NCBI GenBank assembly: GCA_016790575.1 | Contig: JAEUOU010000036.1 | Location: 1 to 64,000 of the forward strand | Reading direction: 5' to 3' | DNA from: Burkholderiaceae bacterium | GTDB taxonomy: Bacteria; Pseudomonadota; Gammaproteobacteria; Burkholderiales; Burkholderiaceae_C | DNA length: 64,000 bases | Shown: piece after piece, positions 1 through 64,000 of the stretch | How the letters are laid out: every line of letters begins with the position of its first letter | How positions within the stretch are numbered: position 1 is the stretch's first letter | The notes under the pieces: model-generated | The model's input: the letters and a program-made list of their open reading frames with translations, nothing else | Told to the model about the DNA's origin: nothing | Database searches by the model: none | Program-made: the position numbers and the translations under genes

Positions 1-141
1 GACACGCTGGCGGCCATTGCCAAATACGGCATCGAAAAGGAGGTGGGCTACATCTCCACCGGCGGCGGCGCGTTCCTGGAAGTGCTGGAGGGCAAGACGC
101 TGCCGGCGTTCGAGATCCTGCAGGCGCGGGCGGCGGGGTGA
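1..141 (+). CDS. pgk: Phosphoglycerate kinase, C-terminal end (partial)
   Basis: The window opens inside this gene; only the last 46 codons and the stop are present. The tail contains the conserved phosphoglycerate kinase C-terminus: a [11 protein letters not shown] stretch (glycine-rich nucleotide-binding loop) followed by G-K-x-L-P-A. The enzyme converts 1,3-bisphosphoglycerate and ADP to 3-phosphoglycerate and ATP in the cytoplasm. It is followed on the same strand by pyruvate kinase and then by the class II aldolase, a glycolytic/Calvin-type gene grouping common in Burkholderiales. The start and the catalytic N-lobe are outside the window. Confidence 0.9.
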
Positions 142-236
142 CGCCGGGGTAGTTTCGGGGCCGGAGGCCCTGAAATCGCGTTGTAACCGCCGGTGTGTCA
201 AAATTGAAACTTGATTACATCGTCGGAGTCTTGTAC

Positions 237-1670
237 ATGCCTCGTCACGCCACTAAGATTGTCGCCACCCTGGGCCCGGCGTCCAGTGATCCAGCCTTGC
301 TGGAGGCCATGATCCGCAGTGGTGTCGATGTCGTGCGGTTGAACTTCAGTCATGGCAAGGCGCAGGACCACATCGACCGCGCCGGGCTGGTTCGCCAGGC
401 GGCGCAGCGCGCTGGCCGAGAAGTGGCCATCATGGCGGACCTGCAGGGCCCGAAAATCCGCGTTGGCAAGTTCGCCGACGGCAAGGTCATGCTGGAAACG
501 GGCGCGACGTTTGTCCTGGATGCCTCGCGTACCGCGCCGGGGGACTTGAATGGGGTGGGGCTTGACTACAAGGAGCTTCCGCGCGATGTACGCCCGGGCG
601 ATCTGCTGTTGCTCAACGACGGTCTGATCGTGCTCAAAGTGGAGGCCGTGCGGGGCGAGGCAGTGCACACCGTTGTGCACATCGGCGGGGAGTTGTCCAA
701 CAACAAGGGCATCAACAAGCAGGGCGGTGGCCTGTCGGCGCCGGCCTTGACCGCCAAGGACATGGAAGACATCCGTACGGCCATGGCGTTTCAGGCGGAC
801 TATGTGGCCGTCAGCTTTCCGAAGACCGGCACCGACATGGAAATGGCCCGCCAGTTGTGTCTTGTAGCCGGTGCGGAGTTTCGCCACAAACCGGCGTTGA
901 TCGCCAAGATCGAACGTGCTGAAGCCATTCCTCGCCTGGAAGAAATCCTGGCTGCCAGCGACGGCATCATGGTCGCCCGGGGGGATCTGGCGGTCGAGGT
1001 GGGCAATGCGGCGGTTCCTGCGCTGCAAAAGCGCATGATTCGCCTGGCCCGGCGCCAGGACAAGGTTGTGATCACCGCCACCCAGATGATGGAAAGCATG
1101 ATCACCAACCCGGTGCCCACACGCGCCGAGGTCAGCGACGTGGCCAATGCGGTGCTCGATGGCACCGATGCCGTCATGCTCAGCGCCGAAACCGCCGCCG
1201 GTCGCTACCCGCTGGAAACCGTGCAGGAGGTGGCCAAGATCTGTGCGGCGGCCGAAAGTGCTTCCGAAGCCGAGATCGACGATGACTTTGCCGGTGAGAC
1301 GTTTACCCGGATCGACTACACCATTGCCATGGGAGCGCTGTTCACCGCCCACCATCTGGGCGCGAAAGCACTGGTCGCACTGACCGAATCGGGTTCGACG
1401 GCACTGTGGATGAGTCGCCACCGGATCGCAATTCCGATCTATGCCCTGACCTCGCGCCAGGACACCCAACGCCGGATGGCGCTATACCGCAACGTGCGGG
1501 CCCTGCTGCTCGAATCGAGTACCGATCGCGATACCGCGTTGCATCAGGCCGAACAGCGACTGCGTGAGCGGGGGATTGTCCAGCCTGGCGACATCTATGC
1601 CATCACCTGCGGCGAGCCGATGGGTTCACCCGGCGGTACCAACATGCTCAAGATCTGCCGCGTGACCTGA
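237..1670 (+). CDS. pyk: Pyruvate kinase
   Basis: Converts phosphoenolpyruvate and ADP to pyruvate and ATP. The 477-residue product starts with the family N-terminus (A-T-K-I-V-A-T-L-G-P-A-S), contains the K-I-E substrate-site region (I-A-K-I-E-R), the R-G-D-L-A-V-E-V motif and the T-Q-M-M-E-S-M-I signature, and ends with the usual regulatory C-domain, so length and architecture are normal. A GTG 42 bases upstream would add 14 residues, but the ATG is preferred because it is preceded by a GGAG Shine-Dalgarno and gives the family-typical start. It follows pgk with a 95 bp gap; its end overlaps the convergent PAP2 gene by 23 bp. Confidence 0.97.
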   Translation: MPRHATKIVATLGPASSDPALLEAMIRSGVDVVRLNFSHGKAQDHIDRAGLVRQAAQRAGREVAIMADLQGPKIRVGKFADGKVMLETGATFVLDASRTAPGDLNGVGLDYKELPRDVRPGDLLLLNDGLIVLKVEAVRGEAVHTVVHIGGELSNNKGINKQGGGLSAPALTAKDMEDIRTAMAFQADYVAVSFPKTGTDMEMARQLCLVAGAEFRHKPALIAKIERAEAIPRLEEILAASDGIMVARGDLAVEVGNAAVPALQKRMIRLARRQDKVVITATQMMESMITNPVPTRAEVSDVANAVLDGTDAVMLSAETAAGRYPLETVQEVAKICAAAESASEAEIDDDFAGETFTRIDYTIAMGALFTAHHLGAKALVALTESGSTALWMSRHRIAIPIYALTSRQDTQRRMALYRNVRALLLESSTDRDTALHQAEQRLRERGIVQPGDIYAITCGEPMGSPGGTNMLKICRVT

Positions 1671-2238
1671 CCGCTGCGCCTCTGGCGGTACGCAGCCGCC
1701 ACCATCGCCGACGTGCCCAGGGTTCACGGCGGATCAGGCCGTGTGTCAGGACGGCACAACCCCAGCCGAGCAGCAGCCCGGCGGCAATGTCCGTCGGGTA
1801 GTGGAGCCCGAGATACAAGCGGCTCCAGGCAATCCCCGCGGCGACCAGGCAGGCGACCCCGCCGAGCCATGCCGGCTGTTCGCCGCGGTGCAGCGTCAAG
1901 GCGGCAGCCCAGGCGGAGGCAACTGCCGCGTGCAGGCTTGGAAAACTGGCGCTCGCGGCATGGGCCATGCCCTGGAAACCCAGCCCGGTGACAAACGGAC
2001 GCTCCATCGGTATCGCCCAGCGAATGGCCCGCGTCGCCAGCCAGGCCAGCGCCATGGCGGTCACGACCGCAGCCAGACGCCGACGCGTGTCGGGATAACG
2101 GCTGACCAGGAGCAAGGAGGCAACGGCCGCCAGGGTGGGCAAGTCGGACGACACCCAGCGTGCGATGGCCAGGATCATTGGCGGAGCGTCCGGTCCGGCA
2201 TTCAGTGCGAGGAAAAGGGCAACATCCCAGTCGTTCAT
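1648..2238 (-). CDS. PAP2-family membrane phosphatase
   Basis: A 196-residue integral membrane protein with all three PAP2 superfamily signatures: R-A-I-R-W-A-I-P-M-E-R-P (degenerate KxxxxxxRP), F-P-S-L-H-A (PSxH with catalytic His) and S-R-L-Y-L-G-L-H-Y-P-T-D (SRxxxxxHxxxD). Several hydrophobic helices surround these motifs, and the C-terminus is Arg-rich and probably cytoplasmic. Family members dephosphorylate lipid phosphates such as undecaprenyl pyrophosphate or phosphatidic acid; the substrate here cannot be told from sequence. Its 3' end overlaps pyk tail-to-tail. It is the only minus-strand gene in the first 4.5 kb and is probably transcribed alone. Confidence 0.85.
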   Translation of the reverse strand: MNDWDVALFLALNAGPDAPPMILAIARWVSSDLPTLAAVASLLLVSRYPDTRRRLAAVVTAMALAWLATRAIRWAIPMERPFVTGLGFQGMAHAASASFPSLHAAVASAWAAALTLHRGEQPAWLGGVACLVAAGIAWSRLYLGLHYPTDIAAGLLLGWGCAVLTHGLIRREPWARRRWWRLRTARGAAVRSRGRS

Positions 2239-2388
2239 GGAGCGGTATCGGAGTACCCCTCTACGCTACCGATCAACCGTGAACTTTCTGTGATGCCTTG
2301 TCCCGACGCAAAGTCCGGTTCGCCGTGACCGGTAAAATCTCGGGTTACATCACGGTTACCGACTCCGAAAACCTTCTGGGGAATATCT

Positions 2389-3453
2389 ATGGCACTCGTT
2401 TCCATGCGCGAGCTGCTGGACCACGCCGCCGCTCACGGCTACGGCATTCCGGCATTCAACGTCAACAATCTGGAACAGGTACAGGCCGTCATGGCCGCCG
2501 CCGACGAGGTGGGCGCGCCCGTGATCCTTCAGGCGAGCGCGGGCGCCCGCAAATACGCCGGCGAGAGCTTCATCAAACACCTGATTCAGGCGGCTACCGA
2601 AGCCTACCCGCACATTCCCTTGGTCATGCACCAGGACCACGGCACCAGCCCTGCGGTGTGCCAAGGTGCGATCGACCTGGGATTCGGCTCGGTCATGATG
2701 GACGGCTCACTGAGGGAAGACGGCAAGACCCCGGCGGACTTCGCCTACAACGTTGACGTGACGCGCAAGGTGGTTGCCATGGCCCACGCCGTGGGGGTGA
2801 CGGTGGAAGGCGAACTCGGTTGCCTGGGCAGCCTGGAAACCGGTGAGGCCGGCGAGGAAGACGGCATCGGTGCCGTCGGCAAACTTGATCACAGCCAGAT
2901 GCTGACCGATCCCGAAGAGGCCGCGCAGTTCGTCAAGGCCACCCAGCTCGACGCGCTGGCCATTGCCATCGGCACCAGCCACGGCGCCTACAAGTTCACC
3001 CGTCCGCCCACCGGCGACGTGCTGGCGATTTCACGGGTGAAGGAAATCAATGCCCGCATTCCCAACACCCACCTGGTGATGCACGGCTCGTCGAGCGTGC
3101 CGCAGGAGTTGCTGGCCATCATCAACCAGTACGGCGGCCAGATGAAGCAGACCTACGGCGTGCCGATTGCTGAAATCCAGGAAGCCATCAAGTATGGCGT
3201 GCGAAAAATCAACATTGACACCGACATCCGCCTGGCCATGACCGGCGCGGTGCGCAAGTTCCTGGCCGAGAACCCCGACAAGTTCGATGCCCGCGAGTGG
3301 CTCAAGCCCGCCCGCGAAGCGGCCAAGGCCGTGTGCAAGCAGCGCTATCTGGAGTTCGGATGCGAAGGTCAGGGCGGCAAGGTCAAGGGCAACACGCTGC
3401 AGGTAATGGCCGCCCGCTACACCGCCGGAGAACTGGCCCAGGTCGTGCACTGA
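2389..3453 (+). CDS. fba: Fructose-bisphosphate aldolase, class II (Calvin-cycle subtype)
   Basis: Zn-dependent class II aldolase that interconverts fructose 1,6-bisphosphate with dihydroxyacetone phosphate and glyceraldehyde 3-phosphate. The 354-residue length and the start ([14 protein letters not shown], then G-I-P-A-F-N-V-N-N) match the CbbA/FBA-II long subtype. Visible are the zinc/active-site region H-Q-D-H-G, the E-G-E-L-G block, and the phosphate-binding G-T-S-H-G and H-G-S-S-S-V-P segments. It lies in the glycolytic cluster after pgk-pyk. A clear intrinsic terminator follows before purC, so it is probably a separate transcription unit. The 150 bp upstream hold a TAAAAT at 2333 that could be a -10 box, but no convincing -35. 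Confidence 0.96.
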
Positions 3454-3496
3454 TGGCGGGCCAGCCCGAGCGGCGATAATCGGCCGCGTGGCCCGA

Positions 3497-3528
3497 AGCC
3501 CGCTGACGGTTCGGCGGGCTTTTTCCTT
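3497..3528 (+). terminator. Intrinsic terminator after fba
   Basis: A perfect 7-bp stem (AGCCCGC / GCGGGCT) with a 10-nt loop, followed at once by a T-rich run (TTTTTCCTTTT). It lies 44 bp after the fba stop and before purC, and is a textbook Rho-independent terminator for the glycolytic block. Confidence 0.85.
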
Positions 3529-3563
3529 TTCCGACGCCCGATCTTCCGACAAAGCGACCGCCC

Positions 3564-4472
3564 ATGCCAAACGTCCTCCACACCTCGGCCTTGACTTCCT
3601 TGCCGCTACTGGCGCGCGGCAAGGTGCGCGACAACTACGCTGTGGGCGACGACCGCATCCTGATGGTGGCCTCCGATCGCATCAGCGCTTTTGACGTGAT
3701 CATGGGCCAGCCCATACCGGGAAAGGGTACGTTGCTGACCCGGATGGCGTTGTGGTGGTTCGACCAGTTGGGCCCCAAGGGACTGAACCTGTGCCCGATC
3801 CACCTGACCGGCGAGGCGCCCGAAAGTGTGGTCGCGCCCGCGGAGGTGGCCCAGGTGACCGATCGGTCGATGTTGGTCAAGCGGCTCAAGCCCATCCCGG
3901 TGGAGGCCGTGGTGCGCGGCTATCTGGCTGGCAGCGGCTGGAAGGAGTATCAGCAGGGTCAGGCCGTCTGTGGCGTGGCACTGCCACCGGGCCTCAGGAA
4001 CGCGAGCCAGCTGCCCGAGCCGATCTACACCCCGGCCGCCAAGGCGGCAATGGGAGAACATGACGAAAACATCAGTTTCGAGCGCACGGTGGAGATGATT
4101 GGTCTGGATCTCGCCACCCGCATTCGTGACATCAGCATCGCCATTTACAAGGCTGCAGCCGAAATTGCACGGAAGAAGGGCATCATCATCGCGGACACGA
4201 AGTTCGAATTCGGACTGGATGTGGACGGTACGCTGACGCTGATGGACGAGGTACTCACGCCCGATTCGTCGCGCTACTGGCCGGCAGAAAGTTACGCCGA
4301 GGGCGCCAACCCGCCGAGCTTCGACAAGCAATTCCTGCGCGACTGGCTGGAGCAAGCGCGTGTAGGCGACAAACTCTGGGACAAAACCCCGCCCGCGCCA
4401 CACCTGCCGCGTGAAGTGATCGAGAAGACCGCCGCGAAATACCAGGAAGCGCTGACCCGGCTGACAGCCTGA
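3564..4472 (+). CDS. purC: SAICAR synthetase (phosphoribosylaminoimidazole-succinocarboxamide synthase)
   Basis: Joins CAIR and aspartate with ATP to give SAICAR in de novo purine synthesis. At 302 residues it is the longer, betaproteobacterial/yeast-like form. Recognisable blocks are the N-terminal A-R-G-K-V-R-D-N-Y, the S-D-R-I-S-A-F-D-V motif, the [14 protein letters not shown] signature, and D-T-K-F-E-F-G followed by [10 protein letters not shown]. Codons and length are ordinary. It precedes purE and purK, with a divergently placed thioredoxin gene in between. A copy of the interspersed element begins 29 bp after its stop. Confidence 0.97.
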
Positions 4473-4501
4473 TCGGCAGTCCGGGGATCGATGCTTCGTT
4501 T

Positions 4502-4548
4502 GCTATTTAATATATAGCGACAGTCGACCTTTTCACGCTGGGTATCGG
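4502..4548 (+). repeat. Interspersed ~46-bp element, copy 1 (after purC)
   Basis: An AT-rich block with an imperfect hairpin (GCTAT...ATAGC), then GACCTTTT, then CACGCTGGGTATCGG. It belongs to a family of eleven copies in this window. The plus strand is taken here as the 'coding-compatible' orientation; that frame reads Y-I-A-T-V-D-L-F-T-L-G-I-G, with a stop just before it. It lies 29 bp after the purC stop, in the same direction. The rest of the 135-bp gap shows no gene. Confidence 0.8.
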
Positions 4549-4607
4549 CCGATTTCGTGCAATAACGACCGGCATAGACGTTTTGTGGTCCGTGCCGAAG
4601 TCCGGAC

Positions 4608-5567
4608 TCAGTTCAGGCCCATGCTGAGTTTGCGCCGGTAGGCCGCCACCAGGGTGGCCTGGGGGTCTTCTTCGACGGCGCCTTTGCCCATCAGCTCGAT
4701 CCCGCCGGCGGTTTTTGCACCCGTTTCAGCCGTCTTTCCCTTGGGTTTCGGCGGGGTGAGCAGTTCGAGGATGGCAACCACTGTCTTGCGGGGCGCCTCA
4801 TCGGCCCATTTTTTGTCCCGCAGGATGATTTCCAGCAGTTCATCCATCGCCGCGGGCCAGTCGCCGCGCGCCATCAGCAGCCGGCTCTTGGCAAAGCGGG
4901 TTTCGAAGTCACGCCGGTTCTCGGCAATCAACTGGTCGAAACGCTCGATCGGCCAGGTGCCTCGGGGATCGGTGGCTTCGAACTCCAACGCCATCAACCA
5001 TTGGGAAAGTGCTTCGAAGCGCAGCCCCACCGGAATGCGAGACAGCGCCGGTGCCAGGACACCGGCAGCCTCGGCCAGTTGACCGGTTCCGATCAGCAGC
5101 TTGACATAGTCGTAGCGGATGTCGTCATTGGCGGGGTCTGCGGCGAGCGCCTCGGCCAGACGCTCGCGCGCGGCCTGGGTGTCGCCGGATTCCAGAATGG
5201 CCTGGGCCTGCTCGGCTTCGGCCTGGGCCGCCAGTTCATGTTCGGCCGGGAGGTGTTTGTCCAGGAACTGGCGGATCTGCCCTTCGGGGACCGCCCCCAT
5301 GAAGCCGTCGACCGGTTGCCCTCCGATCAGCAGCACACAGGTCGGGATGCTGCGGATGCCGAAGGCGCCGGCCAGTTGCTGCTCATCGTCGGAATTGATC
5401 TTGACCAGTTTGAATCGCCCCTCGTAGGCGACCTCCAGTCGTTCCAGCACCGGCCCGAGCGATTTGCACGGCCCGCACCACGGAGCCCAGAAATCCACCA
5501 GCACGGGCACGGTCATGGAGGCGGCGATGACCTCGGTTTCAAAGTTCTGCAGGGTGACGTCGATCAT
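4608..5567 (-). CDS. ybbN: Thioredoxin-domain co-chaperone (YbbN/CnoX-like) with C-terminal TPRs
   Basis: A 319-residue cytoplasmic protein. Residues ~1-110 form a thioredoxin domain with an intact W-C-G-P-C-K redox motif and the cis-proline segment R-S-I-P-T-C. Residues ~115-300 are helical, TPR-like repeats (for example [16 protein letters not shown]). This architecture matches the YbbN/CnoX family, which protects substrates from over-oxidation and hands them to chaperones. An upstream in-frame ATG would add 62 residues reaching into purE; the chosen M-I-D-V-T start is where thioredoxin similarity begins. It is divergent from purE, with 46 bp between the two starts. Confidence 0.88.
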
Positions 5568-5613
5568 GGAGGGTGAAACCTTAAAATTGTGCTTTGCTCG
5601 CGAAAAGCACCCA

Positions 5614-6114
5614 ATGTCCCAAGCGCTCATCGGCGTGGTCATGGGCTCCAGTTCCGACTGGGACACCATGCAACACGCAGTCCAGATTCTCCAACAGTTT
5701 GGCGTTCCCCACGAAGCGCGGGTCGTCTCCGCCCACCGTATGCCCGACGACATGTTCGCCTATGCCGAGTCGGCGCAGGGGCGGGGGTTCAAAGCGATCA
5801 TCGCCGGCGCGGGTGGGGCAGCCCATCTTCCGGGCATGATCGCTGCCAAGACCATCGTTCCGGTGTTGGGTGTGCCGGTGCAGTCCAGGGCCTTGTCGGG
5901 CGTGGATTCGTTGCACAGCATCGTGCAGATGCCCAAGGGCGTCCCGGTGGCCACGTTCGCCATCGGTGTTGCCGGCGCAGCCAATGCGGCGCTGTTTGCT
6001 GTGGCATTGCTGGCCAATGAAGATGCCGCGCTGCGCGTCCGGCTCGAAGCCTTCCGCGCCGAGCAGACCGCCGCCGCGCGGGCGATGACCCTGCCGCCGA
6101 TGGGCGGGCACTGA
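5614..6114 (+). CDS. purE: N5-carboxyaminoimidazole ribonucleotide mutase
   Basis: Class I PurE moves the carboxyl group of N5-CAIR to give CAIR, working right after PurK. The 166-residue product has the V-M-G-S-S-S-D-W substrate-phosphate loop, the catalytic S-A-H-R-M-P segment, and the [11 protein letters not shown] and G-V-P-V-Q-S blocks. The ATG was chosen because the protein begins a few residues before the family G-V-V-M-G-S motif; the longer frame runs backwards into the divergent thioredoxin gene. purK starts 12 bp after the stop, so the two are one operon. The product of purE/purK feeds purC just upstream. Confidence 0.97.
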
Positions 6115-6126
6115 ACCGGCGGCGAC

Positions 6127-7347
6127 ATGAACAAACCGATCCTTCCGGGCACACTGGTCAACGGCCAGCCGGCGACCCTGGGCGTGATGGGCGGAGGCCA
6201 GCTGGGGCGCATGTTCGTGCACGCGGCGCAGCGCATGGGCTACTTTACCGTCGTGCTTGATCCCGATCCTGCCAGCCCCGCCGGGCTGGTCAGTCACCAC
6301 CATATCCAGACGCCTTATCTGGACGAGCAAGGCCTGGCGCAGCTGATGCAGCGTTCAGCGGCCATTACCACCGAATTTGAAAACGTGCCGGCGCCGGCGC
6401 TGGTCACCTTGGGCGCCCATCGTCCGGTCGCCCCCGGAGCCGACGCGGTTGCCGTCGCGCAGGACCGTGCGGCCGAGAAGGCCCATTTCCGCGCTTGCGG
6501 TGTGCCCGTGGCGCCGTACGTGGTGATCGAGACGCCGGAGCAACTCGCTGCCCTCATCGAGGGGCCGGGAGCAGTACCCGAGGTGAGCCGCGTGGGGGCC
6601 GACCTGTTCCCGGGCATCCTGAAAACCGCCCGCCTCGGCTATGACGGCAAGGGCCAGATCCGGATACAAAACCGCGCTGACCTGGCCGCTGCCTGGGACG
6701 GCCTCAAGAACGTTCCCTGTGTGCTGGAAAAAATGCTGCCCCTGGCCGCCGAATGCTCGGTCATCGTTGCGCGCGGCGCGGACGGTGCGGTCGTGCATTT
6801 TCCGGTGCAGCGGAACGTGCACCGGGACGGCATTCTGGCCCTGACCGAGGTTTTCGAAGGAAATCTGCCGTTACCCATCGCAAAAAGGTCGATAGATGCT
6901 GCGATTTCGATAGCAAATGGTCTGGACTATGTCGGGGTATTGTGTGTCGAGTTCTTTGTCCTGGCGGACGGCAGTCTGGTGGTCAACGAAATGGCACCAC
7001 GACCCCACAACAGTGGGCACTACACCATGGAAGCCTGCGACCAGTCGCAGTTTGATCTGCAGGTGCGCACCCTGGCCGGCTTGCCGCTCACGCCGCCGCG
7101 TCAGCACAGCCCGGCCATCCTGCTCAACCTCCTCGGTGAGCTGTGGTTCGACGCTGCCGGCGGCGCAGTGACTCCGCCCTGGGCAGAGCTCCTGGCCCTC
7201 CCGGGAACCCATCTGCACTTGTACGGAAAGCTCGACGCCCGCCGCGGGCGCAAGATGGGCCACCTGACCATGACCGGCGCCGATATCGCGGCCGTGCGCG
7301 CGACAGCGGCACGCGCCGCCGCTTTGCTGGGCATTGCGCCGTTCTGA
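6127..7347 (+). CDS. purK: N5-carboxyaminoimidazole ribonucleotide synthase
   Basis: ATP-grasp enzyme that carboxylates AIR with bicarbonate to N5-CAIR. 406 residues: G-V-M-G-G-G-Q-L-G-R-M at ~19-29, ATP-grasp centre with K-T-A-R-L-G-Y-D-G-K-G-Q, C-V-L-E-K-M-L-P and the C-terminal metal-binding N-E-M-A-P-R-P-H-N-S-G-H. It is the second gene of the purEK operon. Odd point: residues ~248-264 are encoded by a strikingly AT-rich stretch that aligns without gaps to the interspersed element (in reverse orientation relative to the gene). The protein reads through it in frame. The following tsaC gene starts only 16 bp downstream. Confidence 0.97.
   Translation: MNKPILPGTLVNGQPATLGVMGGGQLGRMFVHAAQRMGYFTVVLDPDPASPAGLVSHHHIQTPYLDEQGLAQLMQRSAAITTEFENVPAPALVTLGAHRPVAPGADAVAVAQDRAAEKAHFRACGVPVAPYVVIETPEQLAALIEGPGAVPEVSRVGADLFPGILKTARLGYDGKGQIRIQNRADLAAAWDGLKNVPCVLEKMLPLAAECSVIVARGADGAVVHFPVQRNVHRDGILALTEVFEGNLPLPIAKRSIDAAISIANGLDYVGVLCVEFFVLADGSLVVNEMAPRPHNSGHYTMEACDQSQFDLQVRTLAGLPLTPPRQHSPAILLNLLGELWFDAAGGAVTPPWAELLALPGTHLHLYGKLDARRGRKMGHLTMTGADIAAVRATAARAAALLGIAPF
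6868..6919 (-). repeat. Interspersed element, copy 2, inside purK
   Basis: CCGTTACCCATCGCAAAAAG plus the following bases aligns gap-free with the reverse complement of copy 1 (about 37 of 52 positions by hand count). It is AT-rich in a GC-rich gene. Here the element runs opposite to the gene; its own compatible frame still reads A-I-E-I-A-A-S-I-D-L-F-A-M-G-N-G, close to the peptide of copy 8. This is the least certain in-gene copy, because the purK protein sequence at this site also looks family-like. Confidence 0.6.
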
Positions 7348-7363
7348 TGACTGCAGGCGTCCG

Positions 7364-8356
7364 ATGATCCTTGATGGAAACGACCCCCGCGAGGTGCGCG
7401 AAGCGGCTCGTGCCCTGGCGGCCGGCGAGCTGGTCGGCCTGCCCACGGAAACCGTCTACGGACTGGCCGCCAACGCGCACGATGACGTTGCGGTGGCGGC
7501 CATCTTTGCGGCCAAGGGCCGGCCCGCCGATCATCCACTGATTGTGCATGTGCTCGGGCCGGAGCAGGCGGAGCACTTTGCGGTCGACATCGCTCCGTTC
7601 GCTCGGCAGCTCATGGCGCGTTTCTGGCCCGGGCCCCTGACGCTCATCCTGCCGCGGCGGCCCGGGGTTGGCGACGCGGCGGCCGGTGGTCACGAATCGA
7701 TTGGTCTGCGTTGCCCGTCGCACCCGGTGGCCCAGGCGGTGCTGGCCGCCTGTGCGCCGCTGGGCGTCTGGGGGCTGGCAGCGCCCAGTGCCAACCGTTT
7801 CGGGCGGGTCAGCCCGACCTGCGCCGACCATGTGGTGGCCGAGCTCGGCGCGAGCTTGCGGATTCTGGACGGAGGCGCCTGCCCGGTGGGGATTGAATCG
7901 ACCATTGTCGACTGCACGCGGGGCGCGCCGGTGCTGCTGCGCCCCGGCCATGTCTTGCCGGCTGAAATTGAAGCGGCAGCCTCTGTTGCCCTGGTGCCGG
8001 CCGAGTCGGTCGCGCCCACCCAGCCGCGCGCGTCGGGCACACTGGAAGCCCACTACGCCCCGTCTGCATCGCTGCGCCTGATGGACGCCAAGGCGCTGCA
8101 GACCGCGCTGGACCTGCTCGGCGCCGATGCGCGGCATCTGGCGGTGTATGCCCGCACGGTGCTGCGCAGCCGTTCGGAGCACATCGTCTGGCGCCGCATG
8201 CCGTCGGACGCCGCTGCGGCCGCCCAGCAATTGTTTGCGACCTTGCGTGAATTCGATCAACGGGGAGTGCGCCTGATCTGGGTGGAAACCCCGCCCGCCG
8301 ATGAACCTTGGGACGGTGTCCGCGACCGTCTGCGCCGTGCTGCCGCCGCAGCCTGA
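7364..8356 (+). CDS. L-threonylcarbamoyladenylate synthase (Sua5/TsaC/YwlC)
   Basis: Makes threonylcarbamoyl-AMP from threonine, bicarbonate and ATP, the first step of t6A37 tRNA modification. The 330-residue length indicates the Sua5 two-domain form. Residues ~1-200 carry the YrdC domain with L-P-T-E-T-V-Y-G-L-A-A-N-A, K-G-R-P-A-D-H-P-L-I-V-H-V and S-A-N-R-F-G-R-V-S-P-T; the rest is the C-terminal Sua5 domain. The ATG used here lies 16 bp after purK; an upstream start would overlap purK. Its partner TsaB is encoded about 6 kb downstream. Confidence 0.93.
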   Translation: MILDGNDPREVREAARALAAGELVGLPTETVYGLAANAHDDVAVAAIFAAKGRPADHPLIVHVLGPEQAEHFAVDIAPFARQLMARFWPGPLTLILPRRPGVGDAAAGGHESIGLRCPSHPVAQAVLAACAPLGVWGLAAPSANRFGRVSPTCADHVVAELGASLRILDGGACPVGIESTIVDCTRGAPVLLRPGHVLPAEIEAAASVALVPAESVAPTQPRASGTLEAHYAPSASLRLMDAKALQTALDLLGADARHLAVYARTVLRSRSEHIVWRRMPSDAAAAAQQLFATLREFDQRGVRLIWVETPPADEPWDGVRDRLRRAAAAA

Positions 8357-8405
8357 GCCCGGCGGGCTTCACCGATACACTACCGACTACTCTGGAGAAC
8401 CCTTC

Positions 8406-9284
8406 ATGACTGCAAACTGGTCCCGCCGCGCCTTCCTGTCTGCCAGCGGCGCCGCAGCCGCCGCGCTGGCGGGCTGTGGCTCCAGCACCATCGAATCGGC
8501 ATTGAGGCCCGCCCGGTTCCTGGCCGTGGGCGACGGGTTCGGCGACCTTGGGCAGGGCGGCGTGCGCTATACGGTCAACGATGCCAGCGTCAACATCTGG
8601 TCCGATCAACTGGCGACACGGTATGGCGTGGCGCTCAAGCCGAGCGCCAGTGGCGGACTGTCGTATGCCCGCGGTGGTGCCCGAGTCAGTGGCGGGGCGC
8701 CCAGCATTCAGAGCCAGATCGACAGCCTTCTGGCGGGCAACACGCTCGGTGCCAATGACGTGGTGCTGGTGGATGGGGGCATCACCGATGTGGTGGCGGA
8801 GGTCACCGCGCTGGGAATCTCGGCGCAAACGACAACGAACGTCCGCGCGGCCGGGGCCGCCTTGGGCGCGCAGGTTCGTCGCCTGGTGACAGCGGGAGCG
8901 AAGTACGTTGTGGTGGCCGGGGTGTACAACCTGGGCATATCACCATGGGCCGTCGGGCTGGGGCAGGCCAGCGGGATCACCGATCTGTGCAACCGTTTCA
9001 ACGAAGCTTTGCTGGTGGCCGTGGTGGACCTTGGCGCCAACGTCTTGTTCGTCGACGCCGGGCTGTTTTTCAATCTGGTCAAGGCCAATCCGACGACCTA
9101 TTCCATGACCAATGTGACCGACAAGGCCTGCACCACGGCCGAGGCGACGAGTTGCAATGTCAGCACGATCGGCGCCGGCATCGACTACACCAAAGCCCTG
9201 TTTGCCGACGGCGTCTACCTGACACCTTCCGCCAATGCCCAGTTTGGCAACTATGCCTACGACAAGCTGCGCGACCGCTGGTGA
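8406..9284 (+). CDS. GDSL/SGNH-like lipoprotein, apparently lacking catalytic residues
   Basis: 292 residues with an N-terminal export signal: twin-arginine S-R-R-A-F-L and a lipobox L-A-G-C (Cys24), so probably a Tat-exported lipoprotein. The body has the SGNH fold pattern: block I as F-L-A-V-G-D-G-F-G-D-L-G, a V-D-G-G-I-T-D block and a final D-G-V-Y-L-T-P block. In active enzymes block I is GDS and the last block is DxxH. Here the nucleophile position is Gly (residue 44) and the His position is not His, so hydrolase activity is doubtful. It shares general layout with the intact paralog at 10059-11225. The chosen ATG follows a GGAG ribosome-binding site. Confidence 0.75.
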   Translation: MTANWSRRAFLSASGAAAAALAGCGSSTIESALRPARFLAVGDGFGDLGQGGVRYTVNDASVNIWSDQLATRYGVALKPSASGGLSYARGGARVSGGAPSIQSQIDSLLAGNTLGANDVVLVDGGITDVVAEVTALGISAQTTTNVRAAGAALGAQVRRLVTAGAKYVVVAGVYNLGISPWAVGLGQASGITDLCNRFNEALLVAVVDLGANVLFVDAGLFFNLVKANPTTYSMTNVTDKACTTAEATSCNVSTIGAGIDYTKALFADGVYLTPSANAQFGNYAYDKLRDRW

Positions 9285-9310
9285 GTTCGTCCGCTCCCGG
9301 AACAATCCAT

Positions 9311-9343
9311 GAAAAAGCCGCCCCGTGGGGCGGCTTCTTTTTT
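9311..9343. terminator. Bidirectional intrinsic terminator
   Basis: A perfect 9-bp stem (AGCCGCCCC / GGGGCGGCT) with a 2-nt loop, flanked by AAAAA on the left and TTCTTTTTT on the right, so it can serve both converging genes: the GDSL-like lipoprotein (plus) and the OmpW-like porin (minus). Confidence 0.88.
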
Positions 9344-9363
9344 CAGGCACTGCCTGGTGGGTG

Positions 9364-10035
9364 TCAGAACCGGCGTCCGACGCCGATGCTGAACGAGGTC
9401 GGGTTCAGCTTCATGTCCAGCGTCTGACCGGTCGACAAGGTTGAGCGGGTTTCCAGGAAGGTCTTGGCGACCATGGCGTCAATGAACCAGCCGTCCTTCA
9501 GCGCAAAGGAGACGCCGGCCTGGATGGTGGGCACCAGCTTGGATTCGATGCTCATCGTTGTGGGCGTGGCGGGCGTACCGCCGGTCAGCGCCGACAGGGC
9601 AGCAGTGGTGCGGGTCTTGAAGAATCGCGCGTAGGTGGGCCCGGCGCCCAGGTAGGGGCGAATGTCCGCCTTGGCGTCACCGAAACGATACTGCACCAGC
9701 AACGTCACCGGAAGGGCCTTGGTTTCTGCCAGCTTGCCGACTCCGCCGATCGCACCCGCGCCGACAATGTTGTGCTTGAACGGCAATGCCAGCGGCAGGT
9801 CTACCGCGATGTTGTCGGTCATCATGTACGTGACGCCGCCGCTGATCTGGCTGGCCGAACCGACGTCGCCTTTGGTGCCGGCGAAAGCAGGCGCGCTCAG
9901 GTCGCCGCTGGTCACCGAGGGCGAAATGTTGGTGGCGCCGATACGGCCCATCAGGGTTCCTGCGGACTGCGCATGCACCGCTGCGGCGCCCAGCGTGGCC
10001 AGTGCCAACAGGGTCAGTTTCTGTAGAGTTTTCAT
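9364..10035 (-). CDS. OmpW-family outer membrane protein
   Basis: 223 residues. Cleavable signal peptide (M-K-T-L-Q-K-L-T-L-L-A... ending A-V-H-A-Q), then a predicted 8-stranded beta-barrel rich in alternating small/hydrophobic residues. The C-terminus G-V-G-R-R-F ends in Phe, the outer-membrane assembly signal. OmpW-like features are I-R-P-Y-L-G-A-G-P-T-Y and the D-G-W-F-I-D-A strand. The role is probably uptake or efflux of small hydrophobic molecules. It has a good GGAG ribosome-binding site. The upstream same-strand GDSL lipoprotein ends only 23 bp away, so the two may share a transcript: an outer-membrane channel with an exported esterase. Confidence 0.82.
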   Translation of the reverse strand: MKTLQKLTLLALATLGAAAVHAQSAGTLMGRIGATNISPSVTSGDLSAPAFAGTKGDVGSASQISGGVTYMMTDNIAVDLPLALPFKHNIVGAGAIGGVGKLAETKALPVTLLVQYRFGDAKADIRPYLGAGPTYARFFKTRTTAALSALTGGTPATPTTMSIESKLVPTIQAGVSFALKDGWFIDAMVAKTFLETRSTLSTGQTLDMKLNPTSFSIGVGRRF

Positions 10036-10058
10036 GGTTTCGTTTCTCCGTATCGGCT

Positions 10059-11225
10059 TCAGAGCCAGCCCGCCTGGGCCAGCGAGCGGGAAATCAGCTG
10101 CGCCACCAACTGGTGACCGTAGGGCGAGGGATGGAAGCCATCAGAGAAGGCATAGGTCTTCCACCAGTTGGCACCTCCCGTAGCGCCGGCCGGCGGCGTG
10201 GCGGCGGACAGGGCGGTTGCGGTGCAGGTCGGGAACGAGTAGGTCGGAAGACCGTCGCCGCCGGTGCCGACCGCCGGACAGGCCGTATCTTTCACATTGG
10301 TCAGCCCGAACTGGGCAGGATTGGCCACCTGGTTGTTGAACTCCGTGTACAGGTCAACCACGGTCACGTTGCTGTTGCCCGCGAACTTGGACGCCAGGCG
10401 AGCGTTGAACGCCTTCACCCAGCCATCGAACACCGCCTCCGCCTGGGCACGTGCCGCCGCGCCTGCGGTGCCGCCACCGTTTGCGGCCGCAATGCCGTTG
10501 AGAACCGCCTGGAAACGGGGGGTTTTGGTGATCCCCGGTACGTTGATCACCGCCACACGGGTCGCCCCCTTGTCCAGCGCCAGTGACTTGATCTGGGTAT
10601 GGAAGGTGTCGGCCAGGGCCGTCATGTAGAGTCCGCCGGCATTGACGAAGCCCGCCGGGCCAGACGCCAGATTGCTGTTGACCGTGGCGCCATCCAGCAC
10701 GCTTGAGAGCAAGGCTGCATAGTTGGCAACACCAGCGGCACCCGACGCTGCGCCCAGATAGGCCGTGACGAGCGCCGCCGCGTCGTTTCCACCGCCGTCG
10801 ATGATCAACAGATCGGAGGCCGAATGATTGCCAGCCGCGACCGCGGTCTGCAGCTGGACGGAGATGGTGCGCGGGTCGGCGGCAGTAAGGTTGGAGCTTT
10901 TGCCGTTGATGACGCCACCACCGATGGCGTAGTTCACGCAACCCGCCTTGGAGTTGGCGGCGAACGTCGTTCCGGTGAAGACATAGAAATTGCATTGACC
11001 ACTGATGCCGTAGGTCTGGGCCACACGTTCTACGTACAACAGCGAATCCGCCCCTTGTACGGTGGCTTTGACGCCGCCAAACGTGCCAATGTCCTGCAGG
11101 CTGTCGCCCATGACTTTGACGTTGCCGACCTTGACGGCCGGCGTGGTGTCTGCACCGCCGCCGCCGCAGGCGGCCAGGAAAACCGCCGTGCTCAGCGCGG
11201 CTAATGAGTACTTCAGGAATTTCAT
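10059..11225 (-). CDS. SGNH/GDSL esterase lipoprotein
   Basis: 388 residues. Signal peptide with lipobox L-A-A-C followed by a Gly run, so an outer-membrane or surface lipoprotein. Catalytic blocks of GDSL hydrolases are intact: block I V-M-G-D-S-L-Q-D-I-G (nucleophile Ser), block III-like D-G-G-G-N-D-A, and block V S-D-G-F-H-P-S-P (Asp-His). Likely an esterase or phospholipase; the substrate is unknown. The start was placed at M-K-F-L-K-Y because an AAAGG ribosome-binding site precedes it; six more residues are possible upstream. A perfect 12-bp palindrome lies 33 bp upstream of the ATG and may be an operator. Confidence 0.85.
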   Translation of the reverse strand: MKFLKYSLAALSTAVFLAACGGGGADTTPAVKVGNVKVMGDSLQDIGTFGGVKATVQGADSLLYVERVAQTYGISGQCNFYVFTGTTFAANSKAGCVNYAIGGGVINGKSSNLTAADPRTISVQLQTAVAAGNHSASDLLIIDGGGNDAAALVTAYLGAASGAAGVANYAALLSSVLDGATVNSNLASGPAGFVNAGGLYMTALADTFHTQIKSLALDKGATRVAVINVPGITKTPRFQAVLNGIAAANGGGTAGAAARAQAEAVFDGWVKAFNARLASKFAGNSNVTVVDLYTEFNNQVANPAQFGLTNVKDTACPAVGTGGDGLPTYSFPTCTATALSAATPPAGATGGANWWKTYAFSDGFHPSPYGHQLVAQLISRSLAQAGWL

Positions 11226-11258
11226 GAGAAGCCTTTCCACCAAAAAGGGATTGTTTTC

Positions 11259-11270
11259 GAACGATCGTTC
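11259..11270. promoter_or_regulatory. Perfect palindrome GAACGATCGTTC, possible operator
   Basis: A 12-bp perfect inverted repeat in the 137-bp gap between the GDSL esterase start and the dacB stop, 33 bp upstream of the esterase ATG. Short palindromes of this kind are typical of TetR-type operators. No such regulator is encoded nearby, so the binding protein is unknown. Apart from it the gap shows no gene. Confidence 0.4.
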
Positions 11271-11362
11271 ACTTTTCCATGCTTATCCTAGTGAGACTGC
11301 GGCCCGTCTTCAACGGGGTAAACACCGAGGAACGATCACGTACGCCCGGCGGGCAGGTGGGC

Positions 11363-12826
11363 TCAGCGGTCGCGGATGACCCAGTCGAGCAATCGGTCGA
11401 GTGTCGGGCGCGCGGCTGCCGCCTGCGGGTGATTGATGATCGCCACCACGCTGTAGCGGGTGCCGCTCTGGCCGGTGGCGAACCCGGCAACGGCAGCAAC
11501 ATCGCGCAAACTGCCGGTCTTGATTCGGGCGTTGCCGATGGCGAGGGCTTCGGGCTGTCGGTCGCGCAAACGGGCCATGGTGCCATCGACGCCGGCGAGC
11601 GGCAACGAAGCCTCGAAGACCGCGCCGTGGGGGCCAGCCGCGGCTCGTTCCAGCAACGCACCCAAAGACGCGGCGCTGGAGCGTTCCAGCCGCGACAGGC
11701 CAGAGCCGTTTTCGATGTGAGGTTCGCCGTCCGGGGCAAACCGCTGGCGCCACCAGTCGCGCAGCCGCTGGCGCGAGCCATCGAAACTGCCGCGCCCGCC
11801 GGTCTGGGCCGACAAGGTCAGGAACACCTGCTGCGCCATGACGTTGTTGGAAAACTTGTTCACGTCGGCCACGATCTCCGACAGGGGCAGTGACGGCTGG
11901 CTCAGCAGCAAACGCGCCGAGGGAGGAGTTGCCCCCTCGCGGACCCGTCCGTACAACTGGCCGCCGATGGCGCTCCACATGGCGTGGACCACCCGGGACG
12001 CGTAGGTCTGGGGTTCGACCCAGGCCACAGGCCAGCTGCGCTCGCCGCACGTTGCCGGATAGCTGCCGCCGAAGCGTACCTCTCGCGGATCCGAGAAGTC
12101 GGCCTGCAGCTGGCCGCGCCAGTCCCCACAAGGTCCCGACGCCAGCCGGACGTTTGCTGGAATCGTAACGCCGGCAATTGGCGGTTCGTGTGCCACGGTG
12201 GCCAATGCGCCGTCCGGTGTCGGCGTAAAGCGAAAAATCAAGGACTTGAAATTCACCAGCAGCCCGTCGGGCGCCGTGTTGTAGGGGCGCAGTGGTTCAT
12301 CATCGAACCGCGCCGGGTTGTGTGGTGGCAACGCGAAGACGCTCGCGTCCAACACGATGTCGCCTTGTATTGCCAGAATTCCTGCAACCTGGATTTGCCT
12401 TAGCAGGGCGTCGAGCCGCTCCAGCACCAGTTTGGGGTCGCCACTGCCTTGCAGGATCAGGTTTCCCCGCAACACGCCGTCTACGACAGGTCCGTCGACC
12501 CAGACCCGGTTGGACCAGGTGAAATCCGGCCCCAGCATGTCCAACGCGGCGTAGGTGGTGACCAGCTTCATCAGTGACGCCGGGTTCATGGCCACCTCCG
12601 CACGGTGTCGAATCCGGTCGCGGCCACGCGGGCTCGCGCCCGCTGCGGTGGGCAATTCGCGAACCAGCACACTCACCGCGCCAGGCGGAACCCCCGCGCG
12701 TGCCAACGACTGCTGCAACTCCGGCGGCAACGCTGCTGCGGCGCCTGTTGCAGCCAGCACCATCAGACTGCCGACCCAAGGGAGCAGCATTCCGGGACGG
12801 CGGCGAGATCGAACAGGGTGACGCAT
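11363..12826 (-). CDS. dacB: D-alanyl-D-alanine carboxypeptidase/endopeptidase (PBP4, DacB)
   Basis: Periplasmic penicillin-binding protein that trims or cleaves peptidoglycan peptide cross-links. 487 residues with an N-terminal signal/anchor (M-L-L-P-W-V-G-S-L-M-V-L-A-A-T-G). The three active-site motifs are in order: S-L-M-K (SxxK) in M-N-P-A-S-L-M-K-L-V, S-N-N (SxN) in K-F-S-N-N-V-M-A-Q, and K-T-G in I-K-T-G-S-L. The long spacing between SxxK and SxN is the peptidase S13 insertion domain. An upstream ATG would add 25 residues overlapping the divergent promoter region; the M-R-H-P start precedes the signal directly. Divergent from an EamA transporter. Confidence 0.93.
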   Translation of the reverse strand: MRHPVRSRRRPGMLLPWVGSLMVLAATGAAAALPPELQQSLARAGVPPGAVSVLVRELPTAAGASPRGRDRIRHRAEVAMNPASLMKLVTTYAALDMLGPDFTWSNRVWVDGPVVDGVLRGNLILQGSGDPKLVLERLDALLRQIQVAGILAIQGDIVLDASVFALPPHNPARFDDEPLRPYNTAPDGLLVNFKSLIFRFTPTPDGALATVAHEPPIAGVTIPANVRLASGPCGDWRGQLQADFSDPREVRFGGSYPATCGERSWPVAWVEPQTYASRVVHAMWSAIGGQLYGRVREGATPPSARLLLSQPSLPLSEIVADVNKFSNNVMAQQVFLTLSAQTGGRGSFDGSRQRLRDWWRQRFAPDGEPHIENGSGLSRLERSSAASLGALLERAAAGPHGAVFEASLPLAGVDGTMARLRDRQPEALAIGNARIKTGSLRDVAAVAGFATGQSGTRYSVVAIINHPQAAAARPTLDRLLDWVIRDR

Positions 12827-12895
12827 GGCCCATTGTCGCCCACCCGGGTCGTGCCGGTGACCGGCCCGCCATTGGCACCCCGGGATAATGGCCGC

Positions 12896-13840
12896 ATGCA
12901 TGTGCCTGCCCGCGTGGTCGGACCGGTGGCCGCGGTGGTCACGGTCCTGATCTGGTCGTCATTCATCGTCATCGCGCGCCAGTCCGCCCAACACGGCCTG
13001 ACCGCCCTCGATATGGCGCTGGCGCGCATCGTCGGCGCCTCACTGGTCCTGCTGCCTCTGGGGTGGTGGCTGGCCCGGCGCAAACCGGCCACCGCGTCGT
13101 TCGGCGGCCTGTCGCCGTTACCGGCCCGTACCACGGTGCTGGTCGGCTTCTTTGGCGGCTTGCTGTATGCCTTGCTTGCTTACGCGGGGTTCTTCTATGC
13201 TCCCGCGACCCATGCGGCCGTGCTGATGCCCGGAAGCCTGCCATTGTGGACGGCCTTGCTGGCCGCAGTGGTGTTGCGCGAACACCTGAGTCCGGCCCGC
13301 CTGACCGGGCTGGCCCTGCTTGTCTTTGGGGATCTGATGGTGGGTGGGGTCAGTCTGCTGCAGGCGTTTGACGGCGGGCAGGTCTGGCGCGGCGATCTGC
13401 TGTTCATGACCGCCGCTTGCTGCTGGGCGACCTACAGCGTTCTGGCGCGGAAGTTTGCGCTGGATCCCGTCCGAGCGACCGTAGCGATCACCGTATTTGC
13501 CTTTCTGGCCTATGTGCCGGCCTACCTGGTGGCGGTGGCAACCGGGTTGGTGAACAGCGGGTTGGGTGTGGCCCCGGCAAGGGAATGGATCTTTCAGGGG
13601 CTGTTTCAGGGCGTGGGGTCGGTGGTGGTCGCCGGGATCACGTTCACGCAGATGATTCGTCACTACGGACCGGTCCGTTCCACCATGATCACTGCGCTGG
13701 TGCCGGCCCTGTCGGCACTGGGTGCGGTCTGGTTGCTGGACGAGCCGCTGCACTGGAACCTCTTGCTGGGCCTTGGGCTGGTGACTTTGGGCATTGTGGC
13801 TGGCGTGGGAGGGTGGCGCAGGGGCGCAAGCGGGCGTTGA
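12896..13840 (+). CDS. EamA/DMT-family transporter
   Basis: 314 residues with about ten hydrophobic helices in two EamA halves; the second half begins at D-L-L-F-M-T-A-A-C-C-W-A-T-Y. The conserved late segment G-P-V-R-S-T-M-I-T-A-L-V-P-A-L-S-A-L-G-A is present. Family members export or import small metabolites such as amino acids; the substrate is not predictable. The ATG lies close to the divergent dacB start (69 bp between them), with a GATAAT 7 bp upstream that may be a -10 element, implying a very short leader. Confidence 0.85.
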   Translation: MHVPARVVGPVAAVVTVLIWSSFIVIARQSAQHGLTALDMALARIVGASLVLLPLGWWLARRKPATASFGGLSPLPARTTVLVGFFGGLLYALLAYAGFFYAPATHAAVLMPGSLPLWTALLAAVVLREHLSPARLTGLALLVFGDLMVGGVSLLQAFDGGQVWRGDLLFMTAACCWATYSVLARKFALDPVRATVAITVFAFLAYVPAYLVAVATGLVNSGLGVAPAREWIFQGLFQGVGSVVVAGITFTQMIRHYGPVRSTMITALVPALSALGAVWLLDEPLHWNLLLGLGLVTLGIVAGVGGWRRGASGR

Positions 13841-13936
13841 CCGCTGCGTGGCCGCGCGCGCAGCAAGCGCGTTGCGCGGTCGCCACCGCGCGGACGGCCG
13901 TTTTCGCGACAATGCGGTTTCCGAGTTGCTACTGCC

Positions 13937-14635
13937 ATGCCCATTCTTGCCCTTGAAACCAGCACCGACAGCCTGTCCGTCGCCTTGTCCGGCGGCGCGG
14001 ACTGCCCGGCCGAGGGCTGGGTTCATCAGGCGGCTGGAGGGCCCGAGGCCTCGCGGATCCTGATCCCGGCGGTGCTCGATCTTCTGGAGCGCAGTGGCCA
14101 GCGCCTGCAGGACCTGCAGGCCATTGCCTTTGGCGCTGGCCCGGGCTCCTTTACCGGTTTGCGCACCGCCTGCGCCGTCGCGCAGGGACTGGCCTTCGGG
14201 GCCGGCCTGAATCTGCTGCCGGTCGACACTTTGTTGGGTCTTGCCGAGGCGGCCCGGGCGCGGACCGGCGCGCGCCGCGTCCTGGTGGCGCTGGACGCCC
14301 GCATGGACGAGGTCTACAGCGCCGTGTGGACGTTTGACGGCGGGCAATGGAAATGTGAGCGCAAACTTACATTGACAAGCCCGGAAAATGTTGTTCCTCC
14401 TTGCGATGGCGAATGGCTGATGGCCGGCAACGCGGCGGCGGTGTATGGCGCCCGACTGCCCTGCGCCCCGGCGGAACTGGAACTGCGGCCCGATGCCCGT
14501 GCGCTGCTGCGACTGGCGCCCGCGCTGCTGGCGACCGATTCGGTCCCTCCCGATCGGGCGCTGCCGCACTATGTTCGCGACAAGGTGGCCCGGACCACCG
14601 CCGAGCGCGAAGCTGCTGGAGCCACCACCAAATGA
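13937..14635 (+). CDS. tsaB: tRNA threonylcarbamoyladenosine biosynthesis protein TsaB
   Basis: Inactive ASKHA-fold partner of TsaD in t6A37 tRNA modification. 232 residues with the signatures I-L-A-L-E-T-S-T-D at the N-terminus and G-P-G-S-F-T-G-L-R at ~70-78. The stop overlaps the rimI start (ATGA), so the two are translationally coupled, the classic tsaB-rimI arrangement. An AT-richer stretch near 14350-14400 encodes the variable middle region and does not match the interspersed element. TsaC/Sua5 is also in this window; TsaD and TsaE are not. Confidence 0.94.
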   Translation: MPILALETSTDSLSVALSGGADCPAEGWVHQAAGGPEASRILIPAVLDLLERSGQRLQDLQAIAFGAGPGSFTGLRTACAVAQGLAFGAGLNLLPVDTLLGLAEAARARTGARRVLVALDARMDEVYSAVWTFDGGQWKCERKLTLTSPENVVPPCDGEWLMAGNAAAVYGARLPCAPAELELRPDARALLRLAPALLATDSVPPDRALPHYVRDKVARTTAEREAAGATTK

Positions 14636-15147
14636 ACGGGCCCGAGACCGCATTGGTCCAGGCCGCTCCGCCGCCCGTCACCGGGGGTGTGCTGGAAACC
14701 ATGGACGCGGCGAACCTGGACGCTGTCTTGCGCATGGAACAGTCGGTCTACAGCCATCCTTGGACTCTGGGAAATTTCGTCGATGCCCTGGCTTGCGGCT
14801 ACGAAGCCCGGTGCCTGATCCTGAATGACGAATTGGCCGGTTACTTTGTCGCCATGAAAGGCGTCGACGAGGTGCATCTGCTCAACCTTGCAGTCGCGAC
14901 CGCCTATCAGGGAAAAGGCTGGGCGAGGCTGTTGCATGATGCGCTGGCCCGTTGGGCGCGCGAACAAGGCGCTGGCTGGATCTGGCTGGAGGTGCGGGTC
15001 GGCAACCTGCGGGCGCAGGCCTTGTACGAATCGCTGGGTTACCGGCGCCTGGGTCTCCGGCGCGATTACTACCCGGCCGGTGGGGGGCGCCGCGAAGATG
15101 CGGTTGTCATGAGCCTGCACATCGCCGCCGGGGAGTCGATGCCATGA
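14632..15147 (+). CDS. rimI: Ribosomal protein S18 alanine N-acetyltransferase family (RimI)
   Basis: GNAT acetyltransferase, 171 residues. The acetyl-CoA-binding motif A is seen as L-N-L-A-V-A-T-A-Y-Q-G-K-G-W-A-R-L-L (Q-G-K-G-x-A), followed by L-E-V-R-V-G-N-L-R-A-Q-A-L-Y-E-S-L-G-Y and the family tail R-R-D-Y-Y-P. RimI acetylates the N-terminus of ribosomal protein S18. The N-terminus has about 20 extra residues before the GNAT core. Both ends overlap neighbours by ATGA: the start with tsaB, the stop with udg. tsaB-rimI-udg are therefore one coupled operon. Confidence 0.92.
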   Translation: MNGPETALVQAAPPPVTGGVLETMDAANLDAVLRMEQSVYSHPWTLGNFVDALACGYEARCLILNDELAGYFVAMKGVDEVHLLNLAVATAYQGKGWARLLHDALARWAREQGAGWIWLEVRVGNLRAQALYESLGYRRLGLRRDYYPAGGGRREDAVVMSLHIAAGESMP

Positions 15148-16058
15148 CGGTCGGACTGGACGACCGCCAGCGCGCCATGCTGGCCGAGATGGGCGTGCGG
15201 ATCTGGTGGCCGGCGCAAACGTCCCCGCCGCAGGAGGCGCCGGCGACGATTGCCGAGGCAGGACCAAACTCGCCGGAAACTATTAAAAAGATAGCTAAAA
15301 AAGACCCTGTTGCGCTGGGTATTGGCAGAAAAAGCCTGATTTCTGCGCCGGCGGACGCCCCGCCGGCGCCAGCGGCCCCGATGGGGCCCGACGTCGGTGT
15401 GGTGAATGGTCTGGACTGGCCGGAGCTGGAGACGGCCGTCGCCGCGTGCCGTGCCTGTGGCCTGTGCGAGCGACGCAGGCAAACCGTGTTCGGTGTCGGC
15501 GACCGGCAGGCCGACTGGATGGTCATCGGTGAAGCGCCAGGGGAACAGGAAGACCTGCGCGGCGAGCCGTTCGTCGGCCCGGCCGGGCAACTGCTCGACA
15601 ACATGCTGCGCGCCGTGGGCTTGTCGCGGACCGCCGGCCCGGCCGACGCACCTTCGGCGGGTGGCGTCGCGCCGCCCCTTTCGCCGGCGGGGGTCTACAT
15701 TGCCAACGTGCTCAAGTGCCGCCCACCCGGCAACCGCAACCCGCAGCCCGATGAAATGGCGCACTGCGCACCTTACCTGCGCCGGCAGATTGCCCTGGTG
15801 CAGCCGCGTCTGATCCTCGCCATGGGGCGTTTTGCGGTGCAGTTCCTGCTCGACTCGACCGAACCGATCGGGCGGCTGCGGGGGCAGGTGCATCGCTATG
15901 AAGGCATCCCGGTGGTGGTCACCTACCACCCCGCCTACTTGCTGCGCAATCTGCCCGACAAGGCCAAGGCCTGGGCCGATCTGCGTCTGGCGCTCAAGAC
16001 GCTGCGCGAGGCGTCCGGCGGCAGAATGGCTGGCCAGGCAGCCCGCAGCGTGTCATGA
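15144..16058 (+). CDS. Uracil-DNA glycosylase, family 4/5 (Fe-S type)
   Basis: 304 residues. Removes uracil from DNA. The Fe-S cluster cysteines are C102 and C105 (C-R-A-C), C192 (V-L-K-C-R-P-P) and C208 (A-H-C-A-P-Y-L). Catalytic motif I is G-E-A-P-G-E-Q-E-D (129-137), then F-V-G-P-A-G-Q-L-L-D and, near the C-terminus, H-P-A-Y-L-L. Two oddities: an N-terminal extension of about 90 residues with an in-frame copy of the interspersed element (residues ~46-61, T-I-K-K-I-A-K-K-D-P-V-A-L-G-I-G), and a Pro/Ala/Gly-rich insert (~163-183) between the conserved A-V-G-L-S-R and V-Y-I-A-N-V-L-K. The start overlaps the rimI stop. Confidence 0.92.
   Translation: MTVGLDDRQRAMLAEMGVRIWWPAQTSPPQEAPATIAEAGPNSPETIKKIAKKDPVALGIGRKSLISAPADAPPAPAAPMGPDVGVVNGLDWPELETAVAACRACGLCERRRQTVFGVGDRQADWMVIGEAPGEQEDLRGEPFVGPAGQLLDNMLRAVGLSRTAGPADAPSAGGVAPPLSPAGVYIANVLKCRPPGNRNPQPDEMAHCAPYLRRQIALVQPRLILAMGRFAVQFLLDSTEPIGRLRGQVHRYEGIPVVVTYHPAYLLRNLPDKAKAWADLRLALKTLREASGGRMAGQAARSVS
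15276..15325 (+). repeat. Interspersed element, copy 3, in frame inside udg
   Basis: CTATT-AAAAAG-ATAGCTAAAAAAGACCC...GCGCTGGGTATTGG, an AT-rich island in a GC-rich gene. Same orientation as the gene. The gene reads it in the shared compatible frame as T-I-K-K-I-A-K-K-D-P-V-A-L-G-I-G (residues 46-61). It sits in the low-complexity N-terminal extension before the glycosylase core, a place likely to tolerate insertion. Confidence 0.82.
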
Positions 16059-16098
16059 TTTCGCCGCAGCCCTCGGCAAAAAAAAGGAGAACCACCCC

Positions 16099-16872
16099 AT
16101 GAACATGCGACACGACGCCCAGGTCATCGGCGCCGGCCCACGCAAGGTCATCTGCCTGCACGGCTGGTTCGGCCACGCGCGCGGCTGGGGGCCGCTGGTG
16201 CAGCACCTGGACCAGCAGGCCTTCAGCTACGCCTTCATGGACCAGCGCGGCTACGGCCACCGCAAGGGCAGCGGCGGGCCCTACACCATCGAGCAGATCG
16301 CCCACGACGCGCTGGCGCTGGCCGACCAGCTGGGCTGGGAGCGTTTTGCGCTGGTGGGGCATTCGATGGGCGGGGCCGCCATCCAGATGGTGCTGGCCGA
16401 CGCCCCCGCGCGGGTGCAGGCGCTGGTGGGCCTGACGCCGGTGCCCGCCAGCGGCGTGCCGTTCGACGACGCCGGCTGGGCCTTCTTTTCCGCCGCCGCG
16501 CAGGACGCCGGCACCCGCCGCGCCATCCTGGACCTGACCACCGGCAACCGCCTCACCGGCGTCTGGCTGGACCACATGGTGGCGCAGTCGCTGGCCCATT
16601 CGGACGTGGAAGCCTTCGGCGCCTACCTCACCGCCTGGGCAAAAACCCCGTTCGCCGAGCGCATCCAGGGCCACCCGGTGCCGGTGCTGGTGGTGGCCGG
16701 CGAGCACGATCCGGCCCTGGGCGCGGACACCTGCAAGGCCACCTGGCTGCAGCACTACCCCAACGCCCGACTGCAGGTGATGGCCAACGCCGGCCACTAC
16801 CCGATGGACGAAACCCCGATTGCCCTGGCGTCGGCCATGGAAGCGTTTCTCCGTGAGGTGATGCCCGGGTGA
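16099..16872 (+). CDS. Alpha/beta-fold hydrolase
   Basis: 257 residues with the alpha/beta-hydrolase landmarks: H-G-W-F-G-H (oxyanion region) at ~21-26, the nucleophile elbow G-H-S-M-G-G, the acid in V-V-A-G-E-H-D-P and the catalytic His in A-N-A-G-H-Y-P. Likely a cytoplasmic esterase or C-C hydrolase; the substrate is unknown. A strong AAGGAGA ribosome-binding site decides the start. The stop overlaps the GTG start of the next gene (GTGA), implying coupled translation with the DUF2939-like membrane protein. Confidence 0.85.
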   Translation: MNMRHDAQVIGAGPRKVICLHGWFGHARGWGPLVQHLDQQAFSYAFMDQRGYGHRKGSGGPYTIEQIAHDALALADQLGWERFALVGHSMGGAAIQMVLADAPARVQALVGLTPVPASGVPFDDAGWAFFSAAAQDAGTRRAILDLTTGNRLTGVWLDHMVAQSLAHSDVEAFGAYLTAWAKTPFAERIQGHPVPVLVVAGEHDPALGADTCKATWLQHYPNARLQVMANAGHYPMDETPIALASAMEAFLREVMPG

Positions 16873-17483
16873 GCCGCACCAACGAAGCCTCCGAGCCGCC
16901 GGCATCGTCGGCGTTGCGCGACCCATGGGCGCGCTATGGCCTGGCCCTGCTGCTGGTCTGCCTGGTGTTGCTGGGCGTCGGGCTGGTACGGGGGCCGGCC
17001 GAAACCGTGGGCGCCATCCGTGACGCAGGCGCCCGGCGTGACGCGGCGGCATTGGCCCGCCTGGTCGACGAAGAAGCCCTGGGCCATAGTCTAGGCCGGA
17101 TGGTGTTGCAGCAAATGGGCGGCGCGATGACCGACGACAGGACCAAGGACAAGGAACTGCTCAAACAGTTTGTTGTCGCGGGTGCCATGACCCAGTCGCT
17201 GGTGCGAACGCTGATCGCGCCCGAAGGTCTGGAGGCGCTGGCCAGCGGGCAGATCGGCCCCCGGTTGAGCCCGGACCGCCCTGTGGCACAACGCGTTGCG
17301 GTGGAGTGGATCAGTTTCTCCCTGGCCAAAGCGACGCTGGTGTCGGCGACCGGCGACGACCTGATGGTCTTGCGTTTCCAGCGCCAGCGGTTGAGCTGGC
17401 GCCTGGTGGGGGTTGAACCGCCACCTGCGCCGGTGGCGTTGCCCGCCCCTGGCGGACGGCCGGTCGCACCGTCACGGCCGTGA
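16869..17483 (+). CDS. DUF2939-like membrane-anchored protein
   Basis: 204 residues with one N-terminal transmembrane helix (Y-G-L-A-L-L-L-V-C-L-V-L-L-G-V-G-L-V, ~24-41) and a soluble domain outside. The opening of that domain (A-I-R-D-A-G-A-R-R-D-A-A-A-L-A-R-L-V-D) resembles DUF2939 proteins, with the body ending in a W-R-L-V-G strand and a Pro-rich tail. Function is unknown. The GTG start overlaps the stop of the upstream hydrolase, so they are co-translated. The assignment to DUF2939 is from pattern memory and should be searched. Confidence 0.6.
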   Translation: MSRTNEASEPPASSALRDPWARYGLALLLVCLVLLGVGLVRGPAETVGAIRDAGARRDAAALARLVDEEALGHSLGRMVLQQMGGAMTDDRTKDKELLKQFVVAGAMTQSLVRTLIAPEGLEALASGQIGPRLSPDRPVAQRVAVEWISFSLAKATLVSATGDDLMVLRFQRQRLSWRLVGVEPPPAPVALPAPGGRPVAPSRP

Positions 17484-17495
17484 ACGGCGCCGTCT

Positions 17496-18386
17496 TCACG
17501 AGGGACGGGTTTTGCGCGCCGGCCACAGGACCGAGGCGATGGCCAGCACCATCAGCCCGACCGCCGCCCAGTCCTGCCAGTGCAGGATTTCACCCAGACC
17601 CAGTGCGCCGCTGAATACGCCAACGACCGGGATCAGCATCACGCTGAGGGTCGACGCGACCGGTGGCAGGCCCCGGGCGAGGCTGAACCAGGCGGCCTGG
17701 GCAAAGACAAAAACGCCCACCGCGTTATAGAAGACCGCACCCCAACCCGCCGGAGCGGGCCAGCGCCACTCGGCCCGCTCCAGCGCAAACGCCAGAACCG
17801 TCATGACCACGGTGGTCACCGCCGTCATCCAGAAGGAAATGGCCAGTGTCGGCGCCGGCAGGCTGGTGCGGCGCAGCATGCGGGTGCCCATGGCCCAGGT
17901 CGCCGCAGCCGTCAGCATCATCAGTACCCCGACCGGGCGCCCGGCCAGCTGGGTCAGTTCATGCCACAGCAGCAACGCAACCCCCAGCGCCGCAGCGGCC
18001 ACTCCGGCCCAGCCGCGTGGCGCCAGGCGGTCACCCCAGAGCCAGGCACCCAGCACCGCCGAAAAAATCGGCATGGTGTAGCCCAGAATGGCTGCCCGTC
18101 CGCTGGACAGGGACTGGACCGCCACAATGGCCAGCGCGTGCCAGCAGATCATGTTGAAGAAGGTCAGCTTCAGCAGTTCCGGCCAGTGGGCGCGGGCCAT
18201 CGTGAATGGCACTTTCATGACCACGAGTACACCCGCCAGCAGGGGCAGGCCCAGCCACATGCACAGCGTGCGAAAGGTCAGCGGCGGGTAGCCGGTGACC
18301 CCCAGCTTCATCACCGGCCAGTTGATGCCCCACACCAGGGTGAGGGTGACAAGCAGAACCAGCTGCTGGCGGGTGAGGGTGGGCAT
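17496..18386 (-). CDS. EamA/DMT-family transporter
   Basis: 296 residues, about ten transmembrane helices in two EamA repeats. Family traits: L-V-W-G-I-N-W-P-V-M-K near the N-terminus and L-S-V-M-L-I-P-V-V-G-V-F-S-G in the second half. The substrate cannot be predicted. An in-frame start further upstream would add 47 residues of charged, non-membrane sequence reaching towards pyrF, so the M-P-T-L-T start, placed just before the first helix, was chosen. Divergent from pyrF (62 bp between starts). This is the second EamA transporter in the window; the two are not close copies. Confidence 0.85.
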   Translation of the reverse strand: MPTLTRQQLVLLVTLTLVWGINWPVMKLGVTGYPPLTFRTLCMWLGLPLLAGVLVVMKVPFTMARAHWPELLKLTFFNMICWHALAIVAVQSLSSGRAAILGYTMPIFSAVLGAWLWGDRLAPRGWAGVAAAALGVALLLWHELTQLAGRPVGVLMMLTAAATWAMGTRMLRRTSLPAPTLAISFWMTAVTTVVMTVLAFALERAEWRWPAPAGWGAVFYNAVGVFVFAQAAWFSLARGLPPVASTLSVMLIPVVGVFSGALGLGEILHWQDWAAVGLMVLAIASVLWPARKTRPS

Positions 18387-18448
18387 GGTGCCGATGGTAG
18401 CGGCGCACACGCCGGCGCGGCGGCGGCCCGGGTTCTTAGAATCGCGCC

Positions 18449-19318
18449 ATGACCTTTCTCGACCAACTGGGCGCGGCCGCCGCGCGCAATGCCTCCATGC
18501 TCTGCGTGGGCCTGGACCCCGAACCACGCAAGTTCCCCCACCGCCTGCGAGGCGACTCCAACAAAATCTACGACTTCTGCGCCGCCATCGTTGACGCCAC
18601 GGCCGAGCTGGTGATCGCCTTCAAGCCGCAGATCGCCTACTTTGCCGCCCATCGTGCCGAAGGCCAGCTCGAACGCCTGATGGAGCACATGCGGCGGGTC
18701 GCGCCGCAGGTGCCCATCATCCTGGACGCCAAACGCGGCGACATCGGCTCCACCGCCGAGCAGTACGCCATCGAGGCGTTCGAGCGCTACGGCGCCGACG
18801 CGGTGACGCTGTCGCCCTTCATGGGTTTCGACTCGGTGGCGCCCTACCTCAAATACGCGGGCAAAGGGGCCTTCCTGCTGTGTCGCACCTCCAACCCCGG
18901 CGGTGATGACCTGCAGGCCCAGAGGCTGGCGTCCGTCGACGGCCAGCCGCTGCTGTATGAACACGTGGCCCGCCTGGCGCAGGGCCCGTGGAACCTCAAT
19001 GGCCAGCTGGGGCTGGTGGTGGGTGCCACCTACCCGGCGGAGATCGAGCGCGTGCGCACGCTGGCGCCCACGCTGCCGCTGCTGATTCCGGGTGTCGGCG
19101 CCCAGGGCGGTGACGCCATTGCCACGGTGAAGGCCGGCTGGCGCGCCAACGGGCCGATCATCGTCAACTCCTCGCGTGCGATCCTGTATGCCTCGTCCGG
19201 CGACGACTTTGCCGAGGCGGCGCAGCGCGAGGCGCGTCGCACCCGCGACCTGCTGGAGGCGGCGCGGGTCGCCGGGGCCGCAACCGGCGGGCTCGCGCAT
19301 TCATCTGCCGCTCAATAA
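18449..19318 (+). CDS. pyrF: Orotidine 5'-phosphate decarboxylase
   Basis: Converts OMP to UMP in pyrimidine synthesis. At 289 residues it belongs to the longer PyrF subfamily found in many betaproteobacteria and actinobacteria. Visible: N-terminal [16 protein letters not shown], the catalytic D-A-K-R-G-D-I-G with its Lys and Asp, V-T-L-S-P-F-M-G and [16 protein letters not shown] 8 bp before the ATG could be a -10 box, with a very short leader. The following GST gene begins 15 bp after the stop and may be co-transcribed. Confidence 0.95.
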
Positions 19319-19333
19319 GCTCAAAGGATTTCG

Positions 19334-19951
19334 ATGAAGCTCTACAGTTCCGCCCGTGCGCCCAGCCCGCGCCGTGTATTGATGTTCCTGGTCGAAAAAG
19401 GCATCACCGGCATCGAGATCGTCGAAGTCGACCTCAACGCCCAGGAACATCGGGCCGAGGCCTTTCGAGCCAAGAGTCCGCTGGCCAAGGTGCCCGCGCT
19501 GGAACTGGACGACGGCCGCGTGCTCACCGAGACCCGCGCCATCTGCACCTGGCTGGAAGGTCGCTACCCGCATCCCAACCTGATGGGGGTGGACAGCGAT
19601 GAGCGGGCCTTCATCGAAATGGCCGACCGGCGTGTCGAGTTCTACCTGCTCGGCCCGATCGCCCACTGCATTCGCCACACCCACCCGGGCCTGGCGCCGC
19701 TGGAGCAGCCCCAGTTTCCGGATTACGGCCGCGCGCAGGCGGCCAAACTGCAGGACGTCGCGGCCTGGTTCGACCAGGTGCTGCAGCAGCAGCCGTGGAT
19801 CGCCGGTGAGCGATTCACGGTGGCCGACATCACGGCGTTCTGCGCCATCGAATTCGCCCGACTGATGAAGTTCAGACCGGCCGACCAAGGCTTTGCGGCG
19901 CTGCAGGCCTGGCGTGACCGCGTGGCCGAGCGCCCCAGCGCACGGGCGTGA
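19334..19951 (+). CDS. Glutathione S-transferase family protein
   Basis: 205 residues with the two GST domains. N-terminal thioredoxin-like domain: M-K-L-Y-S-S-A-R-A-P-S-P-R-R-V with an S-P-x-x-R type active-site region, and S-P-L-A-K-V-P-A-L-E-L-D with the cis-proline. C-terminal helical domain: W-I-A-G-E-R-F-T-V-A-D-I-T (N-capping box). Likely glutathione-dependent detoxification; the substrate is unknown. It follows pyrF closely. A copy of the interspersed element begins about 9 bp after its stop. Confidence 0.88.
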   Translation: MKLYSSARAPSPRRVLMFLVEKGITGIEIVEVDLNAQEHRAEAFRAKSPLAKVPALELDDGRVLTETRAICTWLEGRYPHPNLMGVDSDERAFIEMADRRVEFYLLGPIAHCIRHTHPGLAPLEQPQFPDYGRAQAAKLQDVAAWFDQVLQQQPWIAGERFTVADITAFCAIEFARLMKFRPADQGFAALQAWRDRVAERPSARA

Positions 19952-19959
19952 GCGTCACG

Positions 19960-20008
19960 TACTATAAATATAGTAGCTAAAAGCGACCTTTTTGTGCTGG
20001 GTATCGGC
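19960..20008 (+). repeat. Interspersed element, copy 4 (after GST)
   Basis: TACTATAAATATAGTA (a perfect palindrome) followed by GCTAAAAGCGACCTTTTTGT and GCTGGGTATCGG. Same direction as the GST gene just upstream. Although non-coding here, the compatible frame is open and reads T-I-N-I-V-A-K-S-D-L-F-V-L-G-I-G. Confidence 0.85.
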
Positions 20009-20062
20009 GGTTCTTATTGAAAACCCGCCCGCGGGGACCTTGGGGCACGACGCAGGCGGTGG

Positions 20063-21034
20063 TCAGGGCCGCCCGCTTGGTCCGGTCGCGCCGGGGCGGG
20101 CAGGCCGATCCGGGGGGCATGCCGCGATTTCCTGGTCGTAGGCCGATTGCAGGGCCAGAAAGCGCGCGGCTACTGGCGAAACGGTGCGTGACTTCAGCCA
20201 GGCGCAGGCAAAACGCACCCGCAGACCCAGATCAAGGTCGCGCAGCAAGACCAGGTGGTTCGAGGCCAGTTCCCGGGCGACCATGAAGCCGGGCATCATC
20301 GACACCGCATCGCTGTGGCGCAGCACGTCCTTGAGCATGCCGGAGAGGTCACATTCGACCGCCAACGCGCTTCGGCCACCCCGTTCCTCCGGCGACGCAT
20401 TCGGTCGCAGCGACCGGATCATGTCCCTCTGTGCGGCCGTGAGGCTCGGGCCGACCAGCGGATACCGGAAGACGTCGTCGACCGCCGGAGCCAACCGCCG
20501 GGTGAGCGGATGCTCCGGCCGGCAAACGACCATCAGTCGATGTTCGCTCATTGGCAGGACGGCAAAGTCCTCCATCTGCTGCACCTGGCTGACCTCGAGC
20601 ACAATCAGATCGACGTCGCGCGCCCGGGCGCGGTCGGCCAGCTCTTGCCAGGGCGCCACGATCGCCTTGACCCGCAAGCCCGGATGCGCCCGGTTGAGCT
20701 GACCGATGGGCGCCCCGGCCAGGGCCGAGCCGCCATATGGCCCGACCCCGATACGCAGTTCGCCCAGCTCCAGCCCTTGCGCCAGCGCGATGTCGCGTTC
20801 CAGGTCGCGGGTGGCTGTATCCAGTCGGCGGCCGTGGGACAACAACAGTTGCCCTACGTCGGTCGGCACGATGGCACCCCGGTTTCGTTCCACCACTGCG
20901 GCACCGACGCTGGCCTCCAGCGCCTGGATGCTGCGCGATAGCGCTGGCTGGGTCAGGTGGACCGCTTCGGCAGCCCGGCTGAAGCTGCCGTGTTCAACCA
21001 AAGCAATGAGATGGCGCAATTGCCGCAGTTCCAT
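20063..21034 (-). CDS. LysR-family regulator, probable SdsB-like activator
   Basis: 323 residues. N-terminal winged HTH (~1-60): G-S-F-S-R-A-A-E-A-V-H-L-T-Q-P-A-L-S-R-S-I-Q is typical LysR; the C-terminal part is a co-inducer-binding domain. Divergent from the GMC dehydrogenase and alkylsulfatase genes, with 112 bp between the starts and an inverted repeat fitting a LysR box between them. In Pseudomonas a LysR protein (SdsB) activates an SDS alkylsulfatase, so by position this one probably controls the downstream pair. The inducer is an inference. The C-terminal ~25 residues are Pro/Arg/Gly-rich. Confidence 0.88.
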   Translation of the reverse strand: MELRQLRHLIALVEHGSFSRAAEAVHLTQPALSRSIQALEASVGAAVVERNRGAIVPTDVGQLLLSHGRRLDTATRDLERDIALAQGLELGELRIGVGPYGGSALAGAPIGQLNRAHPGLRVKAIVAPWQELADRARARDVDLIVLEVSQVQQMEDFAVLPMSEHRLMVVCRPEHPLTRRLAPAVDDVFRYPLVGPSLTAAQRDMIRSLRPNASPEERGGRSALAVECDLSGMLKDVLRHSDAVSMMPGFMVARELASNHLVLLRDLDLGLRVRFACAWLKSRTVSPVAARFLALQSAYDQEIAACPPDRPARPGATGPSGRP

Positions 21035-21057
21035 AAATGAGTGAAGTTCATTAAGTC

Positions 21058-21074
21058 AATGCTTCGAATGCATT
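21058..21074. promoter_or_regulatory. Candidate LysR operator
   Basis: AATGC-TTCGAAT-GCATT, a perfect 5-bp inverted repeat with 7-bp spacer that also satisfies the LysR T-N11-A rule. It lies 24 bp from the LysR start and 73 bp from the GMC dehydrogenase start, where a shared divergent operator is expected. A second ATG-rich palindromic half lies next to it. Confidence 0.6.
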
Positions 21075-21146
21075 GGACAAATACTACGTCCGGTTCGATC
21101 ATCCGGCAACCGCCCTCACAGAAGGTCGGGTGATTCAGGAGACTCC

Positions 21147-22751
21147 ATGACCCCCCAGACATTTGATTACGTCATCGTCGGCGCCGGCTCGGCCGGCTGC
21201 GTGCTGGCCGCGCGGCTGAGCGAAGACCCGAACGTGACGGTCTGTCTGCTCGAAGCCGGCGGCCCCGACAAGAGCGTGCTGATCCATGCGCCCGCCGGCG
21301 TCGTGGCCATGGTGCCCACCAGGATCAACAACTACGCTTACGAGACCGTCCCGCAGCCCGGCCTCAACGGCCGCAAGGGCTACCAGCCGCGCGGCAAGAC
21401 ACTGGGCGGCTCCAGCTCGATCAACGCGATGCTGTACGTGCGCGGCAACCGCTGGGACTACGACCATTGGGCGGCGCTCGGCAACCCCGGCTGGAGTTAT
21501 GACGACGTGCTGCCGCTGTTCAAGCGCTCCGAGCACAACGAGCAGTTCGCCGACGGCTTCCATGGCCAGGGCGGCCCGCTGAACGTGACCTACCAGGCGC
21601 ACCAGAGCCCGGTGAACGACCTGTTCCTGCAAGCGTCCGCTGTCAACGGCATTCCGCTGAACCCGGACTACAACGGCGCGGAGCAGGCCGGCGCCTTCCA
21701 GTACCAGGTCACGCACAAGAACGGCGAGCGTTGCAGCGCGGCCAAGGCCTTCCTCACGCCCAACCTGTCGCGGCCCAACCTCCAGGTGATCACCAACGCC
21801 GTGTCGGCCAAAGTGACGCTGGAAGGCCGGCGCGCCACGGGCGTGGCCTACCACCAGGGCGGCGCCTTGCAGACGGTGAAGGCACGGCGCGAGGTGATCC
21901 TGTCGGCCGGCGCCTTCGGGTCGCCGCAGTTGCTGCTGCTCTCGGGCATCGGCCCGGCCGCCGACTTGCAGAAGGTGGGCGTTCCGGTGATGCACGACCT
22001 GCCCGGCGTGGGCAAGAACCTGCAGGACCACATCGACTATGTGCAGACCTGGCGCGTGCCCAGCCACACCGACACCTTCGGCGTGTCGCTGCGCGGTTCG
22101 GCCCGGCTCACCGGCGCGATGCTGGAATGGAAGAAGCAGCGCACCGGGATGGTCACCAGTTCCATCGCCACCTGCGGGGCCTTCTTCCGCTCCGCGCCCG
22201 ACGTGGCGGTGCCGGACTTGCAGCTCGTTTTTGTGCTGGGCATCGTCGACGACCACGCGCGCAAGCTGCACCTGGGCCACGGCATCTCCTGCCACGTCGA
22301 CCTGCTGCGCCCACACAGCCGGGGCACGGTCAGCTTGGCCAGCCCCGACCCGCACGACGCGCCGCTGATCGACCCGAAATTCCTGACCGACGAGCGCGAT
22401 CTGCCGGTGCTCGTCAAAGGCGGCCAGATGCAGCAGCGCATCCTGGAATCGAAACCGTTCGACCCCATCCGCGGCCCGATGCTGTACCCGGTGCGCGCCG
22501 ACGACGCGGCCGCCATGGCGCAGGACATCCGCAACCGCGCCGACACCCAGTACCACCCCGTGGGCACCTGCAAGATGGGGCCCGACAGCGACCCGATGGC
22601 GGTGGTGGACGCACAACTGCGCGTGCGTGGCATCGACGGCCTGCGGGTGGCCGATGCGTCCGTCATGCCCACCCTGATCGGCGGCAACACCAATGCACCC
22701 AGCATCATGATCGGCGAAAAGCTGGCCGACCTGCTGCGTTCCGACGCCTGA
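21147..22751 (+). CDS. GMC-family (FAD) alcohol/choline dehydrogenase
   Basis: 534 residues. FAD-binding Rossmann motif at the N-terminus (D-Y-V-I-V-G-A-G-S-A-G-C-V-L-A), GMC signature 1 (G-K-T-L-G-G-S-S-S-I-N-A-M-L-Y-V-R-G), signature 2 (G-A-F-G-S-P-Q-L-L-L-L-S-G-I-G) and the C-terminal catalytic region H-P-V-G-T-C-K-M-G with His. Oxidises primary alcohols to aldehydes. Followed 28 bp later by an alkylsulfatase and divergent from a LysR gene. The likely job is to oxidise the long-chain alcohol released from an alkyl sulfate. Pathway assignment is inference from neighbours; choline dehydrogenase is less likely in this context. Confidence 0.88.
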   Translation: MTPQTFDYVIVGAGSAGCVLAARLSEDPNVTVCLLEAGGPDKSVLIHAPAGVVAMVPTRINNYAYETVPQPGLNGRKGYQPRGKTLGGSSSINAMLYVRGNRWDYDHWAALGNPGWSYDDVLPLFKRSEHNEQFADGFHGQGGPLNVTYQAHQSPVNDLFLQASAVNGIPLNPDYNGAEQAGAFQYQVTHKNGERCSAAKAFLTPNLSRPNLQVITNAVSAKVTLEGRRATGVAYHQGGALQTVKARREVILSAGAFGSPQLLLLSGIGPAADLQKVGVPVMHDLPGVGKNLQDHIDYVQTWRVPSHTDTFGVSLRGSARLTGAMLEWKKQRTGMVTSSIATCGAFFRSAPDVAVPDLQLVFVLGIVDDHARKLHLGHGISCHVDLLRPHSRGTVSLASPDPHDAPLIDPKFLTDERDLPVLVKGGQMQQRILESKPFDPIRGPMLYPVRADDAAAMAQDIRNRADTQYHPVGTCKMGPDSDPMAVVDAQLRVRGIDGLRVADASVMPTLIGGNTNAPSIMIGEKLADLLRSDA

Positions 22752-22779
22752 TCCCCTGACAACCCGAAAAGGAGACACC

Positions 22780-24783
22780 ATGACAATTTCCAGTGATTTG
22801 CGCCGCGCACGCGATGTGTTTGCGCTTTGTGGCCTGGCAGCGGCGCTCGCGGTGGGCCTGGGCGGCTGCTCCCGCGGTGGCGGCAGCGCCGGCGTCGGCG
22901 GCACGGCGTCCGACGCCAGCCCCACGGTGGTGCAGGCCAACGCCGCCATGGCGAAAAGCCTCAACCTGGCGGACGGCCTGGATATGGAGGAGGCCAAGCG
23001 CGGCTTCATCGCCAGGCCCACCGGCCAGATCAAGGCGGCTGACGGCACGGTGCTGAAAGACTTTGACGCCTACGCCTTCCTGGATGGCGCCGCGCCGCCA
23101 ACCGTCAACCCCAGCCTGTGGCGCCATGCCCAGCTCAACGCGCAGGTGGGGCTGTACAAGGTCACCGACGGCGTCTACCAGCTGCGCGGATTCGATATCG
23201 CCAACCTCACCATCATCGAAGGCAAGACCGGCCTGATCCTGGTCGATCCCCTCACGGCCAAGGAATCATCGTCGTTCGCCCTGGAGTTTGCCCGCAAGCA
23301 CCTGGGCAACAAGCCGGTGACGGGGGTGATCCTCACCCATGCCCATGCCGACCATTTCGGCGGCATCCTGGGCGTGATCGCGGCCGAGGAGGTGCAGGCG
23401 CGCAAGGTGCCGGTGGTGGCGTCGTACGGCTTCATGGAGGAAGCCACCAGCGAGAACATCATGGCCGGCACCGCCATGGCCCGACGCTCGATCTACCAGT
23501 TCGGCAAGAACCTGCCGCGCAATGCCAAGGGCAATGTAGACACCGGGCTGGGCAAGGATGTGGTCTATGGTTCGCTGGGCATCCTGCCGCCCAACTGGAT
23601 CATCGTGAAATCGCGCCAGCCGATGGACATCGACGGCGTCCATTTCGTCTTTCACAACCAGCCCGGGGCCGAGTGTCCGGCGGAAATGACCTTCACCCTG
23701 CCCGACAAGAAGCTCTACAACGGCGCCGAGAACCTCAGCCGCACCATGCACAACCTGCTGCCGATCCGGGGTGCCAAAGTGCGCGATGCGTTGCTGTGGT
23801 CCCGGTACCTGCAGCAGACACTCGACGATCTGGGTGACACCGAAATCTTCATTGCCCAGCACCACCACCCGATGTGGGGCAAGCAGCGCATCCGGGAATT
23901 CGTCACCGTGCAGCGCGACCTGTACAAATACACCCATGACCAGACCGTGCGCCTGATGAACCAAGGGCTCAATGCGCGCGAAATCGCCGACCGGATCACG
24001 CTGCCCGAATCGATCGCGAAGCATCTGCATTCGCGCGGTTACTACGGCGACCTGCGCCACAACGTCAAGGCGGTGGTCCAGTTCTACCTTGGCTTCTACG
24101 ACGGCAACCCGGCCAACCTCGACCCGCTGCCGCCCAGCGAGGCAGGCAAACGCTACATGGAACTCATCGGTGCCGACAAGGCGGTCGGCGCCGCCCAGGC
24201 GGCCTTCGACAAGGGCGACTACCGCTGGGCGGCTGAACTGCTCAACCACGTTGTCATGGCCGACAGCAGCCACAAGGCCGCCAAGGAACTGCTGGCCAGA
24301 ACCTACGACCAGATGGGCTACATGAGTGAAGCCTCCACCTGGCGCAATGCCTACCTCACCGGGGCCATGGAGCTGCGCGAAGGCCCCCCGACCAAAGGCA
24401 TCTCCAAGGCCACCATGCTGGACATGCTGGGCCAGGTGCCGACCGAGCGTTTCCTGGAGGCCATGGCCGGCGGCCTGAACGGTCCGGACGCCGTGGGCAA
24501 AGACCTGAAGATCAACCTGGTGCTCACCGACACCCAGGAAAAATACCTGCTGTGGATCGAAAACGCGGTGCTGCATTTCAAGCGCGACGCGCAGGCCGCA
24601 GACGCCAACGCGACGCTGTCGCTTACCCGTCCCATCCTGGTCAAGATGATCGCCGGTGTGGCCGGCGCCAAGGACACCCTCTTGAGCGATGACCTCAAGG
24701 TGACGGGCAGCAAGATCGATCTGGTGCGTTTTTTCACCCTGATCGACAAGGCGCCGGGCACCTTCCCGATCGTGACCCGCTGA
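22780..24783 (+). CDS. Alkyl sulfatase (SdsA-like), predicted lipoprotein
   Basis: 667 residues. A hydrophobic signal ends in lipobox L-G-G-C (Cys30), so it is exported and lipid-anchored. The metallo-beta-lactamase domain has T-H-A-H-A-D-H-F-G-G (186-195) for two zinc ions and later H-N-Q-P-G-A-E and Q-H-H-H-P-M-W-G segments. Then comes a helical dimerisation domain (M-E-L-I-G-A-D-K...) and a C-terminal SCP2-like domain (~545-667) that binds the alkyl chain. This is the full type III alkylsulfatase layout: it hydrolyses SDS-type esters to alcohol and sulfate. A GGAGA ribosome-binding site is present. Co-transcribed with the GMC dehydrogenase. Confidence 0.92.
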   Translation: MTISSDLRRARDVFALCGLAAALAVGLGGCSRGGGSAGVGGTASDASPTVVQANAAMAKSLNLADGLDMEEAKRGFIARPTGQIKAADGTVLKDFDAYAFLDGAAPPTVNPSLWRHAQLNAQVGLYKVTDGVYQLRGFDIANLTIIEGKTGLILVDPLTAKESSSFALEFARKHLGNKPVTGVILTHAHADHFGGILGVIAAEEVQARKVPVVASYGFMEEATSENIMAGTAMARRSIYQFGKNLPRNAKGNVDTGLGKDVVYGSLGILPPNWIIVKSRQPMDIDGVHFVFHNQPGAECPAEMTFTLPDKKLYNGAENLSRTMHNLLPIRGAKVRDALLWSRYLQQTLDDLGDTEIFIAQHHHPMWGKQRIREFVTVQRDLYKYTHDQTVRLMNQGLNAREIADRITLPESIAKHLHSRGYYGDLRHNVKAVVQFYLGFYDGNPANLDPLPPSEAGKRYMELIGADKAVGAAQAAFDKGDYRWAAELLNHVVMADSSHKAAKELLARTYDQMGYMSEASTWRNAYLTGAMELREGPPTKGISKATMLDMLGQVPTERFLEAMAGGLNGPDAVGKDLKINLVLTDTQEKYLLWIENAVLHFKRDAQAADANATLSLTRPILVKMIAGVAGAKDTLLSDDLKVTGSKIDLVRFFTLIDKAPGTFPIVTR

Positions 24784-24819
24784 CGCGGCCTTCCCGCGCG
24801 GGCGGGCCGCGCAGCCGGC

Positions 24820-25935
24820 TCAGGTCGAGGGGGCTTGCAGCACCCAGTACTGCCCGGCCACCGGGCGTTTCTGGTCTTCGCGCAGGGGGCCGCGTTGCGC
24901 CGACAGCACCCGCAGGCCGTGGCGGGCGGCCAGATCGCGCACATAGGCCTCGGCGTGGGCGTAACGCAGGCTGGGGCGCAACACCAGTCCGCCGCCTTCC
25001 GATGGGTCCGGCGTCTCGACACTGAACGCCAGCACACCGCCGGGGACCAACACGCGCCGCACGCCTGCGAACACCGGCTCCAGCGCGCCGACGTAGATGA
25101 AAACATCGGCCGCCATGACCAGGTCAAAACGTTGCCCGGTCGCGTCCAGCCAGGGCACCAGGTCGGCGTGCTCCACCGCGTCGTAGTGGCCGCTGGATTG
25201 CGCACGGCGCACCATGCCGTCCGCCAGATCCAGTCCCACCAGGTGCTTCGCGGACGGACGCAGCAGGGCGCCGACCAGTCCGGTGCCGCAACCCAGGTCG
25301 AGCACCGCCTTCCAGTGCCCGGCTGCCGGCGCGGGCAAGGCGGTCACCAGGCGTTCGGGTGCCTCGTAGCGCAAGGCCTGTACCAGGTGGGCACCAAATT
25401 CATCGGCGTACTCGTTGAACAGCTGGGCCACGTAGTCGCGCGGGGCGGCCTGCGGAACGCCATCGGCTGTGGCGCCGCTGCCGGCCAGGTAATAGTCCAG
25501 CAGTGTGGCATCACCACCCAAGGCGCGGGCGCGGCGAAAACTGTCGGCGGCCGCATCCAGCCGGCCCAGTTCGCGCAGTGCGCTGCCGCGATGGACCCAG
25601 GCGTCGACGGCCCGGGGGTCCAGTTCCAGAAGCCGGTCCCAGGCCGAGACCGAGGCCTCGAGTTGACCCAACTGGCCATGGGCACTGGCCCGGTGGAACC
25701 AGGCGGCAGGGTCCTGGGGCTCCAGTGCCGTGACCTGTTCCAGCAGGTTCATGGCCTGCCTGGGCTGGCCCAGGCGCATGCGGGTGATCCCTAGATTCAG
25801 CATCACCGAAGGCCGGCCGGGTGCCAGTTCGAGCGCGGCCTCGAAGTGGCGTGCGGCCTCCGGCAGCCTGCCGCTCTCGAACGCGGCGAGGCCGTCGAGA
25901 AAACAGGCGCGCGCCTGGGTCAGGGAATCCGTCAT
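24820..25935 (-). CDS. TPR protein with SAM-dependent methyltransferase domain
   Basis: 371 residues. Residues ~1-150 contain about four tetratricopeptide repeats (for example G-R-L-P-E-A-A-R-H-F-E-A-A-L-E-L-A-P-G). Residues ~190-371 form a class I methyltransferase with motif I V-L-D-L-G-C-G-T-G-L-V-G and a following acidic strand V-G-L-D-L-A-D-G. Probably a protein or small-molecule methyltransferase; such TPR-methyltransferases occur widely without known substrates. Its 5' end faces the CYTH-CHAD gene on the same strand with a 36 bp gap, so the two may be co-transcribed (CYTH-CHAD first). Confidence 0.82.
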   Translation of the reverse strand: MTDSLTQARACFLDGLAAFESGRLPEAARHFEAALELAPGRPSVMLNLGITRMRLGQPRQAMNLLEQVTALEPQDPAAWFHRASAHGQLGQLEASVSAWDRLLELDPRAVDAWVHRGSALRELGRLDAAADSFRRARALGGDATLLDYYLAGSGATADGVPQAAPRDYVAQLFNEYADEFGAHLVQALRYEAPERLVTALPAPAAGHWKAVLDLGCGTGLVGALLRPSAKHLVGLDLADGMVRRAQSSGHYDAVEHADLVPWLDATGQRFDLVMAADVFIYVGALEPVFAGVRRVLVPGGVLAFSVETPDPSEGGGLVLRPSLRYAHAEAYVRDLAARHGLRVLSAQRGPLREDQKRPVAGQYWVLQAPST

Positions 25936-25971
25936 GAGTGCAAGCTTACTGTGCCTTCGGCGGTGTGCGCG

Positions 25972-27450
25972 TCAGAGGGCCTCACCCAGTGCCTCGCGCA
26001 ATTGCCGCAGCATGCGGCCCATGCGGCGGTGGACGCGGTCTTCGTGCCGCGCCAACACCCGGTCCAGCCCCGAGCCGGCGGCGGGCGCGAGGCGTTCGCG
26101 GGCCAGGCACAGGTCGTTGAAGTGGCCCAGCACCGATTGCGCCCGCACCAGCACCGGCATCCAGCGGGCGAGCGCTCGGGCCCGGCGCGGACTCACCAGG
26201 GCACCGAGCATGTCGAGGGCGTAACGGGCCTTTTTGACCTCGATACGCAACGCGTGCAAGCTTGGCGCGTCATGCGGGCGAACCGCCGCCAGGCTGCGCA
26301 CCAGCCGCTGGCGCCGGCCCTCAAGGCGCTCGCGGGCGAAGCGGCGCAGCCGCCGCTCCGACGCCGGCAGCCGGCTGTCGGGCAGTTCACCCAAAGCCTG
26401 CCCGAATGCCAGCAACGGGCCGGCAACTGAAGTGGGTTCCGCGAGGCGGCGCAACAACAGGCGGCGTGCGGCGGCATCGGCCCGCACCAGGCGGGCGGGC
26501 CAGGTGGCGCCGGACTCCGCCAGCAGCGGCCAGACCTCCAGCGCTTGGACATCGGCATCCCGCACCGGTCCCAGCCAGGCGCCGAGTGTGCGCCACTGGG
26601 CCGTCCAGTGCTGCACCCATGCCGGGTCCAGCGCCGGCGCGAACACGCGCAGGGCTGCCCGCAGCCGCCGCAGTGCCACCCGGGCCTGATGCACCAGTTC
26701 CGGGTCCTGGACACCGGCATGCAGTGCATGCAGGTTGCTTTGCAGCGCGGCCAGCGACGGCTGGGCCACGCTGACAAAAGCGGCCACCGGCGTGTCACCG
26801 TGCGCGGCGACTGCGCCGGCGGGTGTCGCTGTCTGGTCGGGACTCTGGGCCAGCGCATAGGCCCGCTCGGCCTTGCTGGTTGCGCAGGGGAACAGGGGCG
26901 CCGCACTCAGCAAGGCCCGGGCTGTCTGGTGCAATGCGTCGGGCGGCCCATCGAGCAGTTCGAGCTCCAGTTCCAGCAAGGGGTGTGCCACAGGCCGGCC
27001 GGCGGTTCCGGTGCAGATTTCACCCTCGTCCAGTGCGATTTCGACGGTGGCGCCGCCGTGGCGCACAGTCCAGGCATGGCGTTGGAAGTCGGTGCGAAAT
27101 ACGGGCCGCAGATCGGCTCGCCGCTGCGCGAGCCAGGCGGCCAGCTCGGTGTCATCGACCAGGGCAGCAAAGTCGAATTCCCCGGCCCGCGTCGGCGCCT
27201 CCCATTCGCCCCGACGGGACAGGCCTCCGACCGTCGTTCCCGCCGTCTTTACCGTCAACAGCAAACGCCTGCCGGCGCGCCGCTCCCGAACCGCCATGCG
27301 GTTCTTGCGCAACTGGTGGTCGGATGTGTCGTAGTAGGTGTTCACCAGCCGCTGGCGAACGGGTTTTTCCGCTGCCAGCAGCGGATGCCCCAGCAGTCCG
27401 GGCAGATCGCTTGGGGCCAGCAGCAGCTTGAGTTCGGTTTCCCGGGCCAT
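25972..27450 (-). CDS. CYTH-CHAD domain protein (putative inorganic triphosphatase / polyphosphate-associated)
   Basis: 492 residues. N-terminal CYTH domain (~1-200) starts with the defining E-T-E-L-K-L (ExExK) motif and has basic strands such as R-L-V-N-T-Y-Y-D-T and V-R-E-R-R-A-G. The C-terminal CHAD domain (~220-492) is helical with conserved His/basic patches: H-Q-A-R-V-A-L-R-R-L-R and L-H-A-L-R-I-E-V-K-K-A-R-Y. CYTH enzymes cleave triphosphates; CHAD domains bind polyphosphate. The M-A-R-E-T-E start was chosen because the motif normally begins within the first residues; a start 87 bases upstream is possible. A polyphosphate:AMP phosphotransferase lies 7.5 kb further on. Confidence 0.88.
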   Translation of the reverse strand: MARETELKLLLAPSDLPGLLGHPLLAAEKPVRQRLVNTYYDTSDHQLRKNRMAVRERRAGRRLLLTVKTAGTTVGGLSRRGEWEAPTRAGEFDFAALVDDTELAAWLAQRRADLRPVFRTDFQRHAWTVRHGGATVEIALDEGEICTGTAGRPVAHPLLELELELLDGPPDALHQTARALLSAAPLFPCATSKAERAYALAQSPDQTATPAGAVAAHGDTPVAAFVSVAQPSLAALQSNLHALHAGVQDPELVHQARVALRRLRAALRVFAPALDPAWVQHWTAQWRTLGAWLGPVRDADVQALEVWPLLAESGATWPARLVRADAAARRLLLRRLAEPTSVAGPLLAFGQALGELPDSRLPASERRLRRFARERLEGRRQRLVRSLAAVRPHDAPSLHALRIEVKKARYALDMLGALVSPRRARALARWMPVLVRAQSVLGHFNDLCLARERLAPAAGSGLDRVLARHEDRVHRRMGRMLRQLREALGEAL

Positions 27451-27511
27451 GGTGTTGTGCAAGGTCGGATGCGGTGCGGCGAGTCTGCCTGTTGCCACGC
27501 AAAAAAGCCAG

Positions 27512-28459
27512 TCATGCGCGATCGCGCGGCGGTTCATCGCTGTGGGCAGCGGTCAGACATTCGCGCAGCAACTGCGTCACCCGCGACGGGGCCGGTGCAC
27601 GGCGGGTGATGGCCGAAAAGCCGCAGTGATAACGCAGCAGATCGGGCTGCAGCGGCCGTATCTGGCCGGTACGGACGAAGGCGTCGGCATAGTGGTCGGG
27701 CAGGAAGCCGACAAAACGCCCGCTCAGAATCAGTGTGGCCACCGACTCCTGGTCGAATCCGGTGGCTGCGCGGCGCAGGCGCTGGCGGTGGGTCAGTTCC
27801 ATATTGGGGGAGTGGTAGCCCAGGCCGGCAAAGGCCAGGTCCTGCAGGTCGGCCCAGCCCAGGCTTCGGCGCTCGGCGCTGAACAGCGGGTGGGCTGCGC
27901 CGCAGTACAGCAGCATGGTTTCGTCAAAAAGCTCGTCATAGACCAGGCTGTCGGAGCGCCGGTGCTCGGGGATGATGCCCAGCTGGAACTGCCCGTCCAT
28001 GACGCCGCGTTCGATGGCGTTGAGGGTGGCAACATGCAAATTGAGCTGGACTTCCGGCGCCGCGTCGTGGAAGCGGGCCACCGCCTGTGCGATCCGGGCG
28101 GACGGGTTGCTGGCGGTCTTGTCGAACACCGCCACATGCAGCTCACCGCCCATGCGCCGGTGGATGTCGTCCACGCTGGCGCGAAAGCCGTCGGTGGCGG
28201 CCAGCAGGCGCAGCGTTTCGGCGTGGATACGCTCGCCCTCTGGCGTCAGCGCAAAGCCGCCTCTGCCGCGCCGGCACAGGATCAGGCCCAGCCGGGTTTC
28301 CAGGTCCTTGATGTGGCGGCTGATGGTGCTGGTGGCGATATTGAGCTCCAGTTCTGCCGCGGCCATGCCGCCACACTCCACCACGGCACGAAACACGCGC
28401 AGCAGGCGGATGTCCATATCGCTGATCTGGCCCAGCACGGCGCGATTTTTTACTTGCAT
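27512..28459 (-). CDS. LysR-family regulator of the beta-alanine cluster
   Basis: 315 residues. The HTH region is I-R-L-L-R-V-F-R-A-V-V-E-C-G-G-M-A-A-A-E-style, with I-A-T-S-T-I-S-R-H-I-K-D-L-E-T-R as recognition helix; a substrate-binding domain follows. Divergent from the beta-alanine transaminase gene with 131 bp between starts and a perfect LysR inverted repeat abutting its own start codon, which implies autoregulation. A shorter start (M-D-I-R-L-L, 14 residues in) is possible and would leave a leader between operator and start. The effector is probably beta-alanine or malonate semialdehyde (inference). Confidence 0.87.
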   Translation of the reverse strand: MQVKNRAVLGQISDMDIRLLRVFRAVVECGGMAAAELELNIATSTISRHIKDLETRLGLILCRRGRGGFALTPEGERIHAETLRLLAATDGFRASVDDIHRRMGGELHVAVFDKTASNPSARIAQAVARFHDAAPEVQLNLHVATLNAIERGVMDGQFQLGIIPEHRRSDSLVYDELFDETMLLYCGAAHPLFSAERRSLGWADLQDLAFAGLGYHSPNMELTHRQRLRRAATGFDQESVATLILSGRFVGFLPDHYADAFVRTGQIRPLQPDLLRYHCGFSAITRRAPAPSRVTQLLRECLTAAHSDEPPRDRA

Positions 28460-28461
28460 TG

Positions 28462-28484
28462 TTTATCAACTTTACATGGATAAA
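28462..28484. promoter_or_regulatory. Candidate LysR operator, TTTATC-N11-GATAAA
   Basis: A perfect 6-bp inverted repeat with an 11-bp spacer, the classic LysR interrupted dyad, located 2 bp from the start codon of the LysR gene and 106 bp upstream of the divergent transaminase. Binding here would both autorepress the regulator and activate the catabolic genes. Confidence 0.7.
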
Positions 28485-28590
28485 TCGCACTTCGTGCCAG
28501 TAACAAGTCTGCTGACAATCCCGATTCCCTGCGCTTTCGAGCCGCGTCGAGCGGATCGCCGGCGGTTTGTTTTCCTGAAAGGCTTCCACC

Positions 28591-29967
28591 ATGGACCTGA
28601 CCGATTCCCAGCGCCTGCAGGCCGGCGCCATCCGCACCGATGCCGACTGGCTGGCCGCGCACTGGATGCCGTTCACCGGCAACCGCAACTTCAAGGCCGC
28701 GCCGCGCCTGATGACGGGCGCCCAGGGCGCCTACTACACCGACGCCGATGGCCGTCGCCTGTTCGACGGCCTCTCCGGCCTGTGGTGCACCGGCCTGGGC
28801 CACGGCCGGCGCGAAATCGCCGAGGCGGTGGGCCGCCAGGCGGCGCAGCTGGACTACTCGCCCGCCTTCCAGTTCGGCCACCCGCTGTCGTTCGAGCTGG
28901 CCAACCGCATCGTTGAACGCATGCCCGCCGGGCTGAACCGGGTGTTCTTCACCGGCTCGGGCTCCGAGTCGGCCGACACCGCGCTGAAGATGGCGCGTGC
29001 CTACTGGCGCACCAAGGGCCAGGCCAGCAAAACCCGCCTGATCGGCCGCGAAAAGGGCTACCACGGCGTGAACTTCGGCGGCATCTCGGTGGGCGGCATC
29101 GTCGGCAACCGCAAAACCTTCGGCCAGGGGGTCGAAGCCGATCACCTGCCCCACACCCAGCCGCCGGCAGGCAGCTTCTTCCGCGGCCAGCCGCCGGCCG
29201 AGGCTCAGGGCGCCTACCCCGGCGCCGCGCTGGCCGACCGCCTGCTGGACCTGATCATGCTGCACGATGCGTCAAACATCGCCGCCGTCATCGTCGAGCC
29301 GTTCTCCGGCTCGGCCGGGGTGGTGATTCCGCCGCTGGGCTACCTGCAGCGCCTGCGCGAGATCTGCACCCAGAACAACATCCTGCTGATTTTTGACGAG
29401 GTCATCACCGGCTTCGGCCGCGCCGGCGCCTGGACCGGCGCCGAGGCCTTCGGTGTCACGCCCGACATCCTGAACATCGCCAAACAGGTGACCAACGGCG
29501 CCCAGCCGCTGGGCGCGGTGATTGCGAAGCAGGAGATCTACGACACCTTCATGGACGCGGGCGGGCCGGACTACATGCTGGAATTTGCCCACGGCTACAC
29601 CTACTCGGCCCATCCGGTGGCCTGCGCCGCCGGCATTGCCGCGCTGGATCTGCTGGCCAGCGAAGACGCCATCGGCCGCGTGCGTGCGCTGGCGCCCCGC
29701 TTCGAGGCCGCCGTGCATGGCCTCCAGGGCGCGAAACACGTGCTGGACATCCGAAACTACGGCCTCGCGGCCGGTTTCACCATCGCACCGCTGCCCGGCG
29801 AGCCGGCCCGGCGCCCCTACGAGATCGCGATGGCCATGCTGGCCAAGGGCTTTTACGTGCGCTACGGCGGCGACACCATCCAGCTGGCGCCGCCCTTCAT
29901 CAGCACCGAGGCGGAGATCGACCGCCTGCTCGACGCGCTGGGCGAAACCTTGAACGCCACGGCCTGA
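28591..29967 (+). CDS. Beta-alanine (omega-amino acid)--pyruvate aminotransferase
   Basis: 458 residues, class III PLP aminotransferase. Features: H-W-M-P-F-T-G-N-R at the N-terminus (typical of omega-amino acid:pyruvate transaminases), F-F-T-G-S-G-S-E-S-A-D-T-A-L-K for phosphate binding, G-Y-H-G-V-N-F-G-G-I-S-V-G-G, I-F-D-E-V-I-T-G-F-G-R (Asp to PLP nitrogen) and N-I-A-K-Q-V-T-N-G (PLP lysine). Transfers the amino group of beta-alanine to pyruvate, giving malonate semialdehyde and alanine. First gene of the cluster; followed by an FMN-binding regulator-like gene and mmsA, whose product would convert the semialdehyde to acetyl-CoA. Confidence 0.93.
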   Translation: MDLTDSQRLQAGAIRTDADWLAAHWMPFTGNRNFKAAPRLMTGAQGAYYTDADGRRLFDGLSGLWCTGLGHGRREIAEAVGRQAAQLDYSPAFQFGHPLSFELANRIVERMPAGLNRVFFTGSGSESADTALKMARAYWRTKGQASKTRLIGREKGYHGVNFGGISVGGIVGNRKTFGQGVEADHLPHTQPPAGSFFRGQPPAEAQGAYPGAALADRLLDLIMLHDASNIAAVIVEPFSGSAGVVIPPLGYLQRLREICTQNNILLIFDEVITGFGRAGAWTGAEAFGVTPDILNIAKQVTNGAQPLGAVIAKQEIYDTFMDAGGPDYMLEFAHGYTYSAHPVACAAGIAALDLLASEDAIGRVRALAPRFEAAVHGLQGAKHVLDIRNYGLAAGFTIAPLPGEPARRPYEIAMAMLAKGFYVRYGGDTIQLAPPFISTEAEIDRLLDALGETLNATA

Positions 29968-29977
29968 CGCCTGCCCG

Positions 29978-30619
29978 ATGTCCCAGTACCAGCCTGCCCA
30001 CTTCGTCGAAGCCGACCCCGTCCGTCAGCATGCGTTGATCCGTGCCTGTCCGTTGGGCACGCTGATCACGCGCGGCGCCGACGGTGAGCCGGTGGCGGAT
30101 CGGGTGCCCTTCTGGCTCGATACCCCCGAGGGCGCGCCCGTGCGCCTGCGCGCCCATGTGGCGCGGGCCAATCCGCTGTGGCGCGTCCACCCGGCCGAGC
30201 GCGACGTGCTGGTCGTGTTCCACGGGCCTGACGCCTACATCTCGCCCAACTGGTACCCCGGCAAGGCCGAGCACGGCAAGGCGGTGCCCACCTGGAACTA
30301 TGCGATGGTGCAAGCCCGCGGCAGCTTGCGGGTGGTGGATGGCGATACCGACTGGCTGCGTGCGCTGCTGGAACCACTGACCGACCATCACGAAGCCGAC
30401 CAGCCCCGCCCCTGGCGCATGGCCGACGCGCCACCGGACTACCTGGCGGCGATGTTGCGTGCCGTGGTGGGGCTGGAAATCAGCGTCACGCAGCTCAGCG
30501 GCAAATTCAAGCTCAGCCAGAACCAGCCGCCGGCCAACCGCGAGGGTGTGCGTGCCGGGCTGGCCGCCAGCGCAAAACCACTGGCCGCCAGCACCCTGCA
30601 CTGGATGCCACCGGACTGA
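29978..30619 (+). CDS. PaiB-like FMN-binding protein
   Basis: 213 residues, split-barrel flavin-binding fold of the PaiB/'FMN-binding negative transcriptional regulator' family. Signature pieces: P-A-H-F-V-E at the N-terminus, F-H-G-P-D-A-Y-I-S-P-N-W-Y and V-P-T-W-N-Y-A-M-V-Q, and the C-terminal K-F-K-L-S-Q-N (a conserved basic end motif). Despite the family name no DNA-binding domain is visible. It sits between the aminotransferase (10 bp gap) and mmsA (63 bp gap) on the same strand, so it belongs to the catabolic operon; its role there is unknown and could be flavin/heme-linked sensing or detoxification. Confidence 0.85.
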   Translation: MSQYQPAHFVEADPVRQHALIRACPLGTLITRGADGEPVADRVPFWLDTPEGAPVRLRAHVARANPLWRVHPAERDVLVVFHGPDAYISPNWYPGKAEHGKAVPTWNYAMVQARGSLRVVDGDTDWLRALLEPLTDHHEADQPRPWRMADAPPDYLAAMLRAVVGLEISVTQLSGKFKLSQNQPPANREGVRAGLAASAKPLAASTLHWMPPD

Positions 30620-30682
30620 CGCTGACGATTTGGCCCGGCCACCCCCTTTCTATTCCGATCGTTGACATTTTTCTGATTCCTC

Positions 30683-32179
<1,497 letters not shown>

Positions 32180-32250
32180 GCCCGGACGGCCCGCAGTCGG
32201 CGGCCCGACTGCCGCAGGGCCGGCTTTTCACCTTTTGTGCGGAAAAACCG

Positions 32251-32296
32251 CCAATACCCAGCGTAAAAAGGTCGTTTGTTGCTATAAAAACAGGAC
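32251..32296 (-). repeat. Interspersed element, copy 5
   Basis: CCAATACCCAGCGTAAAAAG, then GTCGTTTGTTGCTATAAAAA and CAGGAC. Compatible orientation is the minus strand, reading P-V-F-I-A-T-N-D-L-F-T-L-G-I-G without a stop. It lies about 22 bp past the stop of the minus-strand desulfhydrase gene, in that gene's direction. The rest of the 138-bp gap between the two convergent genes is empty. Confidence 0.85.
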
Positions 32297-32317
32297 GATT
32301 CCGGCGCGCTTGGCGCC

Positions 32318-33355
32318 TCAGTCCGCCACCGGCGCCTGCCCCAGCACCTCCCGCGCATACGCAAACAGCGACGGCAGGCCGCCGGTGTGCAGGAACAGCA
32401 CCTTCTCGCCCGGTTGGAAGTGCCCCTGGCGCGCCAGGCCGATCAGGCCGGCCATGATCTTGCCGGTGTAGACCGGGTCCAGCGGAATGGCCTCGGTGCG
32501 GGCCAGCAGTTGCACCGCCTCCACCATCTTCGCGTTCGGCACCGAGTATTTGGGCTGCCAGAAGCCGCCGACACAGGTCACGTCTTCCGGTGTGACGCTC
32601 AGGCCCAGCCCCAGCAGGTCGGCCACGGCCTGGGCTTCCTTGATCACCAGCGGCTGCTGGTCGGCCGGGTCGCGGCTGACGCCGATGCCCACGATGGGCA
32701 CGTCGATGTGGTTGCCCAGAAAACCCGCCACCAGCCCGCCGTGGGTGCCGGAGCTGCCGCTGCCCACCACCAGCCGGTCGAAGCGCAGGCCCTGGTCGAA
32801 AAACTGCTGCTGCATCTCCTGCGCACAGGCCACATAGCCCAGCCCGCCCACCGCGTTCGAGCCGCCGCCCGGAATGATGTAGCCCTTGCGGCCCTGCGCG
32901 GCCAGTTCGTCGGCCACCTGCTGCATCGCGGGCGCCATCGGGCTGCCGCCCGGCACCACGGTGATCGCCTCCACCCCCAGCAGTCGGAACATGAAGTGGT
33001 TGCCGCTGCCGTGTTCGTCATAGCTGCCGGCCACGCGCTCTTCGATGACAAAGCGGCACTGCAGCCCTTCCTTCACGGCCGCCGCCAGCGTGATGCGGCA
33101 GTGGTTGGACTGCGGTGCGCCGCAGGTGATCAGCGTGTCCGCGCCCTGCGCCAGCGCGTCGGCCACCAGGAATTCGAGCTTGCGGGTCTTGTTGCCGCCG
33201 GGGAACAGCCCCAGCATGTCGTCACGCTTGATCCACACCTCCGGCCCGACGCCACCGGGGCAGCTGGCCGCCAACGCGGCCGAAAAGCGCGGCATCGGTT
33301 CGATGGGCGTGGTAAACGGGGTGTAGCGGCGGCGGGGAAAACGGGAAAGGTCCAT
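32318..33355 (-). CDS. PLP-dependent D-cysteine desulfhydrase / ACC-deaminase family
   Basis: 345 residues of the tryptophan-synthase-beta fold type II PLP family. Start [12 protein letters not shown] lysine in [19 protein letters not shown] substrate loop; phosphate cup [10 protein letters not shown]-terminal H-T-G-G-L-P-S-L-F. Releases sulfide, ammonia and pyruvate from D-cysteine. Closely related L-cysteate sulfo-lyase (releases sulfite) and ACC deaminase share this architecture, so the substrate is not settled. A longer frame would add 20 residues, but the M-D-L-S-R-F start matches the family. Ends near the convergent mmsA. Confidence 0.82.
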
Positions 33356-33451
33356 GGCGGCAAGGTCTCCTGAAGAAGGGTTGTGTAGCCTGACAGAAAT
33401 CGGACCTGCTTGCACGCGGGCCCGGCATCCGGACCGGCGGACGGGCCCGCC

Positions 33452-34954
33452 TCACGCCCCCAGCGAAAAGAAATGCCGGATGCGTTGCAGCAGGTCGCTG
33501 GCGCCGGTGTGGCCGGCTTCGGGAGAGGGTGTGGCGGATTCGGCCTGGCGCCGGCGCATGATGTCCGACACCTCCTGCGCGATGTCCGGGCGGCTTTGCA
33601 GCACCATCGCAAAGCCCGCTTTGTCCAGCCGGTAGCAGTCCACCGCCGTGGTGGCCACCACCGTGGCCTGTCGGGGCTCGCCGGTCAGCATGCCCATTTC
33701 GCCGAAACAGTCGCCGGCGCGCAGCACCGCCAGCGGCTGGCGGCCGGCGGCGGATTCGTGCAGAACCTGCGCTTCACCTTTGACAATCAGGTACAGCCAG
33801 TGGGCCACCGCGCCCTGGCGCGTCATGGTGTCGCCGGCGGCAAACGGCGCGTGCACCAGATGGGCCGCCAGCGCCTGCTGCTCGGCGGTCGACAGGCCGG
33901 CAAACAGCGCGGTCTGGGCAATGGCGGCCAGGCGGCGCTGCAGCTCGCGCGCTTCCTGCGCGGCGTGCCAGCTTTCGTTCTCCTTGATCATGCGCTGCTC
34001 CTGCTGCGGCACGCCCAGGCGGATGCCCGCACGCGCCAGTGCCGCCAGCGCATGTTGGCGCACCGCCGAATCGGTGGGATCGTCCCGGGCCGGGTCGTCC
34101 AGCCAGTAGCGCAGGCTGTATCGGGCCCAGCCGTAGCCGAGCGCCAGCAGCACCACGGTGGGCGCCGGCTGCCGGCGCACATGGGCGATGTCGGCGTCCG
34201 CCAGCACCTGTTGCAGCACGGCGATTACCTCCGCCGGGTCGGCCTGCAATTCCAGATCGAACTCGACCGAGCGCCGCCAGGCCGGCTGGCCGTCTTCGGC
34301 CGGGCGCACGATGGCAAAGCGGTTCTTCATCAGCCAGGCGTTGGGTACCATGATTGACTCGCCGCGCGGCGTGGCCAGCTCGGTCACCCGCCAGCGCACG
34401 TCCACCACACGTCCGCTCACGCCATCGTCCACCCGCACCCAGTCGCCCACCCGCAGCGAGTTGTCCAGCTGCAGTGACACGCCGCCCAGCACATTGCCCA
34501 GCGTGTCCTGCATCGCAAAAGCCAGCACCGCGGTGATCAGCGCCGAGGTGGTGAACAGCTGCGAGGCCTCCAGCCCCGACGCGCGCAGCCACAGCAGCAG
34601 CACCAGCACGGACAGCCCGGCCACCGTGAGGTCCTGCGCAATGCGGGGCGCCGGCAAGCGCAGCAGTGGCAATATGCCGCCGAACAGCACCGTGCCGGCG
34701 ATCTGCACCGCCGCCATGCCCAAGGCCAGCGTTGCAACCGTGCGCAGCGCCGGGGCCGTGGTGGTGGCCTCGCCCCACCAGGCGAGTGCGGCGAGCGCCA
34801 GCACCGCCAGTACCAGCAGGCCCCAGGCGACGCCCAGTACCCGCCGCGGGCCTCGGCGCGCCAGCCGGAAGCCCAGCGCGACCGCCGCCAGCGCCAGGGC
34901 GATGTGGGCCAGCGTCGCCAGCGGCAGCGTCAGCAGTGAGGCCGCCGGATTCAC
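33452..34954 (-). CDS. MscS-type mechanosensitive channel with C-terminal cyclic-nucleotide-binding domain
   Basis: 500 residues. Residues ~1-160: about four to five hydrophobic helices. Residues ~160-270: MscS pore/beta domain, with M-Q-D-T-L-G-N-V-L-G-G and L-D-N-S-L-R-V-G-D-W-V plus the P-R-G-E-S-I-M-V-P-N segment. Residues ~365-470: CRP-like cNMP-binding domain with phosphate cassette F-G-E-M-G-M-L-T-G-E-P-R-Q-A-T-V retaining Glu and Arg. The GTG start overlaps the stop of the polyphosphate:AMP phosphotransferase as GTGA, so translation is coupled. Probably a membrane channel gated by tension and/or nucleotide ligand. Confidence 0.88.
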   Translation of the reverse strand: MNPAASLLTLPLATLAHIALALAAVALGFRLARRGPRRVLGVAWGLLVLAVLALAALAWWGEATTTAPALRTVATLALGMAAVQIAGTVLFGGILPLLRLPAPRIAQDLTVAGLSVLVLLLWLRASGLEASQLFTTSALITAVLAFAMQDTLGNVLGGVSLQLDNSLRVGDWVRVDDGVSGRVVDVRWRVTELATPRGESIMVPNAWLMKNRFAIVRPAEDGQPAWRRSVEFDLELQADPAEVIAVLQQVLADADIAHVRRQPAPTVVLLALGYGWARYSLRYWLDDPARDDPTDSAVRQHALAALARAGIRLGVPQQEQRMIKENESWHAAQEARELQRRLAAIAQTALFAGLSTAEQQALAAHLVHAPFAAGDTMTRQGAVAHWLYLIVKGEAQVLHESAAGRQPLAVLRAGDCFGEMGMLTGEPRQATVVATTAVDCYRLDKAGFAMVLQSRPDIAQEVSDIMRRRQAESATPSPEAGHTGASDLLQRIRHFFSLGA

Positions 34955-36462
34955 CGTTTGGCCTTGCGGGGCGGAGCAGCCACACCCTCCAGCGCGGCCT
35001 CCAGCCGCTCGCACAGGTGGGTCAGCACCTCGATGCGGGAGAACAGCTTGTCGTTGCTGGCCACAATGTGCCAGGGAGCGACGTCGGTGGAAGTGCGGTC
35101 CACCATGTCGCCCACGGCGCGTTCGTATTGCGGCCATTTTTCGCGGTTGCGCCAGTCTTCGTCGGTGATCTTGAAGTTCTTGTGGGGTGTGTCCTTGCGT
35201 TCCTGGAAGCGGCGCAATTGCTCTTCCGGCGATATGGCCATCCAGAACTTCACCACCACCGCGCCGGCCTGGGCGAGCTGTTCCTCGAAGGCGTTGATCT
35301 CGTCGTAGGCGCGCATCCAGTCGGCTTCACCGCAAAAGCCCTCGACCCGCTCGACCAGCACACGGCCGTACCAGGAGCGGTCGAAGATCACCGCGTGGCC
35401 GTGACGCGGAATGTGCCGCCAGAAGCGCCACAGGTAGGGTTGGGCGCGCTCTTCCTCGCTGGGCGCCGCCACCGGCACCACCCGATAAAAGCGCGAGTCG
35501 AGTGCATGGGTGATGCGGCGGATGGTGCTGCCCTTGCCGGCCGCGTCCATGCCTTCGAACACCAGCACCACCGAGCGGTCGCGCATGCGCGGGTCACGGG
35601 TCAGACCGTTCAGCCGCGCCTGCAGTGTCTCCAGCTGCCGGTCATAGGTCTTCTCCTTGAGCGCGCGGCTGTAGTCGAAGGACGACAGCAGCGAACGGTT
35701 GTCCAGTGGCGGTGGCGACAACGCAGCCACACCGGTACGCGCCGGGGCCAGTCCGCCCAGACGCTGCGTGATGCCGTCCAGAATGTATTGCCCCACCGTC
35801 AGCGACCGGTAGGCGGCGTCCGCACCTTCCACCACCAGCCAGGGCGCGTCGCCGGTGCTGGTTCGGCGCAACGCCTGCTCGCACACCTTGACGAAGCCGT
35901 CATAGTGCTTGAGGCGTTCCCAGTCGCCAGGGGTGACCCGCCAGGCGGTCTTGGGGTCGGACTCCAGCGTCTTGAAGCGTTGCTTCGCTGCCTTCTTGGA
36001 CAGGTGAAACCACAGCTTGATGACCAGCGCCCCTTCGGCCACCAGCATGCGCTCGAACTGGCGGATGGCGCCGAGGCGGCGATCGAAGGTCGCCTTCTTT
36101 TCGGTCCCCATCACATGGGCCAGGATGGGGTCGGTATACCAGGACCCGAACAGGATGCCGATCTTGCCTTTGGGCGGCAACACTTGCCAGAAGCGCCACA
36201 TGTCCGGGCGCTGGTGCTCTTCCGGCCCCATCGGGCCGAACGCTTCGGTGCGGATGTGGCGGGGGTCCATCCATTCATTGAGCAGGTTGACCGTCTCGCC
36301 CTTGCCGGCGCCATCCACGCCATTGACCAGGATGATCACCGGAAAGCTCGCGTTTTCCAGCAGCGCGTACTGCGCCTTGAGCAGGGCCTCGCGCAGCAGG
36401 GGTTCGCGGGCCTTGTATTCCTTGCGCGCGATGGTGTGACCGATTTCGGCGGATTCGAACAT
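34951..36462 (-). CDS. pap: Polyphosphate:AMP phosphotransferase (double-domain PPK2)
   Basis: 503 residues made of two PPK2 domains in tandem. The N-terminal domain has Walker A G-V-D-G-A-G-K-G (48-55), the C-terminal domain G-M-D-A-A-G-K-G (304-311) followed by D-R-S-W-Y-G-R lid-type residues. In the N-domain the corresponding lid is F-G-S-W-Y-T-D, so it is probably not catalytic, as in known class II PPK2/PAP enzymes. The enzyme phosphorylates AMP to ADP using polyphosphate. The downstream channel with a nucleotide-binding domain is translated from an overlapping start. Confidence 0.92.
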   Translation of the reverse strand: MFESAEIGHTIARKEYKAREPLLREALLKAQYALLENASFPVIILVNGVDGAGKGETVNLLNEWMDPRHIRTEAFGPMGPEEHQRPDMWRFWQVLPPKGKIGILFGSWYTDPILAHVMGTEKKATFDRRLGAIRQFERMLVAEGALVIKLWFHLSKKAAKQRFKTLESDPKTAWRVTPGDWERLKHYDGFVKVCEQALRRTSTGDAPWLVVEGADAAYRSLTVGQYILDGITQRLGGLAPARTGVAALSPPPLDNRSLLSSFDYSRALKEKTYDRQLETLQARLNGLTRDPRMRDRSVVLVFEGMDAAGKGSTIRRITHALDSRFYRVVPVAAPSEEERAQPYLWRFWRHIPRHGHAVIFDRSWYGRVLVERVEGFCGEADWMRAYDEINAFEEQLAQAGAVVVKFWMAISPEEQLRRFQERKDTPHKNFKITDEDWRNREKWPQYERAVGDMVDRTSTDVAPWHIVASNDKLFSRIEVLTHLCERLEAALEGVAAPPRKAKR

Positions 36463-36744
36463 GACAGCAATCTCCTGACTCCGTGGGGATCAGTCCATCT
36501 TAGAACGGTGACACACCGCTGGCTAGACGCAGGTCAAGCCGTGTGCGCCCCATGGCCGGCCCCGTCCTGCCGCCCTCCGAGGGCCCGGCGACTGTGGCTT
36601 TCCTGCAACGGCTTGTCGACTTTCGCCCCACCCGGACGAACAGGGGATTGCGTATTGCGTAGCGATTGTGTTTGGGGTCACGCAACGAATCACAATCATC
36701 GGTCTATACTTCATTAAAGAAGTACAAAGTACTAAAAATAATTC
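36463..36744. other. 282-bp intergenic region between divergent genes
   Basis: Separates the PAP gene (minus) and the 7TM/GGDEF gene (plus). The right 100 bp become clearly AT-rich, with TATACT at 36705-36710 as a possible -10 box for the 7TM gene and an inverted ACTTC-ATTAAA-GAAGT just after it; no good -35 was found. No gene, element copy or RNA is evident. Confidence 0.5.
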
Positions 36745-38499
36745 ATGGTGAAATTTCACGGTCGAAACTCGCTGCTGCGGTGGCTGGGCATGTTCACGGC
36801 CGCGCTGGTGCTGGGAGGCCTGGGCTGGACCATGATGGCCGGATCGGGCGCCATGGGTCAGCACGGCCGACTGGATTTCATTGTGGACAGCCGTGGCGCC
36901 ATGGACCGCCCCCCGGCGGTCGACTCGCCCCAATGGCAGACGGCCGGTGTCATGGTGCCGGTGCCCACGGCACCGGGGCAGCTGTGGCTGCGCTGGAGCG
37001 CTCCGCCCGTGCCGGCCGCGGGCGTTGACTACGCCTTCAGTCTCGATTTCGCCGGGATTTCCCGCTTGCAGGTGTGGGAGGCGTCACCCCAGGGCCTGGT
37101 GCCCACCGAGCGGGCGGGCGCCAGCTATCCGCGTCGACCAACGGATTTGCCCGGGCGCATTCCCGTCGTGCGGATATTTGCCGAGGCCACCCCGACCGTG
37201 GTGGTTCTCAGTGCCCAATCCAAACTGCCGCTGGAGCTGCGCTGGCGTGCGGAGCCGGTGGTGGACTACCAGCGCTGGCTGCAAAGTGATGCGTACGCCA
37301 TGGGCCTGCTGGTCGGGCTCAGCCTGCTGTCCTTGTGGCTGGTGGCCTTGCTCGGCGATATCCGTTGGGATCGGGTGCTGGCGTCGGCCCTGGCGTTGAC
37401 CTCGGCGGCGTTCTGTTTCCAGCTGGTCACCCTCGGCCTGGCCCAAGAACTTCTGTGGCCCCAACACCCGGGGCTGACCGACCTGGCGCAGACCGTGTCG
37501 GTCGCGGCGCTGTATCTGGCGCTGCTGTGGCTGCTGGTGACCGTGACGGATGAGCACCCCCGCAGCCGGGCCAATTCGCTGGCGCTGTGGGCGATGATGG
37601 TGGCGTCGGTGATCGGTCTGGGCGTCGCCCATCTGTTTGGCGCGGAAGCGGCCAGTCGCACCGGCGATGGCCTGTTTGCCGTGATTATGGCCCTGGCCAT
37701 CTGGACGCTGGTGGCATCGGCCCGCCGCGGCAACCGCCACAGCGCGGCGGTGGGCTGGTCGCTGGTGCCCGCCTTGGTCGGCGGCACCATCCAGGTGCTG
37801 CGGGAAAGTGGTGTGGTCGTCCACGCCCACTGGATCATGGCGTATGCCACCCAGATCGGCGCGATCGTTACCGTGCCGCTGATGTGGACCGTCATCGCCC
37901 GCCGCGCCCGCGACCTGCGCGACGTCGCCATGCAGGCTGCCGGGGGCCAGCAGACCGACCCGCTGACCGGCCTGGTCCATGAGCGGGTCGCCCGCCTGCG
38001 CCTGGATCGCCTGGTCAGCCGCTGCAAACGCTTCAATCACCAGGGTGGACTGCTGATGATCAGCCTGCACAACCTGGACGACATCCAGGCCGAGCGCGGC
38101 CGGCAGGTGGCCGAAACCGCGCTGCTGCTGGCGGCGTCGCGGGTGCGATCCATTGTCGATTCCTGCGACACGGCGGCGCGCTGGGCGGGCACCCGTTTTG
38201 TGGTGCTGATCGAAGGCCCGATCAACGAAGACAAGCTCATCGAGATCGCCACCCGGGTCATCGCCCACGGTCTGCGCCGCGGCAACGAAATGACCATCGG
38301 CTCACTGCTGCGTTTTCAGGTGGCCGGCTCGCTGGTGACCGGCACGGAAACCGATACCGCCCTGTTGCTGCGCCGTGCCGGCGAGGCACTGGATTACATG
38401 CACGCCCACCCGGAGCGCAAGGCCATCCGCATCCTCAAGACCACAGCGGATCTCGCATCGCAGACCGGGCCTTTCGACCCGGTCGCCACCAACTACTGA
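36745..38499 (+). CDS. 7TM-DISM receptor-like protein with degenerate GGDEF domain
   Basis: 584 residues. An N-terminal membrane helix (~11-33), a periplasmic beta-rich 7TMR-DISM-type sensor domain (~45-175), seven hydrophobic helices (~183-390), a linker, then a GGDEF-like domain (~402-570) starting with D-P-L-T-G-L. In active diguanylate cyclases the signature is GGDEF; here the same place (481-485) is A-G-T-R-F, and the metal-binding strand reads L-M-I-S-L-H-N-L-D-D instead of a D-x-D-x-F form. It is therefore predicted to be catalytically dead, acting as a signal-transducing or GTP/c-di-GMP-binding module. It stands alone, between the PAP gene and a hydrolase gene. Confidence 0.82.
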   Translation: MVKFHGRNSLLRWLGMFTAALVLGGLGWTMMAGSGAMGQHGRLDFIVDSRGAMDRPPAVDSPQWQTAGVMVPVPTAPGQLWLRWSAPPVPAAGVDYAFSLDFAGISRLQVWEASPQGLVPTERAGASYPRRPTDLPGRIPVVRIFAEATPTVVVLSAQSKLPLELRWRAEPVVDYQRWLQSDAYAMGLLVGLSLLSLWLVALLGDIRWDRVLASALALTSAAFCFQLVTLGLAQELLWPQHPGLTDLAQTVSVAALYLALLWLLVTVTDEHPRSRANSLALWAMMVASVIGLGVAHLFGAEAASRTGDGLFAVIMALAIWTLVASARRGNRHSAAVGWSLVPALVGGTIQVLRESGVVVHAHWIMAYATQIGAIVTVPLMWTVIARRARDLRDVAMQAAGGQQTDPLTGLVHERVARLRLDRLVSRCKRFNHQGGLLMISLHNLDDIQAERGRQVAETALLLAASRVRSIVDSCDTAARWAGTRFVVLIEGPINEDKLIEIATRVIAHGLRRGNEMTIGSLLRFQVAGSLVTGTETDTALLLRRAGEALDYMHAHPERKAIRILKTTADLASQTGPFDPVATNY

Positions 38500-38608
38500 A
38501 CCGCTGGGGCACGCGCCCCGACACCGCGCGCGCGGCGCTCGGCACGGCCTCTTTTCGGCACCACAGCGGTGACAGCCGCCGGCGCCTGCCGCGGCGATAC
38601 TTGCCCGC

Positions 38609-39544
38609 ATGACTTCTGTTGCTCCCACCCCGCCGCTGCCGCCGGGCATGACGGTGTTCCAGCGCGGCTGGCTGTCGTCCAACAACATCCTGTTCCAGGG
38701 GCAGGAAGGCGCCGCGCTGGTCGACAGCGGCTACGCCAGCCATGCCGGCCAGACCGTGGCCCTGGTGCGCCAGGCGCTGGGCGCTCAGCCGCTGCGGCGC
38801 CTGATCAACACCCACCTGCACAGCGACCATGTCGGCGGCAACGCCGCGCTGCAGGCCGCCTGGCCGGGGCTGCACACCGCCATTCCGCCCGGGCTGGCGT
38901 CCCAGGTGCGCGCCTGGGACCCGGTGGCGCTGACCTACGAACCCACCGGCCAGGTCTGCCCGCGCTTTGCCATCGACGACGTGCTCACCCCGGGGCAGAC
39001 GCTGCTGCTGGCCGGGCGCGACTGGCAGGTTCACGCCGCGCCGGGGCACGACCCGCACGCGGTGGTGCTGTTCGAGCCGCTCTCGCGCACGCTGATCTCG
39101 GCCGACGCGCTGTGGGAGCGCGGCTTTGGCGTGGTCTTTCCGGAGCTGGAAGGCGAGCAGGCCTTCGACGAGGTCGGCCAGACGCTGGACCTGATCGAAA
39201 CCCTGGCCCCCGCCGTCATCGTGCCGGGCCATGGCGCGGTCTTCACCGACCTGGCGGGTGCGCTGGCCATTGCCCGCGAGCGCCTGCACGCTTACCGCGC
39301 CGACCCGCCCCGCCACAGCCGCCACGCCGCCAAGGTGCTGCTGAAATTCAAGCTGCTGGAGTGGCAGACCCGCCCCGAAGCCGAGGTGCTGGCCTGGGCC
39401 CTCGCCACGCCGTATTTCCGCCTGATCCACAGCCGCCTGCCCGACGCCCCCCCGCTGCCCGCCTGGACCACCGGCCTGCTCGACGACCTGGTCCGCGCCG
39501 GCGCCGCCGAACGCCAGGCCGACCTGCTGCACAACCGCGACTGA
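38609..39544 (+). CDS. Metallo-beta-lactamase-fold hydrolase
   Basis: 311 residues. Metal-binding motif T-H-L-H-S-D-H-V-G-G (68-77), then A-P-G-H-D-P-H (third His), S-A-D-A-L-W (bridging Asp) and V-P-G-H-G (last His), so the di-metal site is complete. A C-terminal helical region (~225-311) of the kind seen in thioesterase/glyoxalase-like members may close the active site. Substrate unknown. It has a hairpin terminator 20 bp downstream, which is also the outer edge of the left direct repeat around the ATPase/TPR cassette. Confidence 0.88.
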   Translation: MTSVAPTPPLPPGMTVFQRGWLSSNNILFQGQEGAALVDSGYASHAGQTVALVRQALGAQPLRRLINTHLHSDHVGGNAALQAAWPGLHTAIPPGLASQVRAWDPVALTYEPTGQVCPRFAIDDVLTPGQTLLLAGRDWQVHAAPGHDPHAVVLFEPLSRTLISADALWERGFGVVFPELEGEQAFDEVGQTLDLIETLAPAVIVPGHGAVFTDLAGALAIARERLHAYRADPPRHSRHAAKVLLKFKLLEWQTRPEAEVLAWALATPYFRLIHSRLPDAPPLPAWTTGLLDDLVRAGAAERQADLLHNRD

Positions 39545-39563
39545 GCGGGCCCCAGAAAGCACC

Positions 39564-39722
39564 ACGGCGCCCGCAGGCGCCGCTTTTCTCGAATTCTGGA
39601 CTGTTTCTAGCCCCTACCCAGCGTCAAAAGGTCATATTTTGCTATCAGAAAAGGACTATCCGGTCGCCGGGGTCGCAACCGTTCAGGCGGCCCCGGCCTT
39701 CACCTTCAACCGCCACGCATGC
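39564..39722. repeat. Left ~159-bp direct repeat flanking the ATPase/TPR cassette
   Basis: Contains, in order: the hairpin ACGGCGCCCGCAGGCGCCG (7-bp stem, 4-nt loop, then CTTTT, a plausible terminator for the hydrolase gene), interspersed-element copy 6, and 40 bp that duplicate the last 12 codons and stop of glcB on the minus strand ([12 protein letters not shown]). It aligns to 43274-43431 with one 1-bp gap and roughly 80 percent identity by hand; the outer 19 bp are identical. No malate synthase sequence continues beyond 39722, so this is a remnant or duplicate. Confidence 0.85.
39612..39656 (-). repeat. Interspersed element, copy 6 (within left direct repeat)
   Basis: CCCTACCCAGCGTCAAAAGG, then TCATATTTTGCTATCAGAAA and AGGAC. 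Compatible frame on the minus strand reads P-F-L-I-A-K-Y-D-L-L-T-L-G-R-G. It lies 26 bp past the stop of the duplicated glcB tail, at the same spacing as copy 7 from true glcB, so it moved as part of the direct repeat. Confidence 0.82.
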
Positions 39723-39828
39723 TTTGTCGCAGTCCGAGCCTGGGCCCACAAAAGGTCATCCAAAGCGAGGGTACCCAAAAACCCGCAATAACGATGGCAC
39801 CCGTAAAATGCGCTCCGAAAGGCAATCC

Positions 39829-41172
39829 ATGACATACCAGGCATCGTCCAATATTCTGGAAGTTCTCCAGAAGATCGAGTACGAAGAGGCGTTGCCCCCC
39901 GGTGACCCCCGGTTTGTCGACACCACTTCGGCGCGCGGGAGCCAGCAGACCTTTTCCCGTCTGGCACGCAAGTTTGGCTGGGATCCCGCCAGCAAGGCTT
40001 TTTTTGCGCCCAACGAAAAGCACGTGCTTTTTTTCGGCCACATCGGCAGTGGCAAGACCACCGAACTGCGGCGCTACGCCCAGTGGTTGAACGAGTCCAA
40101 CCGCTATTACGTGGTGGAAGTCGACGTTCTGGCCAAACTCGATCGCAACAACCTGCAATACACCGAAGCCCTGATGGCCATGGCCGAGTCCTTGCTGGAA
40201 CGCATGGTGGGCGATCGCTACGCGCTGAATGACGGCGACCTTCAGCCGATGCGGGACTGGTTTGCCAAAGTCACCCGCACTCGGACCGAATCCCGTGAGT
40301 CGAACGCTGAAGTCAAGACCGGCATGGAAGCTGGCGGTGGTCTTCCGGGGCTGGTCAGGCTGTTCGCGAAATTCACCGCTGCCTTCAAGACGGGCTCCAG
40401 CCAGAAAAACGAGTGGCGACAAGACATCCGCAACCACTTCACCACGCTTGCCGCAGCCTTCAATCAGTTCATTCGCTCGATCGAGGGGATGCTGAAAGAG
40501 CAAGGCCGGGCCGAGCGCGTTCTCTTCCTGGTGGATGGCACCGACAAGATGCGGGGAGAAGACACGCAGCAGTTCTTTGTGCAGGACGCCGAGCAACTGC
40601 TGGCGATCCAGACGCTGGCGATCTACACCGCCCCGCTGGAACTCAAATACGACGGGCGCATGGGGGGCAAACTCGACGCCGACATTGTGCTGCCGATGGT
40701 CAAACTCCATGAACGGGATGGGTCTCGGTGCGAGGCGGGCTGGACGGCGCTGACCCAATTGCTGCTGTTGCGTGCCGATCGCAGCCTGTTTTCCTCCGAT
40801 GAGGTCGTCGCCAGTCTGGTCGAACACTCCGGCGGTCATCCGCGTGAGCTGCTGCGCCTGCTCAAGCTGTGCTGCGAGTTTGCCGACGCCCGCATTGATG
40901 AGGCCGTTGTGCGCCGATCCATTGCACAACTGGCGGCCGATTACCGCTATTTCCTCAAGCCGGCTGACTACGAGCTGCTGGCCGGTATCGACAGCACGCC
41001 CGAACAGGGTGGCAATGATGAAGCCGCGCAGCACCTGCTGCATCGGCTGGCGCTGTTGCAATACAACGATGGCGCTTGGCGACGCAGCCATCCGGTGATT
41101 CGCACGCTCGAAGGCTACGCGCTGGCGAAAGCGGCGCTGCCAGCGAAGGCGGCACCACCCGCCACGGCCTGA
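39829..41172 (+). CDS. STAND/AAA-like P-loop ATPase of a two-gene cassette
   Basis: 447 residues. An N-terminal stretch of ~60 residues (S-N-I-L-E-V-L-Q-K-I-E-Y-E-E-A-L-P-P) precedes Walker A F-G-H-I-G-S-G-K-T-T (69-78). Walker B is V-L-F-L-V-D-G-T-D (231-239). A sensor-like G-G-H-P-R-E-L-L-R-L-L (335-345) and a C-terminal winged-helix-like region (~370-430) follow, the order seen in STAND/ORC-type NTPases. The start was chosen at the ATG preceded by CGAAAGG; an ATG 21 bases upstream is possible. The TPR gene begins 23 bp after the stop. I do not recognise a named family. A regulatory NTPase of a conflict or signalling pair is inferred. Confidence 0.75.
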   Translation: MTYQASSNILEVLQKIEYEEALPPGDPRFVDTTSARGSQQTFSRLARKFGWDPASKAFFAPNEKHVLFFGHIGSGKTTELRRYAQWLNESNRYYVVEVDVLAKLDRNNLQYTEALMAMAESLLERMVGDRYALNDGDLQPMRDWFAKVTRTRTESRESNAEVKTGMEAGGGLPGLVRLFAKFTAAFKTGSSQKNEWRQDIRNHFTTLAAAFNQFIRSIEGMLKEQGRAERVLFLVDGTDKMRGEDTQQFFVQDAEQLLAIQTLAIYTAPLELKYDGRMGGKLDADIVLPMVKLHERDGSRCEAGWTALTQLLLLRADRSLFSSDEVVASLVEHSGGHPRELLRLLKLCCEFADARIDEAVVRRSIAQLAADYRYFLKPADYELLAGIDSTPEQGGNDEAAQHLLHRLALLQYNDGAWRRSHPVIRTLEGYALAKAALPAKAAPPATA

Positions 41173-41195
41173 CGCGTTGCCGGGCACGTGACGCG

Positions 41196-43244
41196 ATGGC
41201 CCAAGCCGGTTTTGAACTTGAGCGTCTTCGGCTGGAGCAGGCGCATGCGTTGCCGGCCTCGTGTTTCGACGACTTTCAACGACTCGTCCGTACGCTGGTT
41301 CACGGCCCGGCGTTCCAGTGGTTGCTGGTCGACGCCGCCGACGAGCGGCTGCGCCAGCAGGTCCTGGCGGCGCTCGACAAGGTCTTGATCGGGGCAGGGC
41401 TGCGGACCAGCCGTTTGCCGTTGGGGCGAAGGATTGTGGACGTCGCGACGCTGGAGCAGCGGCTGATCCGGCAGGCCACTACAGCTGACGTGGTGCATGT
41501 CGTCGGTCCGCACGGCTGGTTTGACGCGAAGCGCTGGGATGAATTCAACGTGCGCCGAGAGCGTCTGGCCTCCCGCGCGCCGGCACGTCTGGTGTTCTGG
41601 CTGGATGCTGAAGCCATCGCGCTGGCGTCCCGAGGGGCGCCCGACCTCTGGGCCTGGCGCAGCGGGGTCTATGTTTTTTCCCAAGGCGGCGCGGCAGGTT
41701 CCATGGAGCCGGTTCTGACCCTTCAAAGCGGCCCACACACGCACCCGCCCTCCGGCGTGGACGGACGCAGCATGGCGGAACGCCATCGGCGCATCGCCGA
41801 AATCCGGGGGTGGTTGGCGGCACACCCGCATGCCCCGGCCGATCTGATGGTGGCGCCGCTGGATGAACTGGGCCGCCTGTTGTTTGACCTCGGGGACTAT
41901 GACGGTGCCCTGTTGCATTGGCAGCAGCTGGAGTTGCCTTTCCACCGGCGGCGTGGCGCCGAACGAGAGGTCGCCATCACCATGGGCAAGATCGCCGACA
42001 TCCTGCAGGCGCGCGGCCAACTCGTTGAGGCCCTGCGCATTCTTCAGCGAGAAGTTCAGCCTGCCTTCGAGCGCCTGGGCGACGTGCGCTCCAAGGCCGT
42101 CACCATGGGCAAGATCGCCGACATCCTGCAGGCGCGCGGCCAACTCGATGAGGCCCTGCGCATCCACAAGGAAGATGAACTTCCCGTCTACGAGCGGCTG
42201 GGCGACGTGCGCTCCAAGGCCGTCACCATGGGCAAGATCGCCGACATCCTGCAGGCGCGCGGCCAACTCGAAGAGGCCCTGCGCATCCGCAAGGAAGATG
42301 AACTGCCCGTCTACGAGCCCCTGGGCGACGTGCGCGAGAAGGCCGTCACCATGGGCAAGATCGCCGACATCCTGCAGGCGCGCGGCCAACTCGATGAGGC
42401 CCTGCGCATCCGCAAGGAAGAACAACTGCCCGTCTTCGAGCGCCTGGGCGACGTGCGCTCCAAGGCCGTCACCATGGGCAAGATCGCCGAAATCCTGCGG
42501 GCGCGCGGCCAACTCGATGAGGCCCTGCGCATTCTTCAGCGAGAAGTTCAGCCTGCCTTTGAGCGCCTGGGCGACGTGCGCTCCAAGGCCGTCACCATGG
42601 GCAAGATCGCCGACATCCTGCAGGCGCGCGGCCAACTCGATGAGTCCCTGCGCATTCTTCAGCGAGAAGTTCAGCCTGCCTTCGAGTGCCTGGGCGACGT
42701 GCGCTCCAAGGCCGTCACCATGGGCAAGATCGCCGACATCCTGCAGGCGCGCGGCCAACTCGATGAGGCCCTGCGCATCCGCAAGGAAGAGGAACTGCCC
42801 GTCTACGAGCGGCTGGGCGACGTGCGCTCCAAGGCCGTCACCATGGGCCAGATCGCCGACATCCTGCAGGCGCGCGGCCAACTCGATGAGGCCCTGCGCA
42901 TCCGCAAGGAAGAGGAACTTCCCGTCTACGAGCGGCTGGGCGACGTGCGCTCCAAGGCCGTCACCATGGGCAAGATCGCCGACATCTTGCAGGCGCGCGG
43001 CCAACTCGATGAGGCCCTGCGCGTCCGCAAGGAAGAACAACTGCCCGTCTTCGAGCGCCTGGGCGACGTGCGCGGGCGGGCCATCACGCAAGTCCAAATC
43101 GCCATGGTGCTGTTCCGAATGGCCTTGCGGCGGCACGAGGCCGAAAGCCTGTTGCGGGAGGCGCACGTTACCTTGGCGGGCATGGGTTTGCCCGAGGCGA
43201 AGCAGGTGGCTGAGCTGATGCGCCAGCACGGCGTGCGGCCCTGA
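41196..43244 (+). CDS. TPR-array protein with N-terminal inactive P-loop-like domain, partner of the ATPase
   Basis: 682 residues. Domain 1 (~25-165) looks like an NTPase-fold domain without a Walker A; it has V-H-V-V-G-P-H-G-W-F-D, then R-L-V-F-W-L-D and A-P-D-L-W-A-W-R-S-G-V-Y, a combination I associate with TPR proteins linked to STAND ATPases. Residues ~195-260 start a helical TPR region. From residue 263 there are nine consecutive 41-residue units (M-G-K-I-A-D-I-L-Q-A-R-G-Q-L-D-E-A-L-R-I ...), then a degenerate one and a C-cap. An upstream ATG would overlap the ATPase by 97 bp; the M-A-Q-A-G start 23 bp after it is preferred. Likely the ligand-sensing or effector subunit. Confidence 0.78.
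   Translation: MAQAGFELERLRLEQAHALPASCFDDFQRLVRTLVHGPAFQWLLVDAADERLRQQVLAALDKVLIGAGLRTSRLPLGRRIVDVATLEQRLIRQATTADVVHVVGPHGWFDAKRWDEFNVRRERLASRAPARLVFWLDAEAIALASRGAPDLWAWRSGVYVFSQGGAAGSMEPVLTLQSGPHTHPPSGVDGRSMAERHRRIAEIRGWLAAHPHAPADLMVAPLDELGRLLFDLGDYDGALLHWQQLELPFHRRRGAEREVAITMGKIADILQARGQLVEALRILQREVQPAFERLGDVRSKAVTMGKIADILQARGQLDEALRIHKEDELPVYERLGDVRSKAVTMGKIADILQARGQLEEALRIRKEDELPVYEPLGDVREKAVTMGKIADILQARGQLDEALRIRKEEQLPVFERLGDVRSKAVTMGKIAEILRARGQLDEALRILQREVQPAFERLGDVRSKAVTMGKIADILQARGQLDESLRILQREVQPAFECLGDVRSKAVTMGKIADILQARGQLDEALRIRKEEELPVYERLGDVRSKAVTMGQIADILQARGQLDEALRIRKEEELPVYERLGDVRSKAVTMGKIADILQARGQLDEALRVRKEEQLPVFERLGDVRGRAITQVQIAMVLFRMALRRHEAESLLREAHVTLAGMGLPEAKQVAELMRQHGVRP
41982..43088 (+). 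repeat. Nine tandem 123-bp repeats encoding TPR units
   Basis: Units begin at 41982, 42105, 42228, 42351, 42474, 42597, 42720, 42843 and 42966, exactly 123 bp apart with no indels. Helix A is nearly invariant at DNA level. The helix-B segment comes in two alternative forms: L-Q-R-E-V-Q-P-A-F-E (units 1, 5, 6) and R/H-K-E-(E/D)-(E/Q)-L-P-V-(Y/F)-E (units 2, 3, 4, 7, 8, 9). The mosaic order and near-identity indicate recent unequal recombination or gene conversion. The repeats also create a long antisense reading frame that is not a gene. Confidence 0.95.
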
Positions 43245-43273
43245 GCGCCCGCTTTCGCCGCCTGTCAGGTCAA

Positions 43274-43431
43274 ACGGCGCCCGCAGGCGCCGTGGTGGCC
43301 AGATTTCAGCCTTTTTTGGCCTCTACCCAGCGTCAACCGGTCATGGTCTGCTATCGGATCAGGACCATCCGGCCGCCGGGGCCGCAATCGTTCAGGCGGC
43401 CCCCGCCTTCACCTTCAGCCGCCACGCGTGC
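43274..43431. repeat. Right ~158-bp direct repeat flanking the ATPase/TPR cassette
   Basis: Same order as the left repeat: ACGGCGCCCGCAGGCGCCG hairpin (here without a T-run), interspersed-element copy 7, then the true end of glcB (43392-43431, minus strand). The match to the left copy stops inside glcB about 12 codons from its stop, marking the boundary. The left repeat starts 20 bp after the hydrolase stop and this one 30 bp after the TPR gene stop, so the ~3.55 kb between the repeats is the presumed inserted module. Confidence 0.85.
43321..43365 (-). repeat. Interspersed element, copy 7 (after glcB)
   Basis: CTCTACCCAGCGTCAACCGG, then TCATGGTCTGCTATCGGATC and AGGAC. Compatible frame on the minus strand reads P-D-P-I-A-D-H-D-R-L-T-L-G-R. 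It lies 27 bp downstream of the glcB stop in glcB's direction. Confidence 0.78.
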
Positions 43432-45599
43432 AGCAGGGGTTCGGTGTAGCCGCTGGGTTGTTCCTTGCCTTTGAAGACCAGGTCGCAGGCGGCCTGGAAG
43501 GCGGCGCCGGATTCGTTGCCGACCATGGGGGTGTAGGCTGGGTCGCCGGCGTTCTGGGCGTCCACCTTGGCGGCCATGCGGGCGAAGGTGGCGCGCACCT
43601 GCGCTTCGGTGACGACACCGTGGTGCAGCCAGTTGGCCATGTGCTGGCTGCTGATGCGCAGCGTGGCGCGGTCTTCCATCAGGCCCACGTCGTTGATGTC
43701 GGGCACCTTGGAGCAGCCCACGCCCTGGTCCACCCAGCGCACCACATAGCCCAGGATGCCCTGGGCGTTGTTGTCCAGCTCCTGCTGCTTTTCGGCGTCG
43801 CTCCAGTTTGCGCTGGCCGCCACGGGAATGGTCAGCAGGCCGGTGAGCAGTTCGTCACGGGCGGCGTCGGCGTCGGTTTTTTCCAGTTCGGCCTGGATGT
43901 CGGCCACCTTGACCTGGTGGTAGTGCAGCGCGTGCAGCGTGGCGCCGGTGGGGCTGGGCACCCAGGCGGTGTTGGCGCCGGCCTTGGGGTGGGCGATCTT
44001 CTGCTGCAGCATGGCGGCCATCAGGTCGGGCATGGCCCACATGCCCTTGCCGATCTGGGCGCGCCCGCGCAGGCCGCAGGACAGGCCCACCAGCACGTTG
44101 CTCTTTTCATAGGCGGTGATCCAGGCGCTGGTCTTCATGTCGCCCTTGCGGATCATCGGGCCGGCCAGCATGGCGGTGTGCATTTCGTCGCCGGTGCGGT
44201 CCAGGAAGCCGGTGTTGATGAAGGCGACACGGCTGGCGGCGGCGGCGATGCAGGCCTTGAGGTTGACGCTGGTGCGGCGCTCTTCGTCCATGATGCCCAG
44301 CTTGACGGTGCTGTCGGCCAGGCCCAGAACGCGCTCCACGCGCGAGAACAGCTCGGCGGCAAAACCCACCTCGGCCGGGCCGTGCATCTTGGGCTTGACG
44401 ATGTAGACGCTGCCGGTGCGGCTGTTGCGGATGCCGTCCTTGCCGTGGCCCTGCAGGTCGTGCAGGGCGATGGTGGTGGTGACCATCGCGTCCATGATGC
44501 CCTCGGGGATCTCGCGCACCGCGCCCTGGGCGTCGGTCCACAGGATGGCGGGGTTGGTCATCAGGTGGCCGACGTTGCGCACGAACATCAGGCTGCGGCC
44601 ATGCAGGCGCACCTGGCCGCTGCCGTTGGGGGCGGTGTAGAGGCGGTCGGGGTTGAGGCCACGCTTGAACGTCTTGCCGCCCTTGGCGACGTCTTCGGTC
44701 AGCGTGCCCTTGAGGATGCCCAGCCAGTTGCGGTAGCCCAGCACCTTGTCGGCGGCGTCCACGGCGGCCACCGAGTCTTCCAGGTCGAGGATGGTGGACA
44801 GCGCGGCTTCCAGCACCACGTCGGCCACACCGGCCACGTCGGTCTGGCCGATGGCGGTGGCGCGGTTGATGATGATGTCCAGGTGCAGGCCGTTGTGCTG
44901 CAGCAGCACCGACGACGGGCCGGCGGCCTCGCCCTGGTAGCCGATGAACTGGGCCGGGTCTTTCAGCGCGACGCGGCGGCCGCCGGTCAGCGACACCAGC
45001 AGCTGGCCGTCCACCACGTGGTAGACGGTGGCGTCGGCATGGCTGCCTTCGGCCAGCGGGGCGGCGTCGTCCAGGAACTGGCGGGCGAAGGCAATGACTT
45101 TGGCGCCGCGCTTGTCGTTGTAGCCCGGGCCTTTTTCGCAGCCGTCGGCTTCGGGGATGGCGTCGGTGCCGTACAGCGCGTCGTACAGGCTGCCCCAGCG
45201 GGCGTTGGCGGCATTGAGCGCGTAGCGGGCGTTCAGGATCGGCACCACCAGCTGCGGGCCGGCCTGGGTGGCGAGCTCGGCGTCCACGTTGGCGGTGGTG
45301 GCCTTGGCGCCGGCGGGCTGGGGCACCAGGTAGCCGATGGTTTCGAGAAAGCTGCGGTAGCCGGCCATGTCGCGGATCGGGCCGGGGTTGGCGCGGTGCC
45401 AGGTGTCCAGCTCGGTCTGCAGGCGGTCGCGTTCGGCCAGCAGGGCGATGTTTTTGGGCGCCAGGTCGGCCACCAGGGCGTCAAAGCCGCTCCAGAACTG
45501 GTCGGCGCTGACGCCGGTGCCGGGCAGCACCTGTTCGTTGACAAAGGTGAACAGCTCGTTGGCCACTTGCAGGCGGTGGACGGTGGTGCGTGCGGTCAT
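43392..45599 (-). CDS. glcB: Malate synthase G
   Basis: 735 residues, the long monomeric malate synthase G. Condenses glyoxylate with acetyl-CoA to malate. Recognisable: N-terminal helical clasp, [11 protein letters not shown] (metal-binding E/D of the barrel), [11 protein letters not shown], the P-K-M-H-G-P-A-E-V block and [12 protein letters not shown] near the active site. A good GAGGA ribosome-binding site precedes the ATG. On the same strand, 45 bp upstream, ends a 2-haloacid dehalogenase gene, whose glycolate product would feed glyoxylate to this enzyme. Its 3' tail is duplicated on the far side of the ATPase/TPR cassette. Confidence 0.96.
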
Positions 45600-45644
45600 G
45601 GGAAGGTCCTCGGTTGGAACGATTAAAAAGAAAAAAAGCGGTGA

Positions 45645-46379
45645 TCAGTCAGGGAAAAACGCCAGCACGTCGCGCAGGCCGGTGCCGGTGCGGGTGGGTG
45701 GGGTGCCCAGTTCCTCGAACGGCTGGCCGTTGCGGTTCACCCACAGCGTGCGAAAACCGTACCAGGTGGCGGCCAGCGCGTCCCAGGCGTTGGCGCTGAC
45801 AAACACGGTCTGCGCGGCCTTGACGCCGGTGGCTTTGGGCCCCAGGGCGTAGGCGTCGGGGTGGGTCTTGTAGCGGCGCACCGGGTCCACGCTGATGACA
45901 TGGTCCAGCAGGCCGTCCAGCCCGCTGGAGCGCAAGGCGATGCCCAGCATCGCCGGGTCGCCGTTGGACAGGATGCCGGTGACCACGCCCCGGGCCTTGA
46001 GGGCCGTCAGCACGTCGCGGTTTTCCGGAAAGGCGCTCAGATGCCGGTACTGGTTCATCAGCTGGTCCACCTGGGCATCGAATTGGCCATTACCCAGCGT
46101 GGAAAGGTCTTTTGTTGCTATGGATTTGATTGCAAACACCAGCGCGGCGCGGGTCAGGTCCCAGAACGGGCGGTAGTGGGCGCCGTCGTTGCAGGTGGTC
46201 ACCAGCCGGGTGTATTCGATCTGTTTGTCGCGCCACAGCACCGCCAGGCGCTGGCCCTGGCCGGGAAACAGCTGCTCGGCCAGCAGCGCCACGCTGTAGA
46301 CGTCAAACAGCGTGCCGTAGGCGTCGAACAGCACCGCGCGCGGCGCGGACGGGGGCAGGGCGGACGGCTGGGATTCCAT
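45645..46379 (-). CDS. (S)-2-haloacid dehalogenase, HAD type II
   Basis: 244 residues. HAD nucleophile in L-F-D-A-Y-G-T-L-F-D (Asp19), S-N-G-D motif II, K-T-H-P-D-A-Y (Lys) motif III and V-S-A-N-A-W-D-A motif IV, characteristic of type II haloacid dehalogenases. Hydrolyses 2-haloacids such as chloroacetate to 2-hydroxyacids. Residues ~83-98 (A-I-K-S-I-A-T-K-D-L-S-T-L-G-N-G) are encoded by an in-frame copy of the interspersed element in the cap domain, replacing the usual helix sequence there. Cap-domain shape and activity might be affected. Upstream of and probably co-transcribed with glcB. Confidence 0.9.
   Translation of the reverse strand: MESQPSALPPSAPRAVLFDAYGTLFDVYSVALLAEQLFPGQGQRLAVLWRDKQIEYTRLVTTCNDGAHYRPFWDLTRAALVFAIKSIATKDLSTLGNGQFDAQVDQLMNQYRHLSAFPENRDVLTALKARGVVTGILSNGDPAMLGIALRSSGLDGLLDHVISVDPVRRYKTHPDAYALGPKATGVKAAQTVFVSANAWDALAATWYGFRTLWVNRNGQPFEELGTPPTRTGTGLRDVLAFFPD
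46087..46131 (-). repeat. Interspersed element, copy 8, in frame inside the dehalogenase gene
   Basis: CCATTACCCAGCGTGGAAAG, then GTCTTTTGTTGCTATGGATT and TGATT. Same direction as the gene; translated in the shared compatible frame as A-I-K-S-I-A-T-K-D-L-S-T-L-G-N-G (residues 83-98). Clearly AT-richer than the surrounding gene. Confidence 0.82.
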
Positions 46380-46401
46380 GCCGACACTGTATTACGAACT
46401 G

Positions 46402-46432
46402 AACCGGTCATTAATGAACTGCATGGCCGGTT
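46402..46432. promoter_or_regulatory. Inverted repeat AACCGG-N19-CCGGTT between divergent genes
   Basis: A perfect 6-bp dyad within the 206-bp gap between the dehalogenase start (minus) and the CoA-transferase start (plus). Its centre is AT-rich (TCATTAATGA). It could be an operator or promoter spacer; the regulator is unknown. Nothing else is seen in the gap. Confidence 0.3.
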
Positions 46433-46585
46433 ATCCATGACAAAAACCCACCTAATATGCGCTGGCACCGCAGGGCGTGGCGGTGGTGCTCCGGGTTGTT
46501 GCGACTTGCCCGCCGGCGCCCGCCGGCCTACGCTGGGCGCTCACCGCCACCCCTGCCACGACCCCGACCGCCGGAACCCCTGCCC

Positions 46586-48520
46586 ATGCCCGCCCCGATC
46601 GACGCCCACCACGCCAGCCCCAGCCCCTACCGCCACAAGATCGTCAGCGCCGCCGAGGCGGTGTTGCTGATCCACGATGGCGACACCGTGGCCACCGGCG
46701 GCTTTGTCGGCATCGGCTTTGCCGAAGCGATTGCCGTGGCGCTGGAGGCGCGTTTCGCCGCCACGCATGCGCCGCGTGACCTGACGCTGGTCTACGCCGC
46801 CGGCCAGGGCGACGGCAAACACCGCGGCCTGAACCACCTGGGCCATGCCGGCCTGCTCAGGCGGGTGATCGGCGGCCACTGGGGCCTGGTGCCCGCGGTG
46901 CAAAAACTCGCGGTCGAAGGCCAGATCGAGGCCTGGAACCTGCCCCAGGGTGTCATCACCCACCTGTTCCGCGACATCGCCGCCGGCAAGCCCGGCACGC
47001 TCACCCGCGTGGGGCTGGACACCTTTGTCGACCCGAAACACGGCGGCGGCAAGCTCAACGCCCGCACCACCGAAGACCTGGTGCGGCGCCTGAACATCGA
47101 CGGGCAGGACTACTTGTTCTACAAGGCCTTTCCGATCCAGGTCGGCATCATCCGCGCCACCACGGCCGACCCCGACGGCAACCTGACCATGGAGCGCGAG
47201 GCGCTCACCCTCGAAGCGCTGGCCATTGCGATGGCCGCGCGCAACAGCGGCGGGGTGGTGATTGCGCAGGTGGAGCGCATCGCCGAGCGCGGCAGCCTGC
47301 ACCCGCGCCAGGTCAAGGTGCCGGGCGTGCTGGTGGACGCGGTGGTGGTGGCGCAGGACCCGGCGCACCACCAGCAGACCTTTGCCGAACCCTACAACCC
47401 GGCCTTTGCCGGCGAAATCCGGGTGCCGATGGACAGCGTGGCGCCCATGGGCCTGACTGAGCGCAAGATCATTGCCCGCCGCGCCGCGCTGGAACTGCGC
47501 CCGCACCAGGTGGTGAACCTGGGCATCGGCATGCCCGAAGGCGTGGCCGCGGTGGCGGCGGAGGAGCGCATCATCGACCTGGTCACCCTGACGGCCGAGC
47601 CGGGCGTGATCGGCGGCATCCCGGCCGGCGGGCTGAACTTTGGCGCCGCTGTCAACCCGCAGGCCATCCTGGACCAGCCCAACCAGTTCGACTTCTACGA
47701 CGGCGGCGGGCTGGACATCGCCTTTCTGGGCCTGGCCCAGGCCGACCGCCATGGCAACCTGAACGTCAGCAAGTTCGGCCCCCGGCTGGCCGGCGCGGGC
47801 GGCTTCATCAACATCAGCCAGAACGCCAAGACCGTGGTGTTCGTCGGCACCTTCACCGCCGGGCAGCTGGAGCTGGCGGTGGCCGACGGCGCCCTGCGCA
47901 TCACCCGCGAGGGTGGCGCGCGCAAGTTCGTGCGGGCGGTGGAGCACCGCACCTTCAGCGGCGCCGAAGCGCTGCGCCGCGGCCAGCGGGTGCTCTACAT
48001 CACCGAGCGGGCCGTGTTCCGCCTGGTGGCGGACCCGACGTCCGAGGACGGCGAGGGCGGCGCGCTGGAACTGATCGAGATCGCGCCCGGCGTCGACCTG
48101 GCGCGCGACGTGCTGGCGCACATGGGGTTTGCGCCGCGCATCAGCCCGGCGCTGGCGCCGATGGACGCGCGGCTGTTTGACCCGCAGCCGCTGGGCCTGC
48201 GCGAGCAGCTGCTGGACCGCCCGCTGGCCGAGCGCCTGGTGCTGGACACCGAACGCGCCGTGCTCTACATCGACTTCGCCGGGCTGCAGGTGAACGCACC
48301 GTCGCTGATCGCCCAGATCGACACCGCCGTGCGCGAGCGCCTGGCGCCGTTTGCCACCGCCACCGGCCGGCGGGTGGACGTGGTGGTCAATTACGACCAT
48401 TTCGGCATCGCTCCCGAACTGCTGGACGCCTACACCGCGGTGGTGCGCGGCCTGGCGGCCGACTTTTACGGCGCCGTCACCCGCTACGGCACCACCGGCT
48501 TCCTCAAGGCGCGGCTGTAA
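46586..48520 (+). CDS. Fused alpha-beta acyl-CoA:acetate/3-ketoacid CoA-transferase
   Basis: 644 residues, both CoA-transferase subunits in one chain. N-terminal alpha half with [16 protein letters not shown]-terminal beta half starting near [13 protein letters not shown], with the catalytic glutamate in [10 protein letters not shown] and later [14 protein letters not shown]. Resembles propionate/acetate CoA-transferases (family I). Moves CoA between short-chain acids. The ATG gives the usual family N-terminus ([10 protein letters not shown]). Transcribed alone, divergently from the dehalogenase gene. Confidence 0.9.
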
Positions 48521-48552
48521 GGGGGAGAAGGACGTTTTTCAGGCAAAACCAG

Positions 48553-48598
48553 TCGATACCCAGCGTCATATCGTCACTTTGCGCTATAAAAAGAGGAC
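48553..48598 (-). repeat. Interspersed element, copy 9
   Basis: TCGATACCCAGCGTCATATC, then GTCACTTTGCGCTATAAAAA and GAGGAC. Compatible frame on the minus strand reads P-L-F-I-A-Q-S-D-D-M-T-L-G-I. Here both neighbouring genes are on the plus strand, so this copy is not codirectional with its flanking genes. Confidence 0.82.
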
Positions 48599-48634
48599 AA
48601 TTTTGGGGATCGTCAAAACCTTCGGGGCGCGGCC

Positions 48635-49081
48635 ATGACGGCGCTGGACGCCCTGACCGCGGCGTTCGCGCCGCTGCGCACCCACACCTGGGCCTACCCG
48701 GCGCTGGAGGTGGTGCACATCGTCGGCATCGCCCTGCTGCTGGGCAACCTGGTGCTGCTGGAGTTGCGGGTCTGGGGCCGGGGGCGGGCCCTGCCGGTCG
48801 CCGATCTCGCGCGGCTGACGCTGGCGCTGGCGCTGGGCGGCTTTGCGCTGGCGGCGGCTTCGGGGCTGCTGATGTTTGCCTCGCAGGCGGGCGAACTGAT
48901 GGCCAACCGGGCCTTTGTGATCAAGATGGGCCTGCTGATGGCCGCGGGCACCAACGCCGCCGTGTTCCATGCCCGTGGTTCGCTGACGAAACTCGACGCC
49001 ATGGCGCGACTCCAAACTGCGCTGTCGCTGCTGGTCTGGCTGGCCGTGATTACTTGCGGCCGCTGGATCGCCTATCTGTAA
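48635..49081 (+). CDS. Small integral membrane protein (DUF6644-like)
   Basis: 148 residues with four hydrophobic helices (~26-45, ~60-85, ~92-110, ~122-140), G-L-L-M-F-A-S-Q-A-G-E between helices 2 and 3, and a conserved H-I-V-G-I-A-L-L-L-G-N near the first helix. I recognise the pattern of small membrane proteins often found next to DUF6152 genes; the family number is from memory. Function is unknown. Followed 54 bp later by the exported DUF6152-like protein; probably one operon. Confidence 0.6.
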   Translation: MTALDALTAAFAPLRTHTWAYPALEVVHIVGIALLLGNLVLLELRVWGRGRALPVADLARLTLALALGGFALAAASGLLMFASQAGELMANRAFVIKMGLLMAAGTNAAVFHARGSLTKLDAMARLQTALSLLVWLAVITCGRWIAYL

Positions 49082-49135
49082 GTGCTTGTTTTGAAACCGT
49101 TTACTTGTTTTCAACCGACTTTTCCGGAGACCGTC

Positions 49136-49621
49136 ATGCCCGCTTTGACCCGCCGCCGCGCCCTGCAGGGCCTTGCCGCCGCAGCCCTGCCCACCGCCTT
49201 CGCCGCCCGCGCCCACCACGGCTGGAGCAGCTTCGACCTCGACCGCCCGATCTACCTGGAGGGCAAAGCGGTCTCGGTGAAATGGCAGAACCCGCATGTG
49301 GAGCTGCGGCTGGAGCGCCCCGCCGCGCTGGCCCTGCCGGCGGATCTGGCCAGCCGCCCCGTGCCGGCGCAGACCGCCAGCGTCGACGCGCCGGCCCTGC
49401 TGAAAAAGGCCGCGCTGCCGCGCCGCAAAGACAAGGTCTGGGAGATCGAATGCGCGCCGCTCTCGCGCATGGAGGCGTGGAAAGTGCCCGAAATCAAGGC
49501 CGGCCAGACCCTGGCGGTGCTGGGGTTCACCTTCAAGGACGAAAAAGGCGGCGCCATCCTGCGGGCCGAATTCCTGTGGCTGGACGGCAAGACCTACGCG
49601 CTGCGCTCGGCTCCGGCCTGA
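49136..49621 (+). CDS. Exported DUF6152-like protein
   Basis: 161 residues. Tat-like signal T-R-R-R-A-L-Q-G-L-A-A-A-A-L-P-T-A-F-A-A, cleaved near A-R-A. The mature part begins A-H-H-G-W-S-S-F-D, followed by a beta-rich OB-like domain (V-S-V-K-W-Q-N-P-H-V) that resembles DUF6152, a periplasmic family of unknown function. The ATG follows CCGGAGA, which decides the start over a longer frame. It pairs with the membrane protein just upstream. Confidence 0.65.
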   Translation: MPALTRRRALQGLAAAALPTAFAARAHHGWSSFDLDRPIYLEGKAVSVKWQNPHVELRLERPAALALPADLASRPVPAQTASVDAPALLKKAALPRRKDKVWEIECAPLSRMEAWKVPEIKAGQTLAVLGFTFKDEKGGAILRAEFLWLDGKTYALRSAPA

Positions 49622-49667
49622 AACGGACCCTTGGCCGCCCGACCGGGACTTTTTTGGGTGAAACAGG

Positions 49668-49712
49668 GCGATACCCAGCGTAAAAGGTCATTTTTTGCTA
49701 TCATTTTTGACG
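49668..49712 (-). repeat. Interspersed element, copy 10
   Basis: GCGATACCCAGCGTAAAAGG, then TCATTTTTTGCTATCATTTT and TGACG. One base shorter in the A-run than the others, so its compatible frame on the minus strand is broken after the D-L-L part. Between two plus-strand genes; the 180-bp gap holds nothing else clear. Confidence 0.8.
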
Positions 49713-49800
49713 TCATCGCGCGTCTTTCCTGTCGACTGCAGGTAGCGAATGGCGGGTAAGTCCGCTTGATCGGTGACTTTTACTGCACTAATCTGCGGCC

Positions 49801-50733
49801 ATGGACAAGCTCAAGCAGATTGAATCCTTCGCGTCGGTGGCCACCCGGGGCAGCCTCACGGCGGCGGCCCGCGCCGAAGGGGTGGCGCCGGCCATCATGG
49901 GCCGGCGGCTGGACGCGCTGGAAGAGCGCCTGGGGGTGAAGCTGCTGGTGCGCACCACCCGGCGCATCTCGCTCACCCACGAAGGCAGCGCCTTTCTGGA
50001 AGACTGCCAGCGGGTGCTGGCCGATCTGGCCAACGCCGAAGCCAGCGTGTCGGCGGGCGGCGTCAAGGCCAGCGGCCACCTGCGCATCACCGCGCCGGCC
50101 GGTTTCGGCCGCCGCCATGTCGCGCCGCTGGTGCCGCGTTTTCGCGAGCGCCATGCCGAGGTGACCATTTCGCTGAATCTGTCCGACCGGGTGGTCGATC
50201 TGGCGGGCGAAGGCTACGACTGCGCGGTGCGGGTGGGCGATCTGCCCGATTCGTCGCTGGTCAGCGTGCGCCTGGCGGACAACCGGCGCCTGTGTGTGGC
50301 CACGCCGCGCTACCTGCAGCAGCACGGCACGCCCCGGCACCCGAACGAGCTGGCGCGCTTTGACTGCCTGACGCTGTCCAGCGACGCATCCCAGACCCGC
50401 GGCTGGGCGTTTTCGCTGCCGCGCGAAGGCGGTGGCCGTGAGGTGGTGCATTTCCGCCCCGGCGGGCCGCTGGATTGTTCGGACGGGCAGGTGCTGCACG
50501 ACTGGTGCCTGGCCGGCTACGGCATTGCCTGGCGCAGCACCTGGGAAGTCGAGGCCGAAATCGCCGCCGGCCGCCTGGTGGCGGTGCTGGAAGAGTTTGC
50601 CGCGCCGCCCAACGGCATCTATGTGGTGTTTCCGCAGCGCAAGCATCTGCCGCTTCGCCTGCGGCTGTGGATCGACTGGCTGAAACACCACTACAGCCAG
50701 AGCGCGTTCTGGCAGACCGGCGCCGTGTCATGA
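49801..50733 (+). CDS. LysR-family transcriptional regulator
   Basis: 310 residues. HTH region M-D-K-L-K-Q-I-E-S-F-A-S-V-A-T-R-G-S-L-T-A-A-A-R; a LysR subgroup in which the usual S-x-x-R recognition segment reads P-A-I-M-G-R-R-L-D-A-L-E. The C-terminal domain has the G-H-L-R-I-T-A-P and D-C-A-V-R-V-G patterns of CrgA/AaeR-like LysR proteins. No divergent target gene: its upstream neighbour runs the same way. The target is unknown. Confidence 0.88.
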   Translation: MDKLKQIESFASVATRGSLTAAARAEGVAPAIMGRRLDALEERLGVKLLVRTTRRISLTHEGSAFLEDCQRVLADLANAEASVSAGGVKASGHLRITAPAGFGRRHVAPLVPRFRERHAEVTISLNLSDRVVDLAGEGYDCAVRVGDLPDSSLVSVRLADNRRLCVATPRYLQQHGTPRHPNELARFDCLTLSSDASQTRGWAFSLPREGGGREVVHFRPGGPLDCSDGQVLHDWCLAGYGIAWRSTWEVEAEIAAGRLVAVLEEFAAPPNGIYVVFPQRKHLPLRLRLWIDWLKHHYSQSAFWQTGAVS

Positions 50734-50796
50734 AGGCGGTGGCGGTCTTCCTCGCGCACCGGCTCGCGCGCTGAACCCGGCCCGTAGAATCCACCG

Positions 50797-52470
50797 ATGC
50801 TCTCTGCCAAACAGGAATTGCTCGCCGCGCTCGCGGACGAGCTGGAAAAACTCTCCCCCGGTGCCGGCAACAAGGCCGCGTTCGAATCGCCCAAGGTGGC
50901 GGCGCACGGCGATTTCGCCTGCACCGCCGCGATGCAGCTGGCCAAGCCGCTCAGACTCAACCCGCGCCAGGTGGGCGAAAACCTGCGCACCGCCCTGCTG
51001 GCCACCCCGGCGTTCCAGCGCTGGGTGTCCGACATCGAACTGGCCGGCCCCGGTTTCATCAACATCCGCCTGAAGCCGGCGGCCAAACAGGCCATCGTGG
51101 CCGAGGTGCTGGCCGCCGGCGCCGCGTTCGGTGCCCGGCCGGCGCGAGGCCAGCGGGTGCTGGTGGAATTTGTCTCGGCCAACCCCACCGGCCCGCTGCA
51201 CGTCGGCCACGGCCGCCAGGCCGCGCTGGGCGACGCGATCTGCAACCTGTTCGCCACCCAGGGCTGGGACGTCTGGCGCGAGTTCTATTACAACGACGCG
51301 GGCGTGCAGATCGCCACGCTGGCCAACAGCACCCAGCTGCGCGCCCAAGGCCTGCGGCCCGGAGACGCCGGCTGGCCCGAGGCCGCCTACAACGGCGACT
51401 ACATCGCCGACATCGCTGCCGACTTCCTGGCAAAGAAAACCGTCACCGCCGACGACCGCGCCTTCACCGCCAGCGGCGACGTGGCCGATCTGGACGGCAT
51501 CCGCCAGTTTGCCGTGGCCTATCTCCGCCACGAGCAGGACAAGGACCTGCAGGCCTTCCGCCTGAAGTTCGACCACTACTACCTGGAGTCCAGCCTCTAC
51601 ACCAGCGGCCGGGTGGAGGCCACGGTGGGCAAGCTGGTCGCCAACGGCCAGACCTACGAGCAGGACGGCGCGCTGTGGCTCAAGTCCACCGACTACGGTG
51701 ACGACAAGGACCGCGTCATGCGCAAGCAGGACGGCACCTACACCTACTTCGTGCCCGACGTGGCCTACCACATCGCCAAGTGGGAACGCGGCTTCACCAA
51801 GGTCGTCAACATTCAGGGCACCGACCACCACGGCACCATCGCGCGGGTGCGCGCCGGCCTGCAGGCCGCCGGTGTCGGCATCCCCGAGGGCTACCCCGAC
51901 TACGTGCTGCACACCATGGTGCGGGTGATGAAGGGCGGCGAAGAGGTCAAGATCAGCAAACGCGCCGGCAGCTACGTCACGCTGCGCGACCTGATCGAGT
52001 GGACCAGCGCCGACGCGGTGCGGTTCTTCCTGCTCAGCCGCAAACCCGACACCGAATACACCTTCGATGTGGACCTGGCGGTGCAGAAGAACAACGACAA
52101 CCCGGTGTATTACGTGCAGTACGCCCATGCCCGCATCTGCTCGGTGCTGGCCGCCTGGGGGGGCGACGTGGCTGCGCTCCGGGACGTCGACCTGTCTGCG
52201 CTGGAGGGCCCGCAGGCGCAGGCGCTGATGCTGCAGCTGGCCCGGTACCCCGACATGCTCACCGCCGCCGCGCAGGACTTCGCCCCGCACGACGTCACTT
52301 TCTACCTGCGCGAGCTGGCCTCAGCCTACCACAGCTACTACGACGCTGAACGTATCCTGGTCGACGACGAAGCCGTGAAACGCGCCCGCCTGGCCCTGGT
52401 GGCTGCCACCGCCCAGGTGTTGCACAATGGTCTGGCGGTGCTGGGTGTCACGGCACCGGTGCGGATGTGA
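50797..52470 (+). CDS. argS: Arginyl-tRNA synthetase
   Basis: Class I aminoacyl-tRNA synthetase, 557 residues. HIGH motif as [14 protein letters not shown] equivalent as K-I-S-K-R-A-G; N-terminal Add-1 domain and C-terminal anticodon-binding helices (L-A-R-Y-P-D-M-L...). Length is normal for bacterial ArgS. A TAGAAT about 9 bp upstream of the ATG may be a -10 box. The following SPOR gene starts 8 bp after the stop, so they form an operon, an arrangement common in betaproteobacteria. Confidence 0.96.
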
Positions 52471-52478
52471 GGAACAGC

Positions 52479-53246
52479 ATGAAGCAGCAGCGTGGGGGGA
52501 CTTTCCTCGGAATCATCATCGGCGTGGTGATCGGATTGGCCGCGGCGCTGGCCGTCGCGGTCTACGTGACCAAGGTGCCGGTGCCCTTCAGCAACAAGGT
52601 GCCCGTGCGCACACCCGCGCAAGATGCCGCCGAAGCGGCCCGCAACAAGGACTGGGACCCGAACGCGCCACTGGCTGGCAAGAATCCGGTCCGCCCGGCG
52701 TCGGCCGCCTCCGCACCGGCCGGGCCGGCATCGTCGGCCCCGACCCTTGTGCCGCCGCCCCCGCCGGCGGCCACGCCGGCCTCGGCATCCCCGGCCGCCA
52801 AAGCTGCCCCGTCAGCCCCTGCCGCCTCGGCCCCCGTACCCAAGGCCGCACCGGCCAGTGCACCGGCCGCGACGGAACCGGCCAGGCCGGCCGCGAGCAA
52901 GCCCGCCGCATCGGCCGACCCGCTGGGTGACCTGGCCAAGGCGAAAGCCGGCACCCCGCCCGCCACCTCGGCCCCGGCCGCAGCCGCCGCGCCCGCCGCG
53001 ACCGCTGACCCGTTCGCGTATTTTGTCCAGGCGGGCGCGTTCCGCTCGCTCGACGAGGCGGAAGCGCAACGCGCCAAACTCAGTCTGCAGGGGATCGAAA
53101 CCAAGGTCACCGAGCGCGAACAGTCCGGCCGGACGGTCTATCGGGTGCGTGCCGGTCCCTATGACATCAAGGACGCGGCAGACCGGATGAAAGAAAAGCT
53201 GGAAGGCCTGGGGGTCGAAGCGGCCCTGGTGCGCGTGCAACGCTGA
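52479..53246 (+). CDS. SPOR-domain membrane protein (FtsN-like)
   Basis: 255 residues. A short cytoplasmic N-terminus, one transmembrane helix (G-I-I-I-G-V-V-I-G-L-A-A-A-L-A-V-A-V-Y), a long Ala/Pro-rich periplasmic linker (~55-175) and a C-terminal SPOR domain (~180-253; F-A-Y-F-V-Q-A-G-A-F-R-S and V-Y-R-V-R-A-G-P-Y). SPOR domains bind glycan-denuded peptidoglycan at division sites. A GTG 12 bases upstream overlaps argS, but GAGGA before the ATG supports the start used. Followed by dsbA. Confidence 0.88.
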   Translation: MKQQRGGTFLGIIIGVVIGLAAALAVAVYVTKVPVPFSNKVPVRTPAQDAAEAARNKDWDPNAPLAGKNPVRPASAASAPAGPASSAPTLVPPPPPAATPASASPAAKAAPSAPAASAPVPKAAPASAPAATEPARPAASKPAASADPLGDLAKAKAGTPPATSAPAAAAAPAATADPFAYFVQAGAFRSLDEAEAQRAKLSLQGIETKVTEREQSGRTVYRVRAGPYDIKDAADRMKEKLEGLGVEAALVRVQR

Positions 53247-53323
53247 ATTCGGCTGCCGGTGGCAAGGGCAAGGCGGGAACTTCGCCGCGCCTGCGTTATC
53301 CAGCCAAGCGAAGGAGAAAGACC

Positions 53324-53986
53324 ATGTTACGTCGTCAGTTCACATCCGCAATCGGTGCCGGCGCGCTGCTGGCCGGCGCAAGCGCCGTGTCCCTGGGCGC
53401 CGCGGCCCAGACGCCCGCGTTCAGACTCCGGCCCGGCAAGGATTTCATCGAACTGGAAAAGCGCGCCCCCGTGGAGGCGGCCGCCGGCCGCATCGAGGTG
53501 GTGGAGTTTTTCTGGTACAGCTGTCCGCATTGCAACGCCTTCGAGCCGGCCTTTGAAGCCTGGGTCAAGGCGGCGCCCAAGGACCTGGTCGTCCAGCGTG
53601 TGCCGGTCGGTTTTCGCGATGACTTCGCGCCTCAGCAGCGCCTTTTTTATGCGCTGGAGGCGCTGGGGCGGCTGGAATCGATGCACCGCAAAGTGTTCCA
53701 CGCGATTCACAACGAGCGGCAGACGCTCAATCGCGACGATCTGGTCCTTGCCTGGGCTGAGCGCCAGGGGCTGGACAAAGCCCGCTTCACGGAGGCCTAC
53801 CAATCGTTTGCTGTCGGCACCAAAGTCCGCAAGGCCAACCAGTTGCAGGACGCCTACCGGGTCGAAGGTGTGCCCGCGCTGGGAATCGCCGGCCGCTACT
53901 ACACCGACGGCAACCTGGCCGGGACGATGGACCGTGCCTTGCTGGTCGCCGACGCGCTGATCGCCGAAGTGCGCAAGAGCCGCTGA
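53324..53986 (+). CDS. dsbA: Thiol:disulfide interchange protein DsbA
   Basis: 220 residues. Signal peptide to about residue 29 (A-A-A-Q), then a thioredoxin fold with redox motif C-P-H-C (C67-C70) in F-F-W-Y-S-C-P-H-C-N, and the cis-proline segment V-E-G-V-P-A-L. Introduces disulfides into periplasmic proteins. 77 bp after the SPOR gene and 129 bp before lptA. Length and motifs are normal. Confidence 0.93.
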   Translation: MLRRQFTSAIGAGALLAGASAVSLGAAAQTPAFRLRPGKDFIELEKRAPVEAAAGRIEVVEFFWYSCPHCNAFEPAFEAWVKAAPKDLVVQRVPVGFRDDFAPQQRLFYALEALGRLESMHRKVFHAIHNERQTLNRDDLVLAWAERQGLDKARFTEAYQSFAVGTKVRKANQLQDAYRVEGVPALGIAGRYYTDGNLAGTMDRALLVADALIAEVRKSR

Positions 53987-54062
53987 GGCCCGGGCCGGTC
54001 GTCGGCCCCCGGCGCCCCCGGGGTCGTGAGGGCGGGGCAGGTGCGATATTTCGCCCCCTGCG

Positions 54063-54081
54063 GCCCGGTCTTTGACCGGGC
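54063..54081. other. Perfect hairpin upstream of lptA
   Basis: GCCCGGTC-TTT-GACCGGGC, an 8-bp perfect stem with 3-nt loop, 35 bp before the lptA start and directly before GACCGTACAAT, whose TACAAT could be a -10 element. There is no T-run, so a terminator is unlikely; an operator or mRNA leader hairpin is possible. Confidence 0.4.
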
Positions 54082-54115
54082 GACCGTACAATGGGGCAGC
54101 AAGAATCATGCCCTT

Positions 54116-54727
54116 ATGAAACCCTCCTTTTCTGTCCTTGCGGTCCTGTGCGGGCTGGCCCTGCTGGCGATGCCGGCGGCAGCCGAACGGGCCGACCGCA
54201 ACAAGCCGATGAATGTCGAGGCGGACAACCTGCGCCACGACGAAAAAAGCCAGATCAGTGTGTTTACCGGCAACGTGGTGGTCAGCAAGGGCACGCTGGT
54301 TTTGCGGGGCGCACGCCTGGAAGTGCGCCAGGACCCTCAGGGCAACCAGTTCGGTGTGATGACCGCGGCGCCGGGGCAGCGGGCGTTCTTCCGGCAGAAG
54401 CGCGAAGGACTGGACGAATTCATCGAAGGTGAGGCCGAGCTGGTCGAATATGACGGTCGCCAGGACACGGTGCGCTTCCAGCGCCGGGCGGAAATGCGGC
54501 GCCTGCGGGGTGCGACCCTGGCCGATGAAATCAGCGGGGCGGTCATCCTTTACGAAAACCAGACCGACCGCTTCACGGTCGACGGGCAACTCGCCGCCGT
54601 GGCCGGTGTTGGCGAGAGCAAAGGCCGGGTCCGGGCGGTACTGGCGCCGCGCACCAGCGCGTCGGCGCCGGCTGCGGCACCGGCCACGCTGCGCCCGACC
54701 GGTTCCATGGGCGGGGACCGGCAGTGA
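54116..54727 (+). CDS. lptA: LPS-transport periplasmic bridge protein LptA
   Basis: 203 residues. Signal peptide (to A-A-A-E-R-A), then an OstA/LptA beta-jellyroll: [23 protein letters not shown] and repeated short strands. Bridges LPS from the inner-membrane LptBFGC complex to LptDE. The stop overlaps the lptB start as GTGA, so translation is coupled. The usual upstream neighbours kdsC and lptC are not present here; dsbA stands in their place. Confidence 0.92.
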
Positions 54728-55518
54728 CCGGGCGCGTCCCGGAGGCGGCGCCAGCGGCCGCCTCGGTCCATGACGCGGGCAGTCGCCTGCAGGCGCGGCA
54801 TCTGCGCAAGGCCTACGGCAGTCGCAAGGTGGTGAAGGATGTCTCGCTGACGGTCGAGAAAGGCGAGGTGGTCGGCCTGCTCGGCCCCAACGGCGCCGGG
54901 AAAACCACCTCGTTTTACCTGATTGTGGGGTTGCTGCGCGCCGATGGCGGCGAAATCCTGATCGACGGCCAGCGGGTGGAGCACATGCCCATCCATCGCC
55001 GCTCGCGGCTGGGGCTGTCCTATCTGCCGCAGGAGGCGTCGATTTTTCGCAAATTGACGGTCGCCGAGAACGTCCGGGCGGTGCTGGAACTGCAGCATGA
55101 CGCCGCCGGCCGGCCCCTGGCGGAATCGGCCATCCGCGATCGCCTGGGCGCACTGCTGGAAGACCTGCGGGTGCAGCACCTGTGGGATTCGCCGGCGGTG
55201 GCCCTGTCGGGTGGGGAGCGCCGCCGCGTCGAGATCGCCCGGGCGCTCGCGACCTCGCCACGTTTCATCCTGCTGGACGAGCCTTTTGCCGGCATCGACC
55301 CGATTGCGGTGATCGAAATCCAGCGCATCATCTCTTTCCTGAAGGCACGTGGCATCGGCGTGCTGATCACCGACCACAACGTGCGCGAGACGCTGGGTAT
55401 CTGTGACCATGCGTTCATCATCAGCGACGGTTCGGTGCTTGCAGAAGGCACACCGGACGAGATTGTTGCCAACAGCGAAGTCCGCCGGGTGTACCTGGGC
55501 GAGCACTTCCGCATGTAG
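54724..55518 (+). CDS. lptB: LPS-export ABC ATPase LptB
   Basis: 264 residues. Walker [10 protein letters not shown]-loop Y-L-P-Q-E-A-S, signature [15 protein letters not shown], Walker [13 protein letters not shown] and the H-loop I-T-D-H-N-V-R-E-T; these are the specific LptB signatures. It powers LPS extraction by LptFG. The N-terminus has about 20 more residues than E. coli LptB. rpoN follows with a 26-bp gap, the conserved lptA-lptB-rpoN order. Confidence 0.95.
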
Positions 55519-55544
55519 CGGGCCGCGGATTCGGACACCGACCC

Positions 55545-57101
55545 ATGAAACAAGGCTTGTCCCTGCGGGTATCGCAGCATCTGGCGCTGACGCCCCAGCT
55601 GCAGCAGTCCATCCGGCTGTTGCAGCTGTCGACCCTGGAGCTGGGCCAGGAAGTCGACCAGATGCTCGACGACAACCCCTTTCTGGAGCGGGCGGACGAC
55701 GAAATCGAGCGCGAACAACATGGCGTGCAGATGGCCGATCAGCCGGTCAGCGCGTCGGATCGCAGTGCCGAAAGCGATTCAGAATCCATAGCGGAAAGTG
55801 ACCATTTTGCGCTGGGTAGTGACCAAAATGGCTTGGAAAATGGCCTGGAGACCTCCTGGGAGGGCGATGGCAGCGTCGACCTGTCGCCCGATGACTCCGA
55901 ATGGGGTGGTGATGCGCCTGCACGCCTCAGTGGCGCCGGCGACGAGGATGACACCGACTCCACCCAGCGGCTGGGCCGGCACGAATCGCTGACCGATTCT
56001 CTGCACCGGCAGGCGCTGGGACTGCGGCTCTCGGAGCTGGATCGGGAGGTGCTGCGTTTTCTCATCGAATCGCTCAATGACGACGGCTGGCTCGAAGATT
56101 CGCTGGAGTCGCTGGCCGAGGGATTGGCCGGCCGTGACGACCTGGAGCGCCTGGACGAACTGGTCCACCATTTCACGGTGGCGCTGCGTCTGTTGCAGTC
56201 ACTGGAGCCGGTCGGTGTCGGTGCACGTTCGCTGCAGGAGTGTCTGCTGCTGCAGTTGCGTGCCTTGCGCCAGGAGCGGCCGGACGACGAAACCGCCGAG
56301 CTGGCCGAGCGTGTGTGCCGGCAACCGATGGACCTGCTGGCGCGGCGCGACACGCGCCGGCTGGCGCAGCTCACGGGGGCGGATGATGCCGCGATTCGGG
56401 CGGCAATGACGCTGATCGCGCGTCTGGACCCGAAACCGGGCCGGCGCTTCGCGGATCTGGAGCGTCAGGTGGTGGTTCCCGACGTTATTGTCTCGACCAG
56501 CGGGCGTGGCTCTGCAACACGGCTGCGGGTACAGCTCAATCCGGATGTCATGCCCCGGTTGCGGGTGCAGGACATCTATGCCAATGCCTTGCGCGGTGGC
56601 GGCAAAGGCGAAGCCCATGGCGCGCTGCAGCAACGCCTGCAGGAGGCGCGCTGGTTCATCAAGAACATCCAGCAGCGTTTCGACACCATCTTGCGGGTAT
56701 CCAAGGCGATCGTCGAACGGCAGAAGAACTTTTTCGTCCATGGCGAACTGGCAATGCGCCCCCTGGTATTGCGCGAGATTGCCGACGAGCTGGGCCTGCA
56801 CGAGTCAACGATCTCGCGGGTGACGACCGCCAAGTACATGGCCACACCGTTCGGGACCTTCGAGCTGAAGTATTTTTTCGGTTCTGCGCTGGGCACGGAA
56901 ACCGGCGGCAACGCCTCCAGTACCGCCGTGCGGGCCCTGATCAAACAGTTTGTCGCCGCCGAAGATCCCAAAAAACCCTTGTCGGACAACCAGATCGCTG
57001 ATCTGCTCAAGGAGCAAGGCATCGAATGCGCCCGCCGTACGGTCGCCAAGTATCGCGAGGCCCTGAGAATCGCCCCCACCAATCTGCGCAAGGCACTCTG
57101 A
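55545..57101 (+). CDS. rpoN: RNA polymerase sigma-54 factor
   Basis: 518 residues. Region I (Gln-rich activator-interaction part): L-A-L-T-P-Q-L-Q-Q-S-I-R-L-L-Q. Acidic region II (~55-145). Region III with core-binding domain, HTH H-E-S-T-I-S-R-V-T, and the RpoN box A-R-R-T-V-A-K-Y-R-E near the C-terminus. Directs RNA polymerase to -24/-12 promoters that need enhancer-binding ATPases. Unusual: the acidic linker includes an in-frame copy of the interspersed element (residues ~79-93, ...S-I-A-E-S-D-H-F-A-L-G-S-D). The core domains are untouched. Confidence 0.96.
   Translation: MKQGLSLRVSQHLALTPQLQQSIRLLQLSTLELGQEVDQMLDDNPFLERADDEIEREQHGVQMADQPVSASDRSAESDSESIAESDHFALGSDQNGLENGLETSWEGDGSVDLSPDDSEWGGDAPARLSGAGDEDDTDSTQRLGRHESLTDSLHRQALGLRLSELDREVLRFLIESLNDDGWLEDSLESLAEGLAGRDDLERLDELVHHFTVALRLLQSLEPVGVGARSLQECLLLQLRALRQERPDDETAELAERVCRQPMDLLARRDTRRLAQLTGADDAAIRAAMTLIARLDPKPGRRFADLERQVVVPDVIVSTSGRGSATRLRVQLNPDVMPRLRVQDIYANALRGGGKGEAHGALQQRLQEARWFIKNIQQRFDTILRVSKAIVERQKNFFVHGELAMRPLVLREIADELGLHESTISRVTTAKYMATPFGTFELKYFFGSALGTETGGNASSTAVRALIKQFVAAEDPKKPLSDNQIADLLKEQGIECARRTVAKYREALRIAPTNLRKAL
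55783..55823 (+). repeat. Interspersed element, copy 11, in frame inside rpoN
   Basis: AATCCATAGCGGAAAGTGAC, then CATTTTGCGCTGGGTAGTG. Same direction as the gene, translated in the shared compatible frame as S-E-S-I-A-E-S-D-H-F-A-L-G-S-D. It falls in the acidic, poorly conserved region II of sigma-54. It is more diverged than copies 3 and 8, and enriched in acidic codons. Confidence 0.75.
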
Positions 57102-57207
57102 ACCCGGGCCCCGCGACACCGCCCCCGCGCGATCTTGCTGCTTCGTGACAGGTGCCAGGTCCGCCGCGGCCGCCGACAATGCGCCTGCCCCCTCTTGGAA
57201 GATGACC

Positions 57208-58524
57208 ATGAACCAGCTCCAGCTTTTTCTCCCCTGTGCCGCCGGCGTGGAGGAATTTCTGGCCGACGAGGTGCATCGCCTCACCGGCCTGCAGGGGCGC
57301 GATCTCCTCACCCTGCGCGGTGGCGTGGTGGCGCTGGCCAGCTGGCGCGATGCGCTGCGCCTGAATTTGCACAGCCGCCTGGCCCAGCGGGTGCTGGTGC
57401 AGCTGTCCAACACCCTCTATCGCAATGAAAAAGACCTGTACGAAGCCGCCAGTGCCGTCGCCTGGGAGATCTGGTTCACGACGAAGCAGAGCTTCAAGGT
57501 GGAAATCACTGCCCAGCACAGCCCGCTGACCAGCCTGAACTTTGCGGCGCTGAAGGTCAAGGACGCCATCGCCGACCGTTTTCGTGCCAAAGGCGGCGCG
57601 CGCCCCGATGTCAACACCCAGTGGCCGGACGTTCGGGTCTATGTGCATCTGACCACCGACCGCGCCACGCTCTACATCGACACCTCCGGCGAGCCGCTGT
57701 TCAAGCGCGGCTGGCGCGAGGACAAGGGGGATGCACCGCTGAAGGAAACGCTGGCCGCCGCGATGATCGCCGCCAGCGGCTGGGACACGGCGGCGGCCGA
57801 CGGTGTGCCGCTGTACGACCCATGCTGTGGCAGCGGCACCATCGCCATCGAGGCGGCGCAGATCGCCTGCGGTATCGCGCCGGGCATCCAGCGGCGATTT
57901 GCCTTCGAGAAGCTGCTGCCTTTCCAGGCCCATGTCTGGCAGGCATTGAAGTCCGAAGCCCGAGCCGCCGAGCATCCGCCCGTGGCGCCGGTCGCGGGCA
58001 GTGATGTGGCGCACCGCATGGTCGACTTCGCCCGGCGCAACGCCGAACGCGCCGGTGTCGCCCATGCCGTAGAGCTGCGCGGCGGCGACGCCTTGCAGCG
58101 GATGCCCCCTTGCGACCGGCCCGGTGTGATGCTGCTCAACCCGCCGTACGGCGAGCGCATCGCCGCCGCCGGTGTGGCCGGGACCGTGCGTCGCGGCGGG
58201 CGTGAAGCCTTTCAGCCCGGGGCGCTGGCACTGCAGCGGCGCGAGCCGGCCGCCCACGTGCCCACCGCCCCCGGCGGCCAGGTCCCCGGGCCGGACGACG
58301 GCGCTGACTTTTTCCTGCAACTGGCGGCACACTGGAAGAAGCACTACAACGGCTGGACTGCGTGGATGCTCACCCCCGACCTGAAGCTGCCCGGCAAGAT
58401 GCGGCTGAAGGAGAGCCGCCGCGTACCGATGTGGAACGGCCCGATCGAATGCCGGCTGTTTCGCTTCGACCTGGTGGCCGGTCCGGCCAAACCCCGCGCC
58501 TCGCCCGGCCGTGAGCACGCCTGA
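57208..58524 (+). CDS. THUMP-domain 23S rRNA guanine-N2 methyltransferase (RlmL/YcbY-type)
   Basis: 438 residues. N-terminal THUMP RNA-binding domain (~45-160), then a class I methyltransferase with D-P-C-C-G-S-G-T-I-A-I-E-A-A (SAM loop) and the catalytic L-N-P-P-Y-G-E-R. This corresponds to the N-terminal (RlmL) half of E. coli RlmKL. A low-complexity insert (~345-372) lies between the catalytic motif and the D-G-A-D-F-F-L segment. Starts at M-N-Q-L-Q after GGAAG; ATG two codons upstream is possible. Its end overlaps the PIN gene by 14 bp. Confidence 0.88.
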   Translation: MNQLQLFLPCAAGVEEFLADEVHRLTGLQGRDLLTLRGGVVALASWRDALRLNLHSRLAQRVLVQLSNTLYRNEKDLYEAASAVAWEIWFTTKQSFKVEITAQHSPLTSLNFAALKVKDAIADRFRAKGGARPDVNTQWPDVRVYVHLTTDRATLYIDTSGEPLFKRGWREDKGDAPLKETLAAAMIAASGWDTAAADGVPLYDPCCGSGTIAIEAAQIACGIAPGIQRRFAFEKLLPFQAHVWQALKSEARAAEHPPVAPVAGSDVAHRMVDFARRNAERAGVAHAVELRGGDALQRMPPCDRPGVMLLNPPYGERIAAAGVAGTVRRGGREAFQPGALALQRREPAAHVPTAPGGQVPGPDDGADFFLQLAAHWKKHYNGWTAWMLTPDLKLPGKMRLKESRRVPMWNGPIECRLFRFDLVAGPAKPRASPGREHA

Positions 58525-58966
58525 CGCGGCGCGGCCCCCGGTGGTGGTCGACACCAACGTGGTGCTCGACCTGCTGGTGTTTCCCGACCCTGCCGCAGCG
58601 CCGCTGCGTGCGGCGGTGGCCGATGGCGCCTTGTGCTGGTTGGCCACCGTGCCGATGCGGGAAGAGCTGGCGCGGGTGCTGCACTACCCGAAGCTGGCAC
58701 CGCGACTGGCCTTCTACGGCCGGTCGGCGTTCGAGGTGCTGGCCGCGTTTGATACCCGTGCCAGGCTGGTCCCCATCGCGCCGAAGGCGGGCGTGACCTG
58801 CCGCGACCCCGACGACCAGAAATTCGTCGATCTGGCGGTGGCCCACCGCGCGATGCTGCTCAGCAAAGACCATGCGGTGCTGTGCCTGAAAAAGCGCCTG
58901 CTGGCGCTGGGGGTGGCGACCGCGCCTTCGCTGGCGTCGCTGCCCCGGCTCACACCGCCCGGTTGA
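58511..58966 (+). CDS. PIN-domain protein (putative VapC-like/PIN_3 nuclease)
   Basis: 151 residues. PIN acidic residues: V-V-V-D-T-N-V-V-L-D (D14), R-E-E-L (Glu) and R-D-P-D-D-Q-K-F-V-D (Asp cluster), then a final L-S-K-D-H segment. Such proteins are metal-dependent RNases, often toxins paired with an antitoxin. No antitoxin-like small gene is adjacent: upstream is the methyltransferase and downstream a convergent kinase. It overlaps the upstream gene by 14 bp (GTG start) and the downstream gene by 17 bp. The stand-alone PIN_3/COG1569 type is likely; toxin function is unproven. Confidence 0.8.
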   Translation: MSTPDAARPPVVVDTNVVLDLLVFPDPAAAPLRAAVADGALCWLATVPMREELARVLHYPKLAPRLAFYGRSAFEVLAAFDTRARLVPIAPKAGVTCRDPDDQKFVDLAVAHRAMLLSKDHAVLCLKKRLLALGVATAPSLASLPRLTPPG

Positions 58967-59768
58967 GCAGTGCGGCGGCGGCCTGCAGGCGTTGCAGGTC
59001 CCGGCCCCAGCGCCGGTCTTCCGGCAGACGCTGCAGCCAGGCCATGCGGCGCGCGCTGTGCCGCACCACGGTTTGAACGGGTTCGGACTGGGCGGCAATG
59101 CAGGCGCGCCAGTGTGCCGCCGCGTCATCAAAGGCTCCGGCGGAGCGCAGGGTCAGCGCCGTGGAATGCAGATAGCCCAGCCAGTCGCGGGCCTGGCAGT
59201 GCGGCAGATCCAGACTCTGGCCGGGATCGTCCTCGAAATCGATGAAACCGACACGACCATCCGCCTGCAGCACCAGGTTGCGCGCGAACGCCTGACTCAG
59301 GTAAGTTCCCTGGGCGTGAACGGCGGAAATGGCCTCCAGCCCTCTGCGCCACAGGACCAGCGCCGCATCGGCGCAATTGGCGCTCGCCAGCGCGTCACCG
59401 AGCGAACGCGCTGTGGCCGCTCCGCCGGACAGGTCGGACATCATCAACCCGTCGGCCCGCACGGCCAGCAGGTGCGGAACACCCAGTCCCGCACCATGGA
59501 GGGCCCGTAGCCGGCGGGCCTCGGTGGCAATGGCGGCCTGGCCTCCGAGGTTGGGGATCGGTGCCAGGACATCCAGACGCAGGAGGTCCGATACCACGCC
59601 CATCAGCCAGTACCGCCAGCGCCCATGGCGCGGTCCGGCCTTGCGTACCCAGACCGTCCGGCCATCGGCCAAGGTGTGGCGGGCTACGCCAGGCGCCTGG
59701 ACGGCGAGCAGGCGGTCGAGTTCTTCTTCCGGGCTCGGAGGCGGGGCGGAGAGGGCTGCGGCGGACAT
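58950..59768 (-). CDS. Bud32/RIO-like protein kinase
   Basis: 272 residues with eukaryote-like kinase hallmarks: K-like region V-W-V-R-K-A-G, catalytic-loop-like H-A-Q-G-T-Y-L-S-Q-A-F-A-R-N-L-V-L, and a metal-binding D-F-E in F-I-D-F-E-D-D-P-G. This small lipopolysaccharide-kinase/Bud32-like pattern occurs in many beta- and gammaproteobacteria; the substrate is unknown. Start M-S-A-A-A-L is chosen; an ATG 14 codons upstream is also possible. Divergent from the YecA-like gene, tail-to-tail with the PIN gene. Confidence 0.7.
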   Translation of the reverse strand: MSAAALSAPPPSPEEELDRLLAVQAPGVARHTLADGRTVWVRKAGPRHGRWRYWLMGVVSDLLRLDVLAPIPNLGGQAAIATEARRLRALHGAGLGVPHLLAVRADGLMMSDLSGGAATARSLGDALASANCADAALVLWRRGLEAISAVHAQGTYLSQAFARNLVLQADGRVGFIDFEDDPGQSLDLPHCQARDWLGYLHSTALTLRSAGAFDDAAAHWRACIAAQSEPVQTVVRHSARRMAWLQRLPEDRRWGRDLQRLQAAAALLNRAV

Positions 59769-59859
59769 GGGCAGAGCTACACTGGACCGGTATCGCCGGC
59801 GGGCGCCCATCATAAAGGTGTTGCATCCGCCGCCAGCCCGAACACAGCCCCGAACGACC

Positions 59860-60666
59860 ATGACCACTCTCCCCGACCGCCTTGTGCCCGCCGCGCTTTC
59901 CGCGGACGATTTCGACACCCTGGACGCCATACTGGACGACCTGCGCACCCGCAGCGACGAAACCCCGCAGTGGGAGTTCTGCGAAGGGTTCATCGCCGCG
60001 CTGGCCTGCTGCCGCCGCACCATTGCGGTGGACGAGTACCTGCCGGTGCTTCTGGACCTGGAAGGGGCCGACATCACCGCCGCCTTTGCGGACGCCGGGC
60101 AGCACGCCCGTTTCATGGCGCTGTGGCACCGCCGCGTAGCCGAAGTCACTGCGGCGCTCGATGCGGAGGTGGAATCGCTGGACGATGCACGTGCCTATGC
60201 CCCTGAGGTGATGGACGTGCGCGGCGCCGTTGCCAGCCTGCCGCAGGCCGAGCGGGCCGAGTTGGAGGACGAATTGCTGCCGGCCTTTGCCCAGGTCTGG
60301 GCGCTGGGGTTCATGTATGCCGTCGAAGCCTGGCCGGAGGAGTGGGCGCCGCCACGCGACCGCGACACCGCGAAGCTGCTTGACGCCTGCATGCAGGCCA
60401 TCGTGGCGCTGACCGAAGACGACGAGGACGAGCCGACCCTGTCCGCCCTCAGCGAAGACGGCCCGGCGAGTGTGAGCGAGAACCGCCTGAATGCCTATGG
60501 CGAGGCGTTGTGGGCGGTGTATGACCTGCGGGAGGTCTGGCGCAGTATCGGTCCACGGGTCGAATCGATTCGCCGGGCCGTGACGCCAGGCCGCAACGAC
60601 CCATGTTCCTGCGGCAGCGGCAAGAAATTCAAAAAGTGCTGCGGCGCCGCTGCGGCGCCGGCCTGA
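59860..60666 (+). CDS. YecA/UPF0149-family protein with C-terminal SEC-C metal-binding motif
   Basis: 268 residues. Helical UPF0149 domain (F-C-E-G-F-I-A-A-L-A-C-C ... A-L-W-H-R-R-V-A-E-V), an acidic linker (D-D-E-D-E-P), and the SEC-C zinc motif P-G-R-N-D-P-C-S-C-G-S-G-K-K-F-K-K-C-C-G as in the SecA tail. YecA-type proteins interact with ribosomes or the Sec machinery through this motif. The ATG was chosen because it begins the UPF0149 homology; the longer frame runs antisense through the kinase gene. Confidence 0.85.
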   Translation: MTTLPDRLVPAALSADDFDTLDAILDDLRTRSDETPQWEFCEGFIAALACCRRTIAVDEYLPVLLDLEGADITAAFADAGQHARFMALWHRRVAEVTAALDAEVESLDDARAYAPEVMDVRGAVASLPQAERAELEDELLPAFAQVWALGFMYAVEAWPEEWAPPRDRDTAKLLDACMQAIVALTEDDEDEPTLSALSEDGPASVSENRLNAYGEALWAVYDLREVWRSIGPRVESIRRAVTPGRNDPCSCGSGKKFKKCCGAAAAPA

Positions 60667-60690
60667 TCCGCGTCCCGAGGCAGACCGTTG

Positions 60691-61398
60691 TCAGTGGCTG
60701 CCCGCTTTGGGCAGTCGGTCCAGCGCCGCTTCACAGGCCTGCAGGAACAGGCCGCTTGCCGCCTGCAAGGTGGCTGTGTCGCCGGGGTCACAGGCCATGC
60801 GCAAATACAGCTTTCCCCGCAATAGCATCATCAGAAACGGCGGCGCGTCTTCCGGGCGGGGTGGCATGGCGGCCACCAGGGCGCGGGCGAGGGCGGGATC
60901 GACCCACTGCGCCGGAGTGGCTTCGTCGCTGCCGTGCACGCTGAAAAGCGCAGGGAAATGTTCGGGCAGACCGTCGAGCGGGACCTCGTCGTACATCATC
61001 AGCCAGCGCATTTCCTCCGGCATGTTCGAATCCATGGAAGTCTGGAGTGTGTCGGTGTAGGCCGCGAAGGCCTTTTCTTCGAGCGCATTTTTCAGGGTGT
61101 TGGAGACCACGATGACCCGCAAGTCCTCTTGCAGGCCCAGCTCGGCCCGGGCGCGCAGTTCCTGGCCCTGAATGTAACGACGGGTGCTGGTGCCCACCTC
61201 CAGCAGCCATTTGTGGTCGCGGACCAGTCCATCGACCGCTGTCGCGGATCCGTCAGCCGACGCTGCGCAGCGCCAGCCCCGTGAACGCGCCCAGGCCGCC
61301 ACCGCTGCTGGTGCGGCCGGCGCGGCGGCTTCGGCCGCTCGCGCAACGTCTGTCCCGGCTTCGGGACGCGAAAAAACCTTCTTGAGGCGGTCAAACAT
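60691..61398 (-). CDS. Conserved hypothetical protein
   Basis: 235 residues, no signal peptide or membrane helix. Starts M-F-D-R-L-K-K-V-F-S-R, an Ala-rich linker (~18-35), then a folded alpha/beta region (W-L-L-E-V-G-T-S, I-V-V-S-N-T-L-K-N) and an acidic middle (S-N-M-P-E-E-M-R-W-L-M-M-Y-D-E-V-P). I do not recognise a family. It converges on the YecA-like gene (24 bp gap). Upstream on the same strand is holA 68 bp away, so it may be the last gene of the leuS-lptE-holA transcript. Codon usage is like the neighbours'. Confidence 0.6.
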   Translation of the reverse strand: MFDRLKKVFSRPEAGTDVARAAEAAAPAAPAAVAAWARSRGWRCAASADGSATAVDGLVRDHKWLLEVGTSTRRYIQGQELRARAELGLQEDLRVIVVSNTLKNALEEKAFAAYTDTLQTSMDSNMPEEMRWLMMYDEVPLDGLPEHFPALFSVHGSDEATPAQWVDPALARALVAAMPPRPEDAPPFLMMLLRGKLYLRMACDPGDTATLQAASGLFLQACEAALDRLPKAGSH

Positions 61399-61466
61399 GG
61401 TGTTGTCCCTGATTGCGCAAAAGGACGTTCATTATTAATCGACGCTGCCGATGCGGCAAACGGCCC

Positions 61467-62546
61467 CTAACGCGGCGTACGCGAACCGGGCGGGTGGGTT
61501 GCCGCGCCGACCTGTGCCAGCTGCATCGCCAGGCGATGCAGCGCCGGCCAGGGCTGAATCGGCCAGTCCGGTGCTTTCAGTCCCTTGACGATGCCGTCGA
61601 CAATCTGCGCCGACTGGACCAGCTGGTGCAGGCACTCGCGGGTCAGCCGGGGTATCAGACGCTCGAAAGCCCGCTCGCGCGGTCCCCAGATCCGCTGCTC
61701 GCGCAACGCCAACGGCAAGGGTTTGCCACTGCGGATCGCGTCATGCACCCGCTGCAACGCACGGATTTCTTCGGCCAGGCTGTAATGCACCCGCACGGCG
61801 GCCTCGCCTTCGGCCTCCAGTCCGTCGAGCATGCGCTGCACCCGTGTCATCCGGCCGGCCAGGACGGCCTCCGCCAGCTGGGGCACACCGTAGCGGGCGA
61901 CATCCAGGACCGCTTGCTGCACGGCATCGAAGGCCAATTCGCCCGGCGGGTGCAACAGCGCGAGCTTCTGGATTTCCTGGTGCGCCGCCAGCAGGTTGCC
62001 TTCGACCCGGTCCGCGAAGAACTGCAGCGTCCGCTGGCCCTCCTCACCGGCGACAACCCGTTGCCCCTGGCGGGCCAGGCGCTGGGCGATCCAGGTCGGC
62101 AGCGCGGGCCGTTCGACCGGCTCGATCGGGACCACCACCCCGGCCTGCTCCAGTGCCGCGCACCAGGCGCTGGACCGGCTCAGCTTGTCCAGTCGCGGCA
62201 GCAGGACCAAGGTGATGGTGCCGGTGTTGTCATGCGCCTGGCGGGCAATCTCCTGCAAGGCAGCGCCGCCGTCTTTGCCGGGTTTGCCGGTCGGGATGCG
62301 GATCTCGACCAGTTGACGCTCGGAAAACAGGCTCAGGGAACTGCCCGACTCCAGCACGGCGCCCCAGTCGAAGCGCAGCCCGGAGACGGTGTGCACAACA
62401 CGTTCAACGGCGCCGTCCTGGCGCGCAGCCCGGCGGATGGCATCGGCGGCTTCCTGGGCGAGCAGGGGTTCGTCGCCCAGAAGGACATACAGCGACCGGC
62501 AGCCCCTGGCCAGATGGGCATCAAGTTGGGCGATGGCGACCTGCAT
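61467..62546 (-). CDS. holA: DNA polymerase III delta subunit
   Basis: 359 residues of the clamp-loader delta family. N-terminal domain (L-Y-V-L-L-G-D-E-P-L-L-A-Q-E-A-A-D) and domain II with V-L-L-P-R-L-D-K-L-S-R-S; C-terminal collar region with A-L-Q-R-V-H. It opens the beta clamp during DNA replication. It follows lptE with 24 bp and is the third gene of the conserved leuS-lptE-holA operon. Confidence 0.93.
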   Translation of the reverse strand: MQVAIAQLDAHLARGCRSLYVLLGDEPLLAQEAADAIRRAARQDGAVERVVHTVSGLRFDWGAVLESGSSLSLFSERQLVEIRIPTGKPGKDGGAALQEIARQAHDNTGTITLVLLPRLDKLSRSSAWCAALEQAGVVVPIEPVERPALPTWIAQRLARQGQRVVAGEEGQRTLQFFADRVEGNLLAAHQEIQKLALLHPPGELAFDAVQQAVLDVARYGVPQLAEAVLAGRMTRVQRMLDGLEAEGEAAVRVHYSLAEEIRALQRVHDAIRSGKPLPLALREQRIWGPRERAFERLIPRLTRECLHQLVQSAQIVDGIVKGLKAPDWPIQPWPALHRLAMQLAQVGAATHPPGSRTPR

Positions 62547-62570
62547 GGCGGTGGCGACGCGGCCCGTGGT

Positions 62571-63071
62571 TCAGCCGGGACGCACGGCGGCCAGGCGCCG
62601 CATGACCTGTTGGACCAGGTCGGTCTGCATGCTGCGGTAGAGCAGGATTTCTTCGGCCTCTTTGGCCAATGCCGCGGTTTCGCTGAAGCTGATGTCGCGT
62701 TGTTGCAGCAGTTCGGTCTCGTCAATCAGGTCCTGGCCCTGGGTCGAGCGCAGCCGAAATTTCAGGCGTACCCGCAACTGGAACTCCCGCACCTGGCCCG
62801 CCGTGCTCAGCCCGACCACCACCTTCTCCCGCTGATCGACCAGGATTTCCAGGACGCCGTCCACCGTGGCGGAGTCGGTGGGGTCAGTGACCACCCGGAT
62901 TCCGGCGCCGGCCAGGTTCAGACGGAGCTCCTGCATCAGTGGTGTGTTGGACACCGGAAGGCGAAGACTGCGCAACGCAAAATCCGGTGCCTGACGGAGC
63001 CGAAAACCGCAACCACCGCCGACGGCGGCGGCAGCGGCCAGTACAAGCAGGTTCCGGCGGGCGCTGCCCAT
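62571..63071 (-). CDS. lptE: LPS-assembly lipoprotein LptE
   Basis: 166 residues. Signal with lipobox G-G-G-C-G-F (Cys at ~21), then F-R-L-R-Q-A-P, a compact alpha/beta domain and basic C-terminus. It forms the outer-membrane LptDE plug complex for LPS insertion. The start is ambiguous: ATG overlapping the leuS stop (TGATG) is used, a GTG one codon upstream is possible. Located between leuS and holA, the diagnostic context for lptE. Confidence 0.92.
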   Translation of the reverse strand: MGSARRNLLVLAAAAAVGGGCGFRLRQAPDFALRSLRLPVSNTPLMQELRLNLAGAGIRVVTDPTDSATVDGVLEILVDQREKVVVGLSTAGQVREFQLRVRLKFRLRSTQGQDLIDETELLQQRDISFSETAALAKEAEEILLYRSMQTDLVQQVMRRLAAVRPG

Positions 63072-64000
63072 CACGCCACCACAACATTGACCAGCCGGCC
63101 CGGCACCACCACGACCTTGCGGACCGCGCCACCGGGGCTGTGCCGCGCGAAATCGGCACTCGCCAGGGTCAGCCGTTCGATCGTCTCCTTGTCGGCGGTG
63201 GCCGGTACCCGCACGGCGCCGCGCAGCTTGCCGTTGATCTGCAACACCAGTTCGATCTCGTCGCGCTGCAAGGCGGATTCGTCGACCGCCGGCCAGGGCG
63301 CATCCAGAAGCTCACCAACCGCAGCGGCGTAACCCAGCTCACTCCAGAGCACATGGGTGATGTGCGGGCAGGCCGGGTACAACATGCGCAGCAGCAGCGA
63401 GAAACCCTCGCACAGCACGGCCCGGTCGCCGTCGGAGTCTTCGGGGCGGAAGTCCTCCAGCGCATTGAGCGCCTTCATGCATCCGGAGACCACCGTGTTG
63501 TATTGCATGCGCTCATAGTCGTAGCTGACCTGCCGCAGTACTGTATGCAGTTCCCGGCGCAAGGTGCGCGCGGTTTCGCCGGTTTGGGCCGCGCTGAGGT
63601 CAGTCGCGGTGGCGCGGCGCAACGCGCCGGCGTGGCGGTGCGCAAAATTCCATACCCGGCGCAGGAAGCGGTAGCTGCCCTCCACCGCGGCGTCGTTCCA
63701 CTCCAGCGTGGCTTCGGGCGGGGCGGTGAACATGGTGTACAGGCGCGCGGTGTCGGCGCCGTATTTTTCGATCAGGTCCTGCGGGTCGACGCCGTTGTTC
63801 TTGGACTTGGACATGGTGCCCACGCCCTCGTAGTCGATCGGCGTGCCGGCCGGCAGGTCGCCCACGGCGTTCTTCAGGCGGGCGCCGGTGATCTTGCCGC
63901 CCTCGTCCAGCACATGCTCCACGTCGTGCGGCCAGAAATACTCCTTGCCGCCCTTGTCGCCCTTGCGCGAATAGATGTGGTTCAGCACCATGCCCTGGGT
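63071..64000 (-). CDS. leuS: Leucyl-tRNA synthetase, C-terminal part (5' end beyond window)
   Basis: Only the last ~309 codons are present; the gene enters from the right edge. The signature M-S-K-S-K-N-N-G-V-D-P is seen early in this part, followed by the anticodon-binding helical bundle (F-L-R-R-V-W-N-F) and the C-terminal V-V-V-A end. Charges tRNA-Leu with leucine. The HIGH motif and the editing domain are outside the window. The stop overlaps the lptE start. Confidence 0.95.
   Translation of the reverse strand, partial: TQGMVLNHIYSRKGDKGGKEYFWPHDVEHVLDEGGKITGARLKNAVGDLPAGTPIDYEGVGTMSKSKNNGVDPQDLIEKYGADTARLYTMFTAPPEATLEWNDAAVEGSYRFLRRVWNFAHRHAGALRRATATDLSAAQTGETARTLRRELHTVLRQVSYDYERMQYNTVVSGCMKALNALEDFRPEDSDGDRAVLCEGFSLLLRMLYPACPHITHVLWSELGYAAAVGELLDAPWPAVDESALQRDEIELVLQINGKLRGAVRVPATADKETIERLTLASADFARHSPGGAVRKVVVVPGRLVNVVVA

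Follow-up and report, generated by a model that had tools for sequence, protein, structure and literature searches.

The stretch of DNA analysed here (the window, 64,000 nucleotides) carries on its minus strand a gene for a polyphosphate:AMP phosphotransferase (PAP) and, directly downstream of it, a gene for an MscS-type channel with a C-terminal cyclic-nucleotide-binding domain (cNBD). The features that matter for the analysis are the following:

36463..36744, no strand assigned: intergenic stretch between the PAP gene and a divergent GGDEF-type gene, placed from the gene positions and presumed to hold a putative operon promoter
34951..36462, minus strand: PAP gene, two-domain enzyme of the PPK2 family, 503 aa (TIGR03708 and 3czp matches)
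36298..36321, minus strand: Walker A motif GVDGAGKG of the N-terminal PPK2 domain of PAP, from the sequence
35530..35553, minus strand: Walker A motif GMDAAGKG of the C-terminal, presumed catalytic PPK2 domain of PAP, from the sequence
35362..35385, minus strand: FDRSWYGR motif of the C-terminal PPK2 domain of PAP, from the sequence
34951..34954, minus strand: GTGA overlap of the PAP stop codon TGA (CGG-TGA) with the channel start codon GTG (GTG-AAT)
33452..34954, minus strand: channel gene, MscS superfamily with a C-terminal cNBD (bCNG architecture), 500 aa, GTG start (Pfam, AlphaFold2 and MscK/MscS/YnaI matches)
34466..34567, minus strand: predicted pore-lining helix, residues 130-163, TTSALITAVLAFAMQDTLGNVLGG... 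(helix of the model, pLDDT 57-74 in part, and invariant columns)
34316..34507, minus strand: MscS beta-domain (PF00924), by Pfam
33593..33844, minus strand: cNBD (PF00027), residues 371-454, by Pfam and a structural match with Z 18.4
33659..33706, minus strand: phosphate-binding cassette FGEMGMLTGEPRQATV with Glu419 and Arg428, both invariant in 103/103 channels
33467..33502, minus strand: C-terminal helix ending in Phe-Phe (residues 495-496) after a variable linker; the two Phe are invariant, and the model helix (H485-495) is of low confidence
25972..27462, minus strand: CYTH-CHAD gene (PF05235, 136 bits; PF01928, 87 bits)

Both the PAP and the channel open reading frames were ranked as coding by a codon model whose training set consisted of homologues of the pair. 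Neighbouring genes were delimited with the codon model as well, which replaced the clustering of raw open reading frames because antisense frames made the latter too noisy. The original prediction held that the two genes overlap by GTGA, and the overlap is indeed found at 34951-34954 of the minus strand. We infer that PAP and the channel are co-expressed as one transcript. Junctions were classed by the nearest candidate start of each pair (n = 23 pairs in the PAP-then-channel order, the window included; all starts are predicted). A 4-base GTGA or ATGA overlap was present in six of the 23 (the window, L051, L055, L056, L059 and L065) and a TGATG-type junction in one (L102), while the channel start lay 2-28 bases downstream of PAP in 15 pairs and 65 bases downstream in one (L052). 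As many bacterial operons have 4-base overlaps, this one is weak evidence by itself; it is the recurrence of PAP-channel adjacency, and not the overlap, that exceeds chance.

The PAP product scores 724 bits with the TIGR03708 equivalog model (cut-off 547.65) over residues 2-491, which span the two PPK2 domains, and 420.7 with NF050016, the other model named polyphosphate:AMP phosphotransferase, whose cut-off of 800 it does not reach. Its best solved relative is 3czp, presumably a Pseudomonas protein, which matches across residues 1-491 and, like PAP, consists of two fused PPK2 domains. As can be seen from the alignment, FGSWYTD stands in the N-terminal domain at the position of FDRSWYGR (3czp has FGNWYSQ there); because of this replacement, the N-terminal PPK2 domain is probably the non-catalytic half of the enzyme. 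Judging from the function of its family, PAP should make ADP from AMP and polyphosphate.

The channel scores above the Pfam cut-offs with PF00924 (53 bits, cut-off 20.2) and PF00027 (71 bits). The PF00924 match lies beside the pore helix, as is expected of the MscS superfamily, and the order of domains, with the cNBD placed C-terminal to an MscS-type channel part, is that of bCNG channels both by Pfam and in the model. The AlphaFold2 single-chain model (mean pLDDT 84.7) consists, from the N to the C terminus, of five long helices, a beta and an alpha/beta domain, a linker helix and the cNBD, and ends in a short helix. The five long N-terminal helices are taken as membrane helices and the beta and alpha/beta domains are read as the MscS cage. 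The top Foldseek matches of the model are MscK, MscS and a YnaI-MscS chimera, with whole-chain rmsd values of 17-20, which are probably so large due to domain shifts. When compared by VIA-align 2, the modelled cNBD matched the ligand-bound cNBDs of MlotiK1 (Z 18.4, rmsd 2.4, 139 residues) and PKA RI-alpha (Z 18.4, rmsd 2.0, 139 residues). The channel may be gated by membrane tension. The Phe-Phe ending is kept in all 103 aligned channels.

Gly418, Glu419, Gly425 and Arg428 of the predicted nucleotide pocket are likewise invariant in the alignment (103/103). The 80 named loci in it were fetched partly via a pattern containing FGEMG, which favours Glu419; the other 23 rows, fetched without this pattern, have each of the four residues in 23/23. 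The pocket thus looks selected. The conserved Glu and Arg form the pair that, in cyclic-nucleotide sites, grips the cyclic phosphate together with the 2'-OH of the ribose; they would hold cyclic nucleotides and not AMP or ADP. The cNBD may thus bind a cyclic nucleotide, and the earlier description of an intact-looking pocket is borne out by the invariant Glu419 and Arg428 and by the model match to ligand-bound domains. Residue 429, which follows Arg428, is Gln in the window; in other channels Arg, Ser, Gly, His, Thr and Ala occur at this place, which in known cAMP and cGMP sites is occupied by a small residue. This position was considered as a mark of channels linked to PAP and rejected, given that unlinked channels of the main clade (see below) also have Arg (8/25), Gly or Gln; it follows phylogeny more than linkage.

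To see how often the two genes are paired, we examined the best 80 related channel loci of named genomes, which were ranked by likeness to an alignment with linked members and are therefore biased towards the kin of the window. PAP is the immediate neighbour of the channel in 23 of these 80 loci and the remaining 57 are unpaired; the order is PAP-channel in 22 of the paired loci and channel-PAP in one (L071). Duplicate copies of loci were left out before counting (L130, for example, is a copy of L052). Contig ends cut 39 of the 80 loci (12/23 linked and 27/57 unlinked), and L063, L079, L081 and L126, whose contigs end too soon upstream of the channel for a PAP gene to be visible, are still counted among the 57. 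The pair is carried by Ramlibacter, Caenimonas, Rhodoferax, Rhodocyclaceae MAGs, one Rubrivivax MAG and one Nevskia MAG, with Ramlibacter lithotrophicus, Ramlibacter albus and Caenimonas koreensis as named isolates.

Three samples of genomes were searched in addition. Among 300 genomes of the order, a channel match (E of 1e-20 or better) was found in 50 and a PAP match (1e-60) in 114; exclusion of three weak channel matches (E of 1e-23 to 1e-27) left 47 channel genomes, 40 of which have PAP and seven of which lack it. The two genes are immediate same-strand neighbours in four of the 40 (G000, G284, G073 and G175) and unlinked in 36; in G277 a further predicted gene separates them, at a distance of about 2 kb. 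At the level of genera PAP is present in 24/29 channel genera of this sample versus 37/111 others (Fisher p 1.7e-6, with kinship ignored); since linked and unlinked sets are phylogenetically clumped, p-values of this kind are too small. Among 299 genomes of the phylum, two have the channel at E 1e-40, one of them being the window's own genome, and 23, that genome included, have PAP at 1e-100. Finally, 120 genomes of the window's own family contain four channels and 11 PAPs; both are present in two genomes and adjacent in both of these, and one of the channel genomes without PAP is 65% complete. Co-occurrence within the family was considered as support and set aside, there being too few genomes to lean on. 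Linkage of the channel to PAP is a minority arrangement, and the pairing is no local accident.

The tree results, headed INDEPENDENCE, comprise a channel tree and a PAP tree; both are quick trees, and the partial PAP of L074 was left out of the latter. In the channel tree (103 rows, 24 of them linked) 22 linked channels fall within one clade of 47 rows, and the channels of L117 and L121 sit among unlinked, mostly Rhodocyclaceae channels. An AU test on 54 of the 103 channel rows rejected a single group made of L117/L121 and the main clade (p 1.4e-8), the L117/L121 group having been named after inspection of the tree. In the PAP tree a clade of 33 rows holds 20 of the 23 linked rows together with 13 unlinked PAPs, and on the PAP data alone the AU test fails to keep L117/L121 apart from the main clade (p 0.357). 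A third independent origin at L071, whose gene order is inverted, was also considered: its PAP lies outside the main clade in the quick tree, but the AU test on the PAP data preferred it inside and did not reject its union with that clade (p 0.778), and this candidate was dropped. Because the AU test on channel data keeps L117/L121 out of the main clade, two channel lineages paired with PAP are supported. The linkage thus spans several families and two channel lineages and is not confined to a few close relatives.

The linked loci also differ from the unlinked ones in their neighbours. Genes for PPK1, PPX, PhoU or CYTH-CHAD proteins were found within 7 kb in 12/23 linked loci versus 0/57 unlinked loci, a contrast whose significance is overstated because the loci are related to one another and for which the families were chosen after inspection of linked loci. 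The neighbours were found by tblastn (at least 70 bits), and nine of 15 were checked by Pfam. PPK1 lies beside the pair in L052 and L054, PPX in L052 and L056, PhoU in L054 and L056, and CYTH-CHAD in nine of the 23 (L051, L061, L062, L066, L072, L075, L076, L077 and L094); in L054 ppk1 and the channel gene are convergent, and phoU lies beyond ppk1. Of 11 PAPs that have no channel immediately next to them, three (L038, L048 and L049) also have CHAD or SixA genes nearby, and it may therefore be PAP, not the channel, that the polyphosphate neighbours accompany. The CYTH-CHAD gene of the window is 6 kb away from the pair and possibly belongs to a polyphosphate neighbourhood outside the operon; the PPK1 gene of the genome was located on a different contig. 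Seven linked loci have a CHASE2 gene nearby, which was considered as a cyclase and rejected, since Pfam analysis of the one in L061, the only one tested, revealed CHASE2 and a SpoIIE phosphatase.

The genomic context supports a functional link between PAP and the channel. Our preferred reading, which we put forward tentatively and which may well prove wrong, is that of an operon for mobilising polyphosphate, in which the channel is a release valve gated by tension and tuned by a cyclic nucleotide. Long polyphosphate chains are an osmotically almost inert store. PAP would transfer phosphate from polyphosphate to AMP to yield ADP, and the breakdown of the polymer would free phosphate plus the K+ and Mg2+ that neutralise it. 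Membrane tension would then open the channel at a threshold that a cyclic nucleotide sets; this would probably be cAMP, signalling starvation. The channel would act as the valve through which the freed phosphate and cations leave. The polyphosphate neighbours of linked loci (12/23 versus 0/57), the adjacency in 23/80 loci, the two lineages and the invariant pocket all argue for this, as do the short junctions, the co-occurrence of the two genes in the order sample and the match of the modelled cNBD to those of MlotiK1 and PKA. The window's own genome has six class III cyclase-type matches over the cut-off (88 down to 22 bits, one of them strong), so a cyclic nucleotide could be made there, and a cyclase lies next to PAP in L117 and L121. 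The reading is weakened by the 57/80 unlinked channels, by the CHAD or SixA genes near PAPs that lack an adjacent channel, by cyclase-like genes near two unlinked channels (L106 and L118), by the absence of PAP from 7/47 channel genomes of the order sample and its presence in only 2/4 of those in the window's family, by the location of PPK1 on another contig, and by residue 429, which is Gln here and often Arg, whereas known cAMP sites have a small one. The broader proposition, that bacteria couple polyphosphate breakdown to such a channel so that the freed phosphate and counter-ions exit before the cell bursts, we consider rather unlikely as it stands.

The same counts can be read differently. 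The channel, an ordinary bCNG-type osmotic valve, and PAP may both be general stress genes that share a promoter for convenience and are mechanistically unlinked, which we regard as a serious, if doubtful, possibility. Most channel homologues are unlinked to PAP (57/80 loci; 36/40 genomes), some channel genomes lack PAP altogether, and short overlaps such as the one seen here are common. The window's own genome has five MscS-type beta-domains, i.e., four besides that of the pair, so this channel is not the only candidate osmotic valve of the genome. What this reading accounts for poorly is that two channel lineages are paired with PAP and that other polyphosphate genes are repeatedly present, and only at linked loci.

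Alternatively, cyclic nucleotides alone could gate the channel, with membrane tension contributing little or nothing; PAP would then recharge AMP left from cAMP that phosphodiesterase has destroyed, and the operon would serve as a module for cAMP signalling. The pocket is canonical, bCNG channels are named for nucleotide gating, L117 and L121 have a gene for a class III cyclase with FHA domain that is oriented divergently to PAP, and a cNMP-binding EAL protein lies beside the pair in L071. However, a cyclase lies beside PAP in just two of the 23 linked loci, cyclase-like genes are also found near two of the 57 unlinked channels (L106 and L118), the usual company of the pair is polyphosphate genes, and the turnover of cAMP should yield very little AMP. 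We therefore consider this explanation improbable.

That the domain senses AMP, ADP or another non-cyclic nucleotide and so reads adenylate charge directly is very improbable: PAP does consume AMP, and many linked channels have a non-standard Gln, Arg or His after the phosphate-binding Arg, but Glu419 and Arg428, with the ligand contacts presumed above, are invariant in 103/103 channels and position 429 tracks phylogeny more than linkage. The original prediction had connected adenylate or polyphosphate status with gating. Of this, the genomic tie of the channel type to polyphosphate genes stands, and gating by AMP/ADP status falls outside the supported part; since the invariant Glu and Arg are the pair known for holding cyclic nucleotides, an adenylate link would more likely run via cAMP or polyphosphate turnover.

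To our knowledge, MscS-type channels with nucleotide-binding domains have no established physiological role or metabolic partner. Among the titles listed in searches of open-access literature, none dealt with a PAP-channel pair. The recurrent operon offers a concrete polyphosphate-enzyme partner for MscS-type bCNG channels, which would be a physiological partner if the proposed link is true. The pair hints at a tie between the use of phosphate stores and salt and water balance, and a link of phosphate storage to cell volume, if true, would be important to those soil and waste-water bacteria that store polyphosphate.

Both kinds of protein are known, PAP as such and the channel, by architecture, as the bCNG branch of the MscS superfamily; here this channel architecture sits in a recurrent polyphosphate operon. 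The pore helix, beta-domain and cage of the channel are shared with E. coli MscS, MscK and YnaI, of which YnaI presumably also has five membrane helices, as in our model; unlike the channel, none of the three is known to have a cNBD. MlotiK1 and SthK have the same cNBD fold and phosphate-binding cassette as the channel, and we take them to be tetrameric K+ channels of the voltage-gated type and not MscS-type. The bCNG channels, with which the names Caldwell 2010, Malcolm 2012 and Ss-bCNGa are said to be associated, reportedly belong to the MscS superfamily and carry a C-terminal cNBD. The channel of the pair resembles them, by architecture alone, in its MscS-type membrane part and C-terminal cNBD, and differs from them in its operon with PAP and its mostly betaproteobacterial subfamily, and possibly in its conserved C-terminal Phe-Phe helix.

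At the C-terminal end of the channel, the MscS-family protein with a cyclic-nucleotide-binding domain, a short helix is predicted, and the Phe-Phe that it contains is invariant (103/103 channels). Its position, and those of genes near the pair that the channel forms with PAP (the polyphosphate:AMP phosphotransferase gene), are as follows:

window 33467-33502, predicted short C-terminal helix of the channel with Phe-Phe, after a variable linker
window 32318-33415, neighbour of the pair, above the cut-off for the D-cysteate sulfo-lyase CuyA model
window 36745-38499, 7TMR-DISM protein with a GGDEF domain, divergent from PAP

The CuyA match scored 464 bits against a cut-off of 450. As read from the sequence, the signature of the GGDEF domain is AGTRF, on account of which this domain is probably catalytically dead.

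At four related channel loci (L065, L077, L100 and L114), the record titles, which name Acidobacteria, Lysobacter and Klebsiella MAGs, do not match the kinship seen in the channel tree; these mismatches are probably binning or labelling errors.

Genes that accompany the pair at related loci are:

L061:10127-12109, CHASE2 and SpoIIE phosphatase gene (Pfam, run on the L061 copy)
L071:3179-4357, cNMP-binding and EAL fusion protein, directly downstream of an inverted channel-PAP pair
L117:4236-5123, FHA-domain-containing nucleotide cyclase of class III, its gene divergent from PAP and the channel
L121:4210-5112, the same type of cyclase with FHA domain, likewise divergent from the pair

The CHASE2/SpoIIE-type gene of L061 has homologues in six related loci, and its place 3′ of the pair is kept within one clade. 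The fusion protein at L071 may possibly be a point where cyclic-mononucleotide and c-di-GMP signals meet.
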